64,000 bases of DNA from Bacilli bacterium (GCA_017409785.1 JAFQSD010000001.1:124001-188000); one strand, 5' to 3'; shown: positions 1-64,000, numbered from the stretch's first letter. Notes: generated by a model from the letters alone, not told the origin. Program-made: numbers and translations.

Positions 1-1
1 A

Positions 2-10
2 TGTTATAAT
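2..10 (+). promoter_or_regulatory. extended -10 promoter of the cation efflux gene
   Basis: TGT followed by TATAAT at 5-10 gives an extended -10 element. The -35 region lies outside the window. The predicted start near 17 leaves a very short leader before the AGAGGTG ribosome binding site, which rules out the ATG at 9 as the true start codon. Confidence 0.6.
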
Positions 11-32
11 GAAAAAGAATAGAGGTGTATAT

Positions 33-899
33 ATGAAATTAGAAACAGGAATTATTATTTATAGTATGATTAATAATCTAATTATTTCTGTCTTAAAAAT
101 AGTTGGAGGAATAGCACTAGGACTAAGTTCTTTAATGGCTGATGGTCTACATACATTCGTAGATTTTGTTACCGATATAATTAGTATGTTAGGAATTAAA
201 TTTTCTAAGAAAAAGCCAACTAAGCATCATCCTTTTGGATATGGAAAAGTTGAATACCTAACAAATCTATATATAGGAATAATATTATTATTACTAGGAA
301 TCTTTATTGTGGTGCATAGTTTTACATCACATACAATAATTCCACCAATAAATCTATTAGGATTATTACTTGTAGCACTAGGATTAAAACTAGCAGCAAT
401 TCTAACAATGCATATAGTAGGTGAAAAACTACATAGTCAATTATTAATAACATCAGTAGAAGAATCAAAAACAGATTTATATTCTAGTATAGGAGTATTC
501 TTTATAACAATAATATTACAGTTTGCAGACAAACTACCTATACTAAAATATGTTAATAATATTGGGACAATTTTAATAGGTTTATATGTAATTAAAACAG
601 CATTAGAAATAGTAGCACATAACTCAATGTCATTAATAGGAGAAACCGTTGAAGATGAAGAAACTATTACTAAGTTAACTAAATATTTAAAACAATATAA
701 AGAAATTGAAGATACAAATATTAGATTAATTAAGTACGGTTCATATTACAAACTAGAATTAGGACTAGATGTAAATGACAAAATGAGTCTAAGAAGAATA
801 AGTAATTTAGAAAATAAAATTAGACATGGTATCATTAGACATCGATCATTAAAGATAAAATATGTCTCTATCTATGTAACAAATAAATTAGAAAAATAG
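33..899 (+). CDS. cation diffusion facilitator family transporter
   Basis: Integral membrane divalent-cation/proton antiporter of the CDF family, about 288 residues. Visible features are several hydrophobic segments in the first 210 residues, the N-terminal pattern ADGLHTFVD (HxxxD metal-site pattern in TM2), the KHHPFGYGKVEY loop typical of CDF proteins, and a soluble C-terminal cytoplasmic domain from about residue 210. The TM5 counterpart reads ESKTD, so Glu seems to replace the usual His of HxxxD. That hints at a different metal preference, but this is inference. The start is ATG 33 because AGAGGTG (21-27) precedes it and the upstream in-frame ATG at 9 overlaps the -10 box. Family assignment is confident; the substrate (Zn, Mn, Fe or Co) cannot be read. 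Confidence 0.88.
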   Translation: MKLETGIIIYSMINNLIISVLKIVGGIALGLSSLMADGLHTFVDFVTDIISMLGIKFSKKKPTKHHPFGYGKVEYLTNLYIGIILLLLGIFIVVHSFTSHTIIPPINLLGLLLVALGLKLAAILTMHIVGEKLHSQLLITSVEESKTDLYSSIGVFFITIILQFADKLPILKYVNNIGTILIGLYVIKTALEIVAHNSMSLIGETVEDEETITKLTKYLKQYKEIEDTNIRLIKYGSYYKLELGLDVNDKMSLRRISNLENKIRHGIIRHRSLKIKYVSIYVTNKLEK

Positions 900-922
900 A
901 CAAAGAAATTTGTCTGTTTTTT
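898..922 (+). terminator. intrinsic terminator
   Basis: AGACAAA-GAAA-TTTGTCT stem-loop (898-915) followed by a T-rich tract. The 5' arm starts inside the stop codon of the cation transporter gene. Confidence 0.8.
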
Positions 923-988
923 ATTTCCAAGAACTTCATAATATGATAATATATAAATATAGAATAAGAAGATAGGAAGTGTAATAAC

Positions 989-1519
989 ATGGACTTAAGA
1001 GAAGTAAGGGAGTTTATTATTGACTCTGCTAAAATGATAGCCGTTATTGTCGCTGTAATATGTGTAATAATGTATATAGCAACAATTCAACAAATAGTTG
1101 GTTCATCAATGTCACCAACATTTAATAGTCAAGAAATAGTAATATTAAATAGATTACACTATCGCTTCTTTGATATAAAAAGATATGATATTGTTTCTTT
1201 TGAGTACGACAGTACCAAATATTTAATTAAAAGAGTAATTGGACTACCAGGAGAAACAATTGAATATAAAGATAATATATTATATGTCAATGGAAAGAAA
1301 GTAAAAGAAGAATTTCTAGCAAAAGATACAACAACAGAAAACTTCTCCTTAAAGGGACTAGGCTATGAAAAGATACCAGAAGGTATGTATTTAGTTCTTG
1401 GAGATAATAGAGAAGATTCTTTAGATAGTCGTGAAATTGGTCTTATAGAAGAAAAAGAAATTTTAGGAAAAGTAAACCTAAGAATCTGGCCAATATTTAA
1501 AATTCGTTACGTAAAGTAG
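989..1519 (+). CDS. lepB: signal peptidase I
   Basis: Type I signal peptidase, 176 residues, the usual size for a Gram-positive enzyme. One N-terminal transmembrane segment (about residues 15-33) anchors an extracytoplasmic serine/lysine protease. The catalytic Ser is S40 in GSSMSPT; the general-base Lys is K81 in the IKRVIGLPGE box. The GDNREDSLDSR box near residue 138 is the conserved box E. It presumably processes the exported proteins in this window (the two giant surface proteins directly downstream and the secreted protein at 30884). Ribosome binding site is AGGAAGTG. A terminator-like hairpin follows. Confidence 0.95.
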   Translation: MDLREVREFIIDSAKMIAVIVAVICVIMYIATIQQIVGSSMSPTFNSQEIVILNRLHYRFFDIKRYDIVSFEYDSTKYLIKRVIGLPGETIEYKDNILYVNGKKVKEEFLAKDTTTENFSLKGLGYEKIPEGMYLVLGDNREDSLDSREIGLIEEKEILGKVNLRIWPIFKIRYVK

Positions 1520-1544
1520 TTAAATTGTTAAAATTGGTACAAAT

Positions 1545-1581
1545 ATTCGATAAAATTCGACGAATTTTATTGAATTTTTTT
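1545..1581 (+). terminator. terminator-like hairpin after lepB
   Basis: ATAAAATTCG (1550-1559), one base, then CGAATTTTAT (1561-1570); with a G-U pair the stem extends to about 14 bp, followed by a run of T (1575-1581). It is AT-rich and almost a perfect palindrome, so it could also be an operator. It overlaps the -35 box of the next gene. Confidence 0.6.
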
Positions 1582-1598
1582 CTCATCTGATATATAAT
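1570..1598 (+). promoter_or_regulatory. promoter of giant surface protein 1
   Basis: TTGAAT (1570-1575), 17-bp spacer, TATAAT (1593-1598). Predicted start near 1605, giving an 85-nt leader. Confidence 0.7.
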
Positions 1599-1605
1599 AT
1601 ATACC

Positions 1606-1632
1606 AATTCCAAGTCTATTGTGTTTGGAATT
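1606..1632 (+). other. 5'-terminal stem-loop of the leader of surface protein 1
   Basis: AATTCCAA (1606-1613) pairs with TTGGAATT (1625-1632) across an 11-nt loop. The hairpin begins at the predicted transcription start, a position where stem-loops are known to protect Firmicute mRNAs from 5'-end-dependent decay. Function here is inferred. Confidence 0.55.
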
Positions 1633-1689
1633 AAAAATGTTATTTCGTTAATTACATTAAATAATTGACAAAAAGTAGGAGGGTCGAAA

Positions 1690-4600
1690 ATGGAAGGAAA
1701 GAAAAGATACGTTGCCATAGTTCTATTTTTATTAATAGGATTAACGTTATTTACCTTCGCGAATCCTGTAGAAGAGGAAAAGGGTTCAAAAGGGAATGGT
1801 TCTAAAGATCCTGAAGTAACTGACAAAGATACAGTTGATGGTACTTTAGGAACTGATGAAGAACAAAATCAAGTTCAACCTCAAGTTCAAAACCAAGTTG
1901 CTGACAACTCTTATGCTAATGCATTAGCAGCAGTAGTAAAAGCTGAAGGTTCACTTGAAACACTTGATGTTGAAGCAGCTCGTGACTTAATTAATAGAGT
2001 TACAAATCAAAATCAAAAAGATGAATTAACAGAAAGATTAGATGTCGTTGAAGAAGCAATTGATGCTATCGAATTAGTTGAAACACTAGAAAAAATGGTG
2101 GAAGAAGCTACAGATAGAGATGGAATACTTGATTCAATCGATTATCGTACAGATGAAGAAATTATTCAAAAGGTAGATGCATTAAGAAATGAAGATGTTC
2201 AAGAAAGCTTAAAGGATCGCTTACAAATCTTAAGCAGAATACTAGATGATAATACTGCACCAGAATACGATGGTGTAGAAGATAACGAAATAACAAATAA
2301 AGATGTTTCTTTAACATATAGTGATACAGATGAAGAAACAGGAACAGAAAATGAAGTAACTGTTAAAGTAACACTAGATGGTGAAGAAATTGATTATGCT
2401 GAAACTTTCACTAAAGAAGGAACATATGTAGTAACACTTACAGATGAAGCATTCAATGAAACTACAGTAACATTCACAATAGATAAAACTGCAGCTAAGA
2501 AAAATGCAGTAAACGCAAATGTAAATGGATACAAAAATGAAGTTAAAGAACAATATGCTACAAACGGAAATAAAGTAACAGCATACATTTCTATTAATGA
2601 AGAATTAAAAGAAAATCCAACATTTACATTCTATACAAATGGAAAAAAAGTAGCAGTAGTTGCTAAAGAAGATGTAGTATTAAGCAATTCAAGCAATCCA
2701 GACTATCCATATGTATATACAGCAGTATTAAATATTAATGAAAGTCTAGTTGCTGAAGATGGAGTAATTACATTTACAGTTACAGACATTTATGATAAAG
2801 CTGGAAACAAAACAGCAGATATTACAAAAATGTCAGTAAATGGAAAAGTTCTAACATTAGATAGAACTCCAAATAGAGTAACATTCACATCTATTAAAAC
2901 AACAAATGATGCTGTTAGAGAAAATACATACTATGTAAAAAATGGTGATACTGTTACATTAAGAATTGGTTTCAGAGAAAAACTTGGAACTAATGCAGTA
3001 GTAAAAATTGGTGGAAGAGAAGCAACATTAACTTATGTTAAATACTTTGCTCAACCAAATCATCATGAATATACAGCAACACTAACAATTCCAGCTGATG
3101 AAACAGAATTAGCTGAAGGTGAATTATCATTCACAATTGAAAATGTTACAGATGAAGTTGGAAATAAAGGATTCTATTATCAAACAAATGGTAAGACAGT
3201 TCTTGAAACAATTACAAAAAATGTAACAACAAATGGTAAAAATGTTATCTATGATAGAACTGCACCAACTAGAAAATCTACAGACTTCTACGTAAGTGGA
3301 TTAACTCAAGTTGTAAAAACATTCTATACACAATATGGTAAGAAAGTAGTAGTTAACATTACTACAGATGAAGAATTAGCAGAAGTTCCTACATTTACAT
3401 TACATAACAATGGAAATGATTATGCAATGAACGATGCAATTTATAGAGGATTAAATGATAAAGGATATCATTTATATCAAGCTTCATTTGAAGTTACTGA
3501 AGAAACAGGAATGACAGATGGAGAAATTACATTTACAGTTTCTAATATCAAAGATATAGCTGGAAATGCAAGAGAAAATGTTACAGATGCAACTAATGGA
3601 AGACTAGTTGTATTAGATAACCAAGCACCATTAGTAGATAAATTAGCACTTGTTGGTGCAAATGGTGAATGGAACAAAAATAAAACTGAATATAAACAAT
3701 ATGCAAAAGTTGGAACAACAATTTATGTTAATGCAAGATTCTATGAAGAATTAGCAGGAACACCAGTTGTTACACTAAATGATAAAGTAACTTTAACAAA
3801 AGCTACAAAGAGACAAAGTGGAAATGTATGGATCTATTCATATAGTTATACAGTAACTGCAGAAGACGGATTAGTAGATGGACCACTTCAAGTTAAAGTA
3901 ACAAACTGCAAAGATTATGCAGGAAATTCAGTTGAATTAACAAATGCAAATGCAACAATGACATCTCAAAAAGATATCATTATTGATAAAACTGCTCCAA
4001 CATATGTAATCTATAAAGATGGTTTAAGACCAGTACAAAATGTTGAAACAGTTGAATTAAATGGAAAATTATATTTTAGTGATAATGCTGAAATTCAATT
4101 CCATGATAATTTAAGATTATCAACAATGATTGTAAATGATGGAAAACCATACACTACAACAGTAGGTGTTACTGGACAAATCAAATACGTAAGAGAAGAT
4201 GGAGAATATAAATATACTGTTAAAGACAGAGCTGGAAATGCTTTAACAATTACAGTTGTTAGAGATACAAAAGGTCCAGAAGTAACTCCAAGTTATGAAA
4301 CAAAAACAGTAGAAGCTGATAAGAATGGAACATTCGCTGACTTCCCAACATTCGAAGTTAAGGATGAACATAATCAACCAGTTTCACAAGAATTAGTATC
4401 TGGAGAAGTTAACTTAGGAAAATTAGGAGAATATGAATTAGTATACAAATTCACTGATTTCTTAGGAAATGAAACTACAAAAACAGTTAAAGTAATAGTA
4501 GTTGATACAACTGCACCAGTTGTTACCGCTAATCTTGATGAAAATGGTAACAAAGACATCACATTAGAAGCTGGTATCGATTCTTATAAAGAATTAGGTG

Positions 4601-6435
4601 CAACAGTAACTGATAATTTAGATGAAGATAGACAATTAGACAAGCCTTCATATATTAACCACTATACATTAGATGGTACATATACAGGAAGAGTTGCTGC
4701 AGTAGACACAACTAGAATTGGAAAATATTTATTAGTTTATGTTACTGAAGATGCAAATAAAAATACATCAAATAATCAATTATTACAATCAAAAAGATGG
4801 GTAATCGTTCAAGATACAATTAACCCAACATTAACAGTAAAAGATGAATCAGTTGGCACTGATCCATACTATAGTGCAATTAGTTTTGCATTAAGCGACA
4901 GTAATTTAATTGATTACGTTGAAGTAAATGGAGTTAAATTAGAAAGAGATAATGCTAAATGGAGTGATGCAAACTATCAAAACATCAAAGAACATTTAGT
5001 AGCTGGAAAAAACACTATCGTACTATATGATACTGCTGGTAATAAGACAGAAAAAACATTCTATATGGATTGGACTGCACCAACAGTAACAGCGTACAAC
5101 TGGTTAGGAGATAATCCATACAGAGGTGCTGATTTCAAATTAAGCGATAACTATGCAATTGATTACGTAGTAATTAATGGTGTAAAATTTGATAGATCAA
5201 ATGCAAAATGGGGAGACGCAAACTATGTAAACGTTAAGAATGCATTAGTTCACGGCGAAAACACAGTTGTATTATATGATGCAGCAGGAAATAGTGCTGA
5301 ATACAAATACAATTTTGATAGAAAAGCTCCAACAATTACAGTAAAAGATAGTTCAGTTGGGACAAATAGTATATATGGAGAATTAGATCTAAAATTATAT
5401 GATGAAAATGAAGTATCATCAGTAGTTATTAATGGAATACAATTACCACATAAAGGTCAATATGTAGACATTAATGATGGAGATGCATATACATTCCAAC
5501 ATGGCACTAATACAGTAGTTGTTACTGACAAAGCAGGAAATGTTACAACAAAAACATTCAATGTTACTAAATTTAATTTAGTAGTTGAAAATGGTGTTGC
5601 AAATTTAACAGAAGATGCAGTATTAATTGATAAACCATTCTACAACGAAATTGATACTGAAAATGAAGTTACAATTAATGGTAATGGAAAAACAGTTACT
5701 CAATATATTACATCAGTAGATAAAATGCAATGGAAGGGAAATCATACAACTCCAAATGGACTAAATATTCCATTACTTGCAAATGTATTCTCATCTAAAG
5801 CTGGACAAAAAGTAACAATTCATAATCTTACATTAACTGGAACAATGAATTCAGTAATGTTTGGAAATTATGAAGATGCAAGCAGTAATTGGTTCAATAC
5901 AGAATTAAATAATGTTAACATTACAAATGTAAAAGTTGTTTCATTATCAGGTGGTATTGCACCAGCAGCAGTTGTATATGGAAAAGCAACATTAAACAAT
6001 GTTAATATTTATGGAACAACAAGATCAGAATTAGAAAATTCTCCAAGTGATCCATATTGGCCTATATATGATTTAGCTGCAGTAAATTCATCAAATACTA
6101 CAATTAATGGTGGTAAAATTGGATCAATTTACTTATGGGCAAAAGCTGTTATGACAATTTCAAATGCAGAAGTTGATGTAATTGATACTTTAACAACAAC
6201 TGGACATTTAGAAATTGCAAACGGAACAACAGTTAACCGTATTAATATGAATGGAAATAATTCATATAAACCAGATGTAACAATCAAGGCAGGAGCAACT
6301 GTTAAAACATTAGATTTAACAAAAGTAACAAACATTACTGATATCGTTATTGAAGATGGAGCAACAGTTGAAACAATTCTAACATCTGGTGGAGAAATGA
6401 CATTAGATGCATGGAAAGCAGCTAACGGTAAGTAA
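1690..6435 (+). CDS. giant secreted surface protein with Ig-like repeats and beta-helix C-terminus
   Basis: Predicted exported protein of 1581 residues. Order: signal peptide (KKRY then a hydrophobic core, likely cleaved after TFA near residue 24); acidic Gln-rich linker; two alpha-helical modules (about 70-190) of the AxxAVxxAE...DVxxARxLI type; a series of bacterial Ig-like domains marked by recurring D(R/K/N)(T/Q)AP boundaries; a DUF5011-like domain near 930-1030; three tandem repeats of about 80 residues (1045-1290) each with (V/E)xNGVK..NAKW..AN; and a C-terminal parallel beta-helix-like region rich in NNVNI/TINGG turns. I see no LPXTG motif, no C-terminal membrane segment and no S-layer homology domain, so the anchoring mode is unknown. 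Large segments match the next giant protein almost residue for residue. Ribosome binding site is AGGAGGG. Probable adhesin or surface-coat protein (inference). Confidence 0.85.
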   Translation: MEGKKRYVAIVLFLLIGLTLFTFANPVEEEKGSKGNGSKDPEVTDKDTVDGTLGTDEEQNQVQPQVQNQVADNSYANALAAVVKAEGSLETLDVEAARDLINRVTNQNQKDELTERLDVVEEAIDAIELVETLEKMVEEATDRDGILDSIDYRTDEEIIQKVDALRNEDVQESLKDRLQILSRILDDNTAPEYDGVEDNEITNKDVSLTYSDTDEETGTENEVTVKVTLDGEEIDYAETFTKEGTYVVTLTDEAFNETTVTFTIDKTAAKKNAVNANVNGYKNEVKEQYATNGNKVTAYISINEELKENPTFTFYTNGKKVAVVAKEDVVLSNSSNPDYPYVYTAVLNINESLVAEDGVITFTVTDIYDKAGNKTADITKMSVNGKVLTLDRTPNRVTFTSIKTTNDAVRENTYYVKNGDTVTLRIGFREKLGTNAVVKIGGREATLTYVKYFAQPNHHEYTATLTIPADETELAEGELSFTIENVTDEVGNKGFYYQTNGKTVLETITKNVTTNGKNVIYDRTAPTRKSTDFYVSGLTQVVKTFYTQYGKKVVVNITTDEELAEVPTFTLHNNGNDYAMNDAIYRGLNDKGYHLYQASFEVTEETGMTDGEITFTVSNIKDIAGNARENVTDATNGRLVVLDNQAPLVDKLALVGANGEWNKNKTEYKQYAKVGTTIYVNARFYEELAGTPVVTLNDKVTLTKATKRQSGNVWIYSYSYTVTAEDGLVDGPLQVKVTNCKDYAGNSVELTNANATMTSQKDIIIDKTAPTYVIYKDGLRPVQNVETVELNGKLYFSDNAEIQFHDNLRLSTMIVNDGKPYTTTVGVTGQIKYVREDGEYKYTVKDRAGNALTITVVRDTKGPEVTPSYETKTVEADKNGTFADFPTFEVKDEHNQPVSQELVSGEVNLGKLGEYELVYKFTDFLGNETTKTVKVIVVDTTAPVVTANLDENGNKDITLEAGIDSYKELGATVTDNLDEDRQLDKPSYINHYTLDGTYTGRVAAVDTTRIGKYLLVYVTEDANKNTSNNQLLQSKRWVIVQDTINPTLTVKDESVGTDPYYSAISFALSDSNLIDYVEVNGVKLERDNAKWSDANYQNIKEHLVAGKNTIVLYDTAGNKTEKTFYMDWTAPTVTAYNWLGDNPYRGADFKLSDNYAIDYVVINGVKFDRSNAKWGDANYVNVKNALVHGENTVVLYDAAGNSAEYKYNFDRKAPTITVKDSSVGTNSIYGELDLKLYDENEVSSVVINGIQLPHKGQYVDINDGDAYTFQHGTNTVVVTDKAGNVTTKTFNVTKFNLVVENGVANLTEDAVLIDKPFYNEIDTENEVTINGNGKTVTQYITSVDKMQWKGNHTTPNGLNIPLLANVFSSKAGQKVTIHNLTLTGTMNSVMFGNYEDASSNWFNTELNNVNITNVKVVSLSGGIAPAAVVYGKATLNNVNIYGTTRSELENSPSDPYWPIYDLAAVNSSNTTINGGKIGSIYLWAKAVMTISNAEVDVIDTLTTTGHLEIANGTTVNRINMNGNNSYKPDVTIKAGATVKTLDLTKVTNITDIVIEDGATVETILTSGGEMTLDAWKAANGK
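4825..5560 (+). repeat. three tandem ~80-codon repeats inside surface protein 1
   Basis: Units begin near 4831, 5075 and 5329. Each starts with APT(I/V)TV or PTLTVK, contains a VVINGV/VEVNGV strand and ends VLYD(T/A)AGN. One further copy lies in the paralogous protein near 9408-9640. Confidence 0.75.
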
Positions 6436-6440
6436 TAAAA

Positions 6441-6470
6441 AAGAAGACTTGAAAAAGTCTTCTTTTCTTT
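6441..6470 (+). terminator. intrinsic terminator
   Basis: AAGAAGACTT-GAAA-AAGTCTTCTT (6441-6464) followed by TTCTTTT; follows the first giant surface protein. Confidence 0.9.
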
Positions 6471-6521
6471 TATATAAATGTATGCTAAAATGATTATGTA
6501 AGATAAAGGAGTGTGGCGCCT

Positions 6522-6917
6522 GTGGCATACATGAAACTAAAAGAACTAACAAAATATTTTGATTTTAAACATGAAATGGATATTAGAGATTTACCATTCT
6601 ATGTAATGGAATATATTAATCAAGGAGAAAAGATTTTACTTGCATATAAAACAGCAAGAGATCATGCTGTATTTACTGATCAAACTATGATTTTATTTGA
6701 TAGAGATGTTATGGGAACATATAAGAAAATTCATATTATTCCATATCCATCAATTTCAACAAGTGCCATTTGTTTTAAACCTGGTAAAGCAGAACTTTTA
6801 CTTTCGTTAGATAGTGGATATCAAGTAAGACTTGTTTTCGTAAATATGCATCATGAGAAAAAAGAACATTTAAAAGTTGCCTACAAAGCGATGATGAAGA
6901 AATCAGTAAAAGCCTAA
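6522..6917 (+). CDS. bacterial PH-domain protein
   Basis: Small soluble protein of about 131 residues that looks like a single bacterial pleckstrin-homology (bPH_1-type) domain: beta strands GEKILLAYKTARDHAVFTD, MILFDRDVMGTYKKIHIIPY, ISTSAICF and AELLLSLDSG, then a final helix (HEKKEHLKVAYKAMMKK). The role of this family is poorly known. Several starts are in frame (GTG 6513, GTG 6522, ATG 6531). AAAGGAG at 6505-6511 lies about 10 nt before GTG 6522, so I prefer that one. Lying between two giant surface-protein genes but bounded by terminators, it is probably a separate transcript. Confidence 0.7.
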   Translation: MAYMKLKELTKYFDFKHEMDIRDLPFYVMEYINQGEKILLAYKTARDHAVFTDQTMILFDRDVMGTYKKIHIIPYPSISTSAICFKPGKAELLLSLDSGYQVRLVFVNMHHEKKEHLKVAYKAMMKKSVKA

Positions 6918-6932
6918 GTTTAGGCTTTTTAT
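6908..6932 (+). terminator. intrinsic terminator
   Basis: AAAAGCCTAA-GT-TTAGGCTTTT (6908-6929) with following T tract. The stop codon of the PH-domain gene lies in the 5' arm. Confidence 0.85.
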
Positions 6933-6990
6933 TTTACAAAAATCACCAAAAAAGTGTCAAAAAAAGTAAATATTTTGCATAAAATAATTA

Positions 6991-7019
6991 TTGAAAGTAA
7001 AAAACACTTGCGTTATAAT
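6991..7019 (+). promoter_or_regulatory. promoter of giant surface protein 2
   Basis: TTGAAA (6991-6996), 17-bp spacer, TATAAT (7014-7019). Predicted start near 7026 gives a 75-nt leader that opens with a small hairpin: GAA 7027-7029 and CCA 7031-7033 pair with TGG 7037-7039 and TTC 7040-7042. Confidence 0.8.
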
Positions 7020-7100
7020 GTATATAGAATCCATGGTGGTTCGGTAGCACATATTCATTAATTATTTGGTGAGAATTAAAAATATATGGGAGGTTAAAAA

Positions 7101-10100
7101 ATGCAAGGAAAGAAAAGATATTTTGTTATAGTCTTATTCTTATTATTAGGCTTAACAACATTTACTTTTGCGAGTCCAAGAGAATTTTCTAAATCGCAAA
7201 AGCCAAAGAATGGCACATCAGAAAAAGTATCAAATGATACTCAAGCAAGAAAAAGTTATGCTGAAGCAGTAGAAGCGGTTGAAGATGCTGAAGAAGACCC
7301 TACATTAGAAACTGTAGAAAATGCGAGAACTGAAATTCAAAATGCTGATGATGCTACAGATGATCAAATAACTCAATTACAAAATAGAGTAAATGTGGTT
7401 GAAAATACAATTGATGTTGCAGCTTTAGTTTCTGAATTAGAAGAATTAGTTAAAGCTAAAGAAACTTTTGATACTGCATCATTAAAGTATCCAACAGCAG
7501 ATACAGAAGTAAATAAATTAGAAGAAGGGAATGTTAAAGAGAATTTAGTTACTCGTTTAGAAAGAGTAGAAAATATTCTTAATGACAAATCTAAACCAGT
7601 TTATACGGGTATTAAAAACAACCAAATAACAAATGAAGATGTTACACTTGTTGTAACTGATGATACAAAAGTAACAAAAACAGTTACACTTAATAATGAA
7701 ACAGTGGATTTTGAAGAAGTGTTCAAAAAAGAAGGAACATACGTAGTAACATTAGTTGATGAAGCTTTCAATGAAGAAGTTGTAACATTCACAATTGATA
7801 AAACTGCACCAAACTTTGTTGATTTAAAATCAGGAAATCATTATGAAACAATTACAGTAGCAGTTGATGATCAAACAGCAACAATTACAGTATTAAACAA
7901 TGATACAAAAGAAACTAACGAAGTTACAAATGGTACAGTATTAACAAAAGATGCAACTTACAAACTAACAGTTAAAGATGCAGCAGGAAATACTAAATCA
8001 ATTTGGGTAGCTATTGATACAACTAAACCAACAATTACAGGAGTAACAAATGGAAGCGTTGTTAACAAGAGCGAAAACATTTATGTAAATGATAAATTCT
8101 TAACAAATGTAAAAATTACTGGTCCTAACTCAAAAGGAGAAGTAGTTACAAAAGAATTTACAAGAAGTGATTTCACAGTTGGAGCAAACAACGAAAACTT
8201 CTCATTCAAGTATAAAGCAAACTATGAAGGAGAATGGACAGTAGTTGCAACAGATAAAGCTGGAAATACTTATACAGAAACATTTACAATTGATAAAACT
8301 GCAGCAAAGAAAAATGCAGTTAATGCAAATGTTAATGGATACAAAAATGAGGTTAAAGAACAATATGCAACAAATGGTAACACAGTTACAGCATATATTT
8401 CAGTTAACGAAGAATTAAAACATAATCCAACATTTACATTCTATACAAATGGAAAAGAAGTTAAAGTAGTTGGAAAAGAAGAAGTAATTGCTAGTGTAAG
8501 AGAAAGCGGAGATTATCCATATGTATATACAGCAAAATTAGTAATTAATGAAGAACTAGTTGCTGAAGATGGCGTAATTACATTCAAAGTTACAGATATT
8601 TATGATAAAGCTGGTAATCAAACAGCAGATATTACAAAAATGTCAGTAGGTAACAAAGTTTTAACATTAGATAGAACACCAAACAGAGTTACATTTACAA
8701 CAATTTCAACTGATAATGAAAATGTAGATGGAAAAGTTTACTATGTAACAGCGGGAGATACAGTAACATTTAGAATGGGTGTAAGAGAAAAGTTCTCTGA
8801 AAATCCAGTAGTAACAATTGGTGGAAAAGAAGTAACATTAGAATATGTTAAATACTTTAAAGAACCAAATCATCATGAATATAAAGGAACTCTAAAACTT
8901 GATGAAACATTAACAGATGGAAACTTGGCTATTACAATTTCTAATCTTACAGACGAACTTGGTAATAAAGGTTTCTATTATCAAACAAATGGTAAGAAAG
9001 TTTTAGAAACAGTGACAAAGAAAGAAACAACTAATGGAAAATCATTAGTATATGATAATACTGCTCCAGTATTAAGTTATGTAGCAATGCTTTCAAAAGC
9101 AGATAACTACAAATATGCTAAGAATGGAGATACAATTAGATTCTTAGTAGCATATAATGAAGAAATTAACTTAAATGACAATTTTGTTATAACATTTAAT
9201 AATAAAACTAAGAAGTTAGTTCGTTCTGGAGATAAAACAAAATATGAATATATTGCAGAATTTAAGATTCCAGCAGATGAAAAAGATTTAGCTGAAGGAT
9301 TATTAACTTTTGAAGTTAAAGGTGCACAAGATAAACTTGGTAATGAAGCAGTTGCTACAACAACAGCAAATCACTACAAATATAACAGTGTAACTTATGA
9401 TAGAACAGCCCCAACATTAACAGTAAAACCTGAATCAGTTGGTGTAGATTCTTACTACGCTAAAATTAGTTATAAATTATCAGATAATACATTAATTGAT
9501 TATTATACAATTAACGGTTATAAAGCTGATGTAACTAATAATAAATGGGGAGATGCAAACTACAATAACTTAAAATCTCATTTAGTAGCAGGAGAAAACA
9601 AAATTACACTATACGACGTAGCTGGAAACAAAGTCGAAAAAACATTTACTATTGCTAAAAACACAGCAAAAGTAGAAGACGGTAATGTAACAGTTAACGA
9701 AGATATTTATCTAGTTAATGAACCATTCTACAACGATATTGAAACTGAAAAAGAAGTTGTAATCAATGGTAATGGAAAAACAGTTACACAATATATTACA
9801 TCAGCTGATAAATTACAATGGAAAGGTAACCACAAAACTCCAAATGGATTAAATATTCCATTATTAGGAGATGTGTTCTCATCAAAAAATGGTGCTAAAG
9901 TAACAGTAAACAATATAACATTTACTGGAACAATTCATTCAATAATGCTAGGAAACTATGAAGATTCTAGTAGTAATTGGTTTAACACTGAATTTAATAA
10001 TGTTAATATTATTAATACAAAAGTTGTTTCATTAGCAGGAAATATTGCACCAGCTGCGGTTGTATATGGAAAAGCAACATTAAATAATGTTAATATTTAT

Positions 10101-11510
10101 GGAACAACAAGATCAGAATTAGAAAATGCACCAGATGATCCATATTGGCCAATATATGATTTAGGATTAGTAAACTATTCGAATACAACATTAAATGGTG
10201 GTAAGATTGGTTCAATCTATATGTGGAAACATGCTAAACTTACAGTTAAAGCAGGAACTACAGTAGATTCAATTAATGTAACATCAGGTACACCAATGTC
10301 TAACATCGTTGTAGAAGAAGGTGCTACAGTTAATAAAATCATTACTAAAGATGGTGAAATGCCTTATGAAGAATGGGAAGCACAAATTAACTATACAACA
10401 GTAAATAGTGTTGAAGAATTTAAAACTGCTTTAAATAATGGATATAGAAAGATTATTATTGCAAATACATTAAATATTGAAGAAGATCAAAAATTCTCTC
10501 CAACAAAGAAAACTTTTGTAACAACAAAAGATACAATCACAATGTTTAATGTTAAAGAAGGTAAATCATTAATATTAGAAAACTTAGTTCTTGATGGAGA
10601 AAATACATATAAAGTTGATGTAGCAAAGGCAGCAGAAATATATCAAGATGCATTTAATATTTTTAATATGCCTGATTCACTAAATCAAGAAAGAGTTTAT
10701 AAAAATACGCCATTAATTAAAACTGCAGGAAAGTTAACATTAGGAAAAAATTCTGTTATCAGAAACTATGCACACCAACCATATAATGGTACAAATGGTC
10801 AACAATATGGAGGACCAGCAATTCAAGTAACAGATGGAACAGTAACAATTAATGGATTAGAATTCACTAACAACATTTCACAATTATTAACAGCTAAAAA
10901 TGCAACTGTTACTATTGATAATATCAACGTTCATGATACATGGGCTAATGGTAATAAAGCTGGATTAGTTGAAATTAATGCGGATGCAACAATGAATGTA
11001 AATAATGGAACATTCAAAAATAATATGATGACAATGCGTTCATATGGATTATTCATTGCAAATGCAGGAACAATCAATATGAAAGGTGGACTATACGAAA
11101 ATAACCAATCAACAAGAAATGGTGGAAACACTGCAGGTTCATTATTCGGAGTTGAAACAACTGGTAAAATTTATATGACTGGTGGTACAGTTCAAAATAA
11201 CATTGGATTTAGAGCGGGAGCATTTGCAACACGTTGGGCAACAGATGGAAGTGTTATCGAATTAAATGGCGGAACAATTAAAAATAATACAACACGCGAT
11301 AGTGCATTTAAAAACGCTGCAATCTTTGTACAAAGTAATGTTAAGATAGGTACAGATATGGTTGTTGAAGACAAAGTAGTACTTCGTGGAGCAACAGCTG
11401 TATTAGACAATAATGGTAAAATTGTTGGAGATGTTGAGTTAGTTGATAACTTAGGTAAATTCAACAATAACGGAACTGTTACAGGAACAATTATAGTTCC
11501 AGAAGTATAA
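7101..11510 (+). CDS. giant secreted surface protein 2, mosaic paralogue of protein 1
   Basis: Predicted exported protein of 1469 residues. The signal peptide is nearly the same as in the upstream paralogue (M-x-GKKRY-hydrophobic core-TFA). Then come a charged helical region (about 50-165), Ig-like domains with DKTAP boundaries, and one copy of the 80-residue SVGVDSYY repeat. A beta-helix segment (about 855-1090) closely matches the C-terminus of protein 1. It is followed by about 380 extra residues of Gly/Asn-rich beta-helix resembling pectate-lyase-fold or polymorphic outer surface proteins (NGGTIKNN, TGGTVQNN, KGGLYENN turns). No sortase motif or C-terminal membrane anchor is visible. Ribosome binding site is GGGAGG. 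Probable adhesin or coat protein; the ligand is unknown. Confidence 0.85.
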   Translation: MQGKKRYFVIVLFLLLGLTTFTFASPREFSKSQKPKNGTSEKVSNDTQARKSYAEAVEAVEDAEEDPTLETVENARTEIQNADDATDDQITQLQNRVNVVENTIDVAALVSELEELVKAKETFDTASLKYPTADTEVNKLEEGNVKENLVTRLERVENILNDKSKPVYTGIKNNQITNEDVTLVVTDDTKVTKTVTLNNETVDFEEVFKKEGTYVVTLVDEAFNEEVVTFTIDKTAPNFVDLKSGNHYETITVAVDDQTATITVLNNDTKETNEVTNGTVLTKDATYKLTVKDAAGNTKSIWVAIDTTKPTITGVTNGSVVNKSENIYVNDKFLTNVKITGPNSKGEVVTKEFTRSDFTVGANNENFSFKYKANYEGEWTVVATDKAGNTYTETFTIDKTAAKKNAVNANVNGYKNEVKEQYATNGNTVTAYISVNEELKHNPTFTFYTNGKEVKVVGKEEVIASVRESGDYPYVYTAKLVINEELVAEDGVITFKVTDIYDKAGNQTADITKMSVGNKVLTLDRTPNRVTFTTISTDNENVDGKVYYVTAGDTVTFRMGVREKFSENPVVTIGGKEVTLEYVKYFKEPNHHEYKGTLKLDETLTDGNLAITISNLTDELGNKGFYYQTNGKKVLETVTKKETTNGKSLVYDNTAPVLSYVAMLSKADNYKYAKNGDTIRFLVAYNEEINLNDNFVITFNNKTKKLVRSGDKTKYEYIAEFKIPADEKDLAEGLLTFEVKGAQDKLGNEAVATTTANHYKYNSVTYDRTAPTLTVKPESVGVDSYYAKISYKLSDNTLIDYYTINGYKADVTNNKWGDANYNNLKSHLVAGENKITLYDVAGNKVEKTFTIAKNTAKVEDGNVTVNEDIYLVNEPFYNDIETEKEVVINGNGKTVTQYITSADKLQWKGNHKTPNGLNIPLLGDVFSSKNGAKVTVNNITFTGTIHSIMLGNYEDSSSNWFNTEFNNVNIINTKVVSLAGNIAPAAVVYGKATLNNVNIYGTTRSELENAPDDPYWPIYDLGLVNYSNTTLNGGKIGSIYMWKHAKLTVKAGTTVDSINVTSGTPMSNIVVEEGATVNKIITKDGEMPYEEWEAQINYTTVNSVEEFKTALNNGYRKIIIANTLNIEEDQKFSPTKKTFVTTKDTITMFNVKEGKSLILENLVLDGENTYKVDVAKAAEIYQDAFNIFNMPDSLNQERVYKNTPLIKTAGKLTLGKNSVIRNYAHQPYNGTNGQQYGGPAIQVTDGTVTINGLEFTNNISQLLTAKNATVTIDNINVHDTWANGNKAGLVEINADATMNVNNGTFKNNMMTMRSYGLFIANAGTINMKGGLYENNQSTRNGGNTAGSLFGVETTGKIYMTGGTVQNNIGFRAGAFATRWATDGSVIELNGGTIKNNTTRDSAFKNAAIFVQSNVKIGTDMVVEDKVVLRGATAVLDNNGKIVGDVELVDNLGKFNNNGTVTGTIIVPEV

Positions 11511-11517
11511 TAAAATT

Positions 11518-11546
11518 AAAGAAGAGAGAAATCTCTTCTTTTTTTT
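11518..11546 (+). terminator. intrinsic terminator
   Basis: AAAGAAGAGA-GAAA-TCTCTTCTTT (11518-11541) plus T tract, ending the second giant surface protein transcript. Confidence 0.9.
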
Positions 11547-11572
11547 GCATAAATATTAATAAGAGGTGACTT

Positions 11573-13480
11573 ATGTTCTTTAAAAAAATAGATGAACGTA
11601 TAAAAGTATTATTTCTTATTATTTTATTATTATTTATATTAATAATCATTAGAGTATTTTATATACAAGTTTTTGATTATAAAAAATTAAATGAATATGC
11701 TTCAGACTTATGGAGTAGAGATTTGCCAATAGAAGCAAACCGTGGTCTAATACTCGATAGAAATGGAGTGGTTCTAGCAGATAATCTTACGACCACATCA
11801 TTAGTCTTAATTCCTAATCAAATTAAAGATAAAGAGGAAGTAACTAAACAACTAGCAGACATTTTAAATGTATCTTTTGACGATATGAAAGAACATGTCT
11901 ATAAAAATACTTCTATTGAAAGAGTACATCCTGAAGGAAGAAGACTATCTTATGATATAGCTGAACAAATATCAAACCTAAATATAGAAGGAGTATACTT
12001 AGTAAAAGAAGCAAAAAGATATTACCCCTATGGCAATTTACTATCTCACAGTCTTGGTTACGTTGGCATTGATAATCAAGGTCTGTCTGGATTAGAATTA
12101 CAATATGATAAGTATTTAACTGGTAAAAGTGGGGCAATTAAATATTTTTCTGATGCCAAAGGCAACAAATTAAATTTATCAGATATTTATATAGAACCAA
12201 CACCTGGTATGAATATTAATTTAACAATTGATATAAACATTCAAAAGTCAATTGAACGAGAACTTGATAACATAGTAGATATGTTTTCTCCTGATAATGC
12301 ACTTGCAATAGCAATAGATCCAAATACAGGAGAAATATTAGGAATGGGTTCAAGACCTGATTATGACCCAAATAACTACAAAAACTACTCTCAAGAGGTT
12401 CTTAGTCGCAACTTACCAATTTGGTCCTCATACGAGCCTGGATCTACCTTTAAAATAGTTACTATGGCTACTGCTGTAGAAGAAAAAGTAGTAGATTTAG
12501 ATAAAGATACATTTTATGATACTGGAAGTACTAAAGTAGATGGCTCAACTTTAAGATGTTGGAAAGCAGGTGGCCATGGTCATCAAACGTTTCTTCAAGT
12601 ATTACAAAATTCCTGTAATCCAGGTTTCGTAAAAATTGGTCAATTATTGGGCAAAGATAAACTATTTTCATATTTAGATAAATTTGGATTTGGAAATAAA
12701 ACGGGAATAGATTTAAATGGAGAAGGACAAGGAATTATCTTTGCCCTAAATAAAGTAGGAAATGTTGAATTAGCAACAACAGCCTTTGGTCAAGGAGTAA
12801 GTGTAACTCCAATTCAACAAGCGGTAGCAGTATCTGCTGTAGTAAATGGTGGCAACTTATTAAAGCCATACATAGTTAAAAGTATCTCTGAAAGTGAAAC
12901 AAATAATATCATTGAAGAGAAAGAAACAACAGTATTAAGAAAAGTCATCAGTAATGAAACATCACTTATAATGCGTAGAGCCTTAGAAAGTGTAGTTGCT
13001 TTAGGTGGAGGAAAATCAGCCTATATTGAAGATTATCGTATTGGTGGTAAAACTGGTACCGCTCAAAAAGTAGAAAATGGTAAATACTTAGTTGGTAACT
13101 ACATTATGTCCTTTATGGCTGTTGTACCATCAAACGATCCAAAAGCTATACTATATCTAGCAATTGATAATCCTAAAAATACAGCTCTTTTATCCAGCTA
13201 TACAACAACCCCAATTGCTAGACGTATTTTATTAGATATAATTGCTGCCTTAAACATAGAAAAACAACCAGGTGGAATAGAAAAAGAATTAGAATGGACT
13301 GATAAAGAATTAAAAGTAATTCCCAACGTAATTGGTTTATCATTACAAGAAGCAAAAAAACTATTAACAGATTTTACTATTGAATATACAGGTTCAGGAA
13401 CTGTTGTAAAAGAACAAACACCATCTCCAGGAGAAAAAATTGAACTTAAGGGAACAATAAAACTACTCTTAGGAGACTAA
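11573..13480 (+). CDS. ftsI: FtsI/SpoVD-type class B penicillin-binding protein with PASTA domain
   Basis: Peptidoglycan D,D-transpeptidase for division, 635 residues. N-terminal membrane segment (about 12-30), dimerisation/pedestal domain opening with the EANRGLILDRNG box, then the transpeptidase domain. The acylated Ser is in STFK near residue 290, the second motif is SCN in QNSCNPGF, and the third is KTGT near residue 493. One PASTA domain (about 570-635, IPNVIGLSLQEAKKLL...) is characteristic of Gram-positive division PBPs. It starts a division/wall block that continues with MraY and FtsW. Ribosome binding site AGAGGTGA. Functional assignment to division rather than elongation rests on PASTA and neighbours. 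Confidence 0.92.
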   Translation: MFFKKIDERIKVLFLIILLLFILIIIRVFYIQVFDYKKLNEYASDLWSRDLPIEANRGLILDRNGVVLADNLTTTSLVLIPNQIKDKEEVTKQLADILNVSFDDMKEHVYKNTSIERVHPEGRRLSYDIAEQISNLNIEGVYLVKEAKRYYPYGNLLSHSLGYVGIDNQGLSGLELQYDKYLTGKSGAIKYFSDAKGNKLNLSDIYIEPTPGMNINLTIDINIQKSIERELDNIVDMFSPDNALAIAIDPNTGEILGMGSRPDYDPNNYKNYSQEVLSRNLPIWSSYEPGSTFKIVTMATAVEEKVVDLDKDTFYDTGSTKVDGSTLRCWKAGGHGHQTFLQVLQNSCNPGFVKIGQLLGKDKLFSYLDKFGFGNKTGIDLNGEGQGIIFALNKVGNVELATTAFGQGVSVTPIQQAVAVSAVVNGGNLLKPYIVKSISESETNNIIEEKETTVLRKVISNETSLIMRRALESVVALGGGKSAYIEDYRIGGKTGTAQKVENGKYLVGNYIMSFMAVVPSNDPKAILYLAIDNPKNTALLSSYTTTPIARRILLDIIAALNIEKQPGGIEKELEWTDKELKVIPNVIGLSLQEAKKLLTDFTIEYTGSGTVVKEQTPSPGEKIELKGTIKLLLGD

Positions 13481-13483
13481 TTA

Positions 13484-13492
13484 TGTTATAAT
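13484..13492 (+). promoter_or_regulatory. extended -10 promoter
   Basis: TGT + TATAAT (13487-13492) just after the ftsI stop codon, with no convincing -35. It probably gives the coiled-coil gene its own transcript. Confidence 0.6.
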
Positions 13493-13532
13493 GAAAAAGT
13501 ATAAGATAGAAAACTTGAAATAGGTGATACTA

Positions 13533-15173
13533 ATGAATGAAACAATAGGGGTAAAAGGTGGTAAAAACGATCGTCGAAGAACTCTTTTAATAACTAAGAA
13601 AATGAAAGAACGTTTAGAAGCATACCATCAAGAACAAAAAGAAAAAGAATTTAAAGAATTAGAAAAGAAAGTTAAATTACAACAAAAACTTGTTGCTGTA
13701 GCTGCAGTTCCAATAGCAGCATTCGGACAAGTATATTTAACTTTAACTCATGATAATCTAAAGAAAAAAGAACTTGCTTTAAAAGAAGCTATTGAACTTT
13801 TAGAAAAAGAAAATTTATTTTCTGAAAAAGATACAGAAGAAATAATTAGAGCCTTAAAAGAAGGAAATGTTTTTGGTTTAGATGAAGAATTACTTGGTAA
13901 GTTAGGTTTATCTTTTGAAACTAAAAAACAAGTATCTGAAATAGATGCAACTGAATTTAATGATCAAGATAAGAAAGAAAAACAAGAAATATCTCTAGAA
14001 ACTAAAGCAGCAGTATTAAATGTAATAGAAATTACTTTAGAAGAAAAAGAACAAAAATTACATAAAGAACAAGCTACTCCAGAAGAAGAGTTAAAAGCAG
14101 GAATTACTGCAGTAGATACAATTGATGAAAAATTAGATAAATTAAAGAATCATAAAATAGTTGATGAATATGAACATAAACTAAAAGAAGTTCGAAAAGA
14201 TTTAAGACAATTAGTTTTTGAATATAATTTAGTATCAGAAGCCTCAGATAATTTATATGATTCTAAAGAAGCAGATGAATTATTAGATCGTCTAAATGAA
14301 ATAATTAAAAAGATTGAAGAACTAAAAAGAAAAATAGATGTACCAGATATTGATAAATATGATGATAACTATTTATATACACTAATAGAAGATTATATTG
14401 AAGAATTTAAAAATAAAAAATTTGTTTCTGAAATAAAAGATTCAGCATTATATATAATGATATCTGAAAAATTAGATGAACTAGATAATAAAAAAGATAA
14501 TCTTCAAAATAAAATTGAAACTAAAAAATCAAGTCTTGAATTAGATGAAATGCGTATTGAAGAGATAAGAGAAAAATACTATAGTTTTGATAAGTTTAAT
14601 ACTGAACTAAATAAATTCCAACAAGAACAAGATAAAGTTTTAGAGGAAATCAAAGACAAGATGGCTAAAGCCACAACTATTCAAGAACGTGTTGAAACAC
14701 AAGTTCAAGGAATGAATAGACAAAGTAGAAGATTACTTACATTAATGGCAGCATCAATGATGTTACCAGGAGCACGAAGCGCTAAAGGGCTAGCAACTAT
14801 GGCAGCATCTTACTTATATTTTATGAGAACTATTATGCGCCCGAATGTTAGAACAAGAACTCTAAGAACTATAAAAGTAGAAGACTATCATAAAGAAATA
14901 GAAAGTAGTCTATCTGAACTTGATAATGTTTCAACTTTACTTAAAAAGACATCTAAACAAATTGAAGCTACAATTAAAGAATTTGAAACAGAATTCAGTG
15001 AATATTTAAATGTATTCCCAGAATGTCGAGAATTACTAAGCAGTTTAGAAAAAATAAAAGATGAAATAAAAGAAAAAGAATATGAACTTGGTCGTATAAA
15101 AGAAGAACAAGAAAAGAACTTAGAAAAAAACAATGCTAAGGTTAAAAGAATGGTCTACGAACAACCTGTGTAA
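13533..15173 (+). CDS. large coiled-coil protein with two hydrophobic segments, unknown function
   Basis: Not recognised. About 546 residues, dominated by Lys/Glu-rich coiled coil (about 25-50, 85-430 and 460-545). A hydrophobic stretch KLVAVAAVPIAAFGQVYLTL lies near residues 53-72, and a second (LLTLMAASMML then GLATMAASYLYFMRTIM) near 405-440. This architecture suggests a membrane-associated scaffold. It sits between the division transpeptidase and mraY, where other Firmicutes carry only mur/fts genes, so a role in septum or wall organisation is a reasonable guess but not demonstrated. Start chosen as ATG 13533, 5 nt after TAGGTGA; an earlier in-frame GTG lies inside that ribosome binding site. 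Confidence 0.75.
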   Translation: MNETIGVKGGKNDRRRTLLITKKMKERLEAYHQEQKEKEFKELEKKVKLQQKLVAVAAVPIAAFGQVYLTLTHDNLKKKELALKEAIELLEKENLFSEKDTEEIIRALKEGNVFGLDEELLGKLGLSFETKKQVSEIDATEFNDQDKKEKQEISLETKAAVLNVIEITLEEKEQKLHKEQATPEEELKAGITAVDTIDEKLDKLKNHKIVDEYEHKLKEVRKDLRQLVFEYNLVSEASDNLYDSKEADELLDRLNEIIKKIEELKRKIDVPDIDKYDDNYLYTLIEDYIEEFKNKKFVSEIKDSALYIMISEKLDELDNKKDNLQNKIETKKSSLELDEMRIEEIREKYYSFDKFNTELNKFQQEQDKVLEEIKDKMAKATTIQERVETQVQGMNRQSRRLLTLMAASMMLPGARSAKGLATMAASYLYFMRTIMRPNVRTRTLRTIKVEDYHKEIESSLSELDNVSTLLKKTSKQIEATIKEFETEFSEYLNVFPECRELLSSLEKIKDEIKEKEYELGRIKEEQEKNLEKNNAKVKRMVYEQPV

Positions 15174-15219
15174 AGTTTTGTCTAAAATAATAGAATTAAT
15201 CATAATATAAAACTATTTA

Positions 15220-15228
15220 TGATATAAT
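15220..15228 (+). promoter_or_regulatory. extended -10 promoter of mraY
   Basis: TGA + TATAAT (15223-15228) about 28 bp before the mraY start; -35 poorly conserved. Confidence 0.55.
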
Positions 15229-15255
15229 GTTCCAAGAGAAATGGAGTGAATTTAT

Positions 15256-16236
15256 ATGTTATTATTAACCAAAGCAGTTTTCGCAATAATGATTGGTTTC
15301 TTATCATCAGTTGTTCTTGGGTTAATTTTAATTCCAGCCTTAAAAAAAATGCATATAGGACAAAAAATTAGTGTCTTCGTAGGTGATACTCATCGTAAGA
15401 AAGAGGGAACTCCTACAATGGGAGGATTAATCTTTATAATTCCAACCATTGCAGCAACACTTTATTTAGTATTAAGTGATAGAATATCATATACATCCAA
15501 CTTAGGAATTGTATTATTAGTATTTCTAGGCTATGCCTGTATAGGATTCTTAGATGACTTCTTATCAATTAGAAAAGGTAATAATGAAGGTTTAACCACA
15601 TATCAAAAATTATTTATGCAGGTGTTAATTGCTATCGGTTTCTTCTATATTTATATGAGAAATGGAGGTCAAACATCATTTGTAGTAGGTACCCTTGGAA
15701 TTGATATTGAATTAGGATGGCTATATGGATTATTAATCTTATTTGTATTAGTAGGAGCCTCAAATGCTGTAAACTTAACTGACGGATTAGATGGATTAGC
15801 TGGAGGATTATCTGCAATTGCTTACATAGCCTTTGCTTTAATCTCACTAACAGTAGGATTTGAAGATATTGGAATCTTTGGTTTAATTCTAGTAGGAAGT
15901 TTATTTGGATTCCTAACATATAATACTCATCCTGCAAAAATCTTTATGGGAGACACTGGTTCTCTTGCACTAGGTGCTGCTATGGGAGCAATCGCAATAT
16001 TAACTCATAGAGAACTAACTTTATTAGTAGTTGCCGGAATATTTGTTATTGAAACATTAAGTGTTATTGTTCAAACAATTTGGGTACAAGTATTCCATAA
16101 AAAATTATTCTTAATGACACCAATCCATCATCATTTTGAAAAACTTGGATGGGTTGAAACAGATATTGTAAAATTATTCTGGGTAGCAGGATTAGTTCTA
16201 GCTATGGCTGGAATTATCTTCGGAGTATGGTTATAA
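15256..16236 (+). CDS. mraY: phospho-N-acetylmuramoyl-pentapeptide-transferase
   Basis: Integral membrane enzyme that transfers phospho-MurNAc-pentapeptide to undecaprenyl phosphate to make lipid I. 326 residues with about ten membrane segments. Diagnostic motifs: KKEGTPTMGG near residue 50, the Asp pair in GFLDDFLSI, NLTDGLDGLAGG, FMGDTGSLALG, and the His triad region PIHHHFEKLGW near the C-terminus. Length is typical. The usual neighbours murD and murG are absent, so the dcw cluster is rearranged. Ribosome binding site is weak (ATGGAGTGA). Confidence 0.97.
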   Translation: MLLLTKAVFAIMIGFLSSVVLGLILIPALKKMHIGQKISVFVGDTHRKKEGTPTMGGLIFIIPTIAATLYLVLSDRISYTSNLGIVLLVFLGYACIGFLDDFLSIRKGNNEGLTTYQKLFMQVLIAIGFFYIYMRNGGQTSFVVGTLGIDIELGWLYGLLILFVLVGASNAVNLTDGLDGLAGGLSAIAYIAFALISLTVGFEDIGIFGLILVGSLFGFLTYNTHPAKIFMGDTGSLALGAAMGAIAILTHRELTLLVVAGIFVIETLSVIVQTIWVQVFHKKLFLMTPIHHHFEKLGWVETDIVKLFWVAGLVLAMAGIIFGVWL

Positions 16237-16262
16237 AATGACAAGTAATTGTCATTTTTTTA
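16235..16262 (+). terminator. intrinsic terminator after mraY
   Basis: AAAATGACAA-GTAA-TTGTCATTTT (16235-16258) then T tract. Confidence 0.9.
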
Positions 16263-16321
16263 TTGTCTAAATACAAATCAAATTAATTATGATAAAATAC
16301 TTATAGAGTAGGAGTGAAAAT

Positions 16322-18154
16322 ATGGATATATATGAACTTGCCGAAGAAGTAGTAGATAAACCATTAAATGAGTATATAAAACAATATTTATCACAAATAA
16401 TAGAAGTTTTACAACAAAGTCAAGATTCTATAGTAATAGATTTTGCTAACTTAACATCAACTGATGTATATAAAGAAGCAAAAAATCCTGGATATTTAAA
16501 AAATCGATATTTAGAACTATTACCAAATGGAATAAAACTACTAAGTTCAACACCAGAAATAGTTGAAATATTAAAACCATATATTCCAAGAACTATTAAA
16601 AGTCTTACAGCACCTAAAGATATGTTAAGTGACTTAGAATATTTAAAAGAATTTCCATTCTTAGAAGAAATAACAATATCAGACACTGATGAAATTCCTT
16701 CAAAAGAAGAATTTGAAGGAATAGCAAACAGTACAGAAATAAATACAATCACAGTAGATAGATATACTGATTTATTACCAGAAGAATATCTTAATGAAGA
16801 AAATACAATTGTTCTTAAAGGTCAACCTGAATTATGGCTATATAAAGGTATTACTATAAAATCAAAAACAAACTCTAAGCCATGCGATCAAAGTAATATT
16901 ATTATAGAAGCAAATAATATAATAAATAATTTACCCGCAATAAAAAAACTGTTTATAGAATCAGGTGCTAAGTTAAGAAAAAATGGAACAATTACAATAA
17001 GAGAAAAATCATCAAAATTCAATGAATTGAATGGTCAACCATTAGAACTAAAAATAACATTAAATGATGAATTAGAAATTGAAAATTTAGATATAAAGAG
17101 TAACTCACCAACATTAGTATCACATGCAGTATCTCAATTAGAAAATTTAACTACTATAAAACAAATAACTATGAAGACAGATAATAAAACACATGATGAT
17201 TTATATTACTTGTCACACATTTCAAAAAAATATCCATTTGAAATATCTTATGGTAACTATAAAACATCTTATGAAGGCTTTTCTAGTATGCGTGCAACAA
17301 TTGATTATTATAAAGAACTAATTAATTCATACGATCTTTCACCTATAGAAAAAGCTGTATTTGCATATGATATTATGAAGACATTTATGTATCAAGAAGA
17401 TAATGATAATAAGAATAATGCTAGACATATTCCAGAAATAGTAATGTACGGAAAAATTGTCTGTAGGGGCTATGCCACATTCTACAATCAACTATTAGAA
17501 GAATTAGGTATAAAAACAACTCCTTATAGTTTTGATACAACAGATGAAAATGGTAAACCATCAAGACATATGAGAACGATAATTACAATAGATGATGACA
17601 AATATAATATTCATGGAATCTATGCTTGTGATCCAACTTGGGATAGTGTAATGGAAAATCTATCTATTGTTTCTGATGAAAATGGAAATAAAAAAGTAAC
17701 AACATTACCAGAAAATTATCCAGAAGTACATGAAAGATTTGATGCATTAACACTATATAGATATTTTCTATTTCCCTTAACAGAATACGAAATGCGTTTC
17801 CCTAATGAGCCACTACCAAGTATGCTTACAGCACTCAAAGAAGGTACATTAGAGGAACATTATAATTTCTTTAAAAACCAACAAGAAAGACCAGTCGACT
17901 TTATACCAAACTTAAGTTTTGATATAAATAATTTACTTGGAAAAGAAGCATCTTTAGAAACGGTTGAAAGTTACATCAATGCATCTCGTCCATCACTAGA
18001 AACATTTAGTGAAATATTAATAAATGTAAGACAAGCAGAAGGTTATACTGAAGCAACAGCTAAAGATACTATTGAAAGAAGTTATGAATTACACAGAATG
18101 ATGGATTCGCAAACTAATCAACCAGATTGTTTCTTTAAACCTAGTACAAAATAA
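16322..18154 (+). CDS. transglutaminase-like cysteine protease-fold protein, cytoplasmic
   Basis: 610 residues, no signal peptide. The N-terminal 330 residues contain leucine-rich, solenoid-like stretches (TSTPEIVEILKPYIPRTIKSL, FPFLEEITISDTDEI, QLENLTTIKQITMKT). The region at about 340-460 looks like a transglutaminase/protease-like core: Cys in IVCRGYATFYNQLLEELGI, a candidate His in RHMRTIIT or NIHGIY, and Asp in CDPTWDS. The C-terminal 120 residues are unassigned. Family membership is inferred from the Cys-His-Asp spacing. No substrate can be proposed. A related, membrane-anchored protein follows 10 nt downstream, so the two are probably co-transcribed. Ribosome binding site TAGGAGTGA. 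Confidence 0.65.
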   Translation: MDIYELAEEVVDKPLNEYIKQYLSQIIEVLQQSQDSIVIDFANLTSTDVYKEAKNPGYLKNRYLELLPNGIKLLSSTPEIVEILKPYIPRTIKSLTAPKDMLSDLEYLKEFPFLEEITISDTDEIPSKEEFEGIANSTEINTITVDRYTDLLPEEYLNEENTIVLKGQPELWLYKGITIKSKTNSKPCDQSNIIIEANNIINNLPAIKKLFIESGAKLRKNGTITIREKSSKFNELNGQPLELKITLNDELEIENLDIKSNSPTLVSHAVSQLENLTTIKQITMKTDNKTHDDLYYLSHISKKYPFEISYGNYKTSYEGFSSMRATIDYYKELINSYDLSPIEKAVFAYDIMKTFMYQEDNDNKNNARHIPEIVMYGKIVCRGYATFYNQLLEELGIKTTPYSFDTTDENGKPSRHMRTIITIDDDKYNIHGIYACDPTWDSVMENLSIVSDENGNKKVTTLPENYPEVHERFDALTLYRYFLFPLTEYEMRFPNEPLPSMLTALKEGTLEEHYNFFKNQQERPVDFIPNLSFDINNLLGKEASLETVESYINASRPSLETFSEILINVRQAEGYTEATAKDTIERSYELHRMMDSQTNQPDCFFKPSTK

Positions 18155-18164
18155 GAGGTACCTT

Positions 18165-19079
18165 ATGAAAAAAATAATAATGACAGTAGGAATAATACTA
18201 TCAATACTTTGCATAATAGTATTTGTACTATGTGGTAAAAATCTATCTATTAGTTTAATGTTAGAAGACAACTATGAAAAAACACATTATGTAAATGATT
18301 TATATGATTCTAAAGAATTAAACTATCGTTTAGCTCTTAATAAAAATGAACAAAAAATTTACGATGAAATAATAAAACATATAATTAATTTTGATGAAAC
18401 CTTCATTATAAATCTAACTGGTTTTAGATCAGACGAAGTATATGCTTCATTTAATAAAATATCTGATGTTTTTCAAGCCATAGGTATGGATCATCCAGAA
18501 CTAATTCAATATGGAACATCTTCATTCCAAAAAAGACAAAAAGATACAGAAGTAACAATAACTATTAATTACACTATGTCTAAAGAACAGTATGAAAATA
18601 ACATATTAGAAATAAAACAAATAATTGATGATGTAAAAAAAGAAACTAAAGATTTAACTGACTATGAAAAAGTAAAATACGTTTATGATTATTTAGGCAA
18701 TAAAAATACTTATGGAGACATCCATGACATAAATGGACAATCTGCTTATTCAGCATTTTCAGATACTTTATCTCCAGTATGTGCTGGTTATGCCAAAGCA
18801 TCCCAAATATTATTTAGAAATATTGGAATAAATTCATTACTGATATTTGGTGATGCTAAATACAATTTATTCATAGGAGATGCCCATGCTTGGAATAATG
18901 TTGAAATAGATGGTTTCTATTACATATATGATGTTACTTATAGTAGTAATGGTAAAGGAGTAAGTAAAGAAGCCTTCTACAATGGTTTCTTAAAAAATGA
19001 TACTTCTAATTATGAACCATGGAACAAAAAAACATCTGCCTTTATTAATGGATTAAAATATAAAGGAAAATATGACTAA
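18165..19079 (+). CDS. membrane-anchored transglutaminase-like protein
   Basis: 304 residues. One N-terminal membrane segment (about 4-23) with the rest outside. The C-terminal half is a clear transglutaminase-like core: Cys206 in PVCAGYAKASQILF, His241 in GDAHAWNNVEIDG and Asp256 in YIYDVTYS, the Cys-His-Asp triad with family-typical spacing. Proteins of this kind in Firmicutes are thought to act on wall or surface proteins; the substrate is unknown. A Cys at position 23 (FVLCGK) resembles a lipobox but lacks the small residue before Cys, so I favour an uncleaved anchor. The location between mraY and ftsW is suggestive. Ribosome binding site AAGAGGTA. Confidence 0.8.
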   Translation: MKKIIMTVGIILSILCIIVFVLCGKNLSISLMLEDNYEKTHYVNDLYDSKELNYRLALNKNEQKIYDEIIKHIINFDETFIINLTGFRSDEVYASFNKISDVFQAIGMDHPELIQYGTSSFQKRQKDTEVTITINYTMSKEQYENNILEIKQIIDDVKKETKDLTDYEKVKYVYDYLGNKNTYGDIHDINGQSAYSAFSDTLSPVCAGYAKASQILFRNIGINSLLIFGDAKYNLFIGDAHAWNNVEIDGFYYIYDVTYSSNGKGVSKEAFYNGFLKNDTSNYEPWNKKTSAFINGLKYKGKYD

Positions 19080-19080
19080 C

Positions 19081-19105
19081 AAAAAGAACGCAAGTTCTTT
19101 TTTTA
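19081..19105 (+). terminator. intrinsic terminator
   Basis: AAAAAGAAC-GCAA-GTTCTTTTT (19081-19102) with T tract, after the transglutaminase pair. Confidence 0.9.
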
Positions 19106-19138
19106 TTATAAAAAAATATACTTTTACTAGGTGATATA

Positions 19139-20227
19139 ATGCATAGAAAACTAGATAAAGTTCTTCTAACAACTGTAATAATTTTAGCTTTATTTGGACT
19201 TATAATGATATATTCAGCATCAAGTATTTGGGCTGAATATAAATTTAATGATAGTTTTCACTATGTAAAATATCAAGGTATCTTTTTATTAGTATCAATA
19301 ATAATTATGTTTCTAATTTCAAAAATTGATTATAGAATTTATTATGAAAAAGCCAATCTAATTTTACTTATATGTATTATATTATTAATACTAGTTCTAA
19401 TACCAGGAATAGGTAGTATTAGAAATGGATCAAGATCATGGTTTGGTATAGGTTCCTTAGGTATTCAACCTAGTGAATTTGCAAAACTAGGTTTAATTAT
19501 TTTTACATCTAAATATTTATCAAATAGTAATAATTATATAAAAAGTTTTAAAACAGGAGTATTTCCAATACTTATGATAACTTTAGTTATCTTTGGGCTG
19601 ATAATGCTTCAGCCCGACTTAGGTACAGGAGTAATATTAGTTATGTCAATTATTTCACTTTTATTTATTGCTGGAGTAAATATGAAATTCTTTATCTTAG
19701 GCGGAATAATAGGAGTAATTGGTGTAATAGTCTTAATTATAATTGCACCATACAGAATGGATAGAATAACATCATTTATTAATCCTTGGAATGATCCGCT
19801 AGGTACAGGATTTCAAATAATTCAAAGTTTATATGCTATAGGTCCAGGTGGCTTACTAGGCACAGGATATTTAAACTCCATACAAAAACATTTTTATTTG
19901 CCTGAGCCACAAACTGACTTTATATTTTCTATAATAGCAGAAGAATTTGGTGTAATGGGAGCAGTAATAGTAGTAGGTTTATTTTCAATAATCTTAATTA
20001 GAGGAATAACTATCTCAACTCATACCAAAGACACCTTCTCAAAGTATTTATCATTTGGAATGCTCTTTCAAATGATGTTTCAAACCTTAATGAACTTAAT
20101 GGTAGTAATAGGAATGATACCAGTAACAGGAGTAACCTTACCATTTTTATCATATGGGGGTAGTTCTTTACTTATATCAATGATAAGTATTGGAATACTA
20201 CTAAATATTTCCAGATATGCAAATTAA
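19139..20227 (+). CDS. ftsW: FtsW/RodA/SpoVE family lipid II glycosyltransferase
   Basis: SEDS-family peptidoglycan glycosyltransferase, 362 residues, about ten membrane segments. Signature stretches: MIYSASS in TM1, RSWFGIGSLGIQPSEFAKL, MLQPDLGTG, YLPEPQTDFIFSIIAEEFG (conserved extracellular loop) and the C-terminal PVTGVTLPFLSYGGSSL. MIYSASS and LPEPQTDFIF favour the FtsW/SpoVE branch over RodA. It presumably pairs with the class B PBP at 11573. ATG follows AGGTGAT closely. Confidence 0.9.
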   Translation: MHRKLDKVLLTTVIILALFGLIMIYSASSIWAEYKFNDSFHYVKYQGIFLLVSIIIMFLISKIDYRIYYEKANLILLICIILLILVLIPGIGSIRNGSRSWFGIGSLGIQPSEFAKLGLIIFTSKYLSNSNNYIKSFKTGVFPILMITLVIFGLIMLQPDLGTGVILVMSIISLLFIAGVNMKFFILGGIIGVIGVIVLIIIAPYRMDRITSFINPWNDPLGTGFQIIQSLYAIGPGGLLGTGYLNSIQKHFYLPEPQTDFIFSIIAEEFGVMGAVIVVGLFSIILIRGITISTHTKDTFSKYLSFGMLFQMMFQTLMNLMVVIGMIPVTGVTLPFLSYGGSSLLISMISIGILLNISRYAN

Positions 20228-20265
20228 AGAAATTTCAGAACTATAGACAATCAAATCAAAAATAA

Positions 20266-20274
20266 TGTTATAAT
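20266..20274 (+). promoter_or_regulatory. extended -10 promoter
   Basis: TGT + TATAAT (20269-20274), with a TAGACA at 20244-20249 at a long 19-bp spacing; precedes the PHP-domain gene. Confidence 0.55.
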
Positions 20275-20294
20275 AAAAGCATAAGGAGTTATAT

Positions 20295-21176
20295 ATGATA
20301 GATTTACATACACATACATGTGTGTCTGATGGAACAGATACACCTAAAGAAATTCTAACTAATGCTGAAACAACAAAATTAGAAATATTATCAATAACTG
20401 ATCATGATACAACTGAAGGATACAAAAATATCAAAGAACTTAGAAAACTTTTTTCTGGAATAATAATTCCAGGTGTTGAACTAAAAGCATTCTATGATGG
20501 TATTCCAGTTGAAATATTAGGTTATGGAATTGAGCCATCAAAAATAAATGTTAATAGAGATAATGTCTTTGAAATGCAAATAGATTGTTTAAATGAATTT
20601 AAAGAACGTGGTCGAAAACTAGGATTAAAGTTTGATGAAAACATTGAAGTATCAAAAACTGACTCTAGAAGAAAATATGCCTCATTTACATTTGCTGATG
20701 AATTATTAAAACATAAAGAAAATGAAAGTATTATTTTATCTATCGGACCAATGTTTACTCAAACAGAATTTTATAGAATTCATGCCAGTAATAAAAAGAG
20801 TATATTTTATTATGATGAAAGTAAGTTTGGAATATCTATTGAAGAAGCAATTGATATGGTTCACAATGCTGGTGGATTAGCATTCCTTGCTCATCCACTA
20901 TTGTATCCTTATGATAAAGATAAGTTTGAAGCTGTAGAAGATATAATAAAAAAATATGACTTAGACGGAATAGAAGTAGAATATCCATTATTTTCAGAAC
21001 CAGACAGAAATAAATTAAAAGAGTTGGCCAAGAAATATAATAAGTACACATCCGGCGGAACTGATTATCACGCTAAGAATAAGCCTAATATAGAATTAGG
21101 AACTGGAATAAATAACAATATGAATTTAGATAAAACACTTATTGAAGACTGGTTAGATAAAGTAACAACTATTTAG
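20295..21176 (+). CDS. PHP-domain phosphoesterase (RNase AM / nucleoside-bisphosphate phosphatase type)
   Basis: 293 residues, soluble. The PHP metal-site motifs are visible: DLHTHTCVSDGTDTP at the N-terminus, SITDHDTTEG near residue 35, a later AFLAHPLLYP and SGGTDYHAKNKP at the C-terminus. The closest known type is the TrpH/YciV group, which hydrolyses 3',5'-nucleotides or trims RNA 5' ends; the exact substrate cannot be decided from sequence. The following acetyltransferase gene starts 11 nt downstream, indicating an operon. Ribosome binding site AAGGAG. Confidence 0.85.
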   Translation: MIDLHTHTCVSDGTDTPKEILTNAETTKLEILSITDHDTTEGYKNIKELRKLFSGIIIPGVELKAFYDGIPVEILGYGIEPSKINVNRDNVFEMQIDCLNEFKERGRKLGLKFDENIEVSKTDSRRKYASFTFADELLKHKENESIILSIGPMFTQTEFYRIHASNKKSIFYYDESKFGISIEEAIDMVHNAGGLAFLAHPLLYPYDKDKFEAVEDIIKKYDLDGIEVEYPLFSEPDRNKLKELAKKYNKYTSGGTDYHAKNKPNIELGTGINNNMNLDKTLIEDWLDKVTTI

Positions 21177-21186
21177 AGGTGATAAT

Positions 21187-21693
21187 ATGAATATAGAATT
21201 AAAATCATTACTTTTAACAAGATATAATCCAGATAAGCATTTAGCATTAAAAGAAGAATTGGAAAGTGGAGAATCCCACTCTGACTTTATTCATCAAGTA
21301 GGAGAGCGTCTAGAAACATCTAAAGATAATGATAGAACTATTTATCAAAGTGCCTTTGTTGTAGAAGATTTAGGTACTCCAGTAGGATATTTATTTATCT
21401 CAAGTATGGTTCGTGATGAAGTATTCTTAGAATATGCAGTTTTAAAAGAAGAAAGAGGTAAAGGATATGGTAGTGACATTGTTAGAGAAACAACTGACTA
21501 CTTATTCCAAAATCATAATATTAGAAGCATTAGATTAGATATCGACCCAAGCAATAAAAATAGTATTAATGCTGCAGAAGCAGCAGGATACTCGGTTGAT
21601 GAAGAAGAATTTGCCTCACGTAATTTTACTGGAAGAATGCAATTTGTAAAAGATAGTGAATATTACGTATCAAAACGTAGATCTGGTAAATAA
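21187..21693 (+). CDS. GNAT family N-acetyltransferase
   Basis: 168 residues. Central acetyl-CoA binding motif [27 protein letters not shown], followed by the beta5/alpha4 segment [23 protein letters not shown] typical of GNAT enzymes. N-terminal sequence resembles the group acting on amino acids or protein N-termini, but the acceptor is unknown. Likely co-transcribed with the PHP gene. Ribosome binding site AGAGGTGAT. Confidence 0.85.
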
Positions 21694-21702
21694 TTTGCAA
21701 AT

Positions 21703-21738
21703 TTTTAGTTGCATACTAAAAATGCAACTAAAAGTTGC
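21703..21738. promoter_or_regulatory. inverted repeat upstream of XRE regulator
   Basis: TTTTAGTTGCAT (21703-21714) is the exact reverse complement of ATGCAACTAAAA (21722-21733) across 7 nt. A third element makes an alternative hairpin GCAAC (21724-21728)/GTTGC (21734-21738). It could be the operator of the downstream XRE protein, a terminator of the GNAT gene (no T run, so less likely), or a leader switch. Confidence 0.55.
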
Positions 21739-21793
21739 TATAAAAATAATTAATAATATTATAGACTTAATGCACGAAGGAGGAAATAGTCTA

Positions 21794-22702
21794 ATGAAGT
21801 TCGGAGATAATTTAAAATTAATTAGAAAAAATAAAAAAATGTCACAAGAAGAATTAGCAGAAAAAGTAAATGTTTCTAGACAAAGTGTTAGCAAGTGGGA
21901 AACAGGTGAAGCCCACCCAGAAATGAATAACATTTTAGAACTATGCAAAATATTTAATTGTAAGATTAATGATTTAGTTCATGAAGATATGAGTGATATT
22001 TCTTCATTAGATGAAGAGATAGTTATGAAAGTAGCTAAATTAAATGAGAAAAAACAAAAACAAGTAAAAGCATTAAGTCATACAATAAGTTTAATAGGAA
22101 TGATTGGAAGTATAGTTCTTAAAGTTGCAATAGCATTTGTTGCTGCATCAATGATACTTATGCCATATATAGCAGCAAACATCAAAGTAACAGAAGATAA
22201 AGTAACTATTACTAATGATAATATTAAAGTAATCGATAACAAAACAATAACTCTATATGGAATTGCAACAATAGGAGTAGATGAAGAAGTATCAGAAGAA
22301 CAACTTCTTGAGATATTTGATAATCATTCTAAAACAGAATTACTAATAATATTTGAACTAGGTTCAGTTGTTTTAATTGCATCACTAGTATTAACAATCA
22401 TTGTTTTAAATAATGTTCAAAAACTATTTAAAAACATTGAAGATGGTGATACACCATTCACTTTAGATAATGTAAGTATTATTAAAAAAATATCATATTA
22501 TCTAATTGCAGCTATATTAGTAATGCCAATTTCAGATATATTAATTAATCAAATAATTGCTCAAAATGAAACATCATTTATTGACTTAATGACAATTCTA
22601 GAAATTCTAATTATCTTTAGTATGTCATATATTTTTGAATATGGTTATGAAATACAAAAAGATTCAAAAGGAATTATGTATAATGAAAAAGAAGCAGAGT
22701 AA
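21794..22702 (+). CDS. XRE-family transcriptional regulator with membrane domain (DUF2975-like)
   Basis: 303 residues. N-terminal helix-turn-helix of the Cro/CI type (residues 1-65: [36 protein letters not shown]), then a linker and four hydrophobic segments (about 95-120, 180-205, 235-260 and 275-295) resembling the DUF2975 membrane domain. Such proteins are membrane-tethered regulators whose signals are mostly unknown. Start is ATG 21794, 7 nt after the strong AAGGAGGAA; the longer reading frame upstream crosses an inverted repeat and is unlikely to be translated. The inverted repeat immediately upstream may be its own operator. Confidence 0.82.
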
Positions 22703-22714
22703 TCTGCTTTTTTT
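22692..22714 (+). terminator. intrinsic terminator
   Basis: AAGCAGA-GTAA-TCTGCTT (22692-22709) then T tract. The stop codon TAA of the XRE gene is inside the tetraloop. Confidence 0.88.
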
Positions 22715-22746
22715 ATGATATAATTAGATAAAATAGGAGAGTAGTT

Positions 22747-23565
22747 ATGAATAAAGAATTAATTATAAAAAAGGCTAAAGAAAAATTTACTGGAGAACTT
22801 TTAGATATTGTCTTAAAACAAATAGATACTTATTTTGAATTAAAAGATTCTACCTATCAAGTAAATCATAATTATAAAGTGAATGACCAAGTAGTTTTAA
22901 ATAAAAATAATTTACTACATGGTATTGGTAAACATATAGATTTAATTGAAATGTTTTCAAAAAGAGGTATAACAAGCCCTGATTTCTTTGATACAAGCAT
23001 TAATCATGCCTTTAGTTATACCGCAGCGTTCTGGAACGTAAAAGGAGAAATTTCTCTCCAAGAATATATTGAAAATTATAGTGGAATTGTTGCAAAAGTA
23101 AATGATGAATATTGGCAAGTTCCATATAAACATTTAGATGAATTTGTAGAAGTTTTAAAAGACGTTGATCACTGGTCTTGGACAGCTGAATCATCTATGG
23201 AAATAAGATTTATGCCCTCACTTGCCAAGAACATAAATCAAGTGGCATTTATTGTAAATACAGAACATGAATTAACACAACGATTAAGACAAAATAGTGT
23301 TTTCAAAGAACCATTTAATAAAGAGTATGCCTATGAATTTTTAACAAACAATTCTAATAGTAAAGAGAAATTCCTAAAAGAAGGATTTAAAGAAGATTTC
23401 TTCTTACGTGCAGATTACTTAATATTTGGTTTACCAGCTAATACTATTGAGGGTATATTAGTTGGAAGAGAAGTTGAAAATAATCAACAACACCTAACTA
23501 CATTAAAAACTCTATTCCCAAATTGTTATATTTGTAACTTAGATGGAAAAGTCATTAAAGAATAA
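22747..23565 (+). CDS. hypothetical soluble protein, possible ADP-ribosyltransferase-like fold
   Basis: 272 residues, no membrane segment. Not firmly recognised. It has a NLLHGIGKHIDLIEMFSKRGITSPDFF segment, a Trp-rich middle (DVDHWSWTAESS) and an ending DYLIFGLPANTIEGILVGREVEN...LFPNCYICNLDGKVI. The early LLHG, the RGI(T/L)S spacing and the closing P..IEGI(L/V)V...LFP...I.N.DG pattern remind me of ADP-ribosyltransferase-fold proteins, but the match is weak and no catalytic triad can be named. Monocistronic between two terminators. Ribosome binding site AGGAGAG. Confidence 0.5.
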   Translation: MNKELIIKKAKEKFTGELLDIVLKQIDTYFELKDSTYQVNHNYKVNDQVVLNKNNLLHGIGKHIDLIEMFSKRGITSPDFFDTSINHAFSYTAAFWNVKGEISLQEYIENYSGIVAKVNDEYWQVPYKHLDEFVEVLKDVDHWSWTAESSMEIRFMPSLAKNINQVAFIVNTEHELTQRLRQNSVFKEPFNKEYAYEFLTNNSNSKEKFLKEGFKEDFFLRADYLIFGLPANTIEGILVGREVENNQQHLTTLKTLFPNCYICNLDGKVIKE

Positions 23566-23595
23566 AAGTTTATTTCAAAAATAAACTTTTTTATT
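23564..23595 (+). terminator. intrinsic terminator
   Basis: AAAAGTTTATTT-CAA-AAATAAACTTTT (23564-23590) with T tract, overlapping the stop codon of the preceding gene. Confidence 0.9.
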
Positions 23596-23648
23596 TTCTT
23601 CAATACTTTTATGATATACTTAAATTAATAATAAGGAAGGAGTAAAAT

Positions 23649-25010
23649 ATGTTAAATAAAATATTTAAATTAAAAGATAATAAAACAACAGTTGCAACAG
23701 AATTAATTGCAGGTTTAACTACATTTATGGCAATGTCCTATATTATTTTCGTAAACCCTGCAATTTTATCTCAAACAGGAATGGACTATAATTCAGTTTA
23801 TGTTGCAACAATTCTAGCATCAATGATTGGAACATTTATCTTAGGTGTAGTTGCTAATGTTCCATATGTTCAAAGTGCCGGACTTGGCTTAAATGCCTTG
23901 TTTACTTATACTATTTGTGGAACTATGGGCTTTACTTGGCAACAAGCTCTAGCTATGGTTTTTATCTGTGGAGTAATTAATGTTTTAATAACTCTAACAA
24001 GTGTAAGAAAAAAGGTAATTAAAGCCATACCTCCATTTATGCAAGATGCAATCACAGTAGGAATTGGTTTATTTATAACATATATTGGAGTAAAAAGTGC
24101 CGGATTAATTGAATTTGCAGTTTCAGCTGTAAATAATGGTGTGGCAAACGCAGCAGACGTTGTGCCACAACTAGCAACATTCTCCACAAAAGAAATAATA
24201 CTTGCAGTAATAGGTATTATCATAACTGCAATATTAGTATCTAAAAAAGTAAAAAATTCATATTTATTATCAATTATCATAACTACAATAATTGGTCTAT
24301 TCATAGGAGTAACTGAATTACCAGATTTCGCAAATTATTCAGTAATTCCATCAATAAAATCAACTTTCTTACAATTAGACTTTGCCGGATTATTTACTGC
24401 TAAAGCAGGACTTATTGTAATATTTATGACAATCTTTACTTTAATTATTTCTGATTTATTTGATACAATTGGTACATTTATTGGTACTGGTAAAAAATCA
24501 GGAATCTTTAAATTAGATGAAGAAGGTAATATGCCAAAGAATTTAGAAAAAGCTCTAGTATGCGATTCCTCAACAACAATCATTGGTTCATTACTTGGAA
24601 CATCAAATGTAACTACATATGTAGAAAGTAGTGTAGGAATTGATGCTGGAGGAAGAACAGGACTAACAGCAGTATCAGCAGCATTATGTTTTGGTATTTC
24701 CCTTTTCTTAGCACCAATAGTTGCATGCGTACCAATGGCTGCAATTGCTCCAATTCTAATCTTTGTAGGAATTTCTATGATTGAAAACATTGTTAAAATA
24801 GATTGGAAAGACATGTTAATGGCAATACCTGCATTCTTTATAATTGTAATGATGCCATTATCATATTCCATCACAACAGGTATTCAATTTGGATTTATTC
24901 TTTATGTAGTAGTTAATTTAGTAAATAAAAAAGGAAAAGAAGTTTCCCCAATTATTTATGTATTTACGATTCTCTTTATAATAGATTTTATTTATAAAGC
25001 TCTAAGTTAA
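23649..25010 (+). CDS. NCS2 family purine permease (AzgA/PbuG type)
   Basis: 453 residues with about 12-14 membrane segments; imports adenine, guanine or hypoxanthine by proton symport. AzgA-type signatures: KTTVATELIAGLTTFMAMSYIIFVNPAILSQTG at the N-terminus, SAGLGLNALFTYTI, and DLFDTIGTFIGTGKKSG with CDSSTTIIGSLLGTSNVTTYVESSVGI in the central half. Those Asp and Thr-rich loops belong to the purine-binding region. No purine riboswitch is visible in the 83-bp upstream gap. Monocistronic. Ribosome binding site AAGGAAGGAG. Confidence 0.92.
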   Translation: MLNKIFKLKDNKTTVATELIAGLTTFMAMSYIIFVNPAILSQTGMDYNSVYVATILASMIGTFILGVVANVPYVQSAGLGLNALFTYTICGTMGFTWQQALAMVFICGVINVLITLTSVRKKVIKAIPPFMQDAITVGIGLFITYIGVKSAGLIEFAVSAVNNGVANAADVVPQLATFSTKEIILAVIGIIITAILVSKKVKNSYLLSIIITTIIGLFIGVTELPDFANYSVIPSIKSTFLQLDFAGLFTAKAGLIVIFMTIFTLIISDLFDTIGTFIGTGKKSGIFKLDEEGNMPKNLEKALVCDSSTTIIGSLLGTSNVTTYVESSVGIDAGGRTGLTAVSAALCFGISLFLAPIVACVPMAAIAPILIFVGISMIENIVKIDWKDMLMAIPAFFIIVMMPLSYSITTGIQFGFILYVVVNLVNKKGKEVSPIIYVFTILFIIDFIYKALS

Positions 25011-25037
25011 AAATATCAAGTAATTGATATTTTTTTC
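25011..25037 (+). terminator. intrinsic terminator
   Basis: AAATATCAA-GTAA-TTGATATTT (25011-25032) plus T tract, following the purine permease. Confidence 0.9.
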
Positions 25038-25053
25038 TTTCTCACTAAAAGTA

Positions 25054-25062
25054 TGGTATAAT
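25054..25062 (+). promoter_or_regulatory. extended -10 promoter
   Basis: TGG + TATAAT (25057-25062), 25 bp before the MBL hydrolase start; rules out the longer in-frame start at 25024. Confidence 0.6.
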
Positions 25063-25086
25063 GTAAGGACCGAAAGAGGTGAGAGT

Positions 25087-25740
25087 ATGGAAAAAGTTAT
25101 TGATAATATCCATTTCAAAAGAATTGGATACTTTAATTTATATTTAATTAAAGGTACAACTGGAGATATCTTAATAGATACAGGTTTTATCTGTATGAAG
25201 AAAAAATTGAAAAGATGGTTAGATAAACATAATGTAAAATTAATAATTTTAACTCATGCTCACATCGATCATATTTGGAATGTTGCATATTTAAAAAAAC
25301 TATATAATTGCGAAGTAGCAATTTTTAAAGATGACTTAAAAAATATTGATAATAGTATTATTAATTCTAAACCTCTAAACAATAAATGTATTTTATGGAC
25401 TAAATTATTAAATAAATGTATGAAAACATTTGTGGCCAAACCCTTTAAAGTAGATTATCTTCTTAAAGATAAAGAACAAATTAATAAATATGGAATTAAC
25501 TTAAAAATACATCACCTACCAGGCCACACTAAAGGTGGAATAGCTATTTCTTATGATGATTGTTTATTTGTTGGTGATGCCTTAGTCAACAGATTTAAAG
25601 TAACCCCAGCATATCAAAATCAAAATACCAAACAAGCTCTAAAAAGTGTCGAGAAAATAAAAAAATTAAAGCCAAGAATAACTTTCTTAGGACATGATAA
25701 AGAAGTTCCATTAGAAAAATTATTAAACGATCTAAAATAA
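25087..25740 (+). CDS. MBL-fold metallo-hydrolase
   Basis: 217 residues. Zinc-binding motif HAHIDH (LTHAHIDHIWNV), then HHLPGHTKGGIAISYDDCLFVGDALV, and a terminal FLGHDKEVPL, giving the metal ligands of a glyoxalase II/beta-lactamase-like hydrolase. The substrate cannot be inferred; single-domain members of this type often hydrolyse thioesters or phosphodiesters. Start chosen at ATG 25087 after AGAGGTGAGAG. Monocistronic by its own extended -10 promoter. Confidence 0.85.
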   Translation: MEKVIDNIHFKRIGYFNLYLIKGTTGDILIDTGFICMKKKLKRWLDKHNVKLIILTHAHIDHIWNVAYLKKLYNCEVAIFKDDLKNIDNSIINSKPLNNKCILWTKLLNKCMKTFVAKPFKVDYLLKDKEQINKYGINLKIHHLPGHTKGGIAISYDDCLFVGDALVNRFKVTPAYQNQNTKQALKSVEKIKKLKPRITFLGHDKEVPLEKLLNDLK

Positions 25741-25747
25741 ACGTCTA

Positions 25748-25776
25748 TTGACAAAAACTAAAATTAATTATATTCT
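25748..25776 (+). promoter_or_regulatory. promoter of the leader peptide
   Basis: TTGACA (25748-25753), 17-bp spacer, TATTCT (25771-25776). Predicted start near 25783, directly in front of the AAGAAGGAG ribosome binding site. Confidence 0.65.
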
Positions 25777-25800
25777 TAAACCAAGAAGGAGAATAAAATT

Positions 25801-25860
25801 ATGAATAAATATTCTAATAACTTAAGAAGACGTTTACGACGACGCTTGGGGATGAAGTAA
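25801..25860 (+). CDS. 19-residue arginine-rich leader-like peptide
   Basis: Small open reading frame encoding MNKYSNNLRRRLRRRLGMK, stop TAA at 25858-25860. It has a strong AAGAAGGAG ribosome binding site 6-7 nt upstream and a consensus -35 promoter. Six arginines, encoded AGA AGA CGT - CGA CGA CGC, form two RRR runs separated by Leu. A long hairpin starts at the stop codon and a terminator follows, then the M20 peptidase gene. The layout is that of a leader peptide for attenuation (by arginine supply or by drug-induced stalling at R-L-R motifs), but an independent small peptide gene is equally possible. Confidence 0.6.
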   Translation: MNKYSNNLRRRLRRRLGMK

Positions 25861-25903
25861 TAACTTCGGATACAAGCGGTTTTACAGTGGCTTGTATCGT
25901 TAT
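25860..25903 (+). promoter_or_regulatory. hairpin directly after the leader peptide stop
   Basis: GATACAAGC (25869-25877) pairs perfectly with GCTTGTATC (25890-25898) across 12 nt, and ATAAC (25860-25864) with GTTAT (25899-25903) extends it past a 4-nt bulge. CGCTTG (25843-25848, inside the Arg/Leu codons) can pair with CAAGCG (25873-25878) instead, an alternative that would break this hairpin. Confidence 0.6.
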
Positions 25904-25931
25904 AGAATATTTTAATAATAAATAAACCTAT

Positions 25932-25961
25932 AATCTATGCAAGCCCTGCATAGATTTTTTT
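25932..25961 (+). terminator. intrinsic terminator between leader peptide and M20 gene
   Basis: AATCTATGCA-AGCCC-TGCATAGATT (25932-25956) then T tract to 25961. It lies 21 bp before the M20 reading frame, so either it ends a separate small transcript or it is a regulated terminator. Confidence 0.85.
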
Positions 25962-25981
25962 AATGAAAGAAGGAAAGTAAA

Positions 25982-27032
25982 ATGAAAGAAAAAATAACAA
26001 ATGAAATATTAAATAATACATGTAAATTAATTAAATATAAAACAATAAAAGAAAACTATCAAGAATTTGATAAAGCTTATGAATTTATCAAAAAACAACT
26101 AAAAAAATATCATATTAAGGAATATATAATTAATAATTATAAAAACTTAGTAATCTCAAATACTATAGACACAAATCTAGATATAATAATTTGTGCTCAT
26201 CTAGATGTAGTACCTGCAGAAAGTTATATACCCCGTTGTCTTAGATAATGAATTATACGGTAGGGGATCAATTGATATGAAAGGACAACTTTCTACAATT
26301 ATTTCACTTTTAAAACACAACAATACAAGTAAAAAAATAGCTTTTATAATTACAAGTGATGAAGAAATAGGCGGCTACTGCTGTAAAGAAATATTAAAAG
26401 ATTATAATGCTAATCTAGCTGTTATTCCTGATGCTTCTTCTAACTTTAATTTAGTAGTTGAAGAAAAAGGCTTACTTCAGTTAGAACTAACTGCCTATGG
26501 AACAACAGCTCATGCATCAGAACCATATAAAGGAGATAATGCTATTTTAAAACTAATTAATCTTTATAATGAACTATTAGAAATATACCCAATGCCAAAA
26601 CATAATGAATTTAAAACAACAATAAATTTATCAAAACTAAATGGTGGCACAGCCACAAATATGGTACCTGGACTTGCTACTATGACTTTAGATATTAGGT
26701 TTGAAAAAAGCGATTCAGTAGAGTCAATACTAAATAATATTTACAAATTAAAAAAAGATATAAAACTAAAAGTATTAGACCAAGGTCCAGTTTTTCAAGT
26801 AAATGAACAATTACCAATAATGCAAGAATTTATAAATAATGCCGAAAAAGTATTAACAGAAAAAATTATTATTGAAAAATGTGTAGCAACATCAGATGCT
26901 ATTTACTTTAGTGAAAAAAACATTCCAACTATTTTAATGAATCCCAAAGGTGCCTATTGGCATGGGCCGAATGAATATGTAGAAATTGAAAGTTTATATA
27001 CTTTATATGAAATCTTCAAGACATTACTTTAA
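25982..27032 (+). pseudogene. M20 family metallopeptidase/deacylase, interrupted by a +1 frameshift
   Basis: Two adjacent reading frames (25982-26248 and the frame of 26277-27032) join into one protein of about 349 residues, normal for the ArgE/DapE/dipeptidase M20 family. Metal-site motifs: HLDVVPA before the break; after it YGRGSIDMKGQ, SDEEIGG, PDASS and a terminal WHGPNEYVEIESL. The join is at 26231-26234, where a run of four C (codon CCC then C) takes the place of three. Removing one C restores I-P-V-V-L-D-N-E-L-Y-G-R-G, the expected family sequence. Causes could be a real inactivating mutation, a sequencing/assembly error, or +1 frameshifting at CCC-C. Sits downstream of the Arg-rich leader peptide and its terminator. 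Confidence 0.78.
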
Positions 27033-27037
27033 CTAAA

Positions 27038-27046
27038 TGTTATAAT
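27038..27046 (+). promoter_or_regulatory. extended -10 promoter
   Basis: TGT + TATAAT (27041-27046), 17 bp before the next start codon, giving an almost leaderless message with AATAGGTGAT as ribosome binding site. Confidence 0.55.
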
Positions 27047-27062
27047 TGTAATAGGTGATAAT

Positions 27063-27623
27063 ATGAAATATGAAGATATAACTACGCCACAAGAACTTTT
27101 AGAGTGGATGTATAACATTACTTATGGTTATCAAGGTAAAACCAAACTCTATAAATATGATGATGAAAATTTTGATGAAGACTGGTTTGATGAATATATA
27201 TTGGAAGAGCCAACATCTTTAATAAAAACAAAAGTAGGAAATTGTTGGGATCAAACTGAACTTGAAAGGTATTGGTTTACATCACACAACTACAAAGTAA
27301 AAACAATATATGAAATGGTAAATTTACCATATGAGAATCCTTATCCAACTCATTCGTTTTTAATTTATCAAGATGAAAATAATAATTGGAATTGGTTTGA
27401 AAACTCAGACTTTAATAATAGAGGAATTCATACTAAACAAACAGAAAAAGAACTTATTGAATATCAATTAACTAAATATAAAAAATTCTTACAAACATTT
27501 AATATATCTTCTACTGAATTAGAAAAAATAGTCATTAAAGAATTTGAAAAACCAAAAGCAAACTGTTCAGCCGAAGAATATATAAATCATGTATTAAATT
27601 CAAAAGATTATAAAGGAGAGTAA
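27063..27623 (+). CDS. transglutaminase-like fold protein, cytoplasmic
   Basis: 186 residues, acidic, no signal peptide. The stretch KTKVGNCWDQTELERYWF contains a likely catalytic Cys at a helix start; YPTHSFLIYQDENNNWNWFENSDF supplies a His and a following acidic or Asn residue in beta strands. Together this is the Cys-His-(Asp/Asn) arrangement of transglutaminase-like or papain-like proteins. Function unknown. It is the third such gene in the window. It precedes an unassigned gene by 1 nt and a zinc oligopeptidase further on, so an operon for peptide processing is possible. Confidence 0.6.
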   Translation: MKYEDITTPQELLEWMYNITYGYQGKTKLYKYDDENFDEDWFDEYILEEPTSLIKTKVGNCWDQTELERYWFTSHNYKVKTIYEMVNLPYENPYPTHSFLIYQDENNNWNWFENSDFNNRGIHTKQTEKELIEYQLTKYKKFLQTFNISSTELEKIVIKEFEKPKANCSAEEYINHVLNSKDYKGE

Positions 27624-27624
27624 C

Positions 27625-28191
27625 ATGGAATTTATTGAAGAAATTAAAAAGTTAGAAAATACATATCAACATAGTGAAGAATTTATTATAACAGAAGGAA
27701 CTTCCCCAATAATAATTACAAACATTCCTAAAAAAGATAGTAATGAGTTATCAGAACAATATACGCGTGCTATCGCAAGATTTGTTGCTGCTAATACAAA
27801 CTCAACATATCTAGTTAAAACAAAAGATAGAATTGCATATTCTGAAGAAGAACTAAAAAATAAATTAACTTCTCTAATAGAAAAAAATAAAGTAACAATA
27901 CTTATAAATCTATCAAATACTACTGAAGAAAATGATATAGTTTATGAATTTCCAAACATCACAGAAAGTAACTATTCAATACTAAAAGAATTAGAAGATG
28001 CTTTTCATGAAGCGGGAATTACCAATGACAAACAAATAGAATCAAAATTAGACTTTAAAGAACTAAATATAGATGTAATAAACATTGGTATAAATGAAAA
28101 ATGTCGTAATATAGATAATCCAGATAAATTAAATATGATATGTATTGCCTTAATAAATTATATTAAAATGTATACTAATTACACAGATTAA
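27625..28191 (+). CDS. hypothetical protein
   Basis: 188 residues, soluble, no clear family. It opens IEEIKKLENTYQHSEEFIITEGTSPIIITNIPKKDSNELSEQYTRAIARFVAANTNSTYLVKTKDR and ends NIDVINIGINEKCRNIDNPDKLNMICIALINYIKMY. The layout (hydrophobic strand after xEGTSPIIIT, then helix with TRAIARFVA, and a late INIGINEKCRN strand) faintly resembles N-formylglutamate amidohydrolase-like proteins, but the catalytic Zn ligands of that family are not evident. Starts 1 nt after the preceding stop; ribosome binding site AAAGGAGAG. Co-transcribed with its neighbours. Confidence 0.55.
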   Translation: MEFIEEIKKLENTYQHSEEFIITEGTSPIIITNIPKKDSNELSEQYTRAIARFVAANTNSTYLVKTKDRIAYSEEELKNKLTSLIEKNKVTILINLSNTTEENDIVYEFPNITESNYSILKELEDAFHEAGITNDKQIESKLDFKELNIDVINIGINEKCRNIDNPDKLNMICIALINYIKMYTNYTD

Positions 28192-28208
28192 TAAAAGGAG
28201 GGATAAGG

Positions 28209-29894
28209 TTGATTCAAGATAAAATAAATGCTATTAAAATAACAGAAACAAAAATCAAAAATATTATCAAAAGAATTGAAGAACAAACAAATAAATTATC
28301 AAAAGAAAAAAACTATGATAATCAATTAAAAATAATAGAATTAATATGTAAAGATAGAAATAAATATCTAACATATTATTGGACTAGCTACATCGGATAT
28401 CTAAAAAATATTAAAGATGAAAAGTATCTAAAATCAGAAACAATTATGGCTAAATATGAAGGTGAATATAATAATGCAGTCTATAAGTTTTTTGAAACAA
28501 TAGATAGTATTAAAGAAAAAAATCACATAGTAAAAAATTATGGAAAAAGATTTATTAACTTAGCTCATAATCAAAAACTATTATTATCTGATAGAACAGA
28601 TTTATTTGAAGAAGAATTATCTCTTCGTAAAGAATATAGAAAAGTTTTAAATAATATTCGTATAAATTTTAATAATGAAGAATTATCATTAATAAAACTA
28701 AATAAATATCTTCAAGATCCTAATGAAGAATTAAGAAAAGAAGCATATGATAAAAGATATGAGGCTTTATTAAATGTCTCAAATGACTTAGAACAAATCT
28801 TTAATAAACTATTAGAAGTAAGACAAAAAATTGCACTATCAGCAAACTTTAAAAATTACACGGACTTTAGTTTTATTAAAATGAATAGAGTAGACTACAC
28901 AGAAAAAGATTTAAGAATATTTAAAGATGCAATTCATAAATATTTTGTTCCATTGGCTGAAAAACTAAAAACATCACAAGCCAAACGTCTTAATGAAGAA
29001 ACCTTGTCATATTATAATGCATCATTCTTATTTAAAGATGGAAATGCTAAAGCTAAATATGATCTAAATGGAATCCTTACTGAATTACAAAAGATATTTA
29101 CTGATATAGATAAAGAATACGGAAAATTATTTAAATTAATGTTAGAAAATAATTTAATTGATTTAGAAGAAAGAGAAAATAAAAGTGCTGGAGGAATAGC
29201 AACATTCTTACCAGAACTAAAAGTTCCAATCTTTATTAAAAGATATATGGATAATTCTCAAAACTTTATAGCCATTACTCATGAATTTGGTCATTCACTA
29301 CAACTATATTTAAATAAAGATAAACTTCTTCATGAAAATAGATGGCCAACGTTTGATATATGTGAAATACATTCAACTACAATGGAACTATTAGTAAGTG
29401 AGTATGTAGAAAGAATATATAAAGAAGATACTAATAAGCATTTAATAACGCATTATACAAATTTAATAGAAATTTTAATTCGTACTTCAGCGGTTGATGA
29501 TTTTAAAACAATGATTTATAATGGAAATATAAAAGATTCCAAAGAAGTAAATGAAATATGGAAAAGTATTTCTAAAAAATATTATCCAAGTATTAACTAT
29601 GAATTAGAATATTTCAAAAATGGAATCACGTGGCAAGCAGACATAAATAGGATAGATGATCCATTTTATGGAATTGATTATGCTCTTGCCACAATTTATG
29701 CTTTATCTTTTTATCAAAAATATAAACAAGATAAAAAACTGGGTTTAGAAATCTTTACAAACTTCTGTAAAGATGGTGGCGAAATTTCTTTCAAAGAAAT
29801 TGCCACAAAATACAATTTACTAAGTCCTTTTAACGAGCAAGACTTAATTGAACTTTCAAAGTTTTTAGAAAATTTATTAACAAAATTATTTTAA
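28209..29894 (+). CDS. M3 family oligoendopeptidase (PepF type)
   Basis: Zinc oligopeptidase of 561 residues that degrades short peptides in the cytoplasm. Zinc motif HEFGH with first His at residue 358 (AITHEFGHSLQLYL), and the third ligand Glu in EIHSTTMELLVSEY about 28 residues later. The N-terminal helical M3 region and length match family norms. The start is TTG 28209: a full AAAAGGAGGG ribosome binding site (28194-28202) lies 6 nt upstream and no nearby in-frame ATG fits. It closes the operon-like run from 27063. Confidence 0.92.
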   Translation: MIQDKINAIKITETKIKNIIKRIEEQTNKLSKEKNYDNQLKIIELICKDRNKYLTYYWTSYIGYLKNIKDEKYLKSETIMAKYEGEYNNAVYKFFETIDSIKEKNHIVKNYGKRFINLAHNQKLLLSDRTDLFEEELSLRKEYRKVLNNIRINFNNEELSLIKLNKYLQDPNEELRKEAYDKRYEALLNVSNDLEQIFNKLLEVRQKIALSANFKNYTDFSFIKMNRVDYTEKDLRIFKDAIHKYFVPLAEKLKTSQAKRLNEETLSYYNASFLFKDGNAKAKYDLNGILTELQKIFTDIDKEYGKLFKLMLENNLIDLEERENKSAGGIATFLPELKVPIFIKRYMDNSQNFIAITHEFGHSLQLYLNKDKLLHENRWPTFDICEIHSTTMELLVSEYVERIYKEDTNKHLITHYTNLIEILIRTSAVDDFKTMIYNGNIKDSKEVNEIWKSISKKYYPSINYELEYFKNGITWQADINRIDDPFYGIDYALATIYALSFYQKYKQDKKLGLEIFTNFCKDGGEISFKEIATKYNLLSPFNEQDLIELSKFLENLLTKLF

Positions 29895-29918
29895 TATTAA
29901 TAATATGTTAATAACATA

Positions 29919-29947
29919 TTGACAAAAACACAAAAATATAGTATAAT
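29919..29947 (+). promoter_or_regulatory. consensus promoter of the manganese riboswitch transcript
   Basis: TTGACA (29919-29924), exactly 17 bp, TATAAT (29942-29947): both hexamers match consensus, indicating strong constitutive initiation that the riboswitch then gates. Confidence 0.92.
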
Positions 29948-29955
29948 TATAGTCA

Positions 29956-30058
29956 TGTTGAGAGGGAGTAGTCCTTAAAGGTTATAATACGTCATCAAGG
30001 TATTCTAAAAAATCCCGTATTATAAAAAGTATTAACAATAATTTGGACGAGACTTTTA
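29956..30058 (+). ncRNA. yybP-ykoY type manganese riboswitch aptamer
   Basis: AGAG (29961-29964) pairs with CUUU after the conserved 3' GACGAGAC (P1). GUCC (29971-29974) pairs with GGAC (30045-30048) (P2). UUAUAAUACG (29982-29991) pairs perfectly with CGUAUUAUAA (30016-30025) (P3). The invariant L1 sequence GGGAGUAG, the GUCAUCA of L3 (29991-29997) and the CCCG before the P3 return strand match the family. The class senses Mn2+ and normally turns on Mn efflux genes. It sits 10-15 nt after a consensus promoter. Confidence 0.85.
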
Positions 30059-30084
30059 CATTAATGTAAGAGTCTCGTTTTTTG
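30049..30084 (+). terminator. expression-platform terminator of the manganese riboswitch
   Basis: GAGACTTTTACAT (30049-30061), TA, ATGTAAGAGTCTC (30064-30076) with one G-U pair, then six T. The 5' arm uses the P1 strand GAGACUUU of the aptamer, so ligand-stabilised P1 should prevent termination: an ON switch. Confidence 0.88.
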
Positions 30085-30126
30085 TTTTTGTAGAGCTCTC
30101 CCAAATGTAAAATATTTCTCTCACAG

Positions 30127-30145
30127 ATTTTGTTACAAACAAAAT
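30127..30145 (+). other. leader hairpin before the riboswitch-controlled gene
   Basis: ATTTTGTT (30127-30134), ACA, AACAAAAT (30138-30145), an 8-bp stem with no T run, 35 nt upstream of the ribosome binding site. Significance unknown. The rest of the 30085-30180 leader is AT-rich with nothing else I can support. Confidence 0.45.
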
Positions 30146-30192
30146 GTAAAAAACAAAATATACATTTTTTAAAACAAAAGGAGGAATATTTT

Positions 30193-30783
30193 ATGGAAAA
30201 GAAAATCGTTTTAAAAAGTATAAAACCTGAAGAATATGGAGATGTAGAAGTAACTTGTCGTGTTATTGAAAATGCTGATATTAATGCTTACTTAGCAACA
30301 ATACCAGAAGAAAGAAGAATTCGTGCTACAAAAGTAGCTCCAGTTGAAGCTAAACCTGGTCAAGTTGGAGAAGAAGTTCACACAGTTTTATTAACTGAAA
30401 GAGATGGTAAAGTGTATATTTTAAGTGAAGAGGATAACACAGTTAGACAACGTGAAGTTGAAGGACAAATGTGTAGTGATATGATCATTACAAACATTCA
30501 CTCAACTTCAAATGAACGTTATGTAGTAAAAGCTGACAAATTCCTTAGAATGTACGTTCCAAATGAAGATGGAACTTTCACACCACAACCAGATGAAAGA
30601 GAATTAGTACAAGTAGATGAAGATATTATTATCAAAACATCTTGGGGTAGTGACGCAGTATGTTTAAAAGGATCATATATTGTAATCTATAATGCTGAAG
30701 AAAATGACTTCAACACAATTGAACAAGGTGCAATGAAATCTACATATAAAGTAACTTCATCAAAACAAAAAAAGTTAAGCTAA
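30193..30783 (+). CDS. unrecognised soluble protein under a manganese riboswitch
   Basis: 196 residues, acidic, no membrane segment or signal peptide, so it is not one of the usual Mn exporters (MntP, TerC, UPF0016, P-type ATPase). Two similar halves can be suspected: N-terminal KIVLKSIKPEEYGDVEVTCRVIENADINAYLATIPEERRIRATKV and a C-terminal beta-rich part ending GSDAVCLKGSYIVIYNAEENDFNTIEQGAMKSTYKVT, which resembles small KGDYIV...TY modules of unknown role. The strong AAAGGAGGAA ribosome binding site and consensus promoter imply high expression when Mn is high. Possible roles are Mn buffering or a Mn-dependent reaction, both pure inference. Confidence 0.75.
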   Translation: MEKKIVLKSIKPEEYGDVEVTCRVIENADINAYLATIPEERRIRATKVAPVEAKPGQVGEEVHTVLLTERDGKVYILSEEDNTVRQREVEGQMCSDMIITNIHSTSNERYVVKADKFLRMYVPNEDGTFTPQPDERELVQVDEDIIIKTSWGSDAVCLKGSYIVIYNAEENDFNTIEQGAMKSTYKVTSSKQKKLS

Positions 30784-30800
30784 CCTAAATAGCTAACAAA

Positions 30801-30828
30801 AAAAGGAGTATCGTAAGATACTCTTTTT
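30801..30828 (+). terminator. intrinsic terminator
   Basis: AAAAGGAGTATC-GTAA-GATACTCTTTTT (30801-30828), ending the riboswitch transcript. Confidence 0.9.
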
Positions 30829-30883
30829 ATTTTGACAAAATTCAACCATATGACTTGCTAGAATGAAAATGAAAGGAGAAATT

Positions 30884-31588
30884 ATGAATAAAGATAGACG
30901 AAGTAAATCATTAATAATAGTGGCACTAGCCCTAACGTTAATGGTTCTAACAGTAGGATTTGCAGCTTTTTCTGAAACTTTAAGTATTTCATCTAGTGCC
31001 ACAGTTACACCAAATGAACAAGACTTTAAAATAACGATTTATGGTTTTAATAGTCTAGATGCAGTATTAGATTTTGAAATGAATGGAACTGTTAATGATG
31101 CTGACTTGTCCACAACACTTTCTTATCCATCACCATCAGGAACGGGCATTACCGGAACAACAGCCCTTATTGATAATTCAACACATACTATTAGTAACAT
31201 TAGTGTCTCGTTAACAAAACCTACAACTGAGTTAGCTTATTATTTTGTAGTAAAGAATGAAGGAAAATATGATGCTTATATAGACCTATCTTCTTATGAA
31301 GCAAACGATGGTGAATATCTAATTATAAATCCCGGTACATGTGTAGCTGGTAAAGATACTACCGATTCTCTAGTACAAGCTACTTGTGAAAACGTTGTAA
31401 GAGCAATAGGAATAACTAACGCTGACAGAACTCCGCTAGAAAATAATGAAACTATTATGGAAATTCCTAAAGGAAAATATATTTATCTAGCATATCTAAT
31501 AGGTTATATGGATACGGAAAATCTAGCAGATGGTCCATTCACAGTATCATTTGATGAATTACAATTAAGTTTTACTACTGCAAAATAA
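30884..31588 (+). CDS. secreted protein, TasA/camelysin-like leader
   Basis: 234 residues. Signal peptide MNKDRRSKSLIIVALALTLM... with a Leu/Val-rich core and GFAAFSETLSISSSATV just after, a pattern shared by many SipW-type or camelysin-like exported proteins of Firmicutes. The mature part is beta-rich, with two Cys in NPGTCVAG and VQATCENV that may form a disulfide. Function unknown; candidates are a fibre subunit or surface protein. Start ATG 30884 follows AAAGGAG; the in-frame ATG at 30863 lies upstream of it and is less likely. Confidence 0.7.
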   Translation: MNKDRRSKSLIIVALALTLMVLTVGFAAFSETLSISSSATVTPNEQDFKITIYGFNSLDAVLDFEMNGTVNDADLSTTLSYPSPSGTGITGTTALIDNSTHTISNISVSLTKPTTELAYYFVVKNEGKYDAYIDLSSYEANDGEYLIINPGTCVAGKDTTDSLVQATCENVVRAIGITNADRTPLENNETIMEIPKGKYIYLAYLIGYMDTENLADGPFTVSFDELQLSFTTAK

Positions 31589-31613
31589 AAAAGAACTAAT
31601 ATAGTTCTTTTTA
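31588..31613. terminator. bidirectional terminator between convergent genes
   Basis: AAAAAGAACTA-ATA-TAGTTCTTTTT (31588-31612). It serves the + strand secreted-protein gene and overlaps the stop codon of the minus-strand acyltransferase-like gene. Confidence 0.85.
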
Positions 31614-32432
31614 TAATTCAATTTTCTTATCTACATCTTCATCTAATAATTTTGGATTTTCTAAGATATATTTAAGCATCTTTATTGATTTAGCAAAATA
31701 TATTCCATCAGCAATTCTTTCATCTAAAGTAAAACCAATATCAACATACTTTTTATTATCTTCTTCTTGAATAACCCCGACTGTTGCAATGATAGAATTA
31801 TTACCATAATTATTTAAATGATGATAACAACAATTTGCTTTAACACTACCTAAGTTAGAAAACATAACAGTCGTAAAGTTAATATCTCCATCACTTAAGA
31901 AACTAGGAAGAATACCATGATAATCTAACCATCTAACTAAACTCATCACAAGATTAAGTAACCATCTTGGAAACTTAGTTACAACACCTAAAATATCATT
32001 CATTCCATTTGAATTATCATTTCTTGTTTTAGAAACAATACTTAATACTTTCTCACTTAGGGTTTTAAGATTCATATTATTCTTAACATCCAAAATGATT
32101 AATCTTTCTTCAGCATTATCTTCCAATTTATTCTTAGCCACAAAGCCAAATAACATATTTGTTCGGTCATAATATCTTTGGCCAGAAATAAATCTATTTA
32201 ATAAAGGTCGATTATAAACTGTTTTAGCAGTAGCAGTTATTACCGCATGAAACAAAGTTATTTTTTCGTGTTTTTCTTTACCTTCATTGATTTTATCTAA
32301 ATACTTTAATAAATTAGTAACATCAATTCTTTCAACATAATATACTTCTGCTTCAGTTCTTTTCTTCATTAAGAATGGCATAATCCCATGAACAGAATCA
32401 ACATTCTTAACTCGTACACAATTTTTTCTCAT
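31611..32432 (-). CDS. 2-oxoacid dehydrogenase E2 / CAT-like acyltransferase domain protein
   Basis: 273 residues on the minus strand. It consists only of the catalytic-domain fold of dihydrolipoyl acyltransferases and chloramphenicol acetyltransferase: KVTLFHAVITATAKTVYNRPLLNRFI near the N-terminus, NFTTVMFSNLGSV in the middle, and VDIGFTLDERIADGIYFAKSIKML at the end. In active E2 enzymes the last motif is DHRxxDG; here it reads DERIADG, so the catalytic His is replaced by Glu. No lipoyl or subunit-binding domain is present and no E1/E3 genes are nearby. It probably binds an acyl-CoA or has another role. Start at 32432 follows GAGGTG; longer starts lack a ribosome binding site. Confidence 0.75.
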   Translation of the reverse strand: MRKNCVRVKNVDSVHGIMPFLMKKRTEAEVYYVERIDVTNLLKYLDKINEGKEKHEKITLFHAVITATAKTVYNRPLLNRFISGQRYYDRTNMLFGFVAKNKLEDNAEERLIILDVKNNMNLKTLSEKVLSIVSKTRNDNSNGMNDILGVVTKFPRWLLNLVMSLVRWLDYHGILPSFLSDGDINFTTVMFSNLGSVKANCCYHHLNNYGNNSIIATVGVIQEEDNKKYVDIGFTLDERIADGIYFAKSIKMLKYILENPKLLDEDVDKKIEL

Positions 32433-32589
32433 TGAAAACACCTCATATACATAAATTTTATCATTTCTAAAAAAACTATACAAGTGTCAAACGTTTTGTC
32501 AATGTATTGTAAATTAGACAAGTATCTTAATTCATCAAATAAAAATTATGATAAACTATAATAGTAATATAAAGGATAGGGGCATATTT

Positions 32590-33177
32590 ATGAGAATAGG
32601 AATCGACATAGATGATACAATTACAAACTCATATAAAGAAATATTTGAACAAATAGGTAAATACTATAATGTTAATAGTTATTATCTAATCGAAGAAGGA
32701 TATAAATATGAAGATGTATCACGTGATAATGAAAATTTTCCAAATTATAATAATTTCTGTCGTACTGTTGTAGAAAATCTCTTAAAGACTGTTTCTATTA
32801 AACATGGTGCAAAAGAAATTATAAAAAAACTTCAAGATGAAGGAAATGAAATAATTCTAATTACTGCACGTGATTATGAAGAATTTTCTGCACCATACGA
32901 TATTACAAGACAATTCCTAAAGGATAATAACATTTCTTATAACAAACTATATATTGGAATAAAAGAAAAAGGACGTTTCTGCAGAGAAAATAATATAGAT
33001 GTATTAATTGATGATAGTATAACTCATTGTCGTTCTGCTAAAGAAAACAATATACCACACTTATTATTAGATAATACTTTTAATAGAGATGTTCAAGGAT
33101 TAGATCGAGTATATGGTTGGTATGATACATATAACGCTTTACAAAACTTAAAAAATGCTAAGACACAAGAATCATAG
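32590..33177 (+). CDS. 5'-nucleotidase of the deoxyribonucleotidase (NT5C) HAD family
   Basis: 195 residues. HAD motif I DIDDT (D6, D8) right at the N-terminus, motif II in IILITARDYEE, motif III/IV in VLIDDSITHCRSA. This set and the length match the NT5C-like 5'(3')-deoxyribonucleotidase family that dephosphorylates pyrimidine nucleotides; exact substrate uncertain. Start is ATG 32590 behind GGATAGGGG; the upstream in-frame ATG at 32548 is in the promoter area. A terminator encloses its stop codon. Confidence 0.85.
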   Translation: MRIGIDIDDTITNSYKEIFEQIGKYYNVNSYYLIEEGYKYEDVSRDNENFPNYNNFCRTVVENLLKTVSIKHGAKEIIKKLQDEGNEIILITARDYEEFSAPYDITRQFLKDNNISYNKLYIGIKEKGRFCRENNIDVLIDDSITHCRSAKENNIPHLLLDNTFNRDVQGLDRVYGWYDTYNALQNLKNAKTQES

Positions 33178-33190
33178 ATTCTTGTTTTTT
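33165..33190 (+). terminator. intrinsic terminator
   Basis: ACAAGAATC-ATA-GATTCTTGT (33165-33185) then T tract. The loop contains the TAG stop region of the nucleotidase gene. Confidence 0.85.
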
Positions 33191-33249
33191 GTTGAAACAA
33201 CAAGAAATTTATAGTATAATATGACTCATCAAAGAAAGGGGTTAGTAAA

Positions 33250-34182
33250 ATGCCAATGATCAGTAAACTTGAATTAGCAAATGATTTAATCAACGGTAGA
33301 TTTGTTCATTATACCGATCATTATAGTTTTCAAAGACTATATCCCTTTTGTAATGAAAATGTATCTGGCTATATGGACTTTCTAAATTTAGAAGGAAAAT
33401 CAGTTTTAACAGTAGGTTCATCTGCCGATCAAGCAATAAGTGCTATTGCTAGAGGTTCTAAAGATATAACAGTATTAGATATTTGTCCTTTCACAGAAGA
33501 TTATTTTTATCTAAAAAAATCAGCTATTGAAACTATAGATAAAAAAGACTTTGAAAGATTACTATTTTATAAAGATTACCCACGTACTTTTAAAAATAAT
33601 AGACATCCATTCGCTTTAAAAGATTATCCAGAATTATTAGCTCATCTTCAAACTCAGAATGAAGAATCTCATAATTTATGGTTAACTTTATCTAATACAT
33701 ATAGTGGTGAAATAATAAGAAAAAATCTTTTCACACAAGACGAAGAAAAACCATCTGTCACAAGACAATTAACTGACTATTTAAAATCAGAAAAAACTTA
33801 TTTAAAAACTCGAGAACGTCTAGCTGGTGTAACACCACACTTTATAAATGCTAATATTACACATGGTATACCAACAGATAAAAAATTCGATACCATTATT
33901 TTATCCAATCTAACTACTTATCTAAATCTAGAAGAAATAGAAAGATTATTAGATTCTCTAATTCCACACCTTAACGATGGTGGACAAATAATGTTAGGCT
34001 ATATGTATCGTACTGATGAATATTCAACATATCAAGAAGAGTGGGATGTTATATACCATATAGATAAAATAAAAGGATTAAATCCTGATATTGAAGTTAA
34101 ATCATTCCAAGGTGTCAAAGGGGTATTATTTGAAACACCTCATATGAAAGATGCCGTATATGTATATCAAAAGAAAAGATAA
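33250..34182 (+). CDS. SAM-dependent methyltransferase-like protein (DUF3419-like)
   Basis: 310 residues, soluble. A Rossmann SAM-binding start is visible: LNLEGKSVLTVGSSADQAISAIARGSKDITVLDICPFTEDYFYLKKSAI, i.e. glycine-poor motif I followed by an acidic residue ending beta2 (VLDI). Late strands KFDTIILSNLTTYLNLEEIERLLDSLIPHLNDGGQIMLGYMYR and the general layout recall DUF3419/BtaA-like enzymes that use SAM as an aminocarboxypropyl donor, but I cannot confirm this. Monocistronic. Ribosome binding site AAAGGGG. Confidence 0.7.
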   Translation: MPMISKLELANDLINGRFVHYTDHYSFQRLYPFCNENVSGYMDFLNLEGKSVLTVGSSADQAISAIARGSKDITVLDICPFTEDYFYLKKSAIETIDKKDFERLLFYKDYPRTFKNNRHPFALKDYPELLAHLQTQNEESHNLWLTLSNTYSGEIIRKNLFTQDEEKPSVTRQLTDYLKSEKTYLKTRERLAGVTPHFINANITHGIPTDKKFDTIILSNLTTYLNLEEIERLLDSLIPHLNDGGQIMLGYMYRTDEYSTYQEEWDVIYHIDKIKGLNPDIEVKSFQGVKGVLFETPHMKDAVYVYQKKR

Positions 34183-34186
34183 ATTA

Positions 34187-34195
34187 TGTTATAAT
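34187..34195 (+). promoter_or_regulatory. extended -10 promoter
   Basis: TGT + TATAAT (34190-34195), 19 bp before the next start codon. Confidence 0.55.
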
Positions 34196-34214
34196 ACAAA
34201 ATAGAGGTGATTAT

Positions 34215-35429
34215 ATGAAACATATAGTTATAGTTGGTGGAGGAGCAGCAGGTCTAGTTTCTGCTATTTATGCTAAGACACCTAATAATAAAGTAACAAT
34301 TGTAGAAAGAAATTCTTCTTGTGGTAAAAAGATTTTAGCAACAGGAAATGGTAAATGTAATTACTGGAATAGTGATCAAAATCCAAATCACTACCACAGT
34401 TCAAATAATGAACTATTAAAAGAAATAATCACAGATGAGTTAAAAATAGAAGCCTTAAATTTCTTTAATAACTTAGGAATTGTACCTAAAATAAAAAATG
34501 GTTACTATTATCCATTTTCTAATCAAGCAACTACTATTAAAAACGCCTTATTAAGAGAAGTTGCAAAAAAACAAATAGAAATAAAACATGATTTTTTAGT
34601 AGATAAAATTTTAAAGCAAGATAATTACTTTATCATAGAAGGAAATAATGAATCTATTAAAGCTGATAAAGTAATTCTTGCTACTGGGTCATGTGCATCA
34701 CCAAAAACAGGCTCTGATGGTATCGGTTACAAACTATTAAGAAGATTTAATCACAACATTATCGCACCATGCCCAGCTTTAGTTCAACTAAAAACAACAG
34801 GTAGTTATTTAAAAGAATGGTCTGGAATAAGAACCGATGTTACTGTTTCATTATATGAAAATAATACTTTTATTAAAGAAGAATCAGGAGAAATTCAATT
34901 AACTGACTATGGAATTAGTGGTATATGTGTATTTAACTTAAGTAGATTTATCTCTCGTGGTTTATTAGATAATAAAAAAGAAGAAGTATCAATTAATTTC
35001 TTACCATTCATAACTAATAAACCACATGAGTACTTATCTAATCTTTTCAATAATTCTAATTCCATAAAATCTCAATTAGAAGGAATATTAAATAATAAGT
35101 TAGTTTCCGTCATACTAAGAGAAGCAAAAATAAACGAAAACACTTCATTTAATAACTTATCAGAACAAGAACAAAATAAACTAATTGAAAAACTAATTGA
35201 TTTTAGAGTAACAGTTATCGCAACGAATGATTTTGATCAAGCGCAAGTTTGTTCTGGTGGTTTACCACTAACTGAAATTAATACTAAAACTCTAGAATCA
35301 AATTTAGTTGAAAACTTATATATTGTTGGAGAGTTATTAGACGTAGATGGGGACTGTGGTGGATATAATTTAGGTTTTGCTTGGATGAGTGGAATTATTG
35401 CCGGAAAGGATTGTTCTAAAAATGATTAG
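34215..35429 (+). CDS. FAD-dependent oxidoreductase, HI0933/BaiN-like
   Basis: 404 residues. N-terminal FAD-binding Rossmann motif IVIVGGGAAGLVSAIYAKTP with ERNSSCGKKILATGNGKCNYWN directly after (the conserved GKKxxxTGNGxCN of the HI0933 family). A second FAD contact ATGSCASPKTGSDGIGYKL lies mid-protein, and the C-terminal ...ELLDVDGDCGGYNLGFAWMSGIIAG completes the family pattern. Members are flavoprotein reductases of mostly unknown substrate. The next FAD enzyme gene overlaps its last codons (ATG 35422), so the two are translationally coupled. Confidence 0.88.
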   Translation: MKHIVIVGGGAAGLVSAIYAKTPNNKVTIVERNSSCGKKILATGNGKCNYWNSDQNPNHYHSSNNELLKEIITDELKIEALNFFNNLGIVPKIKNGYYYPFSNQATTIKNALLREVAKKQIEIKHDFLVDKILKQDNYFIIEGNNESIKADKVILATGSCASPKTGSDGIGYKLLRRFNHNIIAPCPALVQLKTTGSYLKEWSGIRTDVTVSLYENNTFIKEESGEIQLTDYGISGICVFNLSRFISRGLLDNKKEEVSINFLPFITNKPHEYLSNLFNNSNSIKSQLEGILNNKLVSVILREAKINENTSFNNLSEQEQNKLIEKLIDFRVTVIATNDFDQAQVCSGGLPLTEINTKTLESNLVENLYIVGELLDVDGDCGGYNLGFAWMSGIIAGKDCSKND

Positions 35430-37011
35430 ACTAAGACAATTAAAATTAAATATTACTTCAGAACAAAATCTAAAAGAAAAAGTAGCTAAAGTATTAAATA
35501 TACCAGTCACTGATATTATAGATTTAACTATCATTAAAAAATCACTTGATGCTAGAAAAAAAGATAACTTATTCTATGTCTATGAAGTAGATGTAAAAAC
35601 AAACTTAGAAGATAAAATATTGAAATATAATAAATCACAAGATATCTTTATATCACCAAAAGAAGATTATATATTTCCAGTACAAGGTCCATATTTAAAA
35701 GATGGAAAAATAATTATTGTTGGAACAGGACCTGCTGGTTTATTCGCTGCTTATATTTTAGCAGAGCAGGGAATAAAACCAGTTATTATTGAAAGAGGAG
35801 AAAAAGTAGAAGACAGAATCACTACCATTGAACATTTCTGGGAGACCGGAATTTTAAATCCAAATTCAAATGTTCAATTTGGAGAAGGTGGAGCAGGAAC
35901 ATTTTCAGATGGAAAACTTAATACCTTAGTTAAAGACAAAATGTTTAGAGGTAAAAAAGTCTTCGAAATATTTGTAGAAAATGGTGCTCCACAAGAAATA
36001 ATGTATGAGAATAAACCACATATTGGAACAGACATTCTTCGTAAAGTCATTATCAATATACGTAATAAAATTATTTCTATGGGTGGTGAGTTTCACTACA
36101 ATACTTGTTTAACTAATATAAATATTGAAAATAATCAACTAAAGAGTATTGAAATAAATAATAGCCAAACAATACCTTGCAATCATTTAGTTTTAGCAAT
36201 TGGTCATAGTGCCAGAGATACCTTTGAAATGTTATATAACAAAAACATTGAAATGAGTGCTAAACCTTTTGCAGTAGGAGTAAGAATTGAACATCCTCAA
36301 GAAATGATTAATATAAGTCAATATGGTGAGAAGTTTCATAAACTTCTACCACCAGCTAGTTATAAGCTAACTTATACAACAAAAGATAATAGAGGAGTAT
36401 ACTCATTCTGTATGTGTCCTGGCGGATATGTTGTAAATGCATCTTCTGAAAATAATCGTTTAGTAGTAAATGGGATGAGTAATTATAAAAGAGACACTGC
36501 TAATGCTAATAGTGCTTTGGTAGTAACAGTAAGTCCAAAAGATTTTGGATCTCATCCGTTATCTGGAATAGCCTTTCAAAGAAAATTAGAAGAACAAGCA
36601 TATCTTTTGGGAAAAAGTCATATTCCTTTACAACTATATAAAGATTATAAAAGTAATAAAACCACAACATCTTTAGGAGATATAACTCCATCTATAAAGG
36701 GTACATATAGTTATTCAAACTTAAATGAATTATTTCCAAATTATATTAATGACTCATTACAAGAAGCTATTGAATACTTTGGTAAAAAGATAAATGGATA
36801 TAATCGTGATGATGCTATTCTATTAGGTGTAGAAAGTAGAACATCATCTCCAGTTCAAATAAAAAGAGATGAAGATGGATTATCAAGTATCAAAGGAATC
36901 TATCCATGTGGCGAAGGTGCTGGTTACGCTGGAGGTATTACAACAGCAGCAATGGATGGAATAAAAACAGCTGAAAATCTTGCTAAAATAATTAAAATAA
37001 AAAAAGACTAA
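35422..37011 (+). CDS. NAD(P)/FAD-dependent dehydrogenase (COG2509 type)
   Basis: About 529 residues. N-terminal ferredoxin-like or THUMP-like 80 residues, then the FAD motif IIVGTGPAGLFAAYILAEQG, the diagnostic SNVQFGEGGAGTFSDGKLNT, a CMCPGGYVVNASSE segment and the closing YPCGEGAGYAGGITTAAMDGIK FAD-binding end. It belongs to the uncharacterised FAD-dependent dehydrogenase group COG2509. The start ATG 35422 overlaps the stop of the preceding FAD oxidoreductase by 8 bp, suggesting that both act together. Confidence 0.88.
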   Translation: MIRLRQLKLNITSEQNLKEKVAKVLNIPVTDIIDLTIIKKSLDARKKDNLFYVYEVDVKTNLEDKILKYNKSQDIFISPKEDYIFPVQGPYLKDGKIIIVGTGPAGLFAAYILAEQGIKPVIIERGEKVEDRITTIEHFWETGILNPNSNVQFGEGGAGTFSDGKLNTLVKDKMFRGKKVFEIFVENGAPQEIMYENKPHIGTDILRKVIINIRNKIISMGGEFHYNTCLTNINIENNQLKSIEINNSQTIPCNHLVLAIGHSARDTFEMLYNKNIEMSAKPFAVGVRIEHPQEMINISQYGEKFHKLLPPASYKLTYTTKDNRGVYSFCMCPGGYVVNASSENNRLVVNGMSNYKRDTANANSALVVTVSPKDFGSHPLSGIAFQRKLEEQAYLLGKSHIPLQLYKDYKSNKTTTSLGDITPSIKGTYSYSNLNELFPNYINDSLQEAIEYFGKKINGYNRDDAILLGVESRTSSPVQIKRDEDGLSSIKGIYPCGEGAGYAGGITTAAMDGIKTAENLAKIIKIKKD

Positions 37012-37027
37012 TTGTTAGTCTTTTTTT
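37001..37027 (+). terminator. intrinsic terminator
   Basis: AAAAAGACTAA-TTG-TTAGTCTTTTT (37001-37025), including the stop codon of the FAD gene in the 5' arm. Confidence 0.9.
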
Positions 37028-37044
37028 ATTTGTCTTAGTATTGT

Positions 37045-37073
37045 TTGACAAAATCGAACAAATGTGGTATAAT
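37045..37073 (+). promoter_or_regulatory. consensus promoter of the GH25 lipoprotein gene
   Basis: TTGACA (37045-37050), 17-bp spacer ending in TGG, TATAAT (37068-37073): full consensus plus extended -10. Confidence 0.92.
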
Positions 37074-37100
37074 GTACACACTTAAGAGGGGGAGTATAAA

Positions 37101-38918
37101 ATGGGAAGTTTAAATATTAATTGGAAAAGAGTATTAGCTGGAGGATTAGCAGGACTAATTCCTTTTACGTTTGCCGGTTGTAGTCAGTCTAAAGAAGGAG
37201 AAATGGTTACAAACAGTATTGGTTATTCACACGTTAGAACGTTAGACCAAATGGGCCTAGATGAAGACCGTTTCGCAGTAATCGATATTGGTGACCACAA
37301 TACAGTTGGAACAACATTTCAACGAACTAAACTAAAAATGTTAAATGAAAAGGGTGTATGTCTAGGTGTTGTTATTTCAAGTGACTCCGAAGATGAAGCA
37401 GGAATCTATGATGACGTTGAATATGCCAAAAGTATTGTAAGAGATTATGAAGTAAAATTCCCAGTTTATTTAAATATTGATGATATTATTACTAACGACA
37501 ATCTTAATAATGAAATGAAAACTAAACTAATTAAAAACTTCTTAGAAAAATGTGCTGCCAACAATATTTATGTTGGATTACATGGTACAGACACAAACCT
37601 TTGTCGTGTAAAAGAATATTGTAAGATAACAGGATTCGATGCCTTAGTTGTAAAAGAAAAAGATGAAATTACATATGATGGACCATATACAATATATCAA
37701 GATTTAGATGGTACATTATATTCTTCATTAGACTTAGAACAAGTAATTTTAGGTAAAGGATTAAATGATGCCGAAAGTTTCGCTAATGATGGATCGTATA
37801 CAATTTCTAGTGAAGATGAATTAACTGATGCAGCTTTACGTTGCGGTATGAGCGTAAGTGAACTTTTAGAGTTCAATGGACTAAGAAAAAAAGATATTGT
37901 TGAAGGTACAGTTTTAAGAATTCCATCTCAAATTAATACAACAGTTCCTCAAGGAGAAGAAACATATAAAGAATTAGGAAAACCATCAGTTGGTTGTGAT
38001 ATGTCATATGCTCAAGGAACAGATGTAGAATGGGATAAAATGGGAGACTACTTTGACTTCATTATCCTAAGAAGTAATATTGGATTAACAGAAGATGATT
38101 GTTTCGCAACAAATGCCCAACAAGCAGCACTAGCAGATGTTCCAGTAGGGGCATATTGTTTCAATGCATATAGTTCGGATGATTTTGAATCACATGAAGA
38201 TTTTATTAAAAAGCAACAACAACAAGCTGACTATACTATATCAGTATTAAAAAATAAAAAAATTGAATACCCAGTATACCTAGATATTGAAGGTTTAGTA
38301 GATCAAACTACATATAAGAAAGAAGATGTACAATCTATGTTAGATATTTGGGTAGACACAATGACTAAGTCAGGATATCTTCCAGGATTATATTGTAATA
38401 ATTCAACATTTAGATATTTATCTAATTGTGTAGATTATGATCTAGCTGAAAAACTTGAAGTGTGGATTGCTGGTGGTCCTCAATACTCATCTACAGAAGG
38501 AAATTGTAATGAACATGACCACATTTCATTAAGTGAAATTAAAGGTGTATCAGAAGAAGATAGAGAAAAAACAAATGCTACTATGTTCCAACGTACAAAT
38601 ATCGGAAGAGTAACTGACTCCGAAGGAAATGTAATTGCTGGAGATAGTAGAAACCACTTAGATATTAACTTATGTTTCGTTGATTACACAGATAAAGAAG
38701 CACTTGAACAAGCAGAAGAAGATGCTAAGTTTGCTATTAAAGAATTTAATAGAGTAGACTGGGCTGGTATTGGAATTAATGGTGCTACAGCAATAGCATC
38801 AATCGCCGCTATTGCTGGTGGTGTAATGCTAGCAATTAAGAAATCAAAAGAACACACAAGTATTAAAGTTAAACCAAAGAAAACACAAAAAGTAAAAGTT
38901 AAAGTAAAGCAAAAATAA
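37101..38918 (+). CDS. lipoprotein with two GH25-like domains, LysM and C-terminal membrane segment
   Basis: 605 residues. N-terminal export signal with lipobox FAGC (Cys near 27). A first GH25-like barrel (about 40-215) has lost the typical acidic DxE centre: it reads YLNIDDI. A LysM module (about 232-275, TISSEDELTDAALRCGMSVSELLEFNGL) follows. A second GH25 domain (about 297-545) starts GCDMSYAQG and keeps the DIEG catalytic strand (VYLDIEGLV). A membrane segment (about 558-578) and a Lys-rich tail close the protein. It likely cleaves peptidoglycan glycan strands (lysozyme type) at the membrane-wall interface. Having both a lipobox and a C-terminal membrane segment is unusual. Ribosome binding site AGAGGGGGAG. 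Confidence 0.85.
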   Translation: MGSLNINWKRVLAGGLAGLIPFTFAGCSQSKEGEMVTNSIGYSHVRTLDQMGLDEDRFAVIDIGDHNTVGTTFQRTKLKMLNEKGVCLGVVISSDSEDEAGIYDDVEYAKSIVRDYEVKFPVYLNIDDIITNDNLNNEMKTKLIKNFLEKCAANNIYVGLHGTDTNLCRVKEYCKITGFDALVVKEKDEITYDGPYTIYQDLDGTLYSSLDLEQVILGKGLNDAESFANDGSYTISSEDELTDAALRCGMSVSELLEFNGLRKKDIVEGTVLRIPSQINTTVPQGEETYKELGKPSVGCDMSYAQGTDVEWDKMGDYFDFIILRSNIGLTEDDCFATNAQQAALADVPVGAYCFNAYSSDDFESHEDFIKKQQQQADYTISVLKNKKIEYPVYLDIEGLVDQTTYKKEDVQSMLDIWVDTMTKSGYLPGLYCNNSTFRYLSNCVDYDLAEKLEVWIAGGPQYSSTEGNCNEHDHISLSEIKGVSEEDREKTNATMFQRTNIGRVTDSEGNVIAGDSRNHLDINLCFVDYTDKEALEQAEEDAKFAIKEFNRVDWAGIGINGATAIASIAAIAGGVMLAIKKSKEHTSIKVKPKKTQKVKVKVKQK

Positions 38919-38921
38919 TAA

Positions 38922-38949
38922 AAGAACTATTCGAAAGAATAGTTTTTTT
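38922..38949 (+). terminator. intrinsic terminator
   Basis: AGAACTATTC-GAAA-GAATAGTTTT (about 38923-38946, one G-U pair) followed by T tract. Confidence 0.85.
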
Positions 38950-38978
38950 GATATAATATTATAAGAAAGAGGTGAACT

Positions 38979-39911
38979 ATGGAATTAGTAAAAGACATAT
39001 ACGAAGCAAACTGCATTACCCATAGTGGAACAATGCACACTGATGATATATTTTCAACAGCTTTCTTAGATTTATATTTAGGAAATATTAAAGTTTTTAG
39101 AACAACAGATATCCCAGCTGATATAAGTGAGGATGTTATTGTTTATGACATTGGTCGTGGCAAATTTGATCACCACCAAGAAGATGCCTTAAAAAGAGAT
39201 ACAGGCATAACTTATTGCGGCTTCGGATTACTATGGAAAGAGTTTGGTCGTGATTTTCTAACAAAAAGAGGTATTGATAATGTAGAAGATGTTTTCAATA
39301 CATTTGATAAAGATTTAATAGAAGCAATTGATGCTGACGACAATGGAGTATTCCCTAAAATAGAAGCATCATATAAAGTAAAAACATTAAGTGAAGTATT
39401 TAAACTATTTAATCCAGGATATAAAAGTGGTCAAAAAGAAAGCGACCAGTTTAAAAAAGCAGTAACTTTTGCCAAAGTAATTATTGAAGAAGAATTAGTA
39501 AGTGTTATTGGAAAAGTAATTGCTAAAGAGCAAGTATTAAAAGCCCTAGAGAAAAAAGAAAACCATACTTTATATTTAGATGAATATATGCCATATGAAC
39601 AAACTGTTCTTACAACAGAATCTGCAGCAGATGTATATTTCGCAGTATATCCATCAAATAGAGGAGGTTACGGAATAAAAACAATTCCTATCTCACAAGA
39701 AGATCACACAAAAAGATTAGATTTTCCAGCAAGTTGGGCGGGCTTAGTTGATGAAGAACTAGAAAATGTATCGGGTATAAAAGGATTAAGATTTTGTCAT
39801 TCAACTAGATTCTTAGCAACATGTGATACTTTAGAAACAGCCAAACTTGTCATTGAAAAAACACTAAATGAGTCAAATGACTGTCTAGAAGCAGAAAATA
39901 TACTTGATTAA
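38979..39911 (+). CDS. MYG1 family (UPF0160) metal-dependent hydrolase
   Basis: 310 residues. N-terminal THSGTMHTDDIFSTAFLDLYLG and DVIVYDIGRGKFDHHQEDAL carry the His/Asp metal-binding set of the MYG1 family, related to DHH phosphoesterases. CGFGLLWKEFG and the C-terminal ASWAGLVDEELENVSGIKGLRFCHSTRFLATCDTLE are further family signatures. In eukaryotes MYG1 is a 3'-5' RNA exonuclease; the bacterial role is not known. Ribosome binding site AGAGGTGA. Followed by a gap without a terminator I can support, so read-through into the next gene is possible. Confidence 0.88.
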   Translation: MELVKDIYEANCITHSGTMHTDDIFSTAFLDLYLGNIKVFRTTDIPADISEDVIVYDIGRGKFDHHQEDALKRDTGITYCGFGLLWKEFGRDFLTKRGIDNVEDVFNTFDKDLIEAIDADDNGVFPKIEASYKVKTLSEVFKLFNPGYKSGQKESDQFKKAVTFAKVIIEEELVSVIGKVIAKEQVLKALEKKENHTLYLDEYMPYEQTVLTTESAADVYFAVYPSNRGGYGIKTIPISQEDHTKRLDFPASWAGLVDEELENVSGIKGLRFCHSTRFLATCDTLETAKLVIEKTLNESNDCLEAENILD

Positions 39912-39986
39912 AAATCTTAAAAAATATATAATTTAGTACGTAAGCAAAAAGACTATCAAACTTGATAAAATAGAAGAGGTGTATTA

Positions 39987-40568
39987 ATGTACTACAAAAA
40001 CCTATATAGAAAAGAAATGATTAAGAATATAGTTATTGGTGGAATAATCCTATTTATTGCTGTATTCTCAACATATCATATATATTATTCATTTAATGAT
40101 ACAAAAGAAATTGATTATAGTTCTACATCATTAGATGTCACATTTCATGAAGAAACTGGAGAGGAATTAAATATCACAAAAATAACTCCATTACGTGATA
40201 ATGTGGCTTTATCATCTGCTGATAGCCACACAATCACAATAACTAATAACTTAACTGAAGAAGTTAATTATAAAATAAAGATTGTTGATAATATAGAAAA
40301 GATTGAAGAACAAGATTGTAAAGGAATCACAATCCCACGCGAAGAAATCAGAGTTTCAATTAAAGCACCAGGTAAAAAAGTAAAAATATATAGCTTATCA
40401 GAAATTGAAGATGGTGTTTTACTATCACACAAAGCAAAAGCCTTAGAAGAAACAAAATATACAATAAGACTTTGGGTAAAAGATGAAACAAATATTAATG
40501 GAACAGATTACCATTATCATGGGTTAATTCAAGTAGTTGAAAATGATACAACACTAGCTGTTAAATAG
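39987..40568 (+). CDS. membrane-anchored extracellular protein, unknown function
   Basis: 193 residues. One N-terminal membrane segment (about 14-33: NIVIGGIILFIAVFSTYHIYY) followed by an extracellular beta-sandwich-like region containing SSTSLDVTFHEETGEELNITKITPLRDNVALSSADSHTITITNNLTEEVNYKIKIVDN, which resembles Ig-like or camelysin-like surface modules. No catalytic motif. It sits 14 bp ahead of the DUF177-rpmF operon with no terminator between, so it may be co-transcribed with ribosomal genes. Ribosome binding site AGAGGTG. Confidence 0.65.
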   Translation: MYYKNLYRKEMIKNIVIGGIILFIAVFSTYHIYYSFNDTKEIDYSSTSLDVTFHEETGEELNITKITPLRDNVALSSADSHTITITNNLTEEVNYKIKIVDNIEKIEEQDCKGITIPREEIRVSIKAPGKKVKIYSLSEIEDGVLLSHKAKALEETKYTIRLWVKDETNINGTDYHYHGLIQVVENDTTLAVK

Positions 40569-40582
40569 AAAAGAGGAATCTT

Positions 40583-41062
40583 ATGGATATAGATTTAAGT
40601 TTATTACATAGTGGTACAGTACCAGAAGTAGATATAACAAATACATATACGCTTACAAAAGAGTATTATGAAAATACTGGAGTACTAGAATTAAAAGACA
40701 TAAAAGTAGAAGGAAAGATATATCGTGGAGCCGCAGAAGATGATATTGATGATTTTCAAGACTATGTTAATTGTAAAATATCAGGAACTATGATTATTGA
40801 GGATTCTATTTCTTTAGACCCTGTAGAGTATCCATTTTCGACAGAATATGATGATATTCTTGAAGAAAATTGCAAAAAAAATGAAAATACACTTGATATA
40901 TTTCAGTTTTTGTGGGAGAATATTGTACTAGAGATCCCCTTACAGTTTACTAAGGTTAAAGATCTCAGTAAATTTCATGGGGATGGATGGAAACTGATTA
41001 GAGAAGATGAATTAACTGCTTCTAACAATCCATTTAGTGATTTATTAAAAGATTTTAAATAA
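40583..41062 (+). CDS. yceD: DUF177 protein, YceD family, probable 23S rRNA accumulation factor
   Basis: 159 residues. The family pattern is visible: N-terminal [24 protein letters not shown], central VEGKIYR, the strand [26 protein letters not shown], and an acidic C-terminal part. Its position directly before the L32 gene is the classical genomic context of YceD/DUF177, a factor needed for large-subunit rRNA accumulation. Two Cys (VNC..., EENC) stand where some members have a zinc-binding set, but only partly. Ribosome binding site AGAGGAA. Confidence 0.85.
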
Positions 41063-41076
41063 AGAGGAGTGATAAT

Positions 41077-41286
41077 ATGATGAGATTAGACATTCAAATG
41101 TTCGCTGTTCCTTTCCGTAAAGTTTCAAAAACAAGAAAGAGAATGAGAAGAAGTCACAATGCTATGGAAGTTCCTGGTATGGCAAAATGTCCAAGTTGTG
41201 GTGAAATGATTAAACCACATAGAGTTTGTCCAAAATGTGGAAACTATAAAGGAAATAAAGTAGTAGAAGTAAAAGATGCTGAATAA
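41077..41286 (+). CDS. rpmF: 50S ribosomal protein L32 with N-terminal extension
   Basis: 69 residues. The core [50 protein letters not shown] is ordinary zinc-binding (C4) L32. Most L32 proteins begin M-AVP; here eight residues, MMRLDIQMF, precede AVP. The motif LDIQMFA parallels LDIQLFA of the L27 in this window, whose leader is removed by Prp in relatives. The AAAGAGGAGTGA ribosome binding site (41061-41072) is correctly spaced for ATG 41077 and no ribosome binding site precedes the internal ATG at 41098, so the extension should be translated. Located after DUF177. Regulation: shares the operon with it. Confidence 0.93.
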
Positions 41287-41299
41287 GCATCTTTTTTTT
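41271..41299 (+). terminator. intrinsic terminator after rpmF
   Basis: AAAAGATGCT-GAATA-AGCATCTTTT (41271-41295) plus T. The rpmF stop codon begins in the loop. Confidence 0.9.
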
Positions 41300-41303
41300 G
41301 TTC

Positions 41304-41332
41304 TAGACAAAAAAACACTATAATGATAAACT
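41304..41332 (+). promoter_or_regulatory. promoter of pseudopilin cassette 1
   Basis: TAGACA (41304-41309), 17-bp spacer ending TGA, TAAACT (41327-41332). The same layout is conserved before cassette 2, including GACAA and ATGATAAA. Confidence 0.6.
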
Positions 41333-41362
41333 TTATGTATAGTATAAAGATAGGTGAGTAAA

Positions 41363-43573
41363 ATGAAGGTGTTTAAGAACAAAAAAGGGTTTACTTTAGT
41401 TGAATTACTTGTAGCAATCTCTATTATGGGAATTATTATGGTAATTGCCTTGCCACAAATAAGTAATATCCAACAAAGTAATAAAAAGACAAAATATAAA
41501 AAATATGCAGAGTCAATGCTATCAAGTGCTAAACTATATACTGATTCTTATACGGAAGATATGTTTGGAAACAATACAAGTGGATGTGTTGATGTCTTAT
41601 ATGCAGATTTAAAAGACAAGGATTTATTAAAAGACATTAAAGTAGATGGCTCAACTTGTTCATCAGAAGATACTTTTGTTAGAATAAGAAAAGCTAACGA
41701 CCATTATTTTTATGATACATCTATATATTGTACAGATAAAAACAGAAAAGTTGTATATGATGAACGTTTAACACGCGGAGCATGCGAGGGCGAAGGACCA
41801 GATGTAGAGGGTCCAAAAATTAAAATCACTCCAAATTCTAAAGGTTGGACAAAAGGAACTGACGAAAAAATAACAATCAAGATTTGGGATGAATATGGAA
41901 TGTTGGAAAATGCTAAAGTTCGTCTAACTTGGACAAAAGATGGAGTTGCTTATGGCACACCAACAGAAGTAAGTTTTAAAAATAAAAGATATGATGGGGA
42001 AAGTGAAGAAAATGCTATAAAGCATGAAATAACTGTTCCCCAAAATGAAACTGGAATATTTGTTTTAACAGTATCGCCAGTTGACGTAAGAGATTCTCTT
42101 GGTAATTACATCCTAACGAACGTAGTATCAGGAGAATATAAATTAGATAATCAAAAACCTATAATAACCGGACATACGAATGATAGTGATAGTGTATGGG
42201 TAAACAGAGATGTTAAAATAACAGCTCAAGCCGACGATTATTCTCGTTCGGGAATAAAGCAAATATATTATTACTATACAGAAACAGATAAAAAGACTGA
42301 TTGGGATACTCAGAGTCCTAAGTCATCAGTTGTAGGAACATGGACAGCTGAAAGAAATCAAGAAGTATTTGTAATTGCTAAAGATTATGCTAATAATTAC
42401 TCTGATCCAGTATCAGTAGGTTATGTAAAAATTGATAAGACAAAGCCAGAGGTATCTAATGTAACAAATACCAAAAAAAATACTTGGACAAATGGAAATG
42501 TAGCAATTACTGCAACTGCAGCAGACAAGGGAAGTATAAAATCTGGAATAGATGCATCTTATTACTACTACACAGAAACAGATAAAAAAACTGATTGGGA
42601 TTCTGATAGTACAGCTACATCTATAAAAGGAACATGGTCAGCTGAAAGAAATCAAGAAGTATTTATAATTACTAAAGATAAAGCGGGAAATTATTCTGAC
42701 CCAGTATCAGCGGGAAAAGTAATGATTGATAAAACAGAACCGGTTGTAACGGGAATAAGTAATCCAAAAAATGGAGTAAAAACAATTGCTGGATTACAAG
42801 TAACTCTATCAGGTGAAGAAAGAGGAACAACCGTATCTGGTATATCAAAATGGCAATACAAAGAAGGAAGCGGATCATGGACAGACATTGCTAACTCTGG
42901 TTATTCGCCATATGTTGATACATTTACACAAATAAGAGCTGCAACAACATTCTCATATAGAATTTGTGACGTAGCAGGGAACTGTTCTGATTCGCAAGAC
43001 ACAGTAGTTGAAATTGTAGAACCTTGTTCTTCAACAACCGCAGTTAATTGTGGTGCTTGGGCCTGGTCAGACTGTACAGCAACCTGTGGCGGTGGAACAC
43101 AATATGAATCTCGAACATGTAGCTTAGCTTCAGCATATGATGAATCAATTTCTTGTCCAGGAACAACAACCCAAACTCGAAATGAAGGATATTCATGTAA
43201 TGCACATGATTGTTGTGGATGGACATGGACTGACTGGGGTGAATGGGGTGGTTGTGATGCCACTTGCGGCTGGGGTAACCGATATAAATATGGAACAAAG
43301 TATAGCCACTATAATAATCAAGATTGTGGAAGCGATTCAACATATGAAGCTTGTGATGCAGGTTCTTGTGAACCACCACCACATGAACATGATTGGAATT
43401 GCCGAGACACACAAAGTCCATATGGGGTAAGTTTTAAATGGGATTGTACCGCAGGACATAAAGATCATACATCTGCATTCGGTATTGTGTGCTGTACATG
43501 TGGAGCTGCAAAAACATTTAGTGCAACATTATGGTGTCCGGACAATTATACTCCACCGGTATTTGGCGGGTAA
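41363..43573 (+). CDS. type IV prepilin-like protein with Ig-like and thrombospondin type 1-like modules
   Basis: 736 residues. Prepilin leader KNKKG followed by FTLVELLVAISIMGIIMVIALPQI, with the Glu at +5 needed for pilin assembly and methylation. Then a pilin-like stem (to about 130), two or three Ig-like domains with YYYYTETDKKTDWD repeats, and from about residue 562 two Cys-rich modules. The first, WAWSDCTATCGGGTQYESRTC, fits the thrombospondin type 1 consensus WSxCxxxCGxGxxxRxRxC; the second is CGWTWTDWGEWGGCDATCGWGNRYK. The C-terminal Cys/His-rich part ends CCTCG...LWCPDNY. Expected to be an extracellular tip or adhesin component of a pilus-like fibre. No pilus motor or prepilin peptidase gene is in the window. 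Start is ATG 41363 after TAGGTGA, not the GTG inside it. Next gene starts 11 nt downstream. Confidence 0.85.
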   Translation: MKVFKNKKGFTLVELLVAISIMGIIMVIALPQISNIQQSNKKTKYKKYAESMLSSAKLYTDSYTEDMFGNNTSGCVDVLYADLKDKDLLKDIKVDGSTCSSEDTFVRIRKANDHYFYDTSIYCTDKNRKVVYDERLTRGACEGEGPDVEGPKIKITPNSKGWTKGTDEKITIKIWDEYGMLENAKVRLTWTKDGVAYGTPTEVSFKNKRYDGESEENAIKHEITVPQNETGIFVLTVSPVDVRDSLGNYILTNVVSGEYKLDNQKPIITGHTNDSDSVWVNRDVKITAQADDYSRSGIKQIYYYYTETDKKTDWDTQSPKSSVVGTWTAERNQEVFVIAKDYANNYSDPVSVGYVKIDKTKPEVSNVTNTKKNTWTNGNVAITATAADKGSIKSGIDASYYYYTETDKKTDWDSDSTATSIKGTWSAERNQEVFIITKDKAGNYSDPVSAGKVMIDKTEPVVTGISNPKNGVKTIAGLQVTLSGEERGTTVSGISKWQYKEGSGSWTDIANSGYSPYVDTFTQIRAATTFSYRICDVAGNCSDSQDTVVEIVEPCSSTTAVNCGAWAWSDCTATCGGGTQYESRTCSLASAYDESISCPGTTTQTRNEGYSCNAHDCCGWTWTDWGEWGGCDATCGWGNRYKYGTKYSHYNNQDCGSDSTYEACDAGSCEPPPHEHDWNCRDTQSPYGVSFKWDCTAGHKDHTSAFGIVCCTCGAAKTFSATLWCPDNYTPPVFGG

Positions 43574-43584
43574 TAGGAGGATAT

Positions 43585-44088
43585 ATGAAAGTAAAAAAAT
43601 TAATAATATTTTTAATAGTCATCTCCATATCATTAATTGGGATAGGAACAGTATATTCGGTTTATACAAAAGAACCAACAGAAAAAAAACAAATAGATGA
43701 AGAAGAAAAGTCAGATAAACCAACTGAGCCGAATGATCCTGAAAACCATAAAATAACAGAACTAAAAAGTGTTATAACTCCGGATAAAAAATTAAGATTA
43801 GGAACAACCAGAGTTTATGAATATGAAGGACTAACGGGAATGATGCTAAATATCGTTCCATTAGAAGACTTTGCAAATATCTATTTAAAAATAACAATGC
43901 AATTAGCAAAGTCAAAAGAAGATGTAGTTATTCACTTAGAAAACCTTCAAAAAGGAATCCAAGTAGAACGTGAAATTCAAACTCTAAATGATTGGTCTAC
44001 GCTAAAATCTTGGTCTATAGAAATTATTCCAGAAGAAGAAGCAAAAAAAATATGGGATAGTCAAAGTAAAGAAAAGTCAACTGAATAA
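43585..44088 (+). CDS. small membrane-anchored partner of pseudopilin 1
   Basis: 167 residues. One N-terminal membrane segment (about 4-25: KLIIFLIVISISLIGIGTVYSVY), a Glu/Lys/Pro-rich linker (30-55) and an extracellular beta-rich domain (RVYEYEGLTGMMLNIVPLEDFANIYLKITMQL). No known family. It overlaps no gene but starts 11 nt after the pseudopilin stop behind a strong TAGGAGG site, so it is co-translated. The same arrangement recurs in the second cassette, suggesting a structural or tethering role for the pair. Confidence 0.72.
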   Translation: MKVKKLIIFLIVISISLIGIGTVYSVYTKEPTEKKQIDEEEKSDKPTEPNDPENHKITELKSVITPDKKLRLGTTRVYEYEGLTGMMLNIVPLEDFANIYLKITMQLAKSKEDVVIHLENLQKGIQVEREIQTLNDWSTLKSWSIEIIPEEEAKKIWDSQSKEKSTE

Positions 44089-44098
44089 GTTGACTTTT
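44072..44098 (+). terminator. intrinsic terminator of cassette 1
   Basis: AAAAGTCAACT-GAATA-AGTTGACTTTT (44072-44098). The stop codon TAA begins in the loop. Confidence 0.88.
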
Positions 44099-44129
44099 AT
44101 CTTTAATAAAAATAATTTAATTTGTATTA

Positions 44130-44158
44130 TGGACAATAAAATCATAAAATGATAAAAT
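44130..44158 (+). promoter_or_regulatory. promoter of pseudopilin cassette 2
   Basis: TGGACA (44130-44135), 17-bp spacer ending TGA, TAAAAT (44153-44158); similar to the promoter of cassette 1. Confidence 0.6.
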
Positions 44159-44189
44159 TAAATAGTATAGAAAAAAGATAGGTGATATA

Positions 44190-46208
44190 GTGGCAAAGTT
44201 TAAAATTAAAAGTAAAAAGACAAAAACTAAAGGATTTACATTAGTTGAATTACTAGTAGCAATATCAATAATGGGAATAATATTGATAATTGCCTTACCT
44301 CAAATAAGTAATATCCAACAAAATAATAAAACAACAAAGTATAAAAAATATGCAGAGTCAATGCTATCAAGCGGAAAATTATATACAGATGCATATACAG
44401 AAGATATGTTTGGTAATAACCAAAGTGGATGTGTAGACATTACCTACAATGAAATGAAAGAAAAAGACTTATTAAAAGAAATAAAAATAAGTGGTTCAAC
44501 GTGTAATTCAAACAAAACATTTATTCGTGTAAGAAAATCAAATAATCATTATCTATATGAAACATCAGTATACTGTACAGATAAAAACGGAAAAGTAGTT
44601 TATGAAGATACTATTCCTGGAGTATGTATTGATGGACCAGACGTAGATGGACCAATAATTGAATTTGATGGTAATGGTTCTGACTGGACAAAGGGTACAG
44701 GATTAACTACAAAGATTCTTTTGTATGATGATTTTGGATTACTTGAAAATGCTAAAATTCAATATGCTTGGTTTAAAAGTGGTGCAATTCAAGGAGAGTG
44801 GACAACAAAAGATTTCCAAAATAAGCGTTATGAAGGAACATCAACAGCAAAGTTAAGCGTCACAGTTACAGTTCCACAAGGTGTATCTGGACAATATGTC
44901 TTAAAGGTTAAACCAGTAGATGTTAGAGATTCAAATGGAAACTGGCTATCAACAACAGCTGAGTCAAATCCATTTAAATTAGATAATACTAAGCCAAACT
45001 GTGGTACAAACGATGGAAGTAATGTATGGACAGCATCAAACAGAACTATTAGTGTAAATTGTAGCGATTCTCATAGTGGATGTGTTAAATCATCATACTC
45101 AACAACATATAATTCGGGAACAACAATAACAGATAGTGTAACAATATCAGATAAAGTAGGAAATACTAATGTTTGTTCTTACGATGTATACGTAGATAAA
45201 GAAGCACCAACAACACCAACTAGTGGTTCAATTGGAACAGTAAGTGGTAACAATCCAGCAGCATCAATTGCAACAGCAGCTGGTGGTTCAGCAGATGTAA
45301 ACTCAGGATCAGGATTAAGCGGATATCGTTACTTAGTAACAAACAGCTCAACAACACCAACAAATAAATCATTATTTACATCATCACTTGCCTTCACAAG
45401 AAGTTGTGGTACATCATATTATGGATGGGCAATAGCAGTAGATAACGTTGGAAATATGTCAGGGGTTTACTCATTAGGAAATACATCTGATGGTGCAGAC
45501 GTATATGATGCAAATTGGGGAGCATGTACTAAAAAATGTGGTACAGGATATCAATACAAATACAATACCTGTGCTTTAAAAGATACCTTAACACAAAAAT
45601 GTAATGAACAAACATGTTGCTCAAAAACAGAACCAACTAATTGTGGTTCATGGTCATGGACATCATGTACAGCAAGTTGTGGTACTAGTGGAACTAAATA
45701 TGAAACCAGAACATGTGATCTTAAATCAGCATATGACGGTTCAGCATGTTCAGGAACTATAACTCAAACACAAAGCGAAAATACAGAATGTAATCGTATA
45801 GATTGCTGTTCTTCAACAAAAATAGGTAGTTATGGAGACTGGGGAAGTTGTGATAAAACGTGTGGTCCAGGAACTCAATACCGTGACGTTTATTTGGTTT
45901 CAGCATATAATTCTTCGGTTTCATGTGGTAAACGAAGTACGCAAGACTCACAAAGTTGCCAAATTTCAGTATGTGAGCACACTCATAAATATGGAGGCTC
46001 ATATGGAGCACTTACTGAAAACTATGTAAACTATTGGGCAGACACAGTAGGTTATGGTTTCTCATATAGTAACTGTACACATAGTAAAGATGCCAATGGT
46101 AATGGAAACGGATATCACAGTATATCATCTGGACAAACAATTTATAGAAGACAATGCGTAATATGTGGTTATCATAATAATGTTATCTGGTGTCCAAATG
46201 GATATTAA
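44190..46208 (+). CDS. second type IV prepilin-like protein with thrombospondin type 1-like modules
   Basis: 672 residues, paralogue of the protein at 41363. Leader KTKTKG followed by FTLVELLVAISIMGIILIIALPQI; the first 140 residues are nearly the same as in the paralogue. Then Ig-like domains, and three Cys-rich modules: WGACTKKCGTGYQYKYNTC (about 444), WSWTSCTASCGTSGTKYETRTC (about 486) and YGDWGSCDKTCGPGTQYRD (about 547). The C-terminal domain has many His/Cys and ends QCVICG...VIWCPNGY, matching the ending of the paralogue. GTG start at 44190 is chosen because ATAGGTGAT precedes it and there is no ATG upstream or before the leader. Probable fibre tip subunit or adhesin (inference). Confidence 0.85.
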   Translation: MAKFKIKSKKTKTKGFTLVELLVAISIMGIILIIALPQISNIQQNNKTTKYKKYAESMLSSGKLYTDAYTEDMFGNNQSGCVDITYNEMKEKDLLKEIKISGSTCNSNKTFIRVRKSNNHYLYETSVYCTDKNGKVVYEDTIPGVCIDGPDVDGPIIEFDGNGSDWTKGTGLTTKILLYDDFGLLENAKIQYAWFKSGAIQGEWTTKDFQNKRYEGTSTAKLSVTVTVPQGVSGQYVLKVKPVDVRDSNGNWLSTTAESNPFKLDNTKPNCGTNDGSNVWTASNRTISVNCSDSHSGCVKSSYSTTYNSGTTITDSVTISDKVGNTNVCSYDVYVDKEAPTTPTSGSIGTVSGNNPAASIATAAGGSADVNSGSGLSGYRYLVTNSSTTPTNKSLFTSSLAFTRSCGTSYYGWAIAVDNVGNMSGVYSLGNTSDGADVYDANWGACTKKCGTGYQYKYNTCALKDTLTQKCNEQTCCSKTEPTNCGSWSWTSCTASCGTSGTKYETRTCDLKSAYDGSACSGTITQTQSENTECNRIDCCSSTKIGSYGDWGSCDKTCGPGTQYRDVYLVSAYNSSVSCGKRSTQDSQSCQISVCEHTHKYGGSYGALTENYVNYWADTVGYGFSYSNCTHSKDANGNGNGYHSISSGQTIYRRQCVICGYHNNVIWCPNGY

Positions 46209-46229
46209 TGATTAACACAAGGAGGATTT

Positions 46230-46718
46230 ATGAAAAATAAAAAGACAATAATAACAATCATTGTACTTGCATTAATCGTTATAATAACTGGTGTATTATT
46301 GATTGTGTTTAGTGATGAACAAAAGCCATCTGATAAAAAGATAAAAGAGGCACAAGAAACAACAAAAGAAGTTGTTGATGGTGATATGACAAATATCCAA
46401 GAGTCACTAAAAAAACAACATATATATAAAGATTACAGAATTAAATCATTAGCGATTTCTGGAGGAGAAGGTTTCTATATGTTATCATTTACAGTTGATA
46501 ATATTTCAGAAAAAAATTTAGAGAAGCAAAAAATTAATATTGCTTTTCTTGATAGTAATAAAAAACAAATTTCTGAAGTAAATGTAGAAATACCTGCATT
46601 ATCATCAGGAGAAAGTCAACACGTGTATTACGACGGATTAAGTGAAAAAGCCTTTAATTATGCTTTTGATTATAAAATATCAAAAGCTAAAGAAGCATCT
46701 CTTCCAAACAAAGAATAA
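46230..46718 (+). CDS. small membrane-anchored partner of pseudopilin 2
   Basis: 162 residues. N-terminal membrane segment (about 6-26: IITIIVLALIVIITGVLLIVF), charged linker, and a beta-sandwich-like domain (YRIKSLAISGGEGFYMLSFTVDNISEKNLEKQKINIAFLDSNKKQISEVNVEIPALSSGES) with the look of FxLYD-type extracellular modules. It shares position, size and topology with the protein at 43585 but little sequence. Starts 21 nt after the pseudopilin stop with AAGGAGG. Function unknown. Confidence 0.72.
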   Translation: MKNKKTIITIIVLALIVIITGVLLIVFSDEQKPSDKKIKEAQETTKEVVDGDMTNIQESLKKQHIYKDYRIKSLAISGGEGFYMLSFTVDNISEKNLEKQKINIAFLDSNKKQISEVNVEIPALSSGESQHVYYDGLSEKAFNYAFDYKISKAKEASLPNKE

Positions 46719-46740
46719 AAGCCTTAACAAAGGCTTTTTT
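46717..46740 (+). terminator. intrinsic terminator of cassette 2
   Basis: AAAAGCCTT-AACA-AAGGCTTTT (46717-46738) plus T tract. Confidence 0.9.
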
Positions 46741-46797
46741 TATGTCTAAAAACTTGCTCCTAAATCTAATAAATTATATAATAAAAGAGGTGATATA

Positions 46798-49125
46798 ATG
46801 AACGAATATATGAAAGATAATTTACTAATAATTTGTCCAAATGAAGAAAAAATTAAAATACTAGAACACTTAAGTAAAGAAGATAAATTATATGATATAA
46901 AATTCATGACAAAAGAAGAATATAAAAATAATTATTATTTTAATTATAATGAAAATACTTTATATTATCTTCTAAATAAATACAATTTTAACTTAGATGT
47001 TGCAAAAGTCTATTTAAAAAATTTATATGTAATTGATGAGAAAAAAGATTATCAAAGTCCAAAACTAAATTTTTTAAAAGACATGAAAATAGAACTTCAA
47101 GAAAATAATTTATTAGAAACAAATCCTAATTTTAGAAATTATATAAAAAGAAAAAATATCTTAGTAAAGTCATATTACGATTTAGATAAATATGAAGAAG
47201 AAATGCTAAATCATAAGGTAGAAGTACCTAAATCATCATTAGATGCAAAAGTAGTAGAGTGTGCTACTTTAGAAGAAGAAGTAAATCACATCTGTTTAAC
47301 TATTTTAGACTTATTAAATAAAGGAGTAGATATTAATAAAATTTATCTAACTAATGTTTCAAATGACTATTACTATACAATCAATAAATTATTTAAGTAC
47401 TATAATATTCCAATTAACTTAGATATGAATAATTCTATATATGGAACCAAAGTAGTAAAAGACTATTTAGAATCAAATACACTAGATCTAGAAGATAAAA
47501 ATAAATCTATTATTAATCGTAAACTAATTAATATTTTATCTTCTTTATCATCGTTAGATGATACTTCAAAAGAATATAAAACTATTTTGATTGATAAACT
47601 AAAATCAACAAAACTACCAACAAAGAAACATGTTAATGCAGTAAACATAAAAGATCTATACAAACAATCCTTTTCAAGTGATGAGTATGTATTCGTTCTA
47701 GGTTTCAATCAAGATGTTCTTCCAAAGATGGAAAAAGATATTTCATATATTAATGATGCTATAAAAGAAGAAGTATCGTTATATAAAACGTCATACCTAA
47801 ATAAACGTAATAAAGAAGTACTGACATACTTATTAAGTAATATTAAGAACTTATATTTATCATATAAGTTATCGTCTCCATTTAGTAGTTTTTATAAATC
47901 TAGTTTAATTACTGATTTAAATTTAGAAATTATAAAACCTCAAACTGATCCATTAAATAAATCAAATATCTATAACAAACTACGACTTGCAGAAAAACTC
48001 GATTTATATCACTTATATGGAGAAAAAGACGACGTTCTTTCTAAATTATTTACTCATTATGATATTCCATACAATACATATTCAAATACCTTTACAGGAA
48101 TAAATAATGATACATATTTAACACATTTACCATATCCATTAAAATTATCTTATACATCATTAAATTCCTATAACGAATGTAGTTTTAAATACTATATCAA
48201 ATATGTTTTAAAACTAGATAAATATGAAGATAATTTTGCAGCATTTATTGGCTCAATGTATCATAGAATCTTACAAATATATCAAAGAACAAACTTTGAT
48301 TTTGAAACAGAATATAGAAAATATTTAGAAACAAGAGAACTTACTTTAAAAGAAAAATTATTATTAATGCGTATCAAAAAAGATTTAACTAATCTAATTG
48401 AAACATTAAAACAACAACAACTTTTAACTGGCTATGACGAAGCATTATATGAAAAGAAGATTGATGTAGAACTAGATAAAAAAGTATCAGTTATCTTCAC
48501 AGGTACAATAGATAAAATTATGTATTATCAAAAAATAGAAGATACTTATTTTACACTAGTAGACTACAAGACAGGGTTTATTGATACTCATATTGAGCCA
48601 ATGAAATATGGACTACATATGCAACTTCCTGTTTACTTATATTTAATTCATTATTCGAAAGTATTTACTAATCCAATTTTTACTGGAATCTATTATCAAA
48701 ACATTTTATTTAATTATCCAACTTGGTCTGGTAAAAAAGATAAAGATCAAATTTATAAAGAAAATTTAATGTTACAAGGTTATTCAACTGAAGATACAAG
48801 TGTACTTGCTAGATTCGATTCTACTTTTGAAAAGAGTGAATATATAAAAAGTATGTCATATACAGAAGAAAAAGGCTTTGGAACATATGCTAAAACCATT
48901 TCAGATAATATGTTATATGATTTGGTTCAATATACTAAAAAGCATATTTCTGAAAAAACAGATGATATTTTAGATTCAAAATTTGATATAAATCCTAAAG
49001 TATATGCAGGAAAAAATATTGCTTGTGATTTCTGTCAATTTAAAGACCTATGCTTTATGAAAGAAAAAGATCAAAAATATTTAGAAAAAGTAGATGATTT
49101 ATCATTCTTAGGAGGTGAGGAGTAA
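46798..49125 (+). CDS. addB: AddB-like PD-(D/E)XK nuclease subunit
   Basis: 775 residues, much shorter than the AddB of Bacillus subtilis (about 1160). The first 400 residues look like a degenerate helicase-like region without a readable Walker A. The C-terminal part contains LSYTSLNSYNECSFKYYIKYVLKL (RecB-family nuclease start with an iron-sulfur Cys), a nuclease core with TLVDYKTGF (the D-x-K motif), and the closing CDFCQFKDLC triple-Cys. Together these form the AddB-type nuclease with 4Fe-4S cluster. It works with AddA in double-strand break repair and end resection; addA overlaps its stop codon by one base. Ribosome binding site AGAGGTGAT. Confidence 0.85.
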   Translation: MNEYMKDNLLIICPNEEKIKILEHLSKEDKLYDIKFMTKEEYKNNYYFNYNENTLYYLLNKYNFNLDVAKVYLKNLYVIDEKKDYQSPKLNFLKDMKIELQENNLLETNPNFRNYIKRKNILVKSYYDLDKYEEEMLNHKVEVPKSSLDAKVVECATLEEEVNHICLTILDLLNKGVDINKIYLTNVSNDYYYTINKLFKYYNIPINLDMNNSIYGTKVVKDYLESNTLDLEDKNKSIINRKLINILSSLSSLDDTSKEYKTILIDKLKSTKLPTKKHVNAVNIKDLYKQSFSSDEYVFVLGFNQDVLPKMEKDISYINDAIKEEVSLYKTSYLNKRNKEVLTYLLSNIKNLYLSYKLSSPFSSFYKSSLITDLNLEIIKPQTDPLNKSNIYNKLRLAEKLDLYHLYGEKDDVLSKLFTHYDIPYNTYSNTFTGINNDTYLTHLPYPLKLSYTSLNSYNECSFKYYIKYVLKLDKYEDNFAAFIGSMYHRILQIYQRTNFDFETEYRKYLETRELTLKEKLLLMRIKKDLTNLIETLKQQQLLTGYDEALYEKKIDVELDKKVSVIFTGTIDKIMYYQKIEDTYFTLVDYKTGFIDTHIEPMKYGLHMQLPVYLYLIHYSKVFTNPIFTGIYYQNILFNYPTWSGKKDKDQIYKENLMLQGYSTEDTSVLARFDSTFEKSEYIKSMSYTEEKGFGTYAKTISDNMLYDLVQYTKKHISEKTDDILDSKFDINPKVYAGKNIACDFCQFKDLCFMKEKDQKYLEKVDDLSFLGGEE

Positions 49126-52100
49126 TGGCCTGGACACCAGAACAACAACAAGCAATTGATCTAGAAGGTAAAAATATTATTGTCTCAGCCGGAGCTGGTT
49201 CTGGAAAAACAGCTGTCTTAACAGCCAGAACTCTTCGTAAACTTCAAAGTGGTATTCACGTAAACGAATTACTTATTTTAACATTCACTAATGCCGCAGC
49301 TGCAGAAATGAAAGAAAGAATCAGAAAAGCAATTAATAAAACTCCAGGACTAGAAGAAGAAGCAAACTTAATTGATGGAGCCTATATCACAACATTCGAT
49401 TCTTTCTCATTATCGATCGTTAAAAAATATCATACTAAACTAAATGTAACTAGTAATATAAAAATTACAGATGAAGTAGTAATTGATATTGAAAAAAATA
49501 GAATTCTAGATGAAATTATGGATAAAAATTATTTATCTCCAAAAGAAGATTTTACTAAACTAATTCAAAATTTCTGTCTTAAAGATGATAAAGAATTAAA
49601 AGAATATATTTTAAATACTTACAAAAAGATTGAATTAAAATATGATAAAGAAAAATATTTAGAAAATTATTTTAATGAAGAATTTACTGATGAAAAACTA
49701 AATTCTTATATTAATGAATATTTAAAATTAATAGATAGTTATCGTAAGAACATATCTAATTTAATTATTGAATTAAATGATTATTTTGATGGTGACTATG
49801 TTGCATCAATTGAAGATGCATTAAGCAAGTTATTACATGCAAAAACATATGAAGAAATTTATTCATCTTTAGACTTCAAACTAAAAGCAGTACCACGTGG
49901 TAGTGATGAAGAAGGAAAACGTATTAAAGAAACAATTACTGAACTTACTAAAGAGATTAAAAATCTTGCAATCTATGAATCAGTAGAAGAAATGAAAGAA
50001 GAAATTTTATCTACAAAATCTAATGCTAAAGTAATCATTGATATCATAAAAGAACTTGATAAAGAATTAACTTTATATAAGCAAGAACATGAATTGTATA
50101 ACTTCACAGATATTGCTAGACTTGCTATTAAAGTTGTTGATGAAAATAGAGACATTAAAGAAGAATTAACAAATTCATTCAATGAAATCTTAGTTGATGA
50201 GTACCAAGATACATCTGATACACAAGAGAAATTTATTTCACTAATTTCTAATAATAATGTTTATATGGTAGGAGATATAAAACAATCAATTTATCGTTTT
50301 AGAAATGCTAACCCATATATCTTTAAAAATAAATATGATACTTATCGTGATACAGATGCAGGTATAAAAATAGACTTAGTTAAAAACTTCCGTTCTCGTA
50401 AAGAAGTACTTGAAAATATTAACTTATTATTTGACTTATTTATGGATGATGAAATAGGTGGAGCAGACTACAAAGCATCTCACAGAATGGTTTTCGGAAA
50501 CACATCTTATATCGAACAAGGCTATACAGAACAAAACTATAATTTAGATGTTTTAACTTATAAAGAAGTTCCAAAACCATACACTAAAGATGAACAAGAA
50601 GCTTTTATTATTGGTCAAGATATAATTGAAAAAATAACTAATAAATTCCAAGCTTTTGATAAAGATACAGGAATACTTCGAGATATTGAATATAAAGACT
50701 TTGTGATTTTATTAGACAAAAGTAAAAACTTTGATCTATATAAAAAGATCTTTGAGTACTTACATATTCCTTTAACAATATTAAAAGATGAAGCTCTTCG
50801 TAAAGACCAAGATATTTTAGTATTAAAGAATTTACTTAATCTTCTAATTTGTATTAAACAAAATAATTTCCAAGAAGAATTTAAATATAGTTTTACATCT
50901 ATCTCTCGTAGTTATTTATTTAAAATATCAGATGAAGAACTATATGATATTCATGTTAATAATTCTTATAAAGAAACAGCACTTTATAAAAAATGTTTAG
51001 AAGTATTAGATCAAATAGATTTAATGTCACCAGCAAGTTATCTAGACTATATCTTAGATAAATTTAATTATGATGAATGTCTTTTAACTATAGGAAATGT
51101 TAAATCCTTTAGAATACGTACTGAATATTTCTATAACTTAATTAAAAGTTTTGAAGAAAATGGTAATACTATTTATGATTTTGCTAAATACTTAGATGAA
51201 ATATTTGATAATGATTATGATTTAAAATTCTCTATCAATACATCATCAGCTAATAGTTGTAAGATTATGACAATTCATAAGTCAAAAGGACTTGAATTTC
51301 CAATTTGTTACTTCGCAGGTTTCTCCGGTAAATTTAATACAATGGAATTAAAAGAAAAAATAATCTATGATAACAAATATGGTTTAGTTATTCAAAAAGT
51401 AGATGAATATTATAAAGACACAATTCTAAAAACATTATTAAAGAATACTACTAAGAAAGAAGAAATATCTGAAAAGATAAGATTATTATATGTTGCCGTA
51501 ACTCGTGCTAAAGAAAAAATGATTATTGTTATGCCGGAACAAGAAGAAACTAAAGAAGTTTTAGATATAGTTCCTGCATATGAAAGAAATAAATATAATA
51601 GTTTCTTATCAATTGTACAAAGTATTTATTCAGCACTTCTACCATTTGAAATAAAAAAAGATGTCCCAATAACACGTGCATATCAAATATCAGAATCAAA
51701 TACATCTTTAGATGAATTAAAAGAAGAAAATGACTTACTACAGGTTGAAGAAAATACTTATGAAAATGAAGAACTAGAAGAAACACATTATTCTAAAGAA
51801 TCTCTTCATCTAATTACTAAAGAAGAACAACAAGTAATGGACTTTGGTACAAAAGTTCATGAAGTATTAGAACAAATGGATTTTACTAATCCAAATGAAT
51901 TCTTAGAATATTTACCAACTAACATTCAAGATAAAATTAAATTCTTCTTAGAAACACCATTAATTAAAGAAAACTTATCTTCCAAAATGTATAAAGAATA
52001 TGAATTTACATATCAAGAAGGAAATACAATTTCTCATGGAATAATCGATTTATTAATTGAAAGAGAAGATAAGATGATAATTGTAGATTATAAGTTAAAA

Positions 52101-52232
52101 AATATTGAAGATGCTGCCTACGATAAACAATTAAATGGCTATCGTAAAGTTATAAAAGAAAAGACAAATAAAGAAACTGAATGTTACCTATATTCAATAA
52201 TTGATAGTGCTTTTAGAAAAATAGAAGAATAA
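49125..52232 (+). CDS. addA: AddA helicase-nuclease subunit
   Basis: 1035 residues, somewhat shorter than typical AddA (about 1230). UvrD/Rep superfamily 1 helicase: Walker A GAGSGKT at residues 23-29, Walker B region VDEYQDTSDTQ near 360, motif IV/VI pieces MTIHKSKGLEFPICYFAGF and RLLYVAVTRAKEKM. The C-terminal RecB-type nuclease domain has HGIIDLLIEREDKMIIVDYKLKN (D...D-x-K). It unwinds and degrades broken DNA ends with AddB for homologous recombination. ATG overlaps the addB stop codon (TAATG), so translation is coupled. Confidence 0.95.
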   Translation: MAWTPEQQQAIDLEGKNIIVSAGAGSGKTAVLTARTLRKLQSGIHVNELLILTFTNAAAAEMKERIRKAINKTPGLEEEANLIDGAYITTFDSFSLSIVKKYHTKLNVTSNIKITDEVVIDIEKNRILDEIMDKNYLSPKEDFTKLIQNFCLKDDKELKEYILNTYKKIELKYDKEKYLENYFNEEFTDEKLNSYINEYLKLIDSYRKNISNLIIELNDYFDGDYVASIEDALSKLLHAKTYEEIYSSLDFKLKAVPRGSDEEGKRIKETITELTKEIKNLAIYESVEEMKEEILSTKSNAKVIIDIIKELDKELTLYKQEHELYNFTDIARLAIKVVDENRDIKEELTNSFNEILVDEYQDTSDTQEKFISLISNNNVYMVGDIKQSIYRFRNANPYIFKNKYDTYRDTDAGIKIDLVKNFRSRKEVLENINLLFDLFMDDEIGGADYKASHRMVFGNTSYIEQGYTEQNYNLDVLTYKEVPKPYTKDEQEAFIIGQDIIEKITNKFQAFDKDTGILRDIEYKDFVILLDKSKNFDLYKKIFEYLHIPLTILKDEALRKDQDILVLKNLLNLLICIKQNNFQEEFKYSFTSISRSYLFKISDEELYDIHVNNSYKETALYKKCLEVLDQIDLMSPASYLDYILDKFNYDECLLTIGNVKSFRIRTEYFYNLIKSFEENGNTIYDFAKYLDEIFDNDYDLKFSINTSSANSCKIMTIHKSKGLEFPICYFAGFSGKFNTMELKEKIIYDNKYGLVIQKVDEYYKDTILKTLLKNTTKKEEISEKIRLLYVAVTRAKEKMIIVMPEQEETKEVLDIVPAYERNKYNSFLSIVQSIYSALLPFEIKKDVPITRAYQISESNTSLDELKEENDLLQVEENTYENEELEETHYSKESLHLITKEEQQVMDFGTKVHEVLEQMDFTNPNEFLEYLPTNIQDKIKFFLETPLIKENLSSKMYKEYEFTYQEGNTISHGIIDLLIEREDKMIIVDYKLKNIEDAAYDKQLNGYRKVIKEKTNKETECYLYSIIDSAFRKIEE

Positions 52233-52294
52233 ATTGAATATAAAAAAAGTATTTGATATACTTAAATTATAAAAATAGTAGGAGGAAGTACTTT

Positions 52295-54337
52295 ATGGAA
52301 AAGAAGTATGAAGCATTGTTTACTCCCATCGAAGTAGGCGGAGTAACAATCAAAAATAGATTTGTGCATGCTCCAATGGAAGGAACAGCACCAATCGAAT
52401 GGATGACTGGATACAAATTCAATAAACATGCAAGACAATACTTAGTAGACAGAGCCAAAAATGAAGTAGGGCTAATTATCCCTGGTATCGTTACAGTAAA
52501 AAGTGTAATTGGAGGAAAATGGCTATACAAATCAAAAAATAAGTTCTTTAAAGAGTTAAAAGAACTAATGGATGAAGTACATAGTTATGATTCAAAGATG
52601 TTTGTCCAACTAGGAGCAGGATTTGGACGTGTAATGTTAATGGCTGATATGCTAACTGGTTTACTTGATAAACCATTCCTAGCAAAAATGTTAAAAGTAG
52701 ATAGAATTACAGCTTCTCCAAGTGAATTACCAAATGTATGGGAACCAAGTCGCAAATGTCCTGAAATAACAGTTCAAGAAATTGAAGATATAGTTGAAGG
52801 ATATGCTAAAGGAGCAGCTGTATTAAAAGAAGCAGGAGTAGATGGAGTTGAAATTCATGCTATTCACGAAGGATATCTATTAGATCAATTTACAATTAAG
52901 AATACAAATAAACGTACAGATAAATATGGTGGTTCTTTAGAAAATAGAGCACGTTTTGTAACTGACATTATCAAAGCTATTAAAAAAGAATGTGGTAAAG
53001 ATTTTCCAGTAATCGTAAGATACTCAGTAACAAGTAAAATGCGTGGATTTAATAAAGGTGCAATCCCAGGAGAAAAATATGAAGAATTTGGTCGTGACTA
53101 CGATGAAAGTATCAAGTTAGCTAAAATTCTTGAAGAAGCAGGAGCAGATGCTCTAGATGCAGATAACGGAAGTTATGATGCTTGGTTCTGGGCACATCCA
53201 CCAATGTATATGCCACTTGCTTGTAACTTAGAAGATGCAAAATTCATTAAGAAACATGTTGATATTCCAGTATTCTGTGCAGGACGTATGGAAGATCCAA
53301 ATACATCAGTTAAAGCAATTGAAAAAGAAGAAATCGATGCTGTAACAATTGGTCGTCAATTCTTAGCAGATCCAGAATACGTAGTAAAAGTAAGAGATGG
53401 AAAATTAGCTGACATTAAACCTTGTTTAGCTTGTCATAATGCATGCTTTGCTAATGGTCAAAAACCAAATATGGATGGAGCAACAATGGCACCATGGGGT
53501 AATGGTAAATGTGCTATTACACCATATACTTTAAATGAACACGCTAGAGAATTAAAACCACTTAAGAAAAAGAAAAAATTTGCAGTTATTGGAGCAGGTA
53601 TTGCTGGTATGGAATTCGCAAGAATTGCTACACTTCGTGGACATGATGTAACAATCTATGAAAAATCTAACGAATTAGGTGGAGTTTTCATTGCAGCTGC
53701 AGCACCTAAATTCAAAGAAAAAGATAAAATGTTATTAAAATGGTATGCTAAACAAATGAAAGATTTAGATATTGAAATTAAGTTTAACCATGAAATGACA
53801 GAAGAAGAAATCCAAGAATTAGATGTTGATGAAGTAATCTATGCAGTAGGAGCTACTCCTCGTAAGTTAAATGTTCCAGGCGGAGAAAAAGCAATTGATG
53901 CAATTGACTATCTAAGAGAAACAACACTAATTGGTGATGACGTTGTAATTATCGGTGGAGGTTTAACAGGATGCGAAATTGCTTATGATGCAGTTTTAAA
54001 TAAAAGAAAACCAATCATAGTTGAAGCTCAAGAACATATCTTAAATATGCCACTATTATGTGCCGCAAACTCAAATATGTTAAGAGAAATAATTCGTTTC
54101 TATGAAATTCCAGTATATACTTCAGCAAAAGTAGTAAAAATAACAGATGATGAAGTAACTATTGAAGTAGAAGGAAAAGAAAAAGTACTTAAAGCTGATA
54201 CAGTAATTAAATCAATTGGTTATAATGACCAAGGTCTAGAAAGTAATGACAAATTCCACGTAATAGGTGATGCTGACAAAGTAGGTAACCTAAAAGATGT
54301 AATTTGGACAGCTTATGATCTAGCAAATAGACTATAA
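52295..54337 (+). CDS. old yellow enzyme family NADH:flavin oxidoreductase with Fe-S and FAD domains
   Basis: 680 residues, in the length and domain range of the 2,4-dienoyl-CoA reductase/BaiCD/bilirubin reductase (BilR) group. Residues 1-365 form the FMN barrel (FTPIEVGGVTIKNRFVHAP..., VDGVEIHAIHEGYLLDQFT, DKYGGSLENRARF, VTIGRQFLADP). The CLACHNAC...C set near 376-405 binds a 4Fe-4S cluster, and from about 425 come FAD (VIGAGIAGMEFARIATLRG) and NAD(P) (VVIIGGGLTGCEIAYDAV) domains. It reduces enoate-type double bonds; the substrate is unknown. Start at ATG 52295 after AGGAGGAAG. The phosphatase gene overlaps its stop. Confidence 0.9.
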   Translation: MEKKYEALFTPIEVGGVTIKNRFVHAPMEGTAPIEWMTGYKFNKHARQYLVDRAKNEVGLIIPGIVTVKSVIGGKWLYKSKNKFFKELKELMDEVHSYDSKMFVQLGAGFGRVMLMADMLTGLLDKPFLAKMLKVDRITASPSELPNVWEPSRKCPEITVQEIEDIVEGYAKGAAVLKEAGVDGVEIHAIHEGYLLDQFTIKNTNKRTDKYGGSLENRARFVTDIIKAIKKECGKDFPVIVRYSVTSKMRGFNKGAIPGEKYEEFGRDYDESIKLAKILEEAGADALDADNGSYDAWFWAHPPMYMPLACNLEDAKFIKKHVDIPVFCAGRMEDPNTSVKAIEKEEIDAVTIGRQFLADPEYVVKVRDGKLADIKPCLACHNACFANGQKPNMDGATMAPWGNGKCAITPYTLNEHARELKPLKKKKKFAVIGAGIAGMEFARIATLRGHDVTIYEKSNELGGVFIAAAAPKFKEKDKMLLKWYAKQMKDLDIEIKFNHEMTEEEIQELDVDEVIYAVGATPRKLNVPGGEKAIDAIDYLRETTLIGDDVVIIGGGLTGCEIAYDAVLNKRKPIIVEAQEHILNMPLLCAANSNMLREIIRFYEIPVYTSAKVVKITDDEVTIEVEGKEKVLKADTVIKSIGYNDQGLESNDKFHVIGDADKVGNLKDVIWTAYDLANRL

Positions 54338-54786
54338 TGATTAGAATATGTTTTGTCTGTCTAGGAAACATTTGTCGTTCTCCAATGGCAGAATATATGA
54401 TGAAAGCAAAAATCAATGAATTAAATTTATCAGATGAATTTTATATTGTCTCTCGAGCAACATCATATGAAGAAGAGGGTAATGGTATTTATCCTCCTGC
54501 TAAAAGAAAACTAGAGAGCATGAATATACCAATTTCTTTTCATAAATCAATTTGTTTAGAAAAGAAAGATTATAACTTATATGATTATTTCATCTGTATG
54601 GAAGAAAGAAATATAAGTAATGCCTTAAGAATATTTGGTAATGATAAAGAACATAAAATCTTTAAATTACTAGATAAAGATATAGCAGATCCTTGGTATA
54701 CTGATGATTTTGATTCAACATATAATGACTTAGAAAAGGGTCTAAATAAATTAATTGATTCACTAACAAAAAAGAACAATGATTAA
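54337..54786 (+). CDS. low-molecular-weight protein tyrosine phosphatase
   Basis: 149 residues. The P-loop CLGNICRS starts at C8, with R14 completing the CX5R signature; the general acid Asp is in DIADPWYTDDFDSTY. Such enzymes dephosphorylate tyrosine (sometimes arginine, McsB-linked) in Firmicutes. Its ATG overlaps the stop of the preceding oxidoreductase (TAATG), so the two are translated together although a functional link is not obvious. Confidence 0.93.
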   Translation: MIRICFVCLGNICRSPMAEYMMKAKINELNLSDEFYIVSRATSYEEEGNGIYPPAKRKLESMNIPISFHKSICLEKKDYNLYDYFICMEERNISNALRIFGNDKEHKIFKLLDKDIADPWYTDDFDSTYNDLEKGLNKLIDSLTKKNND

Positions 54787-54805
54787 CATTGTTCTTTTAT
54801 TTTTT
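54770..54805. terminator. bidirectional terminator between convergent genes
   Basis: AAAAGAACAATG (54770-54781), ATTAA, CATTGTTCTTTT (54787-54798). It serves the phosphatase gene and, in reverse, the minus-strand HExxH gene whose stop it touches. Confidence 0.88.
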
Positions 54806-56056
54806 TATACTTGGTTTAATAGGAGTATCTTGTACATCAAACATTTCACTTAATTCAAAATTACCATTTCTACCTACAGAATATTTTCTTCTAAATTTCT
54901 TGAATTCTTCTTGTCTTTTCGCAGCAAACCTTGCTTCAATCATCTTTGAACTAGTAATTCCAAATTTATTTTTCCATTCTCCATTACCGTATAAACCATG
55001 TTTAACAAAATCACTATAATAATTATCTGACCACTCATTATAATCATTCGAACTCATATCAATAAATCCAAATTTTAATAATGGACCCTTGGCAATCATT
55101 TTGCCACTTTTACTATCAAATGAACAGTAACCATTAATATATAAATCTAATGAATATACACCATCTAAAAATTCTCTTTCAGTAATAAATTCATTACGTT
55201 TATCATATTCTAACTTTCTATATCTAATAGTAGCAATATCCATAATTATTTCATTATATAATTCTTTAGATTTTCTTGTATCAGTTCTAGTCTTTCTCTT
55301 TAATAAAGCATCCATTTTAGAGATTAATTCAATTGCTTCATCTTTAGAACAATATTTTCCTATACGTTCAACCAAACCACTTAAATCATTAGAAAAGTAC
55401 ATCTCTTCCATATTTTCTTGTCCTACAATATCTTCTATTCCAAAAGCTAACATTTGTAGATCATAATAAGACTCATTTGTTCCAGCAGCAGCAAAATAAC
55501 GTCCATTTAATAATTCAGTATAGCCTTCATTTATTCCTTCACCAATCTCAATTTTCTTTCCTCTAATATGAAATCCAGAATATGTAAAATCCTTATCTTT
55601 TCTAGTACTTGCCATATGTAATAATTCATGAGTTAAAATATATCTTTTTAAAGTAGTTCTCCCAAAAGGTTCATCATCAACATGAATACTATTATGTTTA
55701 GGTAAGTAAGCACCACCAGTACGTGTACCAGTTAAGGCATCTAATAATTTAAATAAAAAACTATCATTACTAGAACTAATTCTTAATGTACTCATATTAG
55801 TATAAAATGCCGATAGGTCACAATGACCTAACTTTTGTTCTAAAATAGTATAAAAGTCTTTTATAATTTCATTATTTTCTCCAAATTTTAAACATTCATC
55901 TAACGAAAGATGTCTAACATCATTACAATTTATAGGTGTTTTCAAAATACCACTTTTTTTAATTTTCTTTAAACTATATTTAGTAGGTAAGTTATCAAGT
56001 ATAACTTTAATTAATAAATAACTAATACCAAGTCCAAAAACATATCCGGCTTCCAT
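54797..56056 (-). CDS. membrane-anchored HExxH putative metallopeptidase
   Basis: 419 residues on the minus strand. N-terminal membrane segment (about 3-20), then a mostly alpha-helical cytoplasmic or extracellular part. A zinc-binding THELLHM motif (H143, E144, H147) is followed by GEGINEGYTELL, whose Glu (about 177 or 181) may be the third ligand (gluzincin pattern). No closer family can be named. The long C-terminal half has no other motif. Start is ATG 56056: AGAGGTGA is just upstream and a GTG inside it gives an in-frame but unlikely longer form. Function unknown; a role in remodelling membrane proteins is conceivable. Confidence 0.7.
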   Translation of the reverse strand: MEAGYVFGLGISYLLIKVILDNLPTKYSLKKIKKSGILKTPINCNDVRHLSLDECLKFGENNEIIKDFYTILEQKLGHCDLSAFYTNMSTLRISSSNDSFLFKLLDALTGTRTGGAYLPKHNSIHVDDEPFGRTTLKRYILTHELLHMASTRKDKDFTYSGFHIRGKKIEIGEGINEGYTELLNGRYFAAAGTNESYYDLQMLAFGIEDIVGQENMEEMYFSNDLSGLVERIGKYCSKDEAIELISKMDALLKRKTRTDTRKSKELYNEIIMDIATIRYRKLEYDKRNEFITEREFLDGVYSLDLYINGYCSFDSKSGKMIAKGPLLKFGFIDMSSNDYNEWSDNYYSDFVKHGLYGNGEWKNKFGITSSKMIEARFAAKRQEEFKKFRRKYSVGRNGNFELSEMFDVQDTPIKPSIKK

Positions 56057-56098
56057 TAACTTCACCTCTATTATAAGTATATCACAAACCTAATTAAC

Positions 56099-56127
56099 TT
56101 GCGAAAAAAGAAAAAATATGGTATAAT
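56099..56127 (+). promoter_or_regulatory. promoter of duplicated unit 1 with extended -10
   Basis: TTGCGA (56099-56104), 17-bp spacer ending TGG, TATAAT (56122-56127). The -10 through the ribosome binding site is identical to the second copy. Confidence 0.82.
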
Positions 56128-56140
56128 ATGTCCCACATAT
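56126..56140. promoter_or_regulatory. inverted repeat at the start site, unit 1
   Basis: ATATGT-CCC-ACATAT overlaps the end of the -10 box and the predicted start near 56134, a classical repressor position. The RNA made would lack a full hairpin since half of the repeat lies upstream of +1. Confidence 0.65.
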
Positions 56141-56157
56141 GAGAAGGGGAGATAAAT

Positions 56158-57138
56158 ATGGAATTTATCATATTAGACTTAGATACAGCAACAGAAGAAC
56201 AATTAAAAGCAGCTATTGAATGTAACTACCGTACTTTTAGATTAATGTCTAGTAAAATTGAAACATTAAAAAAAGCAAATGAACAAGCATTAAAGAAAGC
56301 CCAACAAAAGAAAGAAGAAACTTTTCACCAAGAAGCTCCTGTAGAAGAAGTAGTTGATGATATTGATGCTGAATTTGAAGAAGAAGTAGCATTCTTCGTA
56401 TCTGATGTAAAAAAACTTCCAGAAGAAGCAATTGAAGAAAATATTGAAAGTGTTTTACCATCAAGAAAACACTATGAATATGAAAGATTATTAAAACGTA
56501 TAATCGCTGAACTATTTAAAGATTATAATGAAATAGAAGAATATATGTTAACTGAAACAATGGACCCAGAAGAACAAGAAGAACTTCTACATGATCAAGC
56601 AATCTTTTTAAGAAAAATAAAAGCTATTTCTAAACAACTAACATTAACAATAGAAGAAATTACTCAAACACCAGCTATTGAGAATGAACTTATTTTTGTT
56701 CCAACATCTGGTGGTAATATTCGTGTTTTTGACGAATTAGACCACATTCCTTCAAATTATTATAAAAAGTTTGAATCACTTTTTGCTTCGATTAAAGACG
56801 GAACATTTAAAGGTGTAAAAAAGATGCAAGGAAGCCTAGAAGGTTTAGCAGAAGTAAGAGATATTCCAAGTGGTTCTCGTGTCACATTTATGCGTTTAGA
56901 TAAAAATAGATATGCTGTAATAAGTGCCTTTGTTAAGAAAAGTGATAATAACAGTGGATATCAAAAAATGGTAGAGAACCACTATCAATCATATCGTCAA
57001 CAAGAAACAGCTTTAAAAGCTAATCTAGATAATCCTGAGTTTTTAGAATTACATAAACAATATGAACTAGAACTATTTAGAAAACTAAGTCCATTAGCAA
57101 CAAGTAAAAGCCCATTATCTAAAAAGGTGGTGCAATAA
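56158..57138 (+). CDS. coiled-coil protein with RelE/HigB-like C-terminal domain, copy 1
   Basis: 326 residues. N-terminal half is helical and highly charged (coiled coil about 30-60, 110-170). From about 175 comes a compact alpha/beta domain: LIFVPTSGGNIRVFDELDHIPSNYYKKFESLFASIKDGTFKGVKKM... then GLAEVRDIPSGSRVTFMRLDKNRYAVISAFVKKSDNN. The order F..L...I.dGtfk...k-GLaEvRd-RV.F.R-YAVI.AFvKK matches RelE/ParE/HigB-type ribonuclease toxins. A helical tail ends YELELFRKLSP. The second partner gene starts one base after the stop. The RelE-like call is inference from the residue pattern; toxicity is unproven. A close paralogue lies 3 kb downstream. Confidence 0.7.
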   Translation: MEFIILDLDTATEEQLKAAIECNYRTFRLMSSKIETLKKANEQALKKAQQKKEETFHQEAPVEEVVDDIDAEFEEEVAFFVSDVKKLPEEAIEENIESVLPSRKHYEYERLLKRIIAELFKDYNEIEEYMLTETMDPEEQEELLHDQAIFLRKIKAISKQLTLTIEEITQTPAIENELIFVPTSGGNIRVFDELDHIPSNYYKKFESLFASIKDGTFKGVKKMQGSLEGLAEVRDIPSGSRVTFMRLDKNRYAVISAFVKKSDNNSGYQKMVENHYQSYRQQETALKANLDNPEFLELHKQYELELFRKLSPLATSKSPLSKKVVQ

Positions 57139-57139
57139 T

Positions 57140-59059
57140 ATGTTAAGTTTATTAAGACAAATTCATGGAGAACAATCAGCAATTGAAGAACAATTACAAT
57201 TACCAAATAAAAAGTTAGAATTCTTCCAAGAATTCTTTAAGAAATATCAATACGGAGTAATGAAAAATTACTATGAAATGGATAAGTGTGATTTAATTCT
57301 TGCTTCTTTAGCAGCCGATGATGACTCAATTCCATTTGAAGAACTAGAAGAAATAATTAATTCAAATAGATTATTTTTTGAAGGGATGGATATGGATATG
57401 TATCAAACGTTTGCCGATACATATATAAACTTAGTAGAACGCAATACCCTTAATGAAGCATATTTTCATTTAATAAATGGATTTGTACCAAGTGAAGAAG
57501 AATGTGAAGAAGATATAGATAAAAAGACAATTTCACTATTAATGCAATTAGCAGAAACATATGAAATTCCATATAGAGATTTTGCCAAAATATTAAAAGT
57601 ATTTGAATATGAATTAGCCTTAAATACCAATAAAGATGGATTTGCTCATGCAGAACTTCCATTAATGCATGCATTATCAATAACACGCTTATTAGATGAA
57701 ACAAAAGAAAAATATCTAGGATTCTCCGATGTTTTAATAGATCCAGTTTATAAAAAACACATGACTTCATCGTTAAAGCAAAAAACAAAATCAGCTATGC
57801 AAGGAATAAAAACTGCTGTTGAAGAACATATGTCAAGATTAAAAAGATATTATGAACTTTTAGCAAGTGAAGATAAATCAACAAGAAGAAGATTGGTAAA
57901 AGATCAATCTCAATATGGTAAAGTTGAACAAGATTTATATCAAATGCTTAAATTTCCTGAGACAGTTGCTCCGGAAAAAGATATTCTAAAATTACCTAAT
58001 GCCAGTATACGTATTGCTGCATTAAAACAAGTATATTCTCATAACTTAGCTATTTATCAACAAAAAGAAAATGAATATAATCAATTAGCTGCAAATGATG
58101 CTTCTAACTACAGAATACTTCTTGCTAATTATGGATTATCACCAAGCGACTACGAAGTAGGAACAATTATGAATAATCCATTAGTAGATGTAGAAAATAT
58201 GTTAGAACAATTACAAAAAGTAGATATAAAAACACCAACTATCTTACTAAGTATCTTACAAACAAGTAATTTAGAAACAGTAAGTAACTTTGTTGGACTA
58301 GTTCAAAAAGGAATAATAACAACTTCAGCATTAATTGATAATTTATCTGCTTTAGATCCAACATCAAAAGATTATGAAAATATGATGAGAAATTTATCTT
58401 TAGTACAACAACAAAAACTAAACCCAAGATATTTCTCTACAAATTTAGAATCACTTTTAGCAGATCATCAATTATTTAAAACTAATTTAGAAATTTTAGG
58501 AAAATATGATCTTGTATCAAGCCTTAAAACTGGTATCGATTCTTCGTTTATTGGTAAGGAAAACTTACAAGAAGCAATCGATACATTATTAGAATTAGGT
58601 TATGAATCTAACTTAGAAGAATGTCTAGAGTTATTAAATCATAAAGATAGATTTGCTAGATTAAAACTTTTAAAATCATTAAATATGGGAGTATCAACTA
58701 CAGAAGAATTATTAACAGTATTAACTACTGAAAAATTTATTGTTCCAGACTCAATGATTAAAGATTACTTATACAATGCAGTACCATTCTACTTACCAAC
58801 ACCAACTGGTTCAACAACCAAAAGAAACATGGATTTATCAAAATTAGATGAATTCCAAACATCATCAAGAACATATACTATTGGTGGAGTAATTATCTCC
58901 AAAAATAAAGTATCTAGTAATCTAGCAACTCAAAGACAATTCGCAAGACCAAGCGATAGATTATTACATAGTATTTTATCTGGTTCATACTTATCAAACC
59001 AAGAAGTAGAATCAGTAATAACCACTTTATCTGATAAAAAAATCTATGTAAAAAAATAA
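57140..59059 (+). CDS. large alpha-helical partner protein, copy 1
   Basis: 639 residues, no signal peptide, no membrane segment, no known family that I can name. It appears all-helical with repeating 30-35-residue units (LLSILQTSNLETVSNFVGLVQKGIITTSALIDNLSALDP..., LQEAIDTLLELGYESNLEECLELLN...), like a solenoid. The stretch AIDTLLELGYESNLEECLELL is identical in the paralogue at 60136, and both end with (S/E)RTYxIGGV(I/L)ISKN(K/R)V. Ribosome binding site AAGGTGG inside the end of the preceding gene. It may be a partner or antidote of the RelE-like protein (inference), or a scaffold. Confidence 0.72.
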   Translation: MLSLLRQIHGEQSAIEEQLQLPNKKLEFFQEFFKKYQYGVMKNYYEMDKCDLILASLAADDDSIPFEELEEIINSNRLFFEGMDMDMYQTFADTYINLVERNTLNEAYFHLINGFVPSEEECEEDIDKKTISLLMQLAETYEIPYRDFAKILKVFEYELALNTNKDGFAHAELPLMHALSITRLLDETKEKYLGFSDVLIDPVYKKHMTSSLKQKTKSAMQGIKTAVEEHMSRLKRYYELLASEDKSTRRRLVKDQSQYGKVEQDLYQMLKFPETVAPEKDILKLPNASIRIAALKQVYSHNLAIYQQKENEYNQLAANDASNYRILLANYGLSPSDYEVGTIMNNPLVDVENMLEQLQKVDIKTPTILLSILQTSNLETVSNFVGLVQKGIITTSALIDNLSALDPTSKDYENMMRNLSLVQQQKLNPRYFSTNLESLLADHQLFKTNLEILGKYDLVSSLKTGIDSSFIGKENLQEAIDTLLELGYESNLEECLELLNHKDRFARLKLLKSLNMGVSTTEELLTVLTTEKFIVPDSMIKDYLYNAVPFYLPTPTGSTTKRNMDLSKLDEFQTSSRTYTIGGVIISKNKVSSNLATQRQFARPSDRLLHSILSGSYLSNQEVESVITTLSDKKIYVKK

Positions 59060-59084
59060 AAGAAGATGAATAATCTTCTTTTTT
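59058..59084 (+). terminator. intrinsic terminator of unit 1
   Basis: AAGAAGAT-GAATA-ATCTTCTT (59060-59080) plus T tract. A second small hairpin CGTTGA/TCAACG (59085-59100) follows. Confidence 0.85.
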
Positions 59085-59105
59085 CGTTGAATAATCAACG
59101 AAAAC

Positions 59106-59134
59106 TTGCAAAAACAAGCGTTTTATGGTATAAT
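59106..59134 (+). promoter_or_regulatory. promoter of duplicated unit 2 with extended -10
   Basis: TTGCAA (59106-59111), 17-bp spacer ending TGG, TATAAT (59129-59134). Confidence 0.85.
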
Positions 59135-59156
59135 ATGTCCCACATATGAGAAGGGG
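59124..59156 (+). repeat. 33-bp promoter-leader direct repeat, copy 2 (copy 1 at 56117-56149)
   Basis: From TATGG before the -10 to GAGAAGGGG at the ribosome binding site the two sequences are identical over 33 bp. The flanks differ (AATAAA vs AATATG, -35 context), so this block is conserved more strongly than its flanks. Confidence 0.9.
59133..59147. promoter_or_regulatory. inverted repeat at the start site, unit 2
   Basis: ATATGT-CCC-ACATAT, identical to that at 56126-56140 and in the same position relative to the -10 box. Confidence 0.65.
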
Positions 59157-59164
59157 GAATAAAA

Positions 59165-60136
59165 ATGGAGTATATAGTGTTAAATCCAGATGAAGCAACA
59201 GAAGAACAATTTATTTCGACAATCGATGCTAATAACAGAACAGCACGTCTTATGAGATCGGAAATTGATAAACTTCGTCGTGTTGCAGCATCTGCTAAGA
59301 AAACTAAAAAACCAATAATTGAAGAAGAACCAGCAGAACAAAAAGAAGTAATTCAACAAGTTGATGAAGACTTTGAACATGAAATTGAATATTACTTATC
59401 ATTAATAAAAGAAATAACTTTAGAAAATATTGATGAAGAAATAACTAGTGCTTTACCATCAAGAAAGCACTACCAATATACAAGAATCTTAAATCGTTTA
59501 AAATTAGAATCAATTCGTAACTTAAAAGAAATAAAGGATTTGCTTCAAGAAGAAGGAGTTTCTCTAGAAGACTTACCAGACTTCCAAGCTGAATACAGTC
59601 TTGAACTAAAGAAAATTGCTTTAATTAGTAAAGCCTTAGAACCAAAACAAGCTGAAGAAGAACAAGCAGAAGCAAAACAAAATAACTTAATATTTGTTCC
59701 AACAACAGGTGGAGATATCAGAATACTTGATGAAATTGACGCTATTCCAGCAGAATATTACGATCGTTTTAATGGTTTATTTCAATCAATTAAAGATGGT
59801 ACATTTAAAAATGTTCAACGTTTCAGTGGTAATAGTGACTTAGCTGGTTTATGTGAAGTAAAAGACTTTAAAGTACGTGTAATCTTTGTTAGATTAAATC
59901 ATGATTCTTATGCTGTTATAAGTGCCTTTATTAAAAAGTCAGATAATGATAAAGCTTATCGTACATCAACAATAAAGAAATATTATGACTATCAAAATGT
60001 TGAATCTTCATTAGTTAGTAATTTAGAAAATGAAGAATTCATGCAACTGCAAAGAGATTACGAACAAGAATTATTTAGAAAATTATCCACTTCAGAAAAA
60101 GCCCCTGTATTACAAAAGAAGGGTGGTGAGGCATAA
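59165..60136 (+). CDS. coiled-coil protein with RelE/HigB-like C-terminal domain, copy 2
   Basis: 323 residues, paralogue of the protein at 56158 with the same plan. N-terminal charged helices carry the shared LPSRKHY(E/Q)Y motif near residue 100; the RelE-like domain from about 178 reads LIFVPTTGGDIRILDEIDAIPAEYYDRFNGLFQSIKDGTFKNV... then LAGLCEVKDFKVRVIFVRLNHDSYAVISAFIKKSDND. Identities cluster in this C-terminal domain and in the final ELFRKLS; the N-terminal part has diverged. Its stop overlaps the start of the helical partner by one base (TAATG). Ribosome binding site AAGGGGG. Confidence 0.7.
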   Translation: MEYIVLNPDEATEEQFISTIDANNRTARLMRSEIDKLRRVAASAKKTKKPIIEEEPAEQKEVIQQVDEDFEHEIEYYLSLIKEITLENIDEEITSALPSRKHYQYTRILNRLKLESIRNLKEIKDLLQEEGVSLEDLPDFQAEYSLELKKIALISKALEPKQAEEEQAEAKQNNLIFVPTTGGDIRILDEIDAIPAEYYDRFNGLFQSIKDGTFKNVQRFSGNSDLAGLCEVKDFKVRVIFVRLNHDSYAVISAFIKKSDNDKAYRTSTIKKYYDYQNVESSLVSNLENEEFMQLQRDYEQELFRKLSTSEKAPVLQKKGGEA

Positions 60137-62052
60137 TGATAAATATCTTAAGAATGATTAATAAAGAAAAAAACTTAATCGAACAAGAATTAGCCAAACC
60201 CGAAGATGAAAGAATAACTTTCTACAAAGAATTCTTTAAAAAGTATAAAGCAGACACTTTATCAGGAGCCATGGAAACACCAACTCATGAATTAGCAATC
60301 GCAATAATAGGACAACGACTTCCATCATTACCAATTGATAAACTTACTAAGGTTATTTCTAGTACCAAAGCAATTTTTGATAAAGATGATGATAATAGTG
60401 ATCAATTACAAACAATAGTCATGAACTTTTCTGATGACCCAGCACTTTATCGAAGAATTAAAAAAATGCTAGAAGCAGAAGATGATTATAGTTTATCTAG
60501 TTTGATGAAAAAAGATGGACGTCTTGCCATTATCGTAAGACACTTCTTAATCGAATCAAATATTGAACCAAATGATTTCTTTACATTAGTAGAACTTTAT
60601 ATTAAACACAAACAAGTATTTACAGAAACACTTGCAATGTTAGATGTATTAAAAGAAATTGCTAAAGACCAAGAATTCCATAACTTTATGATTCAAATGA
60701 TTGGCTCAGGAAATGGGCTAAGAATTAAAAATAAAGATCGTGAAAAAGAAGTTCGCCGAATCATTGGTAACGATTATAAAATTGATTTATTACTAGAACC
60801 ATTAACAACAGCATCTAAAGCATGCGCTCAATATGAATTAGATAGAAAAGATCGTCATAAAACTCTAGAAAGACAAAAAAAGATTTATGAAACTCTAGAA
60901 AATGAACTATATAAAGCAATTCAAAATGGAGAAGTAACCAATATAAGTTCACTTTTAAAGAAAGTACCAAGTTCTGAAATAAGATTAGCTATACTAAAAT
61001 TAGTTTATACTCATAATCAAGAAATATATAAAGCATTATCAGCTGAATATCAAACTTTATCAGCAAATGATGCTTCGCAATATCAAATTCTTTTAGAAAA
61101 ATATGGTATAACACCTGATTCCTATGAAGTAGGTACTGTTATGGAAAATAATATCGATGACTTAACTAAGATGTTAGAAATTCTATCAAGATTATCAATT
61201 AAAACTCCAAGTAACTTACTTACTATTATTCAAAACTCTGATTTAGAAACTATAGAAAATATTTTTGCTTTAGCAGAACGTGGAATAATAACAGGCAATT
61301 TATTAACAAATCACTTAAGCATATTTAATCCATCTTCAAAAGAGTATGAAAGTTTTATGAGAAATCTTGATTTAATTAATAAACAAAAATTAAATCCTCA
61401 TTACTTTACTGCTTCTGAAGAAATACTAACTATACCACATCAAAGATTTGCATCAAGTATAAAAGTATTAGCTGATTATGAATTATTATCAAATTTAAAA
61501 ACAGGAATGAATCTAAACTTTATTCAAGAAACAGAATTAGCTGAAGCTATTGATACATTATTAGAATTAGGATATGAATCTAACTTAGAAGAATGTTTAG
61601 AATTATTAAACTACAAAGATAAATTTGATAGATTAAAAGTATTAAAAGTTTTAAATATTCCAGTAACTGATACAAAAGAACTTATTACTGTTTTAACAAC
61701 AGATAAGTTCTACATACCTGATGGTGAAATACCAAATTATATTTATGATGCTACAAAGTATCATTTACCAAAAAATGTAATTGAAGTAGAAGAACCTAAG
61801 AAAAAAGTATCAGATGTTACAAGACTAGCAAGTTTTAGTAATACTGAAAGAACATATGATATCGGTGGTGTACTAATATCAAAAAATAGAGTACATAGAA
61901 ATCTATCTCATGTTTTAGCAACAGGTAAACCTACAGAAAGAATAATTTATGGAGTATTAAAAGATGCAACATTATCAGACGAGGAAGTACTAAAAGTAGT
62001 TGCAGCAATTACTCCTCAAAAACAAACAAGAGTTGTAAAAGAAAAAAAATAA
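60136..62052 (+). CDS. large alpha-helical partner protein, copy 2
   Basis: 638 residues, one residue shorter than copy 1 at 57140. Same predicted all-helical layout, with stretches L..AIDTLLELGYESNLEECLELLNYKDKFDRLKVLKVLNIPV and LVTNHLSIFNPSSKEYESFMRNLDLINKQKLNPHYF parallel to copy 1. No signal, no membrane segment, no catalytic motif recognised. Translationally coupled to the preceding gene by a 1-nt overlap and the in-gene site GGTGGTGAGG. A terminator-like hairpin follows before the ribosomal operon. Confidence 0.72.
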   Translation: MINILRMINKEKNLIEQELAKPEDERITFYKEFFKKYKADTLSGAMETPTHELAIAIIGQRLPSLPIDKLTKVISSTKAIFDKDDDNSDQLQTIVMNFSDDPALYRRIKKMLEAEDDYSLSSLMKKDGRLAIIVRHFLIESNIEPNDFFTLVELYIKHKQVFTETLAMLDVLKEIAKDQEFHNFMIQMIGSGNGLRIKNKDREKEVRRIIGNDYKIDLLLEPLTTASKACAQYELDRKDRHKTLERQKKIYETLENELYKAIQNGEVTNISSLLKKVPSSEIRLAILKLVYTHNQEIYKALSAEYQTLSANDASQYQILLEKYGITPDSYEVGTVMENNIDDLTKMLEILSRLSIKTPSNLLTIIQNSDLETIENIFALAERGIITGNLLTNHLSIFNPSSKEYESFMRNLDLINKQKLNPHYFTASEEILTIPHQRFASSIKVLADYELLSNLKTGMNLNFIQETELAEAIDTLLELGYESNLEECLELLNYKDKFDRLKVLKVLNIPVTDTKELITVLTTDKFYIPDGEIPNYIYDATKYHLPKNVIEVEEPKKKVSDVTRLASFSNTERTYDIGGVLISKNRVHRNLSHVLATGKPTERIIYGVLKDATLSDEEVLKVVAAITPQKQTRVVKEKK

Positions 62053-62077
62053 AATTAATCCAAGTATCTTAAGAATA

Positions 62078-62116
62078 GAAAAGAAGTCTGTCATGTCACA
62101 CACCGGACTTCTTTTC
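62078..62116 (+). terminator. intrinsic terminator of unit 2
   Basis: GAAAAGAAGTC (62078-62088) pairs perfectly with GACTTCTTTTC (62106-62116) across a 17-nt loop. The T-run is in the 3' arm and no long T tract follows, so efficiency is uncertain. Confidence 0.7.
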
Positions 62117-62139
62117 GTTAATAAATAAGTGCTAAATGT

Positions 62140-62168
62140 TTGACAAATAACAGTATACGTGCTATAAT
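62140..62168 (+). promoter_or_regulatory. consensus promoter of the rplU operon
   Basis: TTGACA (62140-62145), 17-bp spacer, TATAAT (62163-62168). Confidence 0.93.
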
Positions 62169-62173
62169 CTAAC

Positions 62174-62260
62174 TGTTTGACGCCTCATGCTCAAACCGCA
62201 TTGAACAGGTAAAAACGTGAAAGCACGTACCTCGAGAGCGAGTCTTAAGTTAAAAAAGGA
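62174..62260 (+). ncRNA. probable L21 leader RNA of the rplU operon
   Basis: About 95 nt between promoter and rplU. GTTTGA (from 62176) pairs with TCAAAC across CGCCTCATGC. A second hairpin pairs AGGT with ACCT and ACGTG with CACGT, with an AAAG loop. The rplU leader of Firmicutes is known as a binding site for L21 itself. I assign it by position and paired segments; the full family consensus was not compared. Confidence 0.6.
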
Positions 62261-62270
62261 GGTATATTTA

Positions 62271-62573
62271 ATGAACGCTGTAGTTAAAGTTGGTGGAAAG
62301 CAATATTATGTTACTGAAGGTTCTGAAATTTTCGTTGAAAAACTAAATGCAGAAGCTGGTGACAAAGTTAGCTTCGATCAAGTATTAATGCTTGATAGTA
62401 AAGTAGGAAGTCCTTATCTTACTAATGTTACTGTTGAAGGTGAAGTAATCAAAAACGGTAAACAAAAGAAAATTAGAGTTTTCAAATATAAGAGTAAAGA
62501 TAGATCTAACCGTAAGACTCAAGGACATAGACAACCTTATACAAAAATCAAAATTACTAAAATTAATGGTTAA
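62271..62573 (+). CDS. rplU: 50S ribosomal protein L21
   Basis: 100 residues, ordinary length. VKVGGKQYYVTEGSEIFVEKL at the N-terminus, and the KKIRVFKYKSKDRSNRKTQGHRQPYTKIKI stretch, are family signatures. The start is ATG 62271 behind AAAAAAGGAGG; a longer in-frame reading upstream crosses the leader RNA and is not used. First gene of rplU-prp-rpmA-obg. Probably autoregulated through its leader. Confidence 0.97.
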   Translation: MNAVVKVGGKQYYVTEGSEIFVEKLNAEAGDKVSFDQVLMLDSKVGSPYLTNVTVEGEVIKNGKQKKIRVFKYKSKDRSNRKTQGHRQPYTKIKITKING

Positions 62574-62575
62574 TT

Positions 62576-62878
62576 ATGATTAAAGTAAAAATAGTTAAAG
62601 AAAATTCCAATTACCAAAAAATATCAATTCTTGGTCATGCAATGTATGATGATTATGGAAAAGATATAGTATGTAGTGCTGCTAGCAGTATTGCAACAAC
62701 AACTATAAATGGAATATTAACTTTAGATGAAGGTAGTCTAAGTTACCAAGTTAATAAGGAAGGTCTTATAATTGAGAATATCTCTACTGATGAGATAACT
62801 CAAAAACTACTTGGAAACATGGTTAATCTTTTAGAACAGTTGGAAGAACAATATCCAACAAATATTGAAGTAAAGTAA
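62576..62878 (+). CDS. prp: ribosomal-processing cysteine protease Prp
   Basis: 100 residues. The His in [23 protein letters not shown] is H21 and the Cys is C33; the GHA(x7-9)D(I/V)VCSA(x)S pattern is the Prp signature. It removes the short N-terminal extension of L27 in Firmicutes, an essential maturation step, by cleaving after the Phe of a LxxQ(L/F)FA motif. The gene sits in the universal place between rplU and rpmA, 2 nt after the rplU stop. Confidence 0.95.
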
Positions 62879-62889
62879 GGAGGAGAATT

Positions 62890-63180
62890 ATGAAACAATT
62901 ATTATTAGATATTCAATTATTTGCTCACCATAAAGGGCAAGGATCAACATCTAATGGTCGTGATTCTGCAGGACGTAGACTTGGAGCTAAAGCAGCTGAC
63001 GGTGAATTTATCACAGCTGGTTCTATTATATATCGTCAACGTGGAACAAAGATTTTCCCAGGAACTAACGTTCGTCGTGGAAATGATGATACTCTATATT
63101 CTACAGTTGATGGAATCGTTAAGTTTGAACACTTAGGAAGAACTAAGAAACAAGCTTCAGTATATCCAGTAGGAGAATAA
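62890..63180 (+). CDS. rpmA: 50S ribosomal protein L27 with cleavable N-terminal extension
   Basis: 96 residues. The extension [12 protein letters not shown] is the Firmicute L27 prosequence recognised by Prp, with cleavage expected after LDIQLF, leaving [21 protein letters not shown] as mature start. The rest ([31 protein letters not shown]) is typical. Ribosome binding site AAGGAGGAG overlaps the end of prp. The extension shares LDIQxFA with L32 at 41077. Confidence 0.97.
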
Positions 63181-63187
63181 TAGAAGT

Positions 63188-63212
63188 AAAGAGCCATTAA
63201 GGCTCTTTTTTT
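63188..63212 (+). terminator. intrinsic terminator after rpmA
   Basis: AAAGAGCC-ATTAA-GGCTCTTT (63188-63208) plus T tract. Partial or full read-through into obg is possible, but obg has its own promoter. Confidence 0.88.
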
Positions 63213-63235
63213 AACCAATAACAAAAGTGATAATA

Positions 63236-63264
63236 TAGACAAAAATATCTATTTTTGCTATACT
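63236..63264 (+). promoter_or_regulatory. promoter of obg
   Basis: TAGACA (63236-63241), 17-bp spacer, TATACT (63259-63264). Confidence 0.7.
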
Positions 63265-63292
63265 AAAATCACTTCGAAAGGGGATGAAAATA

Positions 63293-64000
63293 ATGTTCGT
63301 AGATGAGGTTGAAATTAAAGTTGAAGCCGGAGACGGTGGAGACGGATGTACTGCCTTCCGTCGTGAAAAATACATCGAAATGGGAGGGCCATACGGTGGT
63401 AATGGTGGACGTGGAGCAGATATTATCTTCAAAGTAGACGAAGGATTACACACATTATTAGATTTACGTTACCAAAAGACATTAAAAGGTCAAAAAGGTG
63501 AAAATGGACGTGGTAAGAATCAACACGGTGCAGGAGCAGAAGATTTAATCGTAAAAGTACCACAAGGAACAGTAGTAACTGACTTAGATACAGGATTTAT
63601 AATTGCTGATTTATCAAAAAAAGATCAACAAGAAGTAATTGCTAAAGGAGGACGTGGAGGTAGCGGAAACACTGCTTTCAAGACTCAAACTAATACAGCT
63701 CCAGATTACTCTGAAAAAGGAGAAGAAGGAGAAAAGAAAACATTAAAAGTAGAAGTTAAAATGTTAGCTGATGTTGGATTAGTAGGATTACCAAGTGTAG
63801 GTAAATCAACTATTATTTCTATGATTTCTAGATCTAAACCAAAAATTGCTGCTTATCACTTCACAACACTAACTCCAAACTTAGGAGTAGTTCGTGCAAG
63901 TGAAGGAAGAAGTTACGTAGTAGCTGATCTTCCAGGATTAATTGAAGGTGCATCACAAGGAGAAGGTCTTGGAGATAAATTCTTACGTCATATTGAAAGA
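63293..64000 (+). CDS. obg: GTPase Obg (incomplete, runs off the window)
   Basis: First 236 codons. The Obg-fold begins [43 protein letters not shown] with its Gly-rich six-helix bundle; the GTPase domain starts near residue 160 ([17 protein letters not shown]-loop GLPSVGKS) followed by switch [24 protein letters not shown]. Essential ribosome assembly and stress GTPase. Start is ATG 63293 after AAAGGGG; an in-frame ATG at 63284 is too close to that site. The 3' part, including the C-terminal OCT domain if present, is outside the window. Confidence 0.96.

What the first reader, a model, noticed from the sequence alone, without database searches (positions are those of the whole stretch)
41363..46208. 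Pseudopilins carrying thrombospondin type 1-like modules
Both proteins begin with a classical prepilin motif (G then FTLVELLVAISIMGII) and contain two or three Cys-rich modules matching the TSP1 pattern WxxCxxxCGxGxxxxxRxC (for instance WSDCTATCGGGTQYESRTC and WTSCTASCGTSGTKYETRTC). TSP1 repeats are chiefly known from animals and apicomplexans, where they bind glycans. A pilus-borne TSP1-like adhesin in a probable gut Firmicute would suggest host-glycan binding. Contamination is unlikely since the modules are in frame with bacterial parts and occur twice.
Basis: partly seen in the sequence, partly recalled or inferred. Interest (0 to 1): 0.78.

Follow-up and report, generated by a model that had tools for sequence, protein, structure and literature searches.

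The report
Giant pilins with thrombospondin-type tip modules
A gut bacterium carries giant pilus subunits whose outer ends are built from thrombospondin type 1 modules, a fold best known from animals and malaria parasites, followed by a tip domain that is exchanged between genes together with a small partner gene, which looks like a swappable adhesive pilus tip.

Summary
Two ORFs (41363-43573 and 44190-46208) are type IV prepilins (N_methyl over cut-off) with two and three thrombospondin type 1 repeats (TSRs; PF00090 41 and 35 bits, cut-off 21.6). AlphaFold gives the TSR pair pLDDT 95, and Foldseek returns properdin and thrombospondin-1 first. These are modular type IV pilins rather than pseudopilins: the genome has assembly ATPase, PilC-like protein, prepilin peptidase and 11 N_methyl genes. 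Order: pilin helix and domain, Ig-like stalk, TSRs, Cys-rich cap. Sampled Bacillota show TSP_1 only in this family (19 of 291 genomes); other prokaryotes have TSRs in non-pilin proteins.

Each window pilin heads a two-gene unit ending in a small bitopic membrane protein. Caps and these partners vary together, independently of the pilin moiety: pilins 71-81% alike at the N-terminus can have unrelated caps, while pilins 30-34% alike share cap (41-45%) and partner (37-51%). Best reading: pilus-borne adhesins with exchangeable tips, the TSRs a disulfide-rich spacer or accessory binding surface. Host-glycan binding is untested; this window's TSRs are acidic to neutral, which speaks against heparin. 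Ligand, expression and pilus incorporation remain unproven.

The parts
41077..41286 (+). rpmF (ribosomal protein L32), host marker gene just upstream; not part of the system
   Evidence: translation is L32-like; follows YceD ORF 40583-41062
41271..41295 (+). intrinsic terminator separating rpmF from the pilin unit
   Evidence: 6 terminator-like sites found, 1.8 expected
41304..41332 (+). promoter-like site (TAGACA-17-TAAACT), weak
   Evidence: promoter-like matches in the region are not above shuffles, so only indicative
41363..43573 (+). modular pilin W1 (736 aa from ATG; 739 aa from GTG 41354)
41375..41452 (+). W1 prepilin cleavage site and N_methyl helix
   Evidence: PF07963 36.0 bits, position
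41816..43051 (+). W1 chain of Ig-like beta domains (stalk)
   Evidence: AlphaFold full-length model, strands between model residues 147 and 558; Foldseek matches are Ig/Fn3 chains
43025..43213 (+). W1 TSR 1, group-1-like cysteine pattern plus an upstream Cys pair
   Evidence: PF00090, model
43214..43369 (+). W1 TSR 2, group-2-like cysteine pattern (upstream Cys, no Cys after the Arg strand)
   Evidence: PF00090; Cys positions; model
43370..43570 (+). W1 C-terminal Cys/His-containing cap, no family match, low-confidence model
   Evidence: weakly similar to the cap of the paralogue at G000:C2:15476-17911
43585..44088 (+). W1 companion: bitopic membrane protein (167 aa), ATG preceded by AGGAG
44072..44098 (+). 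terminator after the W1 unit
44190..46208 (+). modular pilin W2 (672 aa, GTG start)
44223..44297 (+). W2 prepilin cleavage site and N_methyl helix
45525..45617 (+). W2 TSR A (short type)
   Evidence: Cys pattern
45618..45806 (+). W2 TSR B (group-1-like)
   Evidence: Cys pattern
45807..45974 (+). W2 TSR C (group-2-like)
   Evidence: PF00090 / PF19030
45975..46205 (+). W2 C-terminal cap, related to the cap of an orthologue in a second species (35% over 94 aa)
46230..46718 (+). W2 companion: bitopic membrane protein with weak FxLYD-like domain
   Evidence: NCBIfam FxLYD_dom 20.6 bits, below its cut-off of 23
46717..46738 (+). terminator after the W2 unit

Best explanation
W1 and W2 are modular type IV pilins that present a multi-domain adhesive arm on the cell's pili. 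The prepilin peptidase cleaves the leader, the alpha1 helix packs into the pilus (probably at or near its tip), a chain of Ig-like domains acts as stalk, one to four TSRs follow, and a Cys-rich cap ends the arm. Cap and downstream bitopic membrane protein form a cassette that recombination moves between pilin genes, so that the tip changes while the pilin moiety is kept; the partner most likely helps fold, stabilise or load its cap. The TSRs are most likely a disulfide-stiffened distal spacer that may also bind protein or glycan ligands at the mucosa or on other microbes. Shown by computation: domain identities, fold, machinery in the genome, gene organisation, module exchange, cap-partner association. 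Inferred: pilus incorporation, tip position, disulfides, adhesion, role of the partner.
For: Prepilin motif and TSP_1 over cut-off. Machinery in the same genome: PilB-type ATPase, PilC-type T2SSF next to a prepilin peptidase, 11 N_methyl genes. AlphaFold: long alpha1 helix (model residues 7-63), beta domains, TSRs. TSR fold matches. Even Cys number in 19 of 22 complete TSR pilins, as expected if cysteines pair. Module exchange: W2 matches a pilin of the other locus in a sister species over 761 bp of stalk and TSRs (68.6%) while its N-terminus matches a different pilin class. Cap and companion: all three pairs of similar small-partner companions are also cap-similar pairs, e.g. 45% cap and 51% companion against 30% N-terminus. 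Published precedents: Streptococcus sanguinis PilB and PilC (PMC8179133, PMC9934059).
Against: No experiment; no expression data. The cap is predicted with pLDDT under 50, so nothing is known of its fold or ligand. The cap-companion link rests on three pairs found after the fact, and one (g2a/L103) may partly reflect orthology (N-terminus 41%). Many homologous giant pilins lack TSRs, so TSRs are not essential to the plan. No VKOR or Thioredoxin_4 oxidase was found in this genome, so the source of disulfides is open.
Confidence: 0.6

Rival explanations
1. TSRs are the binding modules and recognise host glycosaminoglycans or mucin glycans.
For: Animal and apicomplexan TSRs often bind heparan sulfate (general knowledge); S. 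sanguinis PilC, another modular pilin, binds sialylated glycans and heparin oligosaccharides through its lectin module (PMC9934059). Close relatives come from animal gut: goat cecum, water deer colon.
Against: Window TSRs are acidic to neutral (W1 -4, -4; W2 0, -3, +1); the family mean is only +0.9; number and presence of TSRs vary while the cap is always distal.
Confidence: 0.2
2. TSRs are a purely structural spacer; only the cap binds, and the ligand may be microbial or dietary rather than host.
For: TSRs sit between stalk and cap; copy number 0-4 among homologues; the cap is the most exchangeable part; TSRs have diverse surfaces and charges.
Against: No data on ligands of either part; conservation of the TSR core fits a spacer as well as a binding module, so it does not discriminate.
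Confidence: 0.35
3. The proteins stay in the membrane as surface proteins anchored by the uncleaved helix and never enter a pilus.
For: Very large for pilins; genes are far from the pilB, pilC and pilD loci.
Against: Canonical prepilin cleavage motif with Glu5, prepilin peptidase and assembly machinery in the genome; the modular pilin PilB of S. sanguinis is modelled as compatible with the pilus tip despite its bulk (PMC8179133).
Confidence: 0.12
4. Eukaryotic contamination or a misassembled chimera.
For: TSP1 is mainly known from eukaryotes.
Against: TSP_1 in 14 genera of the family, mostly in frame with a prepilin N-terminus; conserved synteny with rpmF; 518-kb contig.
Confidence: 0.01

Closest known systems
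Modular type IV pilins, e.g. Streptococcus sanguinis PilB (vWA) and PilC (Ig + ConA-like lectin) (PMC8179133, PMC9934059)
   Same: N-terminal class III signal and pilin module with grafted functional modules; monoderm host; PilC also has an Ig-like module before the binding module; the minor pilin PilA stabilises PilC, an analogue of a partner protein.
   Different: Here several Ig-like domains, then tandem TSRs, then a Cys-rich cap; 400-1000 aa in all; cap exchanged together with a bitopic partner gene. TSP1 is not mentioned in the main text of that survey; its supplementary list of 264 architectures could not be read here, so the TSP1 architecture may be listed there.
Thrombospondin type 1 repeats (PF00090; group 1 as in thrombospondin-1, group 2 as in F-spondin and TRAP)
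   Same: CxxxCGxG core, six-Cys pattern, aromatic residue before the first Cys, predicted three-strand fold; closest solved sequences thrombospondin-1 and properdin.
   Different: Adjacent CC linkers, extra upstream cysteines, reduced Trp/Arg ladder, carried on a bacterial pilin.
BspA-type LRR pilins of the same genome (G000:C3, L061)
   Same: N_methyl prepilins of about 680 aa with a grafted repeat domain (PF13306).
   Different: LRR solenoid instead of Ig/TSR/cap; not followed by a small bitopic partner.

Membership tests
TSP_1 / TSR domain (PF00090) | score over the curated cut-off | tested here: met
   41.2 and 35.1 bits against 21.6
TSP_1 / TSR domain (PF00090) | three-strand elongated TSR fold | tested here: met
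   AlphaFold pLDDT 94.8, top Foldseek matches properdin and thrombospondin-1; single TSR 2.4 A over 47 residues to BAI1 TSR3, Z 5.5, supportive only because such a Z is modest
TSP_1 / TSR domain (PF00090) | three disulfides C1-C5, C2-C6, C3-C4 (group 1) or the group 2 pattern | tested here: inconclusive
   Cys positions fit both groups and parity is even; bond geometry could not be read, no coordinates
Type IV pilin / prepilin | class III signal: short leader, Gly, hydrophobic helix with Glu5 | tested here: met
   GFTLVELLVAISIMGII, PF07963 and TIGR02532 over cut-off
Type IV pilin / prepilin | prepilin peptidase, assembly ATPase and PilC-type platform in the genome | tested here: met
Type IV pilin / prepilin | incorporation in a filament | not testable with these tools
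   needs pilus preparation and mass spectrometry
Modular pilin (sense of PMC8179133) | pilin module plus a domain not specific to pilus biology | tested here: met
   TSP_1 and Ig-like chain
Modular pilin (sense of PMC8179133) | grafted module directly mediates a pilus function | not testable with these tools
   binding not assayed
Type II secretion pseudopilin (GspG-K) | match to a Gsp pseudopilin equivalog over its cut-off | tested here: not met
   GspG, H, I and J matches are far below cut-off and cover only the N-terminal helix

The most novel reading that the evidence does not exclude
A family of gut Bacilli displays pili with exchangeable tip cassettes: a variable Cys-rich cap plus its dedicated membrane partner is swapped among giant pilins whose arms contain animal-like TSRs, giving a switchable repertoire of adhesins, with the TSRs themselves binding host or microbial ligands.
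Probability: 0.3. Interest if true: 0.78.

Novelty: new variant of a known kind. Interest (0 to 1): 0.62.

Why it matters
It puts a fold regarded as a hallmark of animal matrix and apicomplexan adhesion proteins on a bacterial pilus, in uncultured gut bacteria whose surface interactions are unknown. The cap-partner pairing gives a direct, testable model of how pilus tip specificity could be changed. The Cys-rich pilins also raise the question of how bacteria without a recognised oxidase form disulfides outside the cell.

Tried and rejected
Contamination: rejected (fusion in many genera, synteny). Phage or plasmid origin: tblastn of the TSR region gave no match in 50,697 phage and 72,556 plasmid records. 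VKOR and Thioredoxin_4 oxidases: none in this genome; other oxidases not searched. The A1 alignment was too variable for a collection scan, so a conserved TSR subtype (A3) was used, which biases the named hits to that subtype. The Foldseek search of the full-length model is dominated by Ig/Fn3 chains and says little beyond 'Ig-like stalk'. No family match for the caps. An animal-like O-fucosylation motif (CxxS/TCG) occurs in 32 of 54 family TSRs, but no enzyme was looked for. A TSR tree to settle transfer from eukaryotes was not attempted: the repeats are short and no eukaryote set was available. Papers: no open-access paper found on TSP1 pilins; subscription papers and supplements were out of reach.

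Full report
Observation. ORFs 41354-43573 (W1; the probable start is the ATG at 41363) and 44190-46208 (W2) carry a prepilin N-terminus and TSP_1 matches over the curated cut-off. By cysteine pattern W1 has two thrombospondin type 1 repeats (TSRs) and W2 three. The TSR region of W1 finds human thrombospondin-1 and properdin by sequence (phmmer 1.7e-7). AlphaFold on an alignment of 17 TSR regions gives mean pLDDT 94.8, and Foldseek returns properdin and thrombospondin-1 first. Single TSRs superpose on BAI1 TSR3 at 2.4 A over 47 residues (Z 5.5); that Z alone would be weak, but it agrees with sequence and Foldseek.

Two TSR types. One follows the thrombospondin-1 (group 1) pattern; the other lacks the Cys after the Arg strand and has an upstream Cys, as in F-spondin and TRAP (group 2; my reading, from general knowledge of the two groups). 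A paralogue in the same genome passes the cut-off of Pfam's spondin-type TSP1 model (42.1 against 41 bits). Neighbouring repeats are joined by CC, which would serve as the last Cys of one and the first of the next. The number of cysteines in the mature protein is even in 19 of 22 complete TSR pilins, as expected if all are paired; the sequences are related, so this is not 22 independent trials.

Organism and machinery. The window is part of a 1.5-Mb MAG-like assembly. The closest named relatives are Bacilli MAGs from goat cecum and water deer colon. The genome has a PilB-type ATPase, a two-domain PilC-type protein beside a prepilin peptidase, and 11 N_methyl genes. Besides W1 and W2 there are two more Ig-type giant pilins at C2:15.5-21.3 kb, next to polC, and two with BspA-type LRRs on C3.

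Distribution. TSP_1 occurs in 19 of 291 genomes of the family (14 of 150 genera). In samples of the class (4 of 395) and phylum (2 of 392) every positive genome belongs to this family. Nearly all family members with a complete N-terminus are prepilins. A named-genome scan also found TSRs in Woesearchaeota, Paceibacterota, Elusimicrobia and Mailhella, there without a prepilin motif. So TSRs are scattered in prokaryotes, while TSR pilins look like a speciality of this family. Whether TSRs came from eukaryotes was not resolved.

Architecture. The full-length W1 model (mean pLDDT 75) has an alpha1 helix at residues 7-63, a pilin beta domain, a chain of Ig-like domains, TSRs, and a C-terminal cap under pLDDT 50. 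The full-length Foldseek matches are Ig/Fn3 chains.

Gene organisation. rpmF ends at 41286 with a terminator at 41271-41295. W1 is followed by a bitopic membrane protein (43585-44088) and a terminator at 44072-44098; W2 is followed by another (46230-46718) and a terminator at 46717-46738. Terminator-like sites exceed the shuffled expectation (6 against 1.8); promoter-like sites do not.

Module exchange. W2 matches a pilin of the polC locus in a sister species over 761 bp of stalk and TSRs (68.6%), while its N-terminal region matches yceD-locus pilins (76-80%); W1 matches the polC-locus paralogue over 324 bp of stalk (71.6%) but not at the N-terminus. Pilins 71-81% identical at the N-terminus can have unrelated caps, whereas g0d (G000, polC locus) and g2b (G002, yceD locus), 30% alike at the N-terminus, share a cap (45%) and a companion (51% over 247 aa), and G001 and G110 pilins of different genera (34% N-terminus) share a cap (41%) and a companion (37%). 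All three similar pairs among the small companions are cap-similar pairs. The sample is small and the test was made after the pattern was seen.

Function. The published modular pilins of Streptococcus sanguinis are adhesins, and its minor pilin PilA stabilises the lectin pilin PilC (PMC8179133, PMC9934059). By analogy I infer that the arm is a pilus-borne adhesin, that the cap is the chief recognition part, and that the companion serves its own cap. No VKOR or Thioredoxin_4 oxidase was found in this genome, so how disulfides form is open.

Verdict. The feature is real, and the modules are true TSP1 domains on modular type IV pilins. It is a new variant of a known kind, of fairly high interest, with the exchangeable cap-partner cassette as the most original and most testable part.

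Noticed in passing
G000:C3:36000-46000 (L061:2410-4446 and 4532-6562, minus strand): Two adjacent 676-678 aa prepilins carry BspA-type leucine-rich repeats (PF13306); a similar pair is present in a sister species (L069).
   Followed up: partly
L062:6299-9601: The pilus ATPase ORF has a tail of about 690 aa, very rich in Glu, Gln and Thr, after the T2SSE domain, with no family match; open-frame length differs among relatives (614 to 1111 aa within the genus).
   Followed up: partly
L071, L072, L074, L078, L079: Other giant prepilins of the family (760-1185 aa) have Cys-rich ends, and probably Ig-like stalks, without clear TSRs, so the stalk-plus-cap plan is wider than the TSR subset.
   Followed up: partly
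L112:728-1396: An 'uncultured bacterium' contig encodes at least five nearly identical group-1 TSRs in a protein without a prepilin motif.
   Followed up: no
L113, L115, L119: Woesearchaeota proteins contain TSRs; in L113 and L115 a fibronectin-type-III-like stretch (by eye) precedes them. Archaeal TSRs of unknown role.
   Followed up: no
window 39987-40568: A bitopic membrane protein (193 aa) precedes yceD-rpmF; an ORF of the same length is at the same place in a sister species (L068:2866-3447).
   Followed up: no
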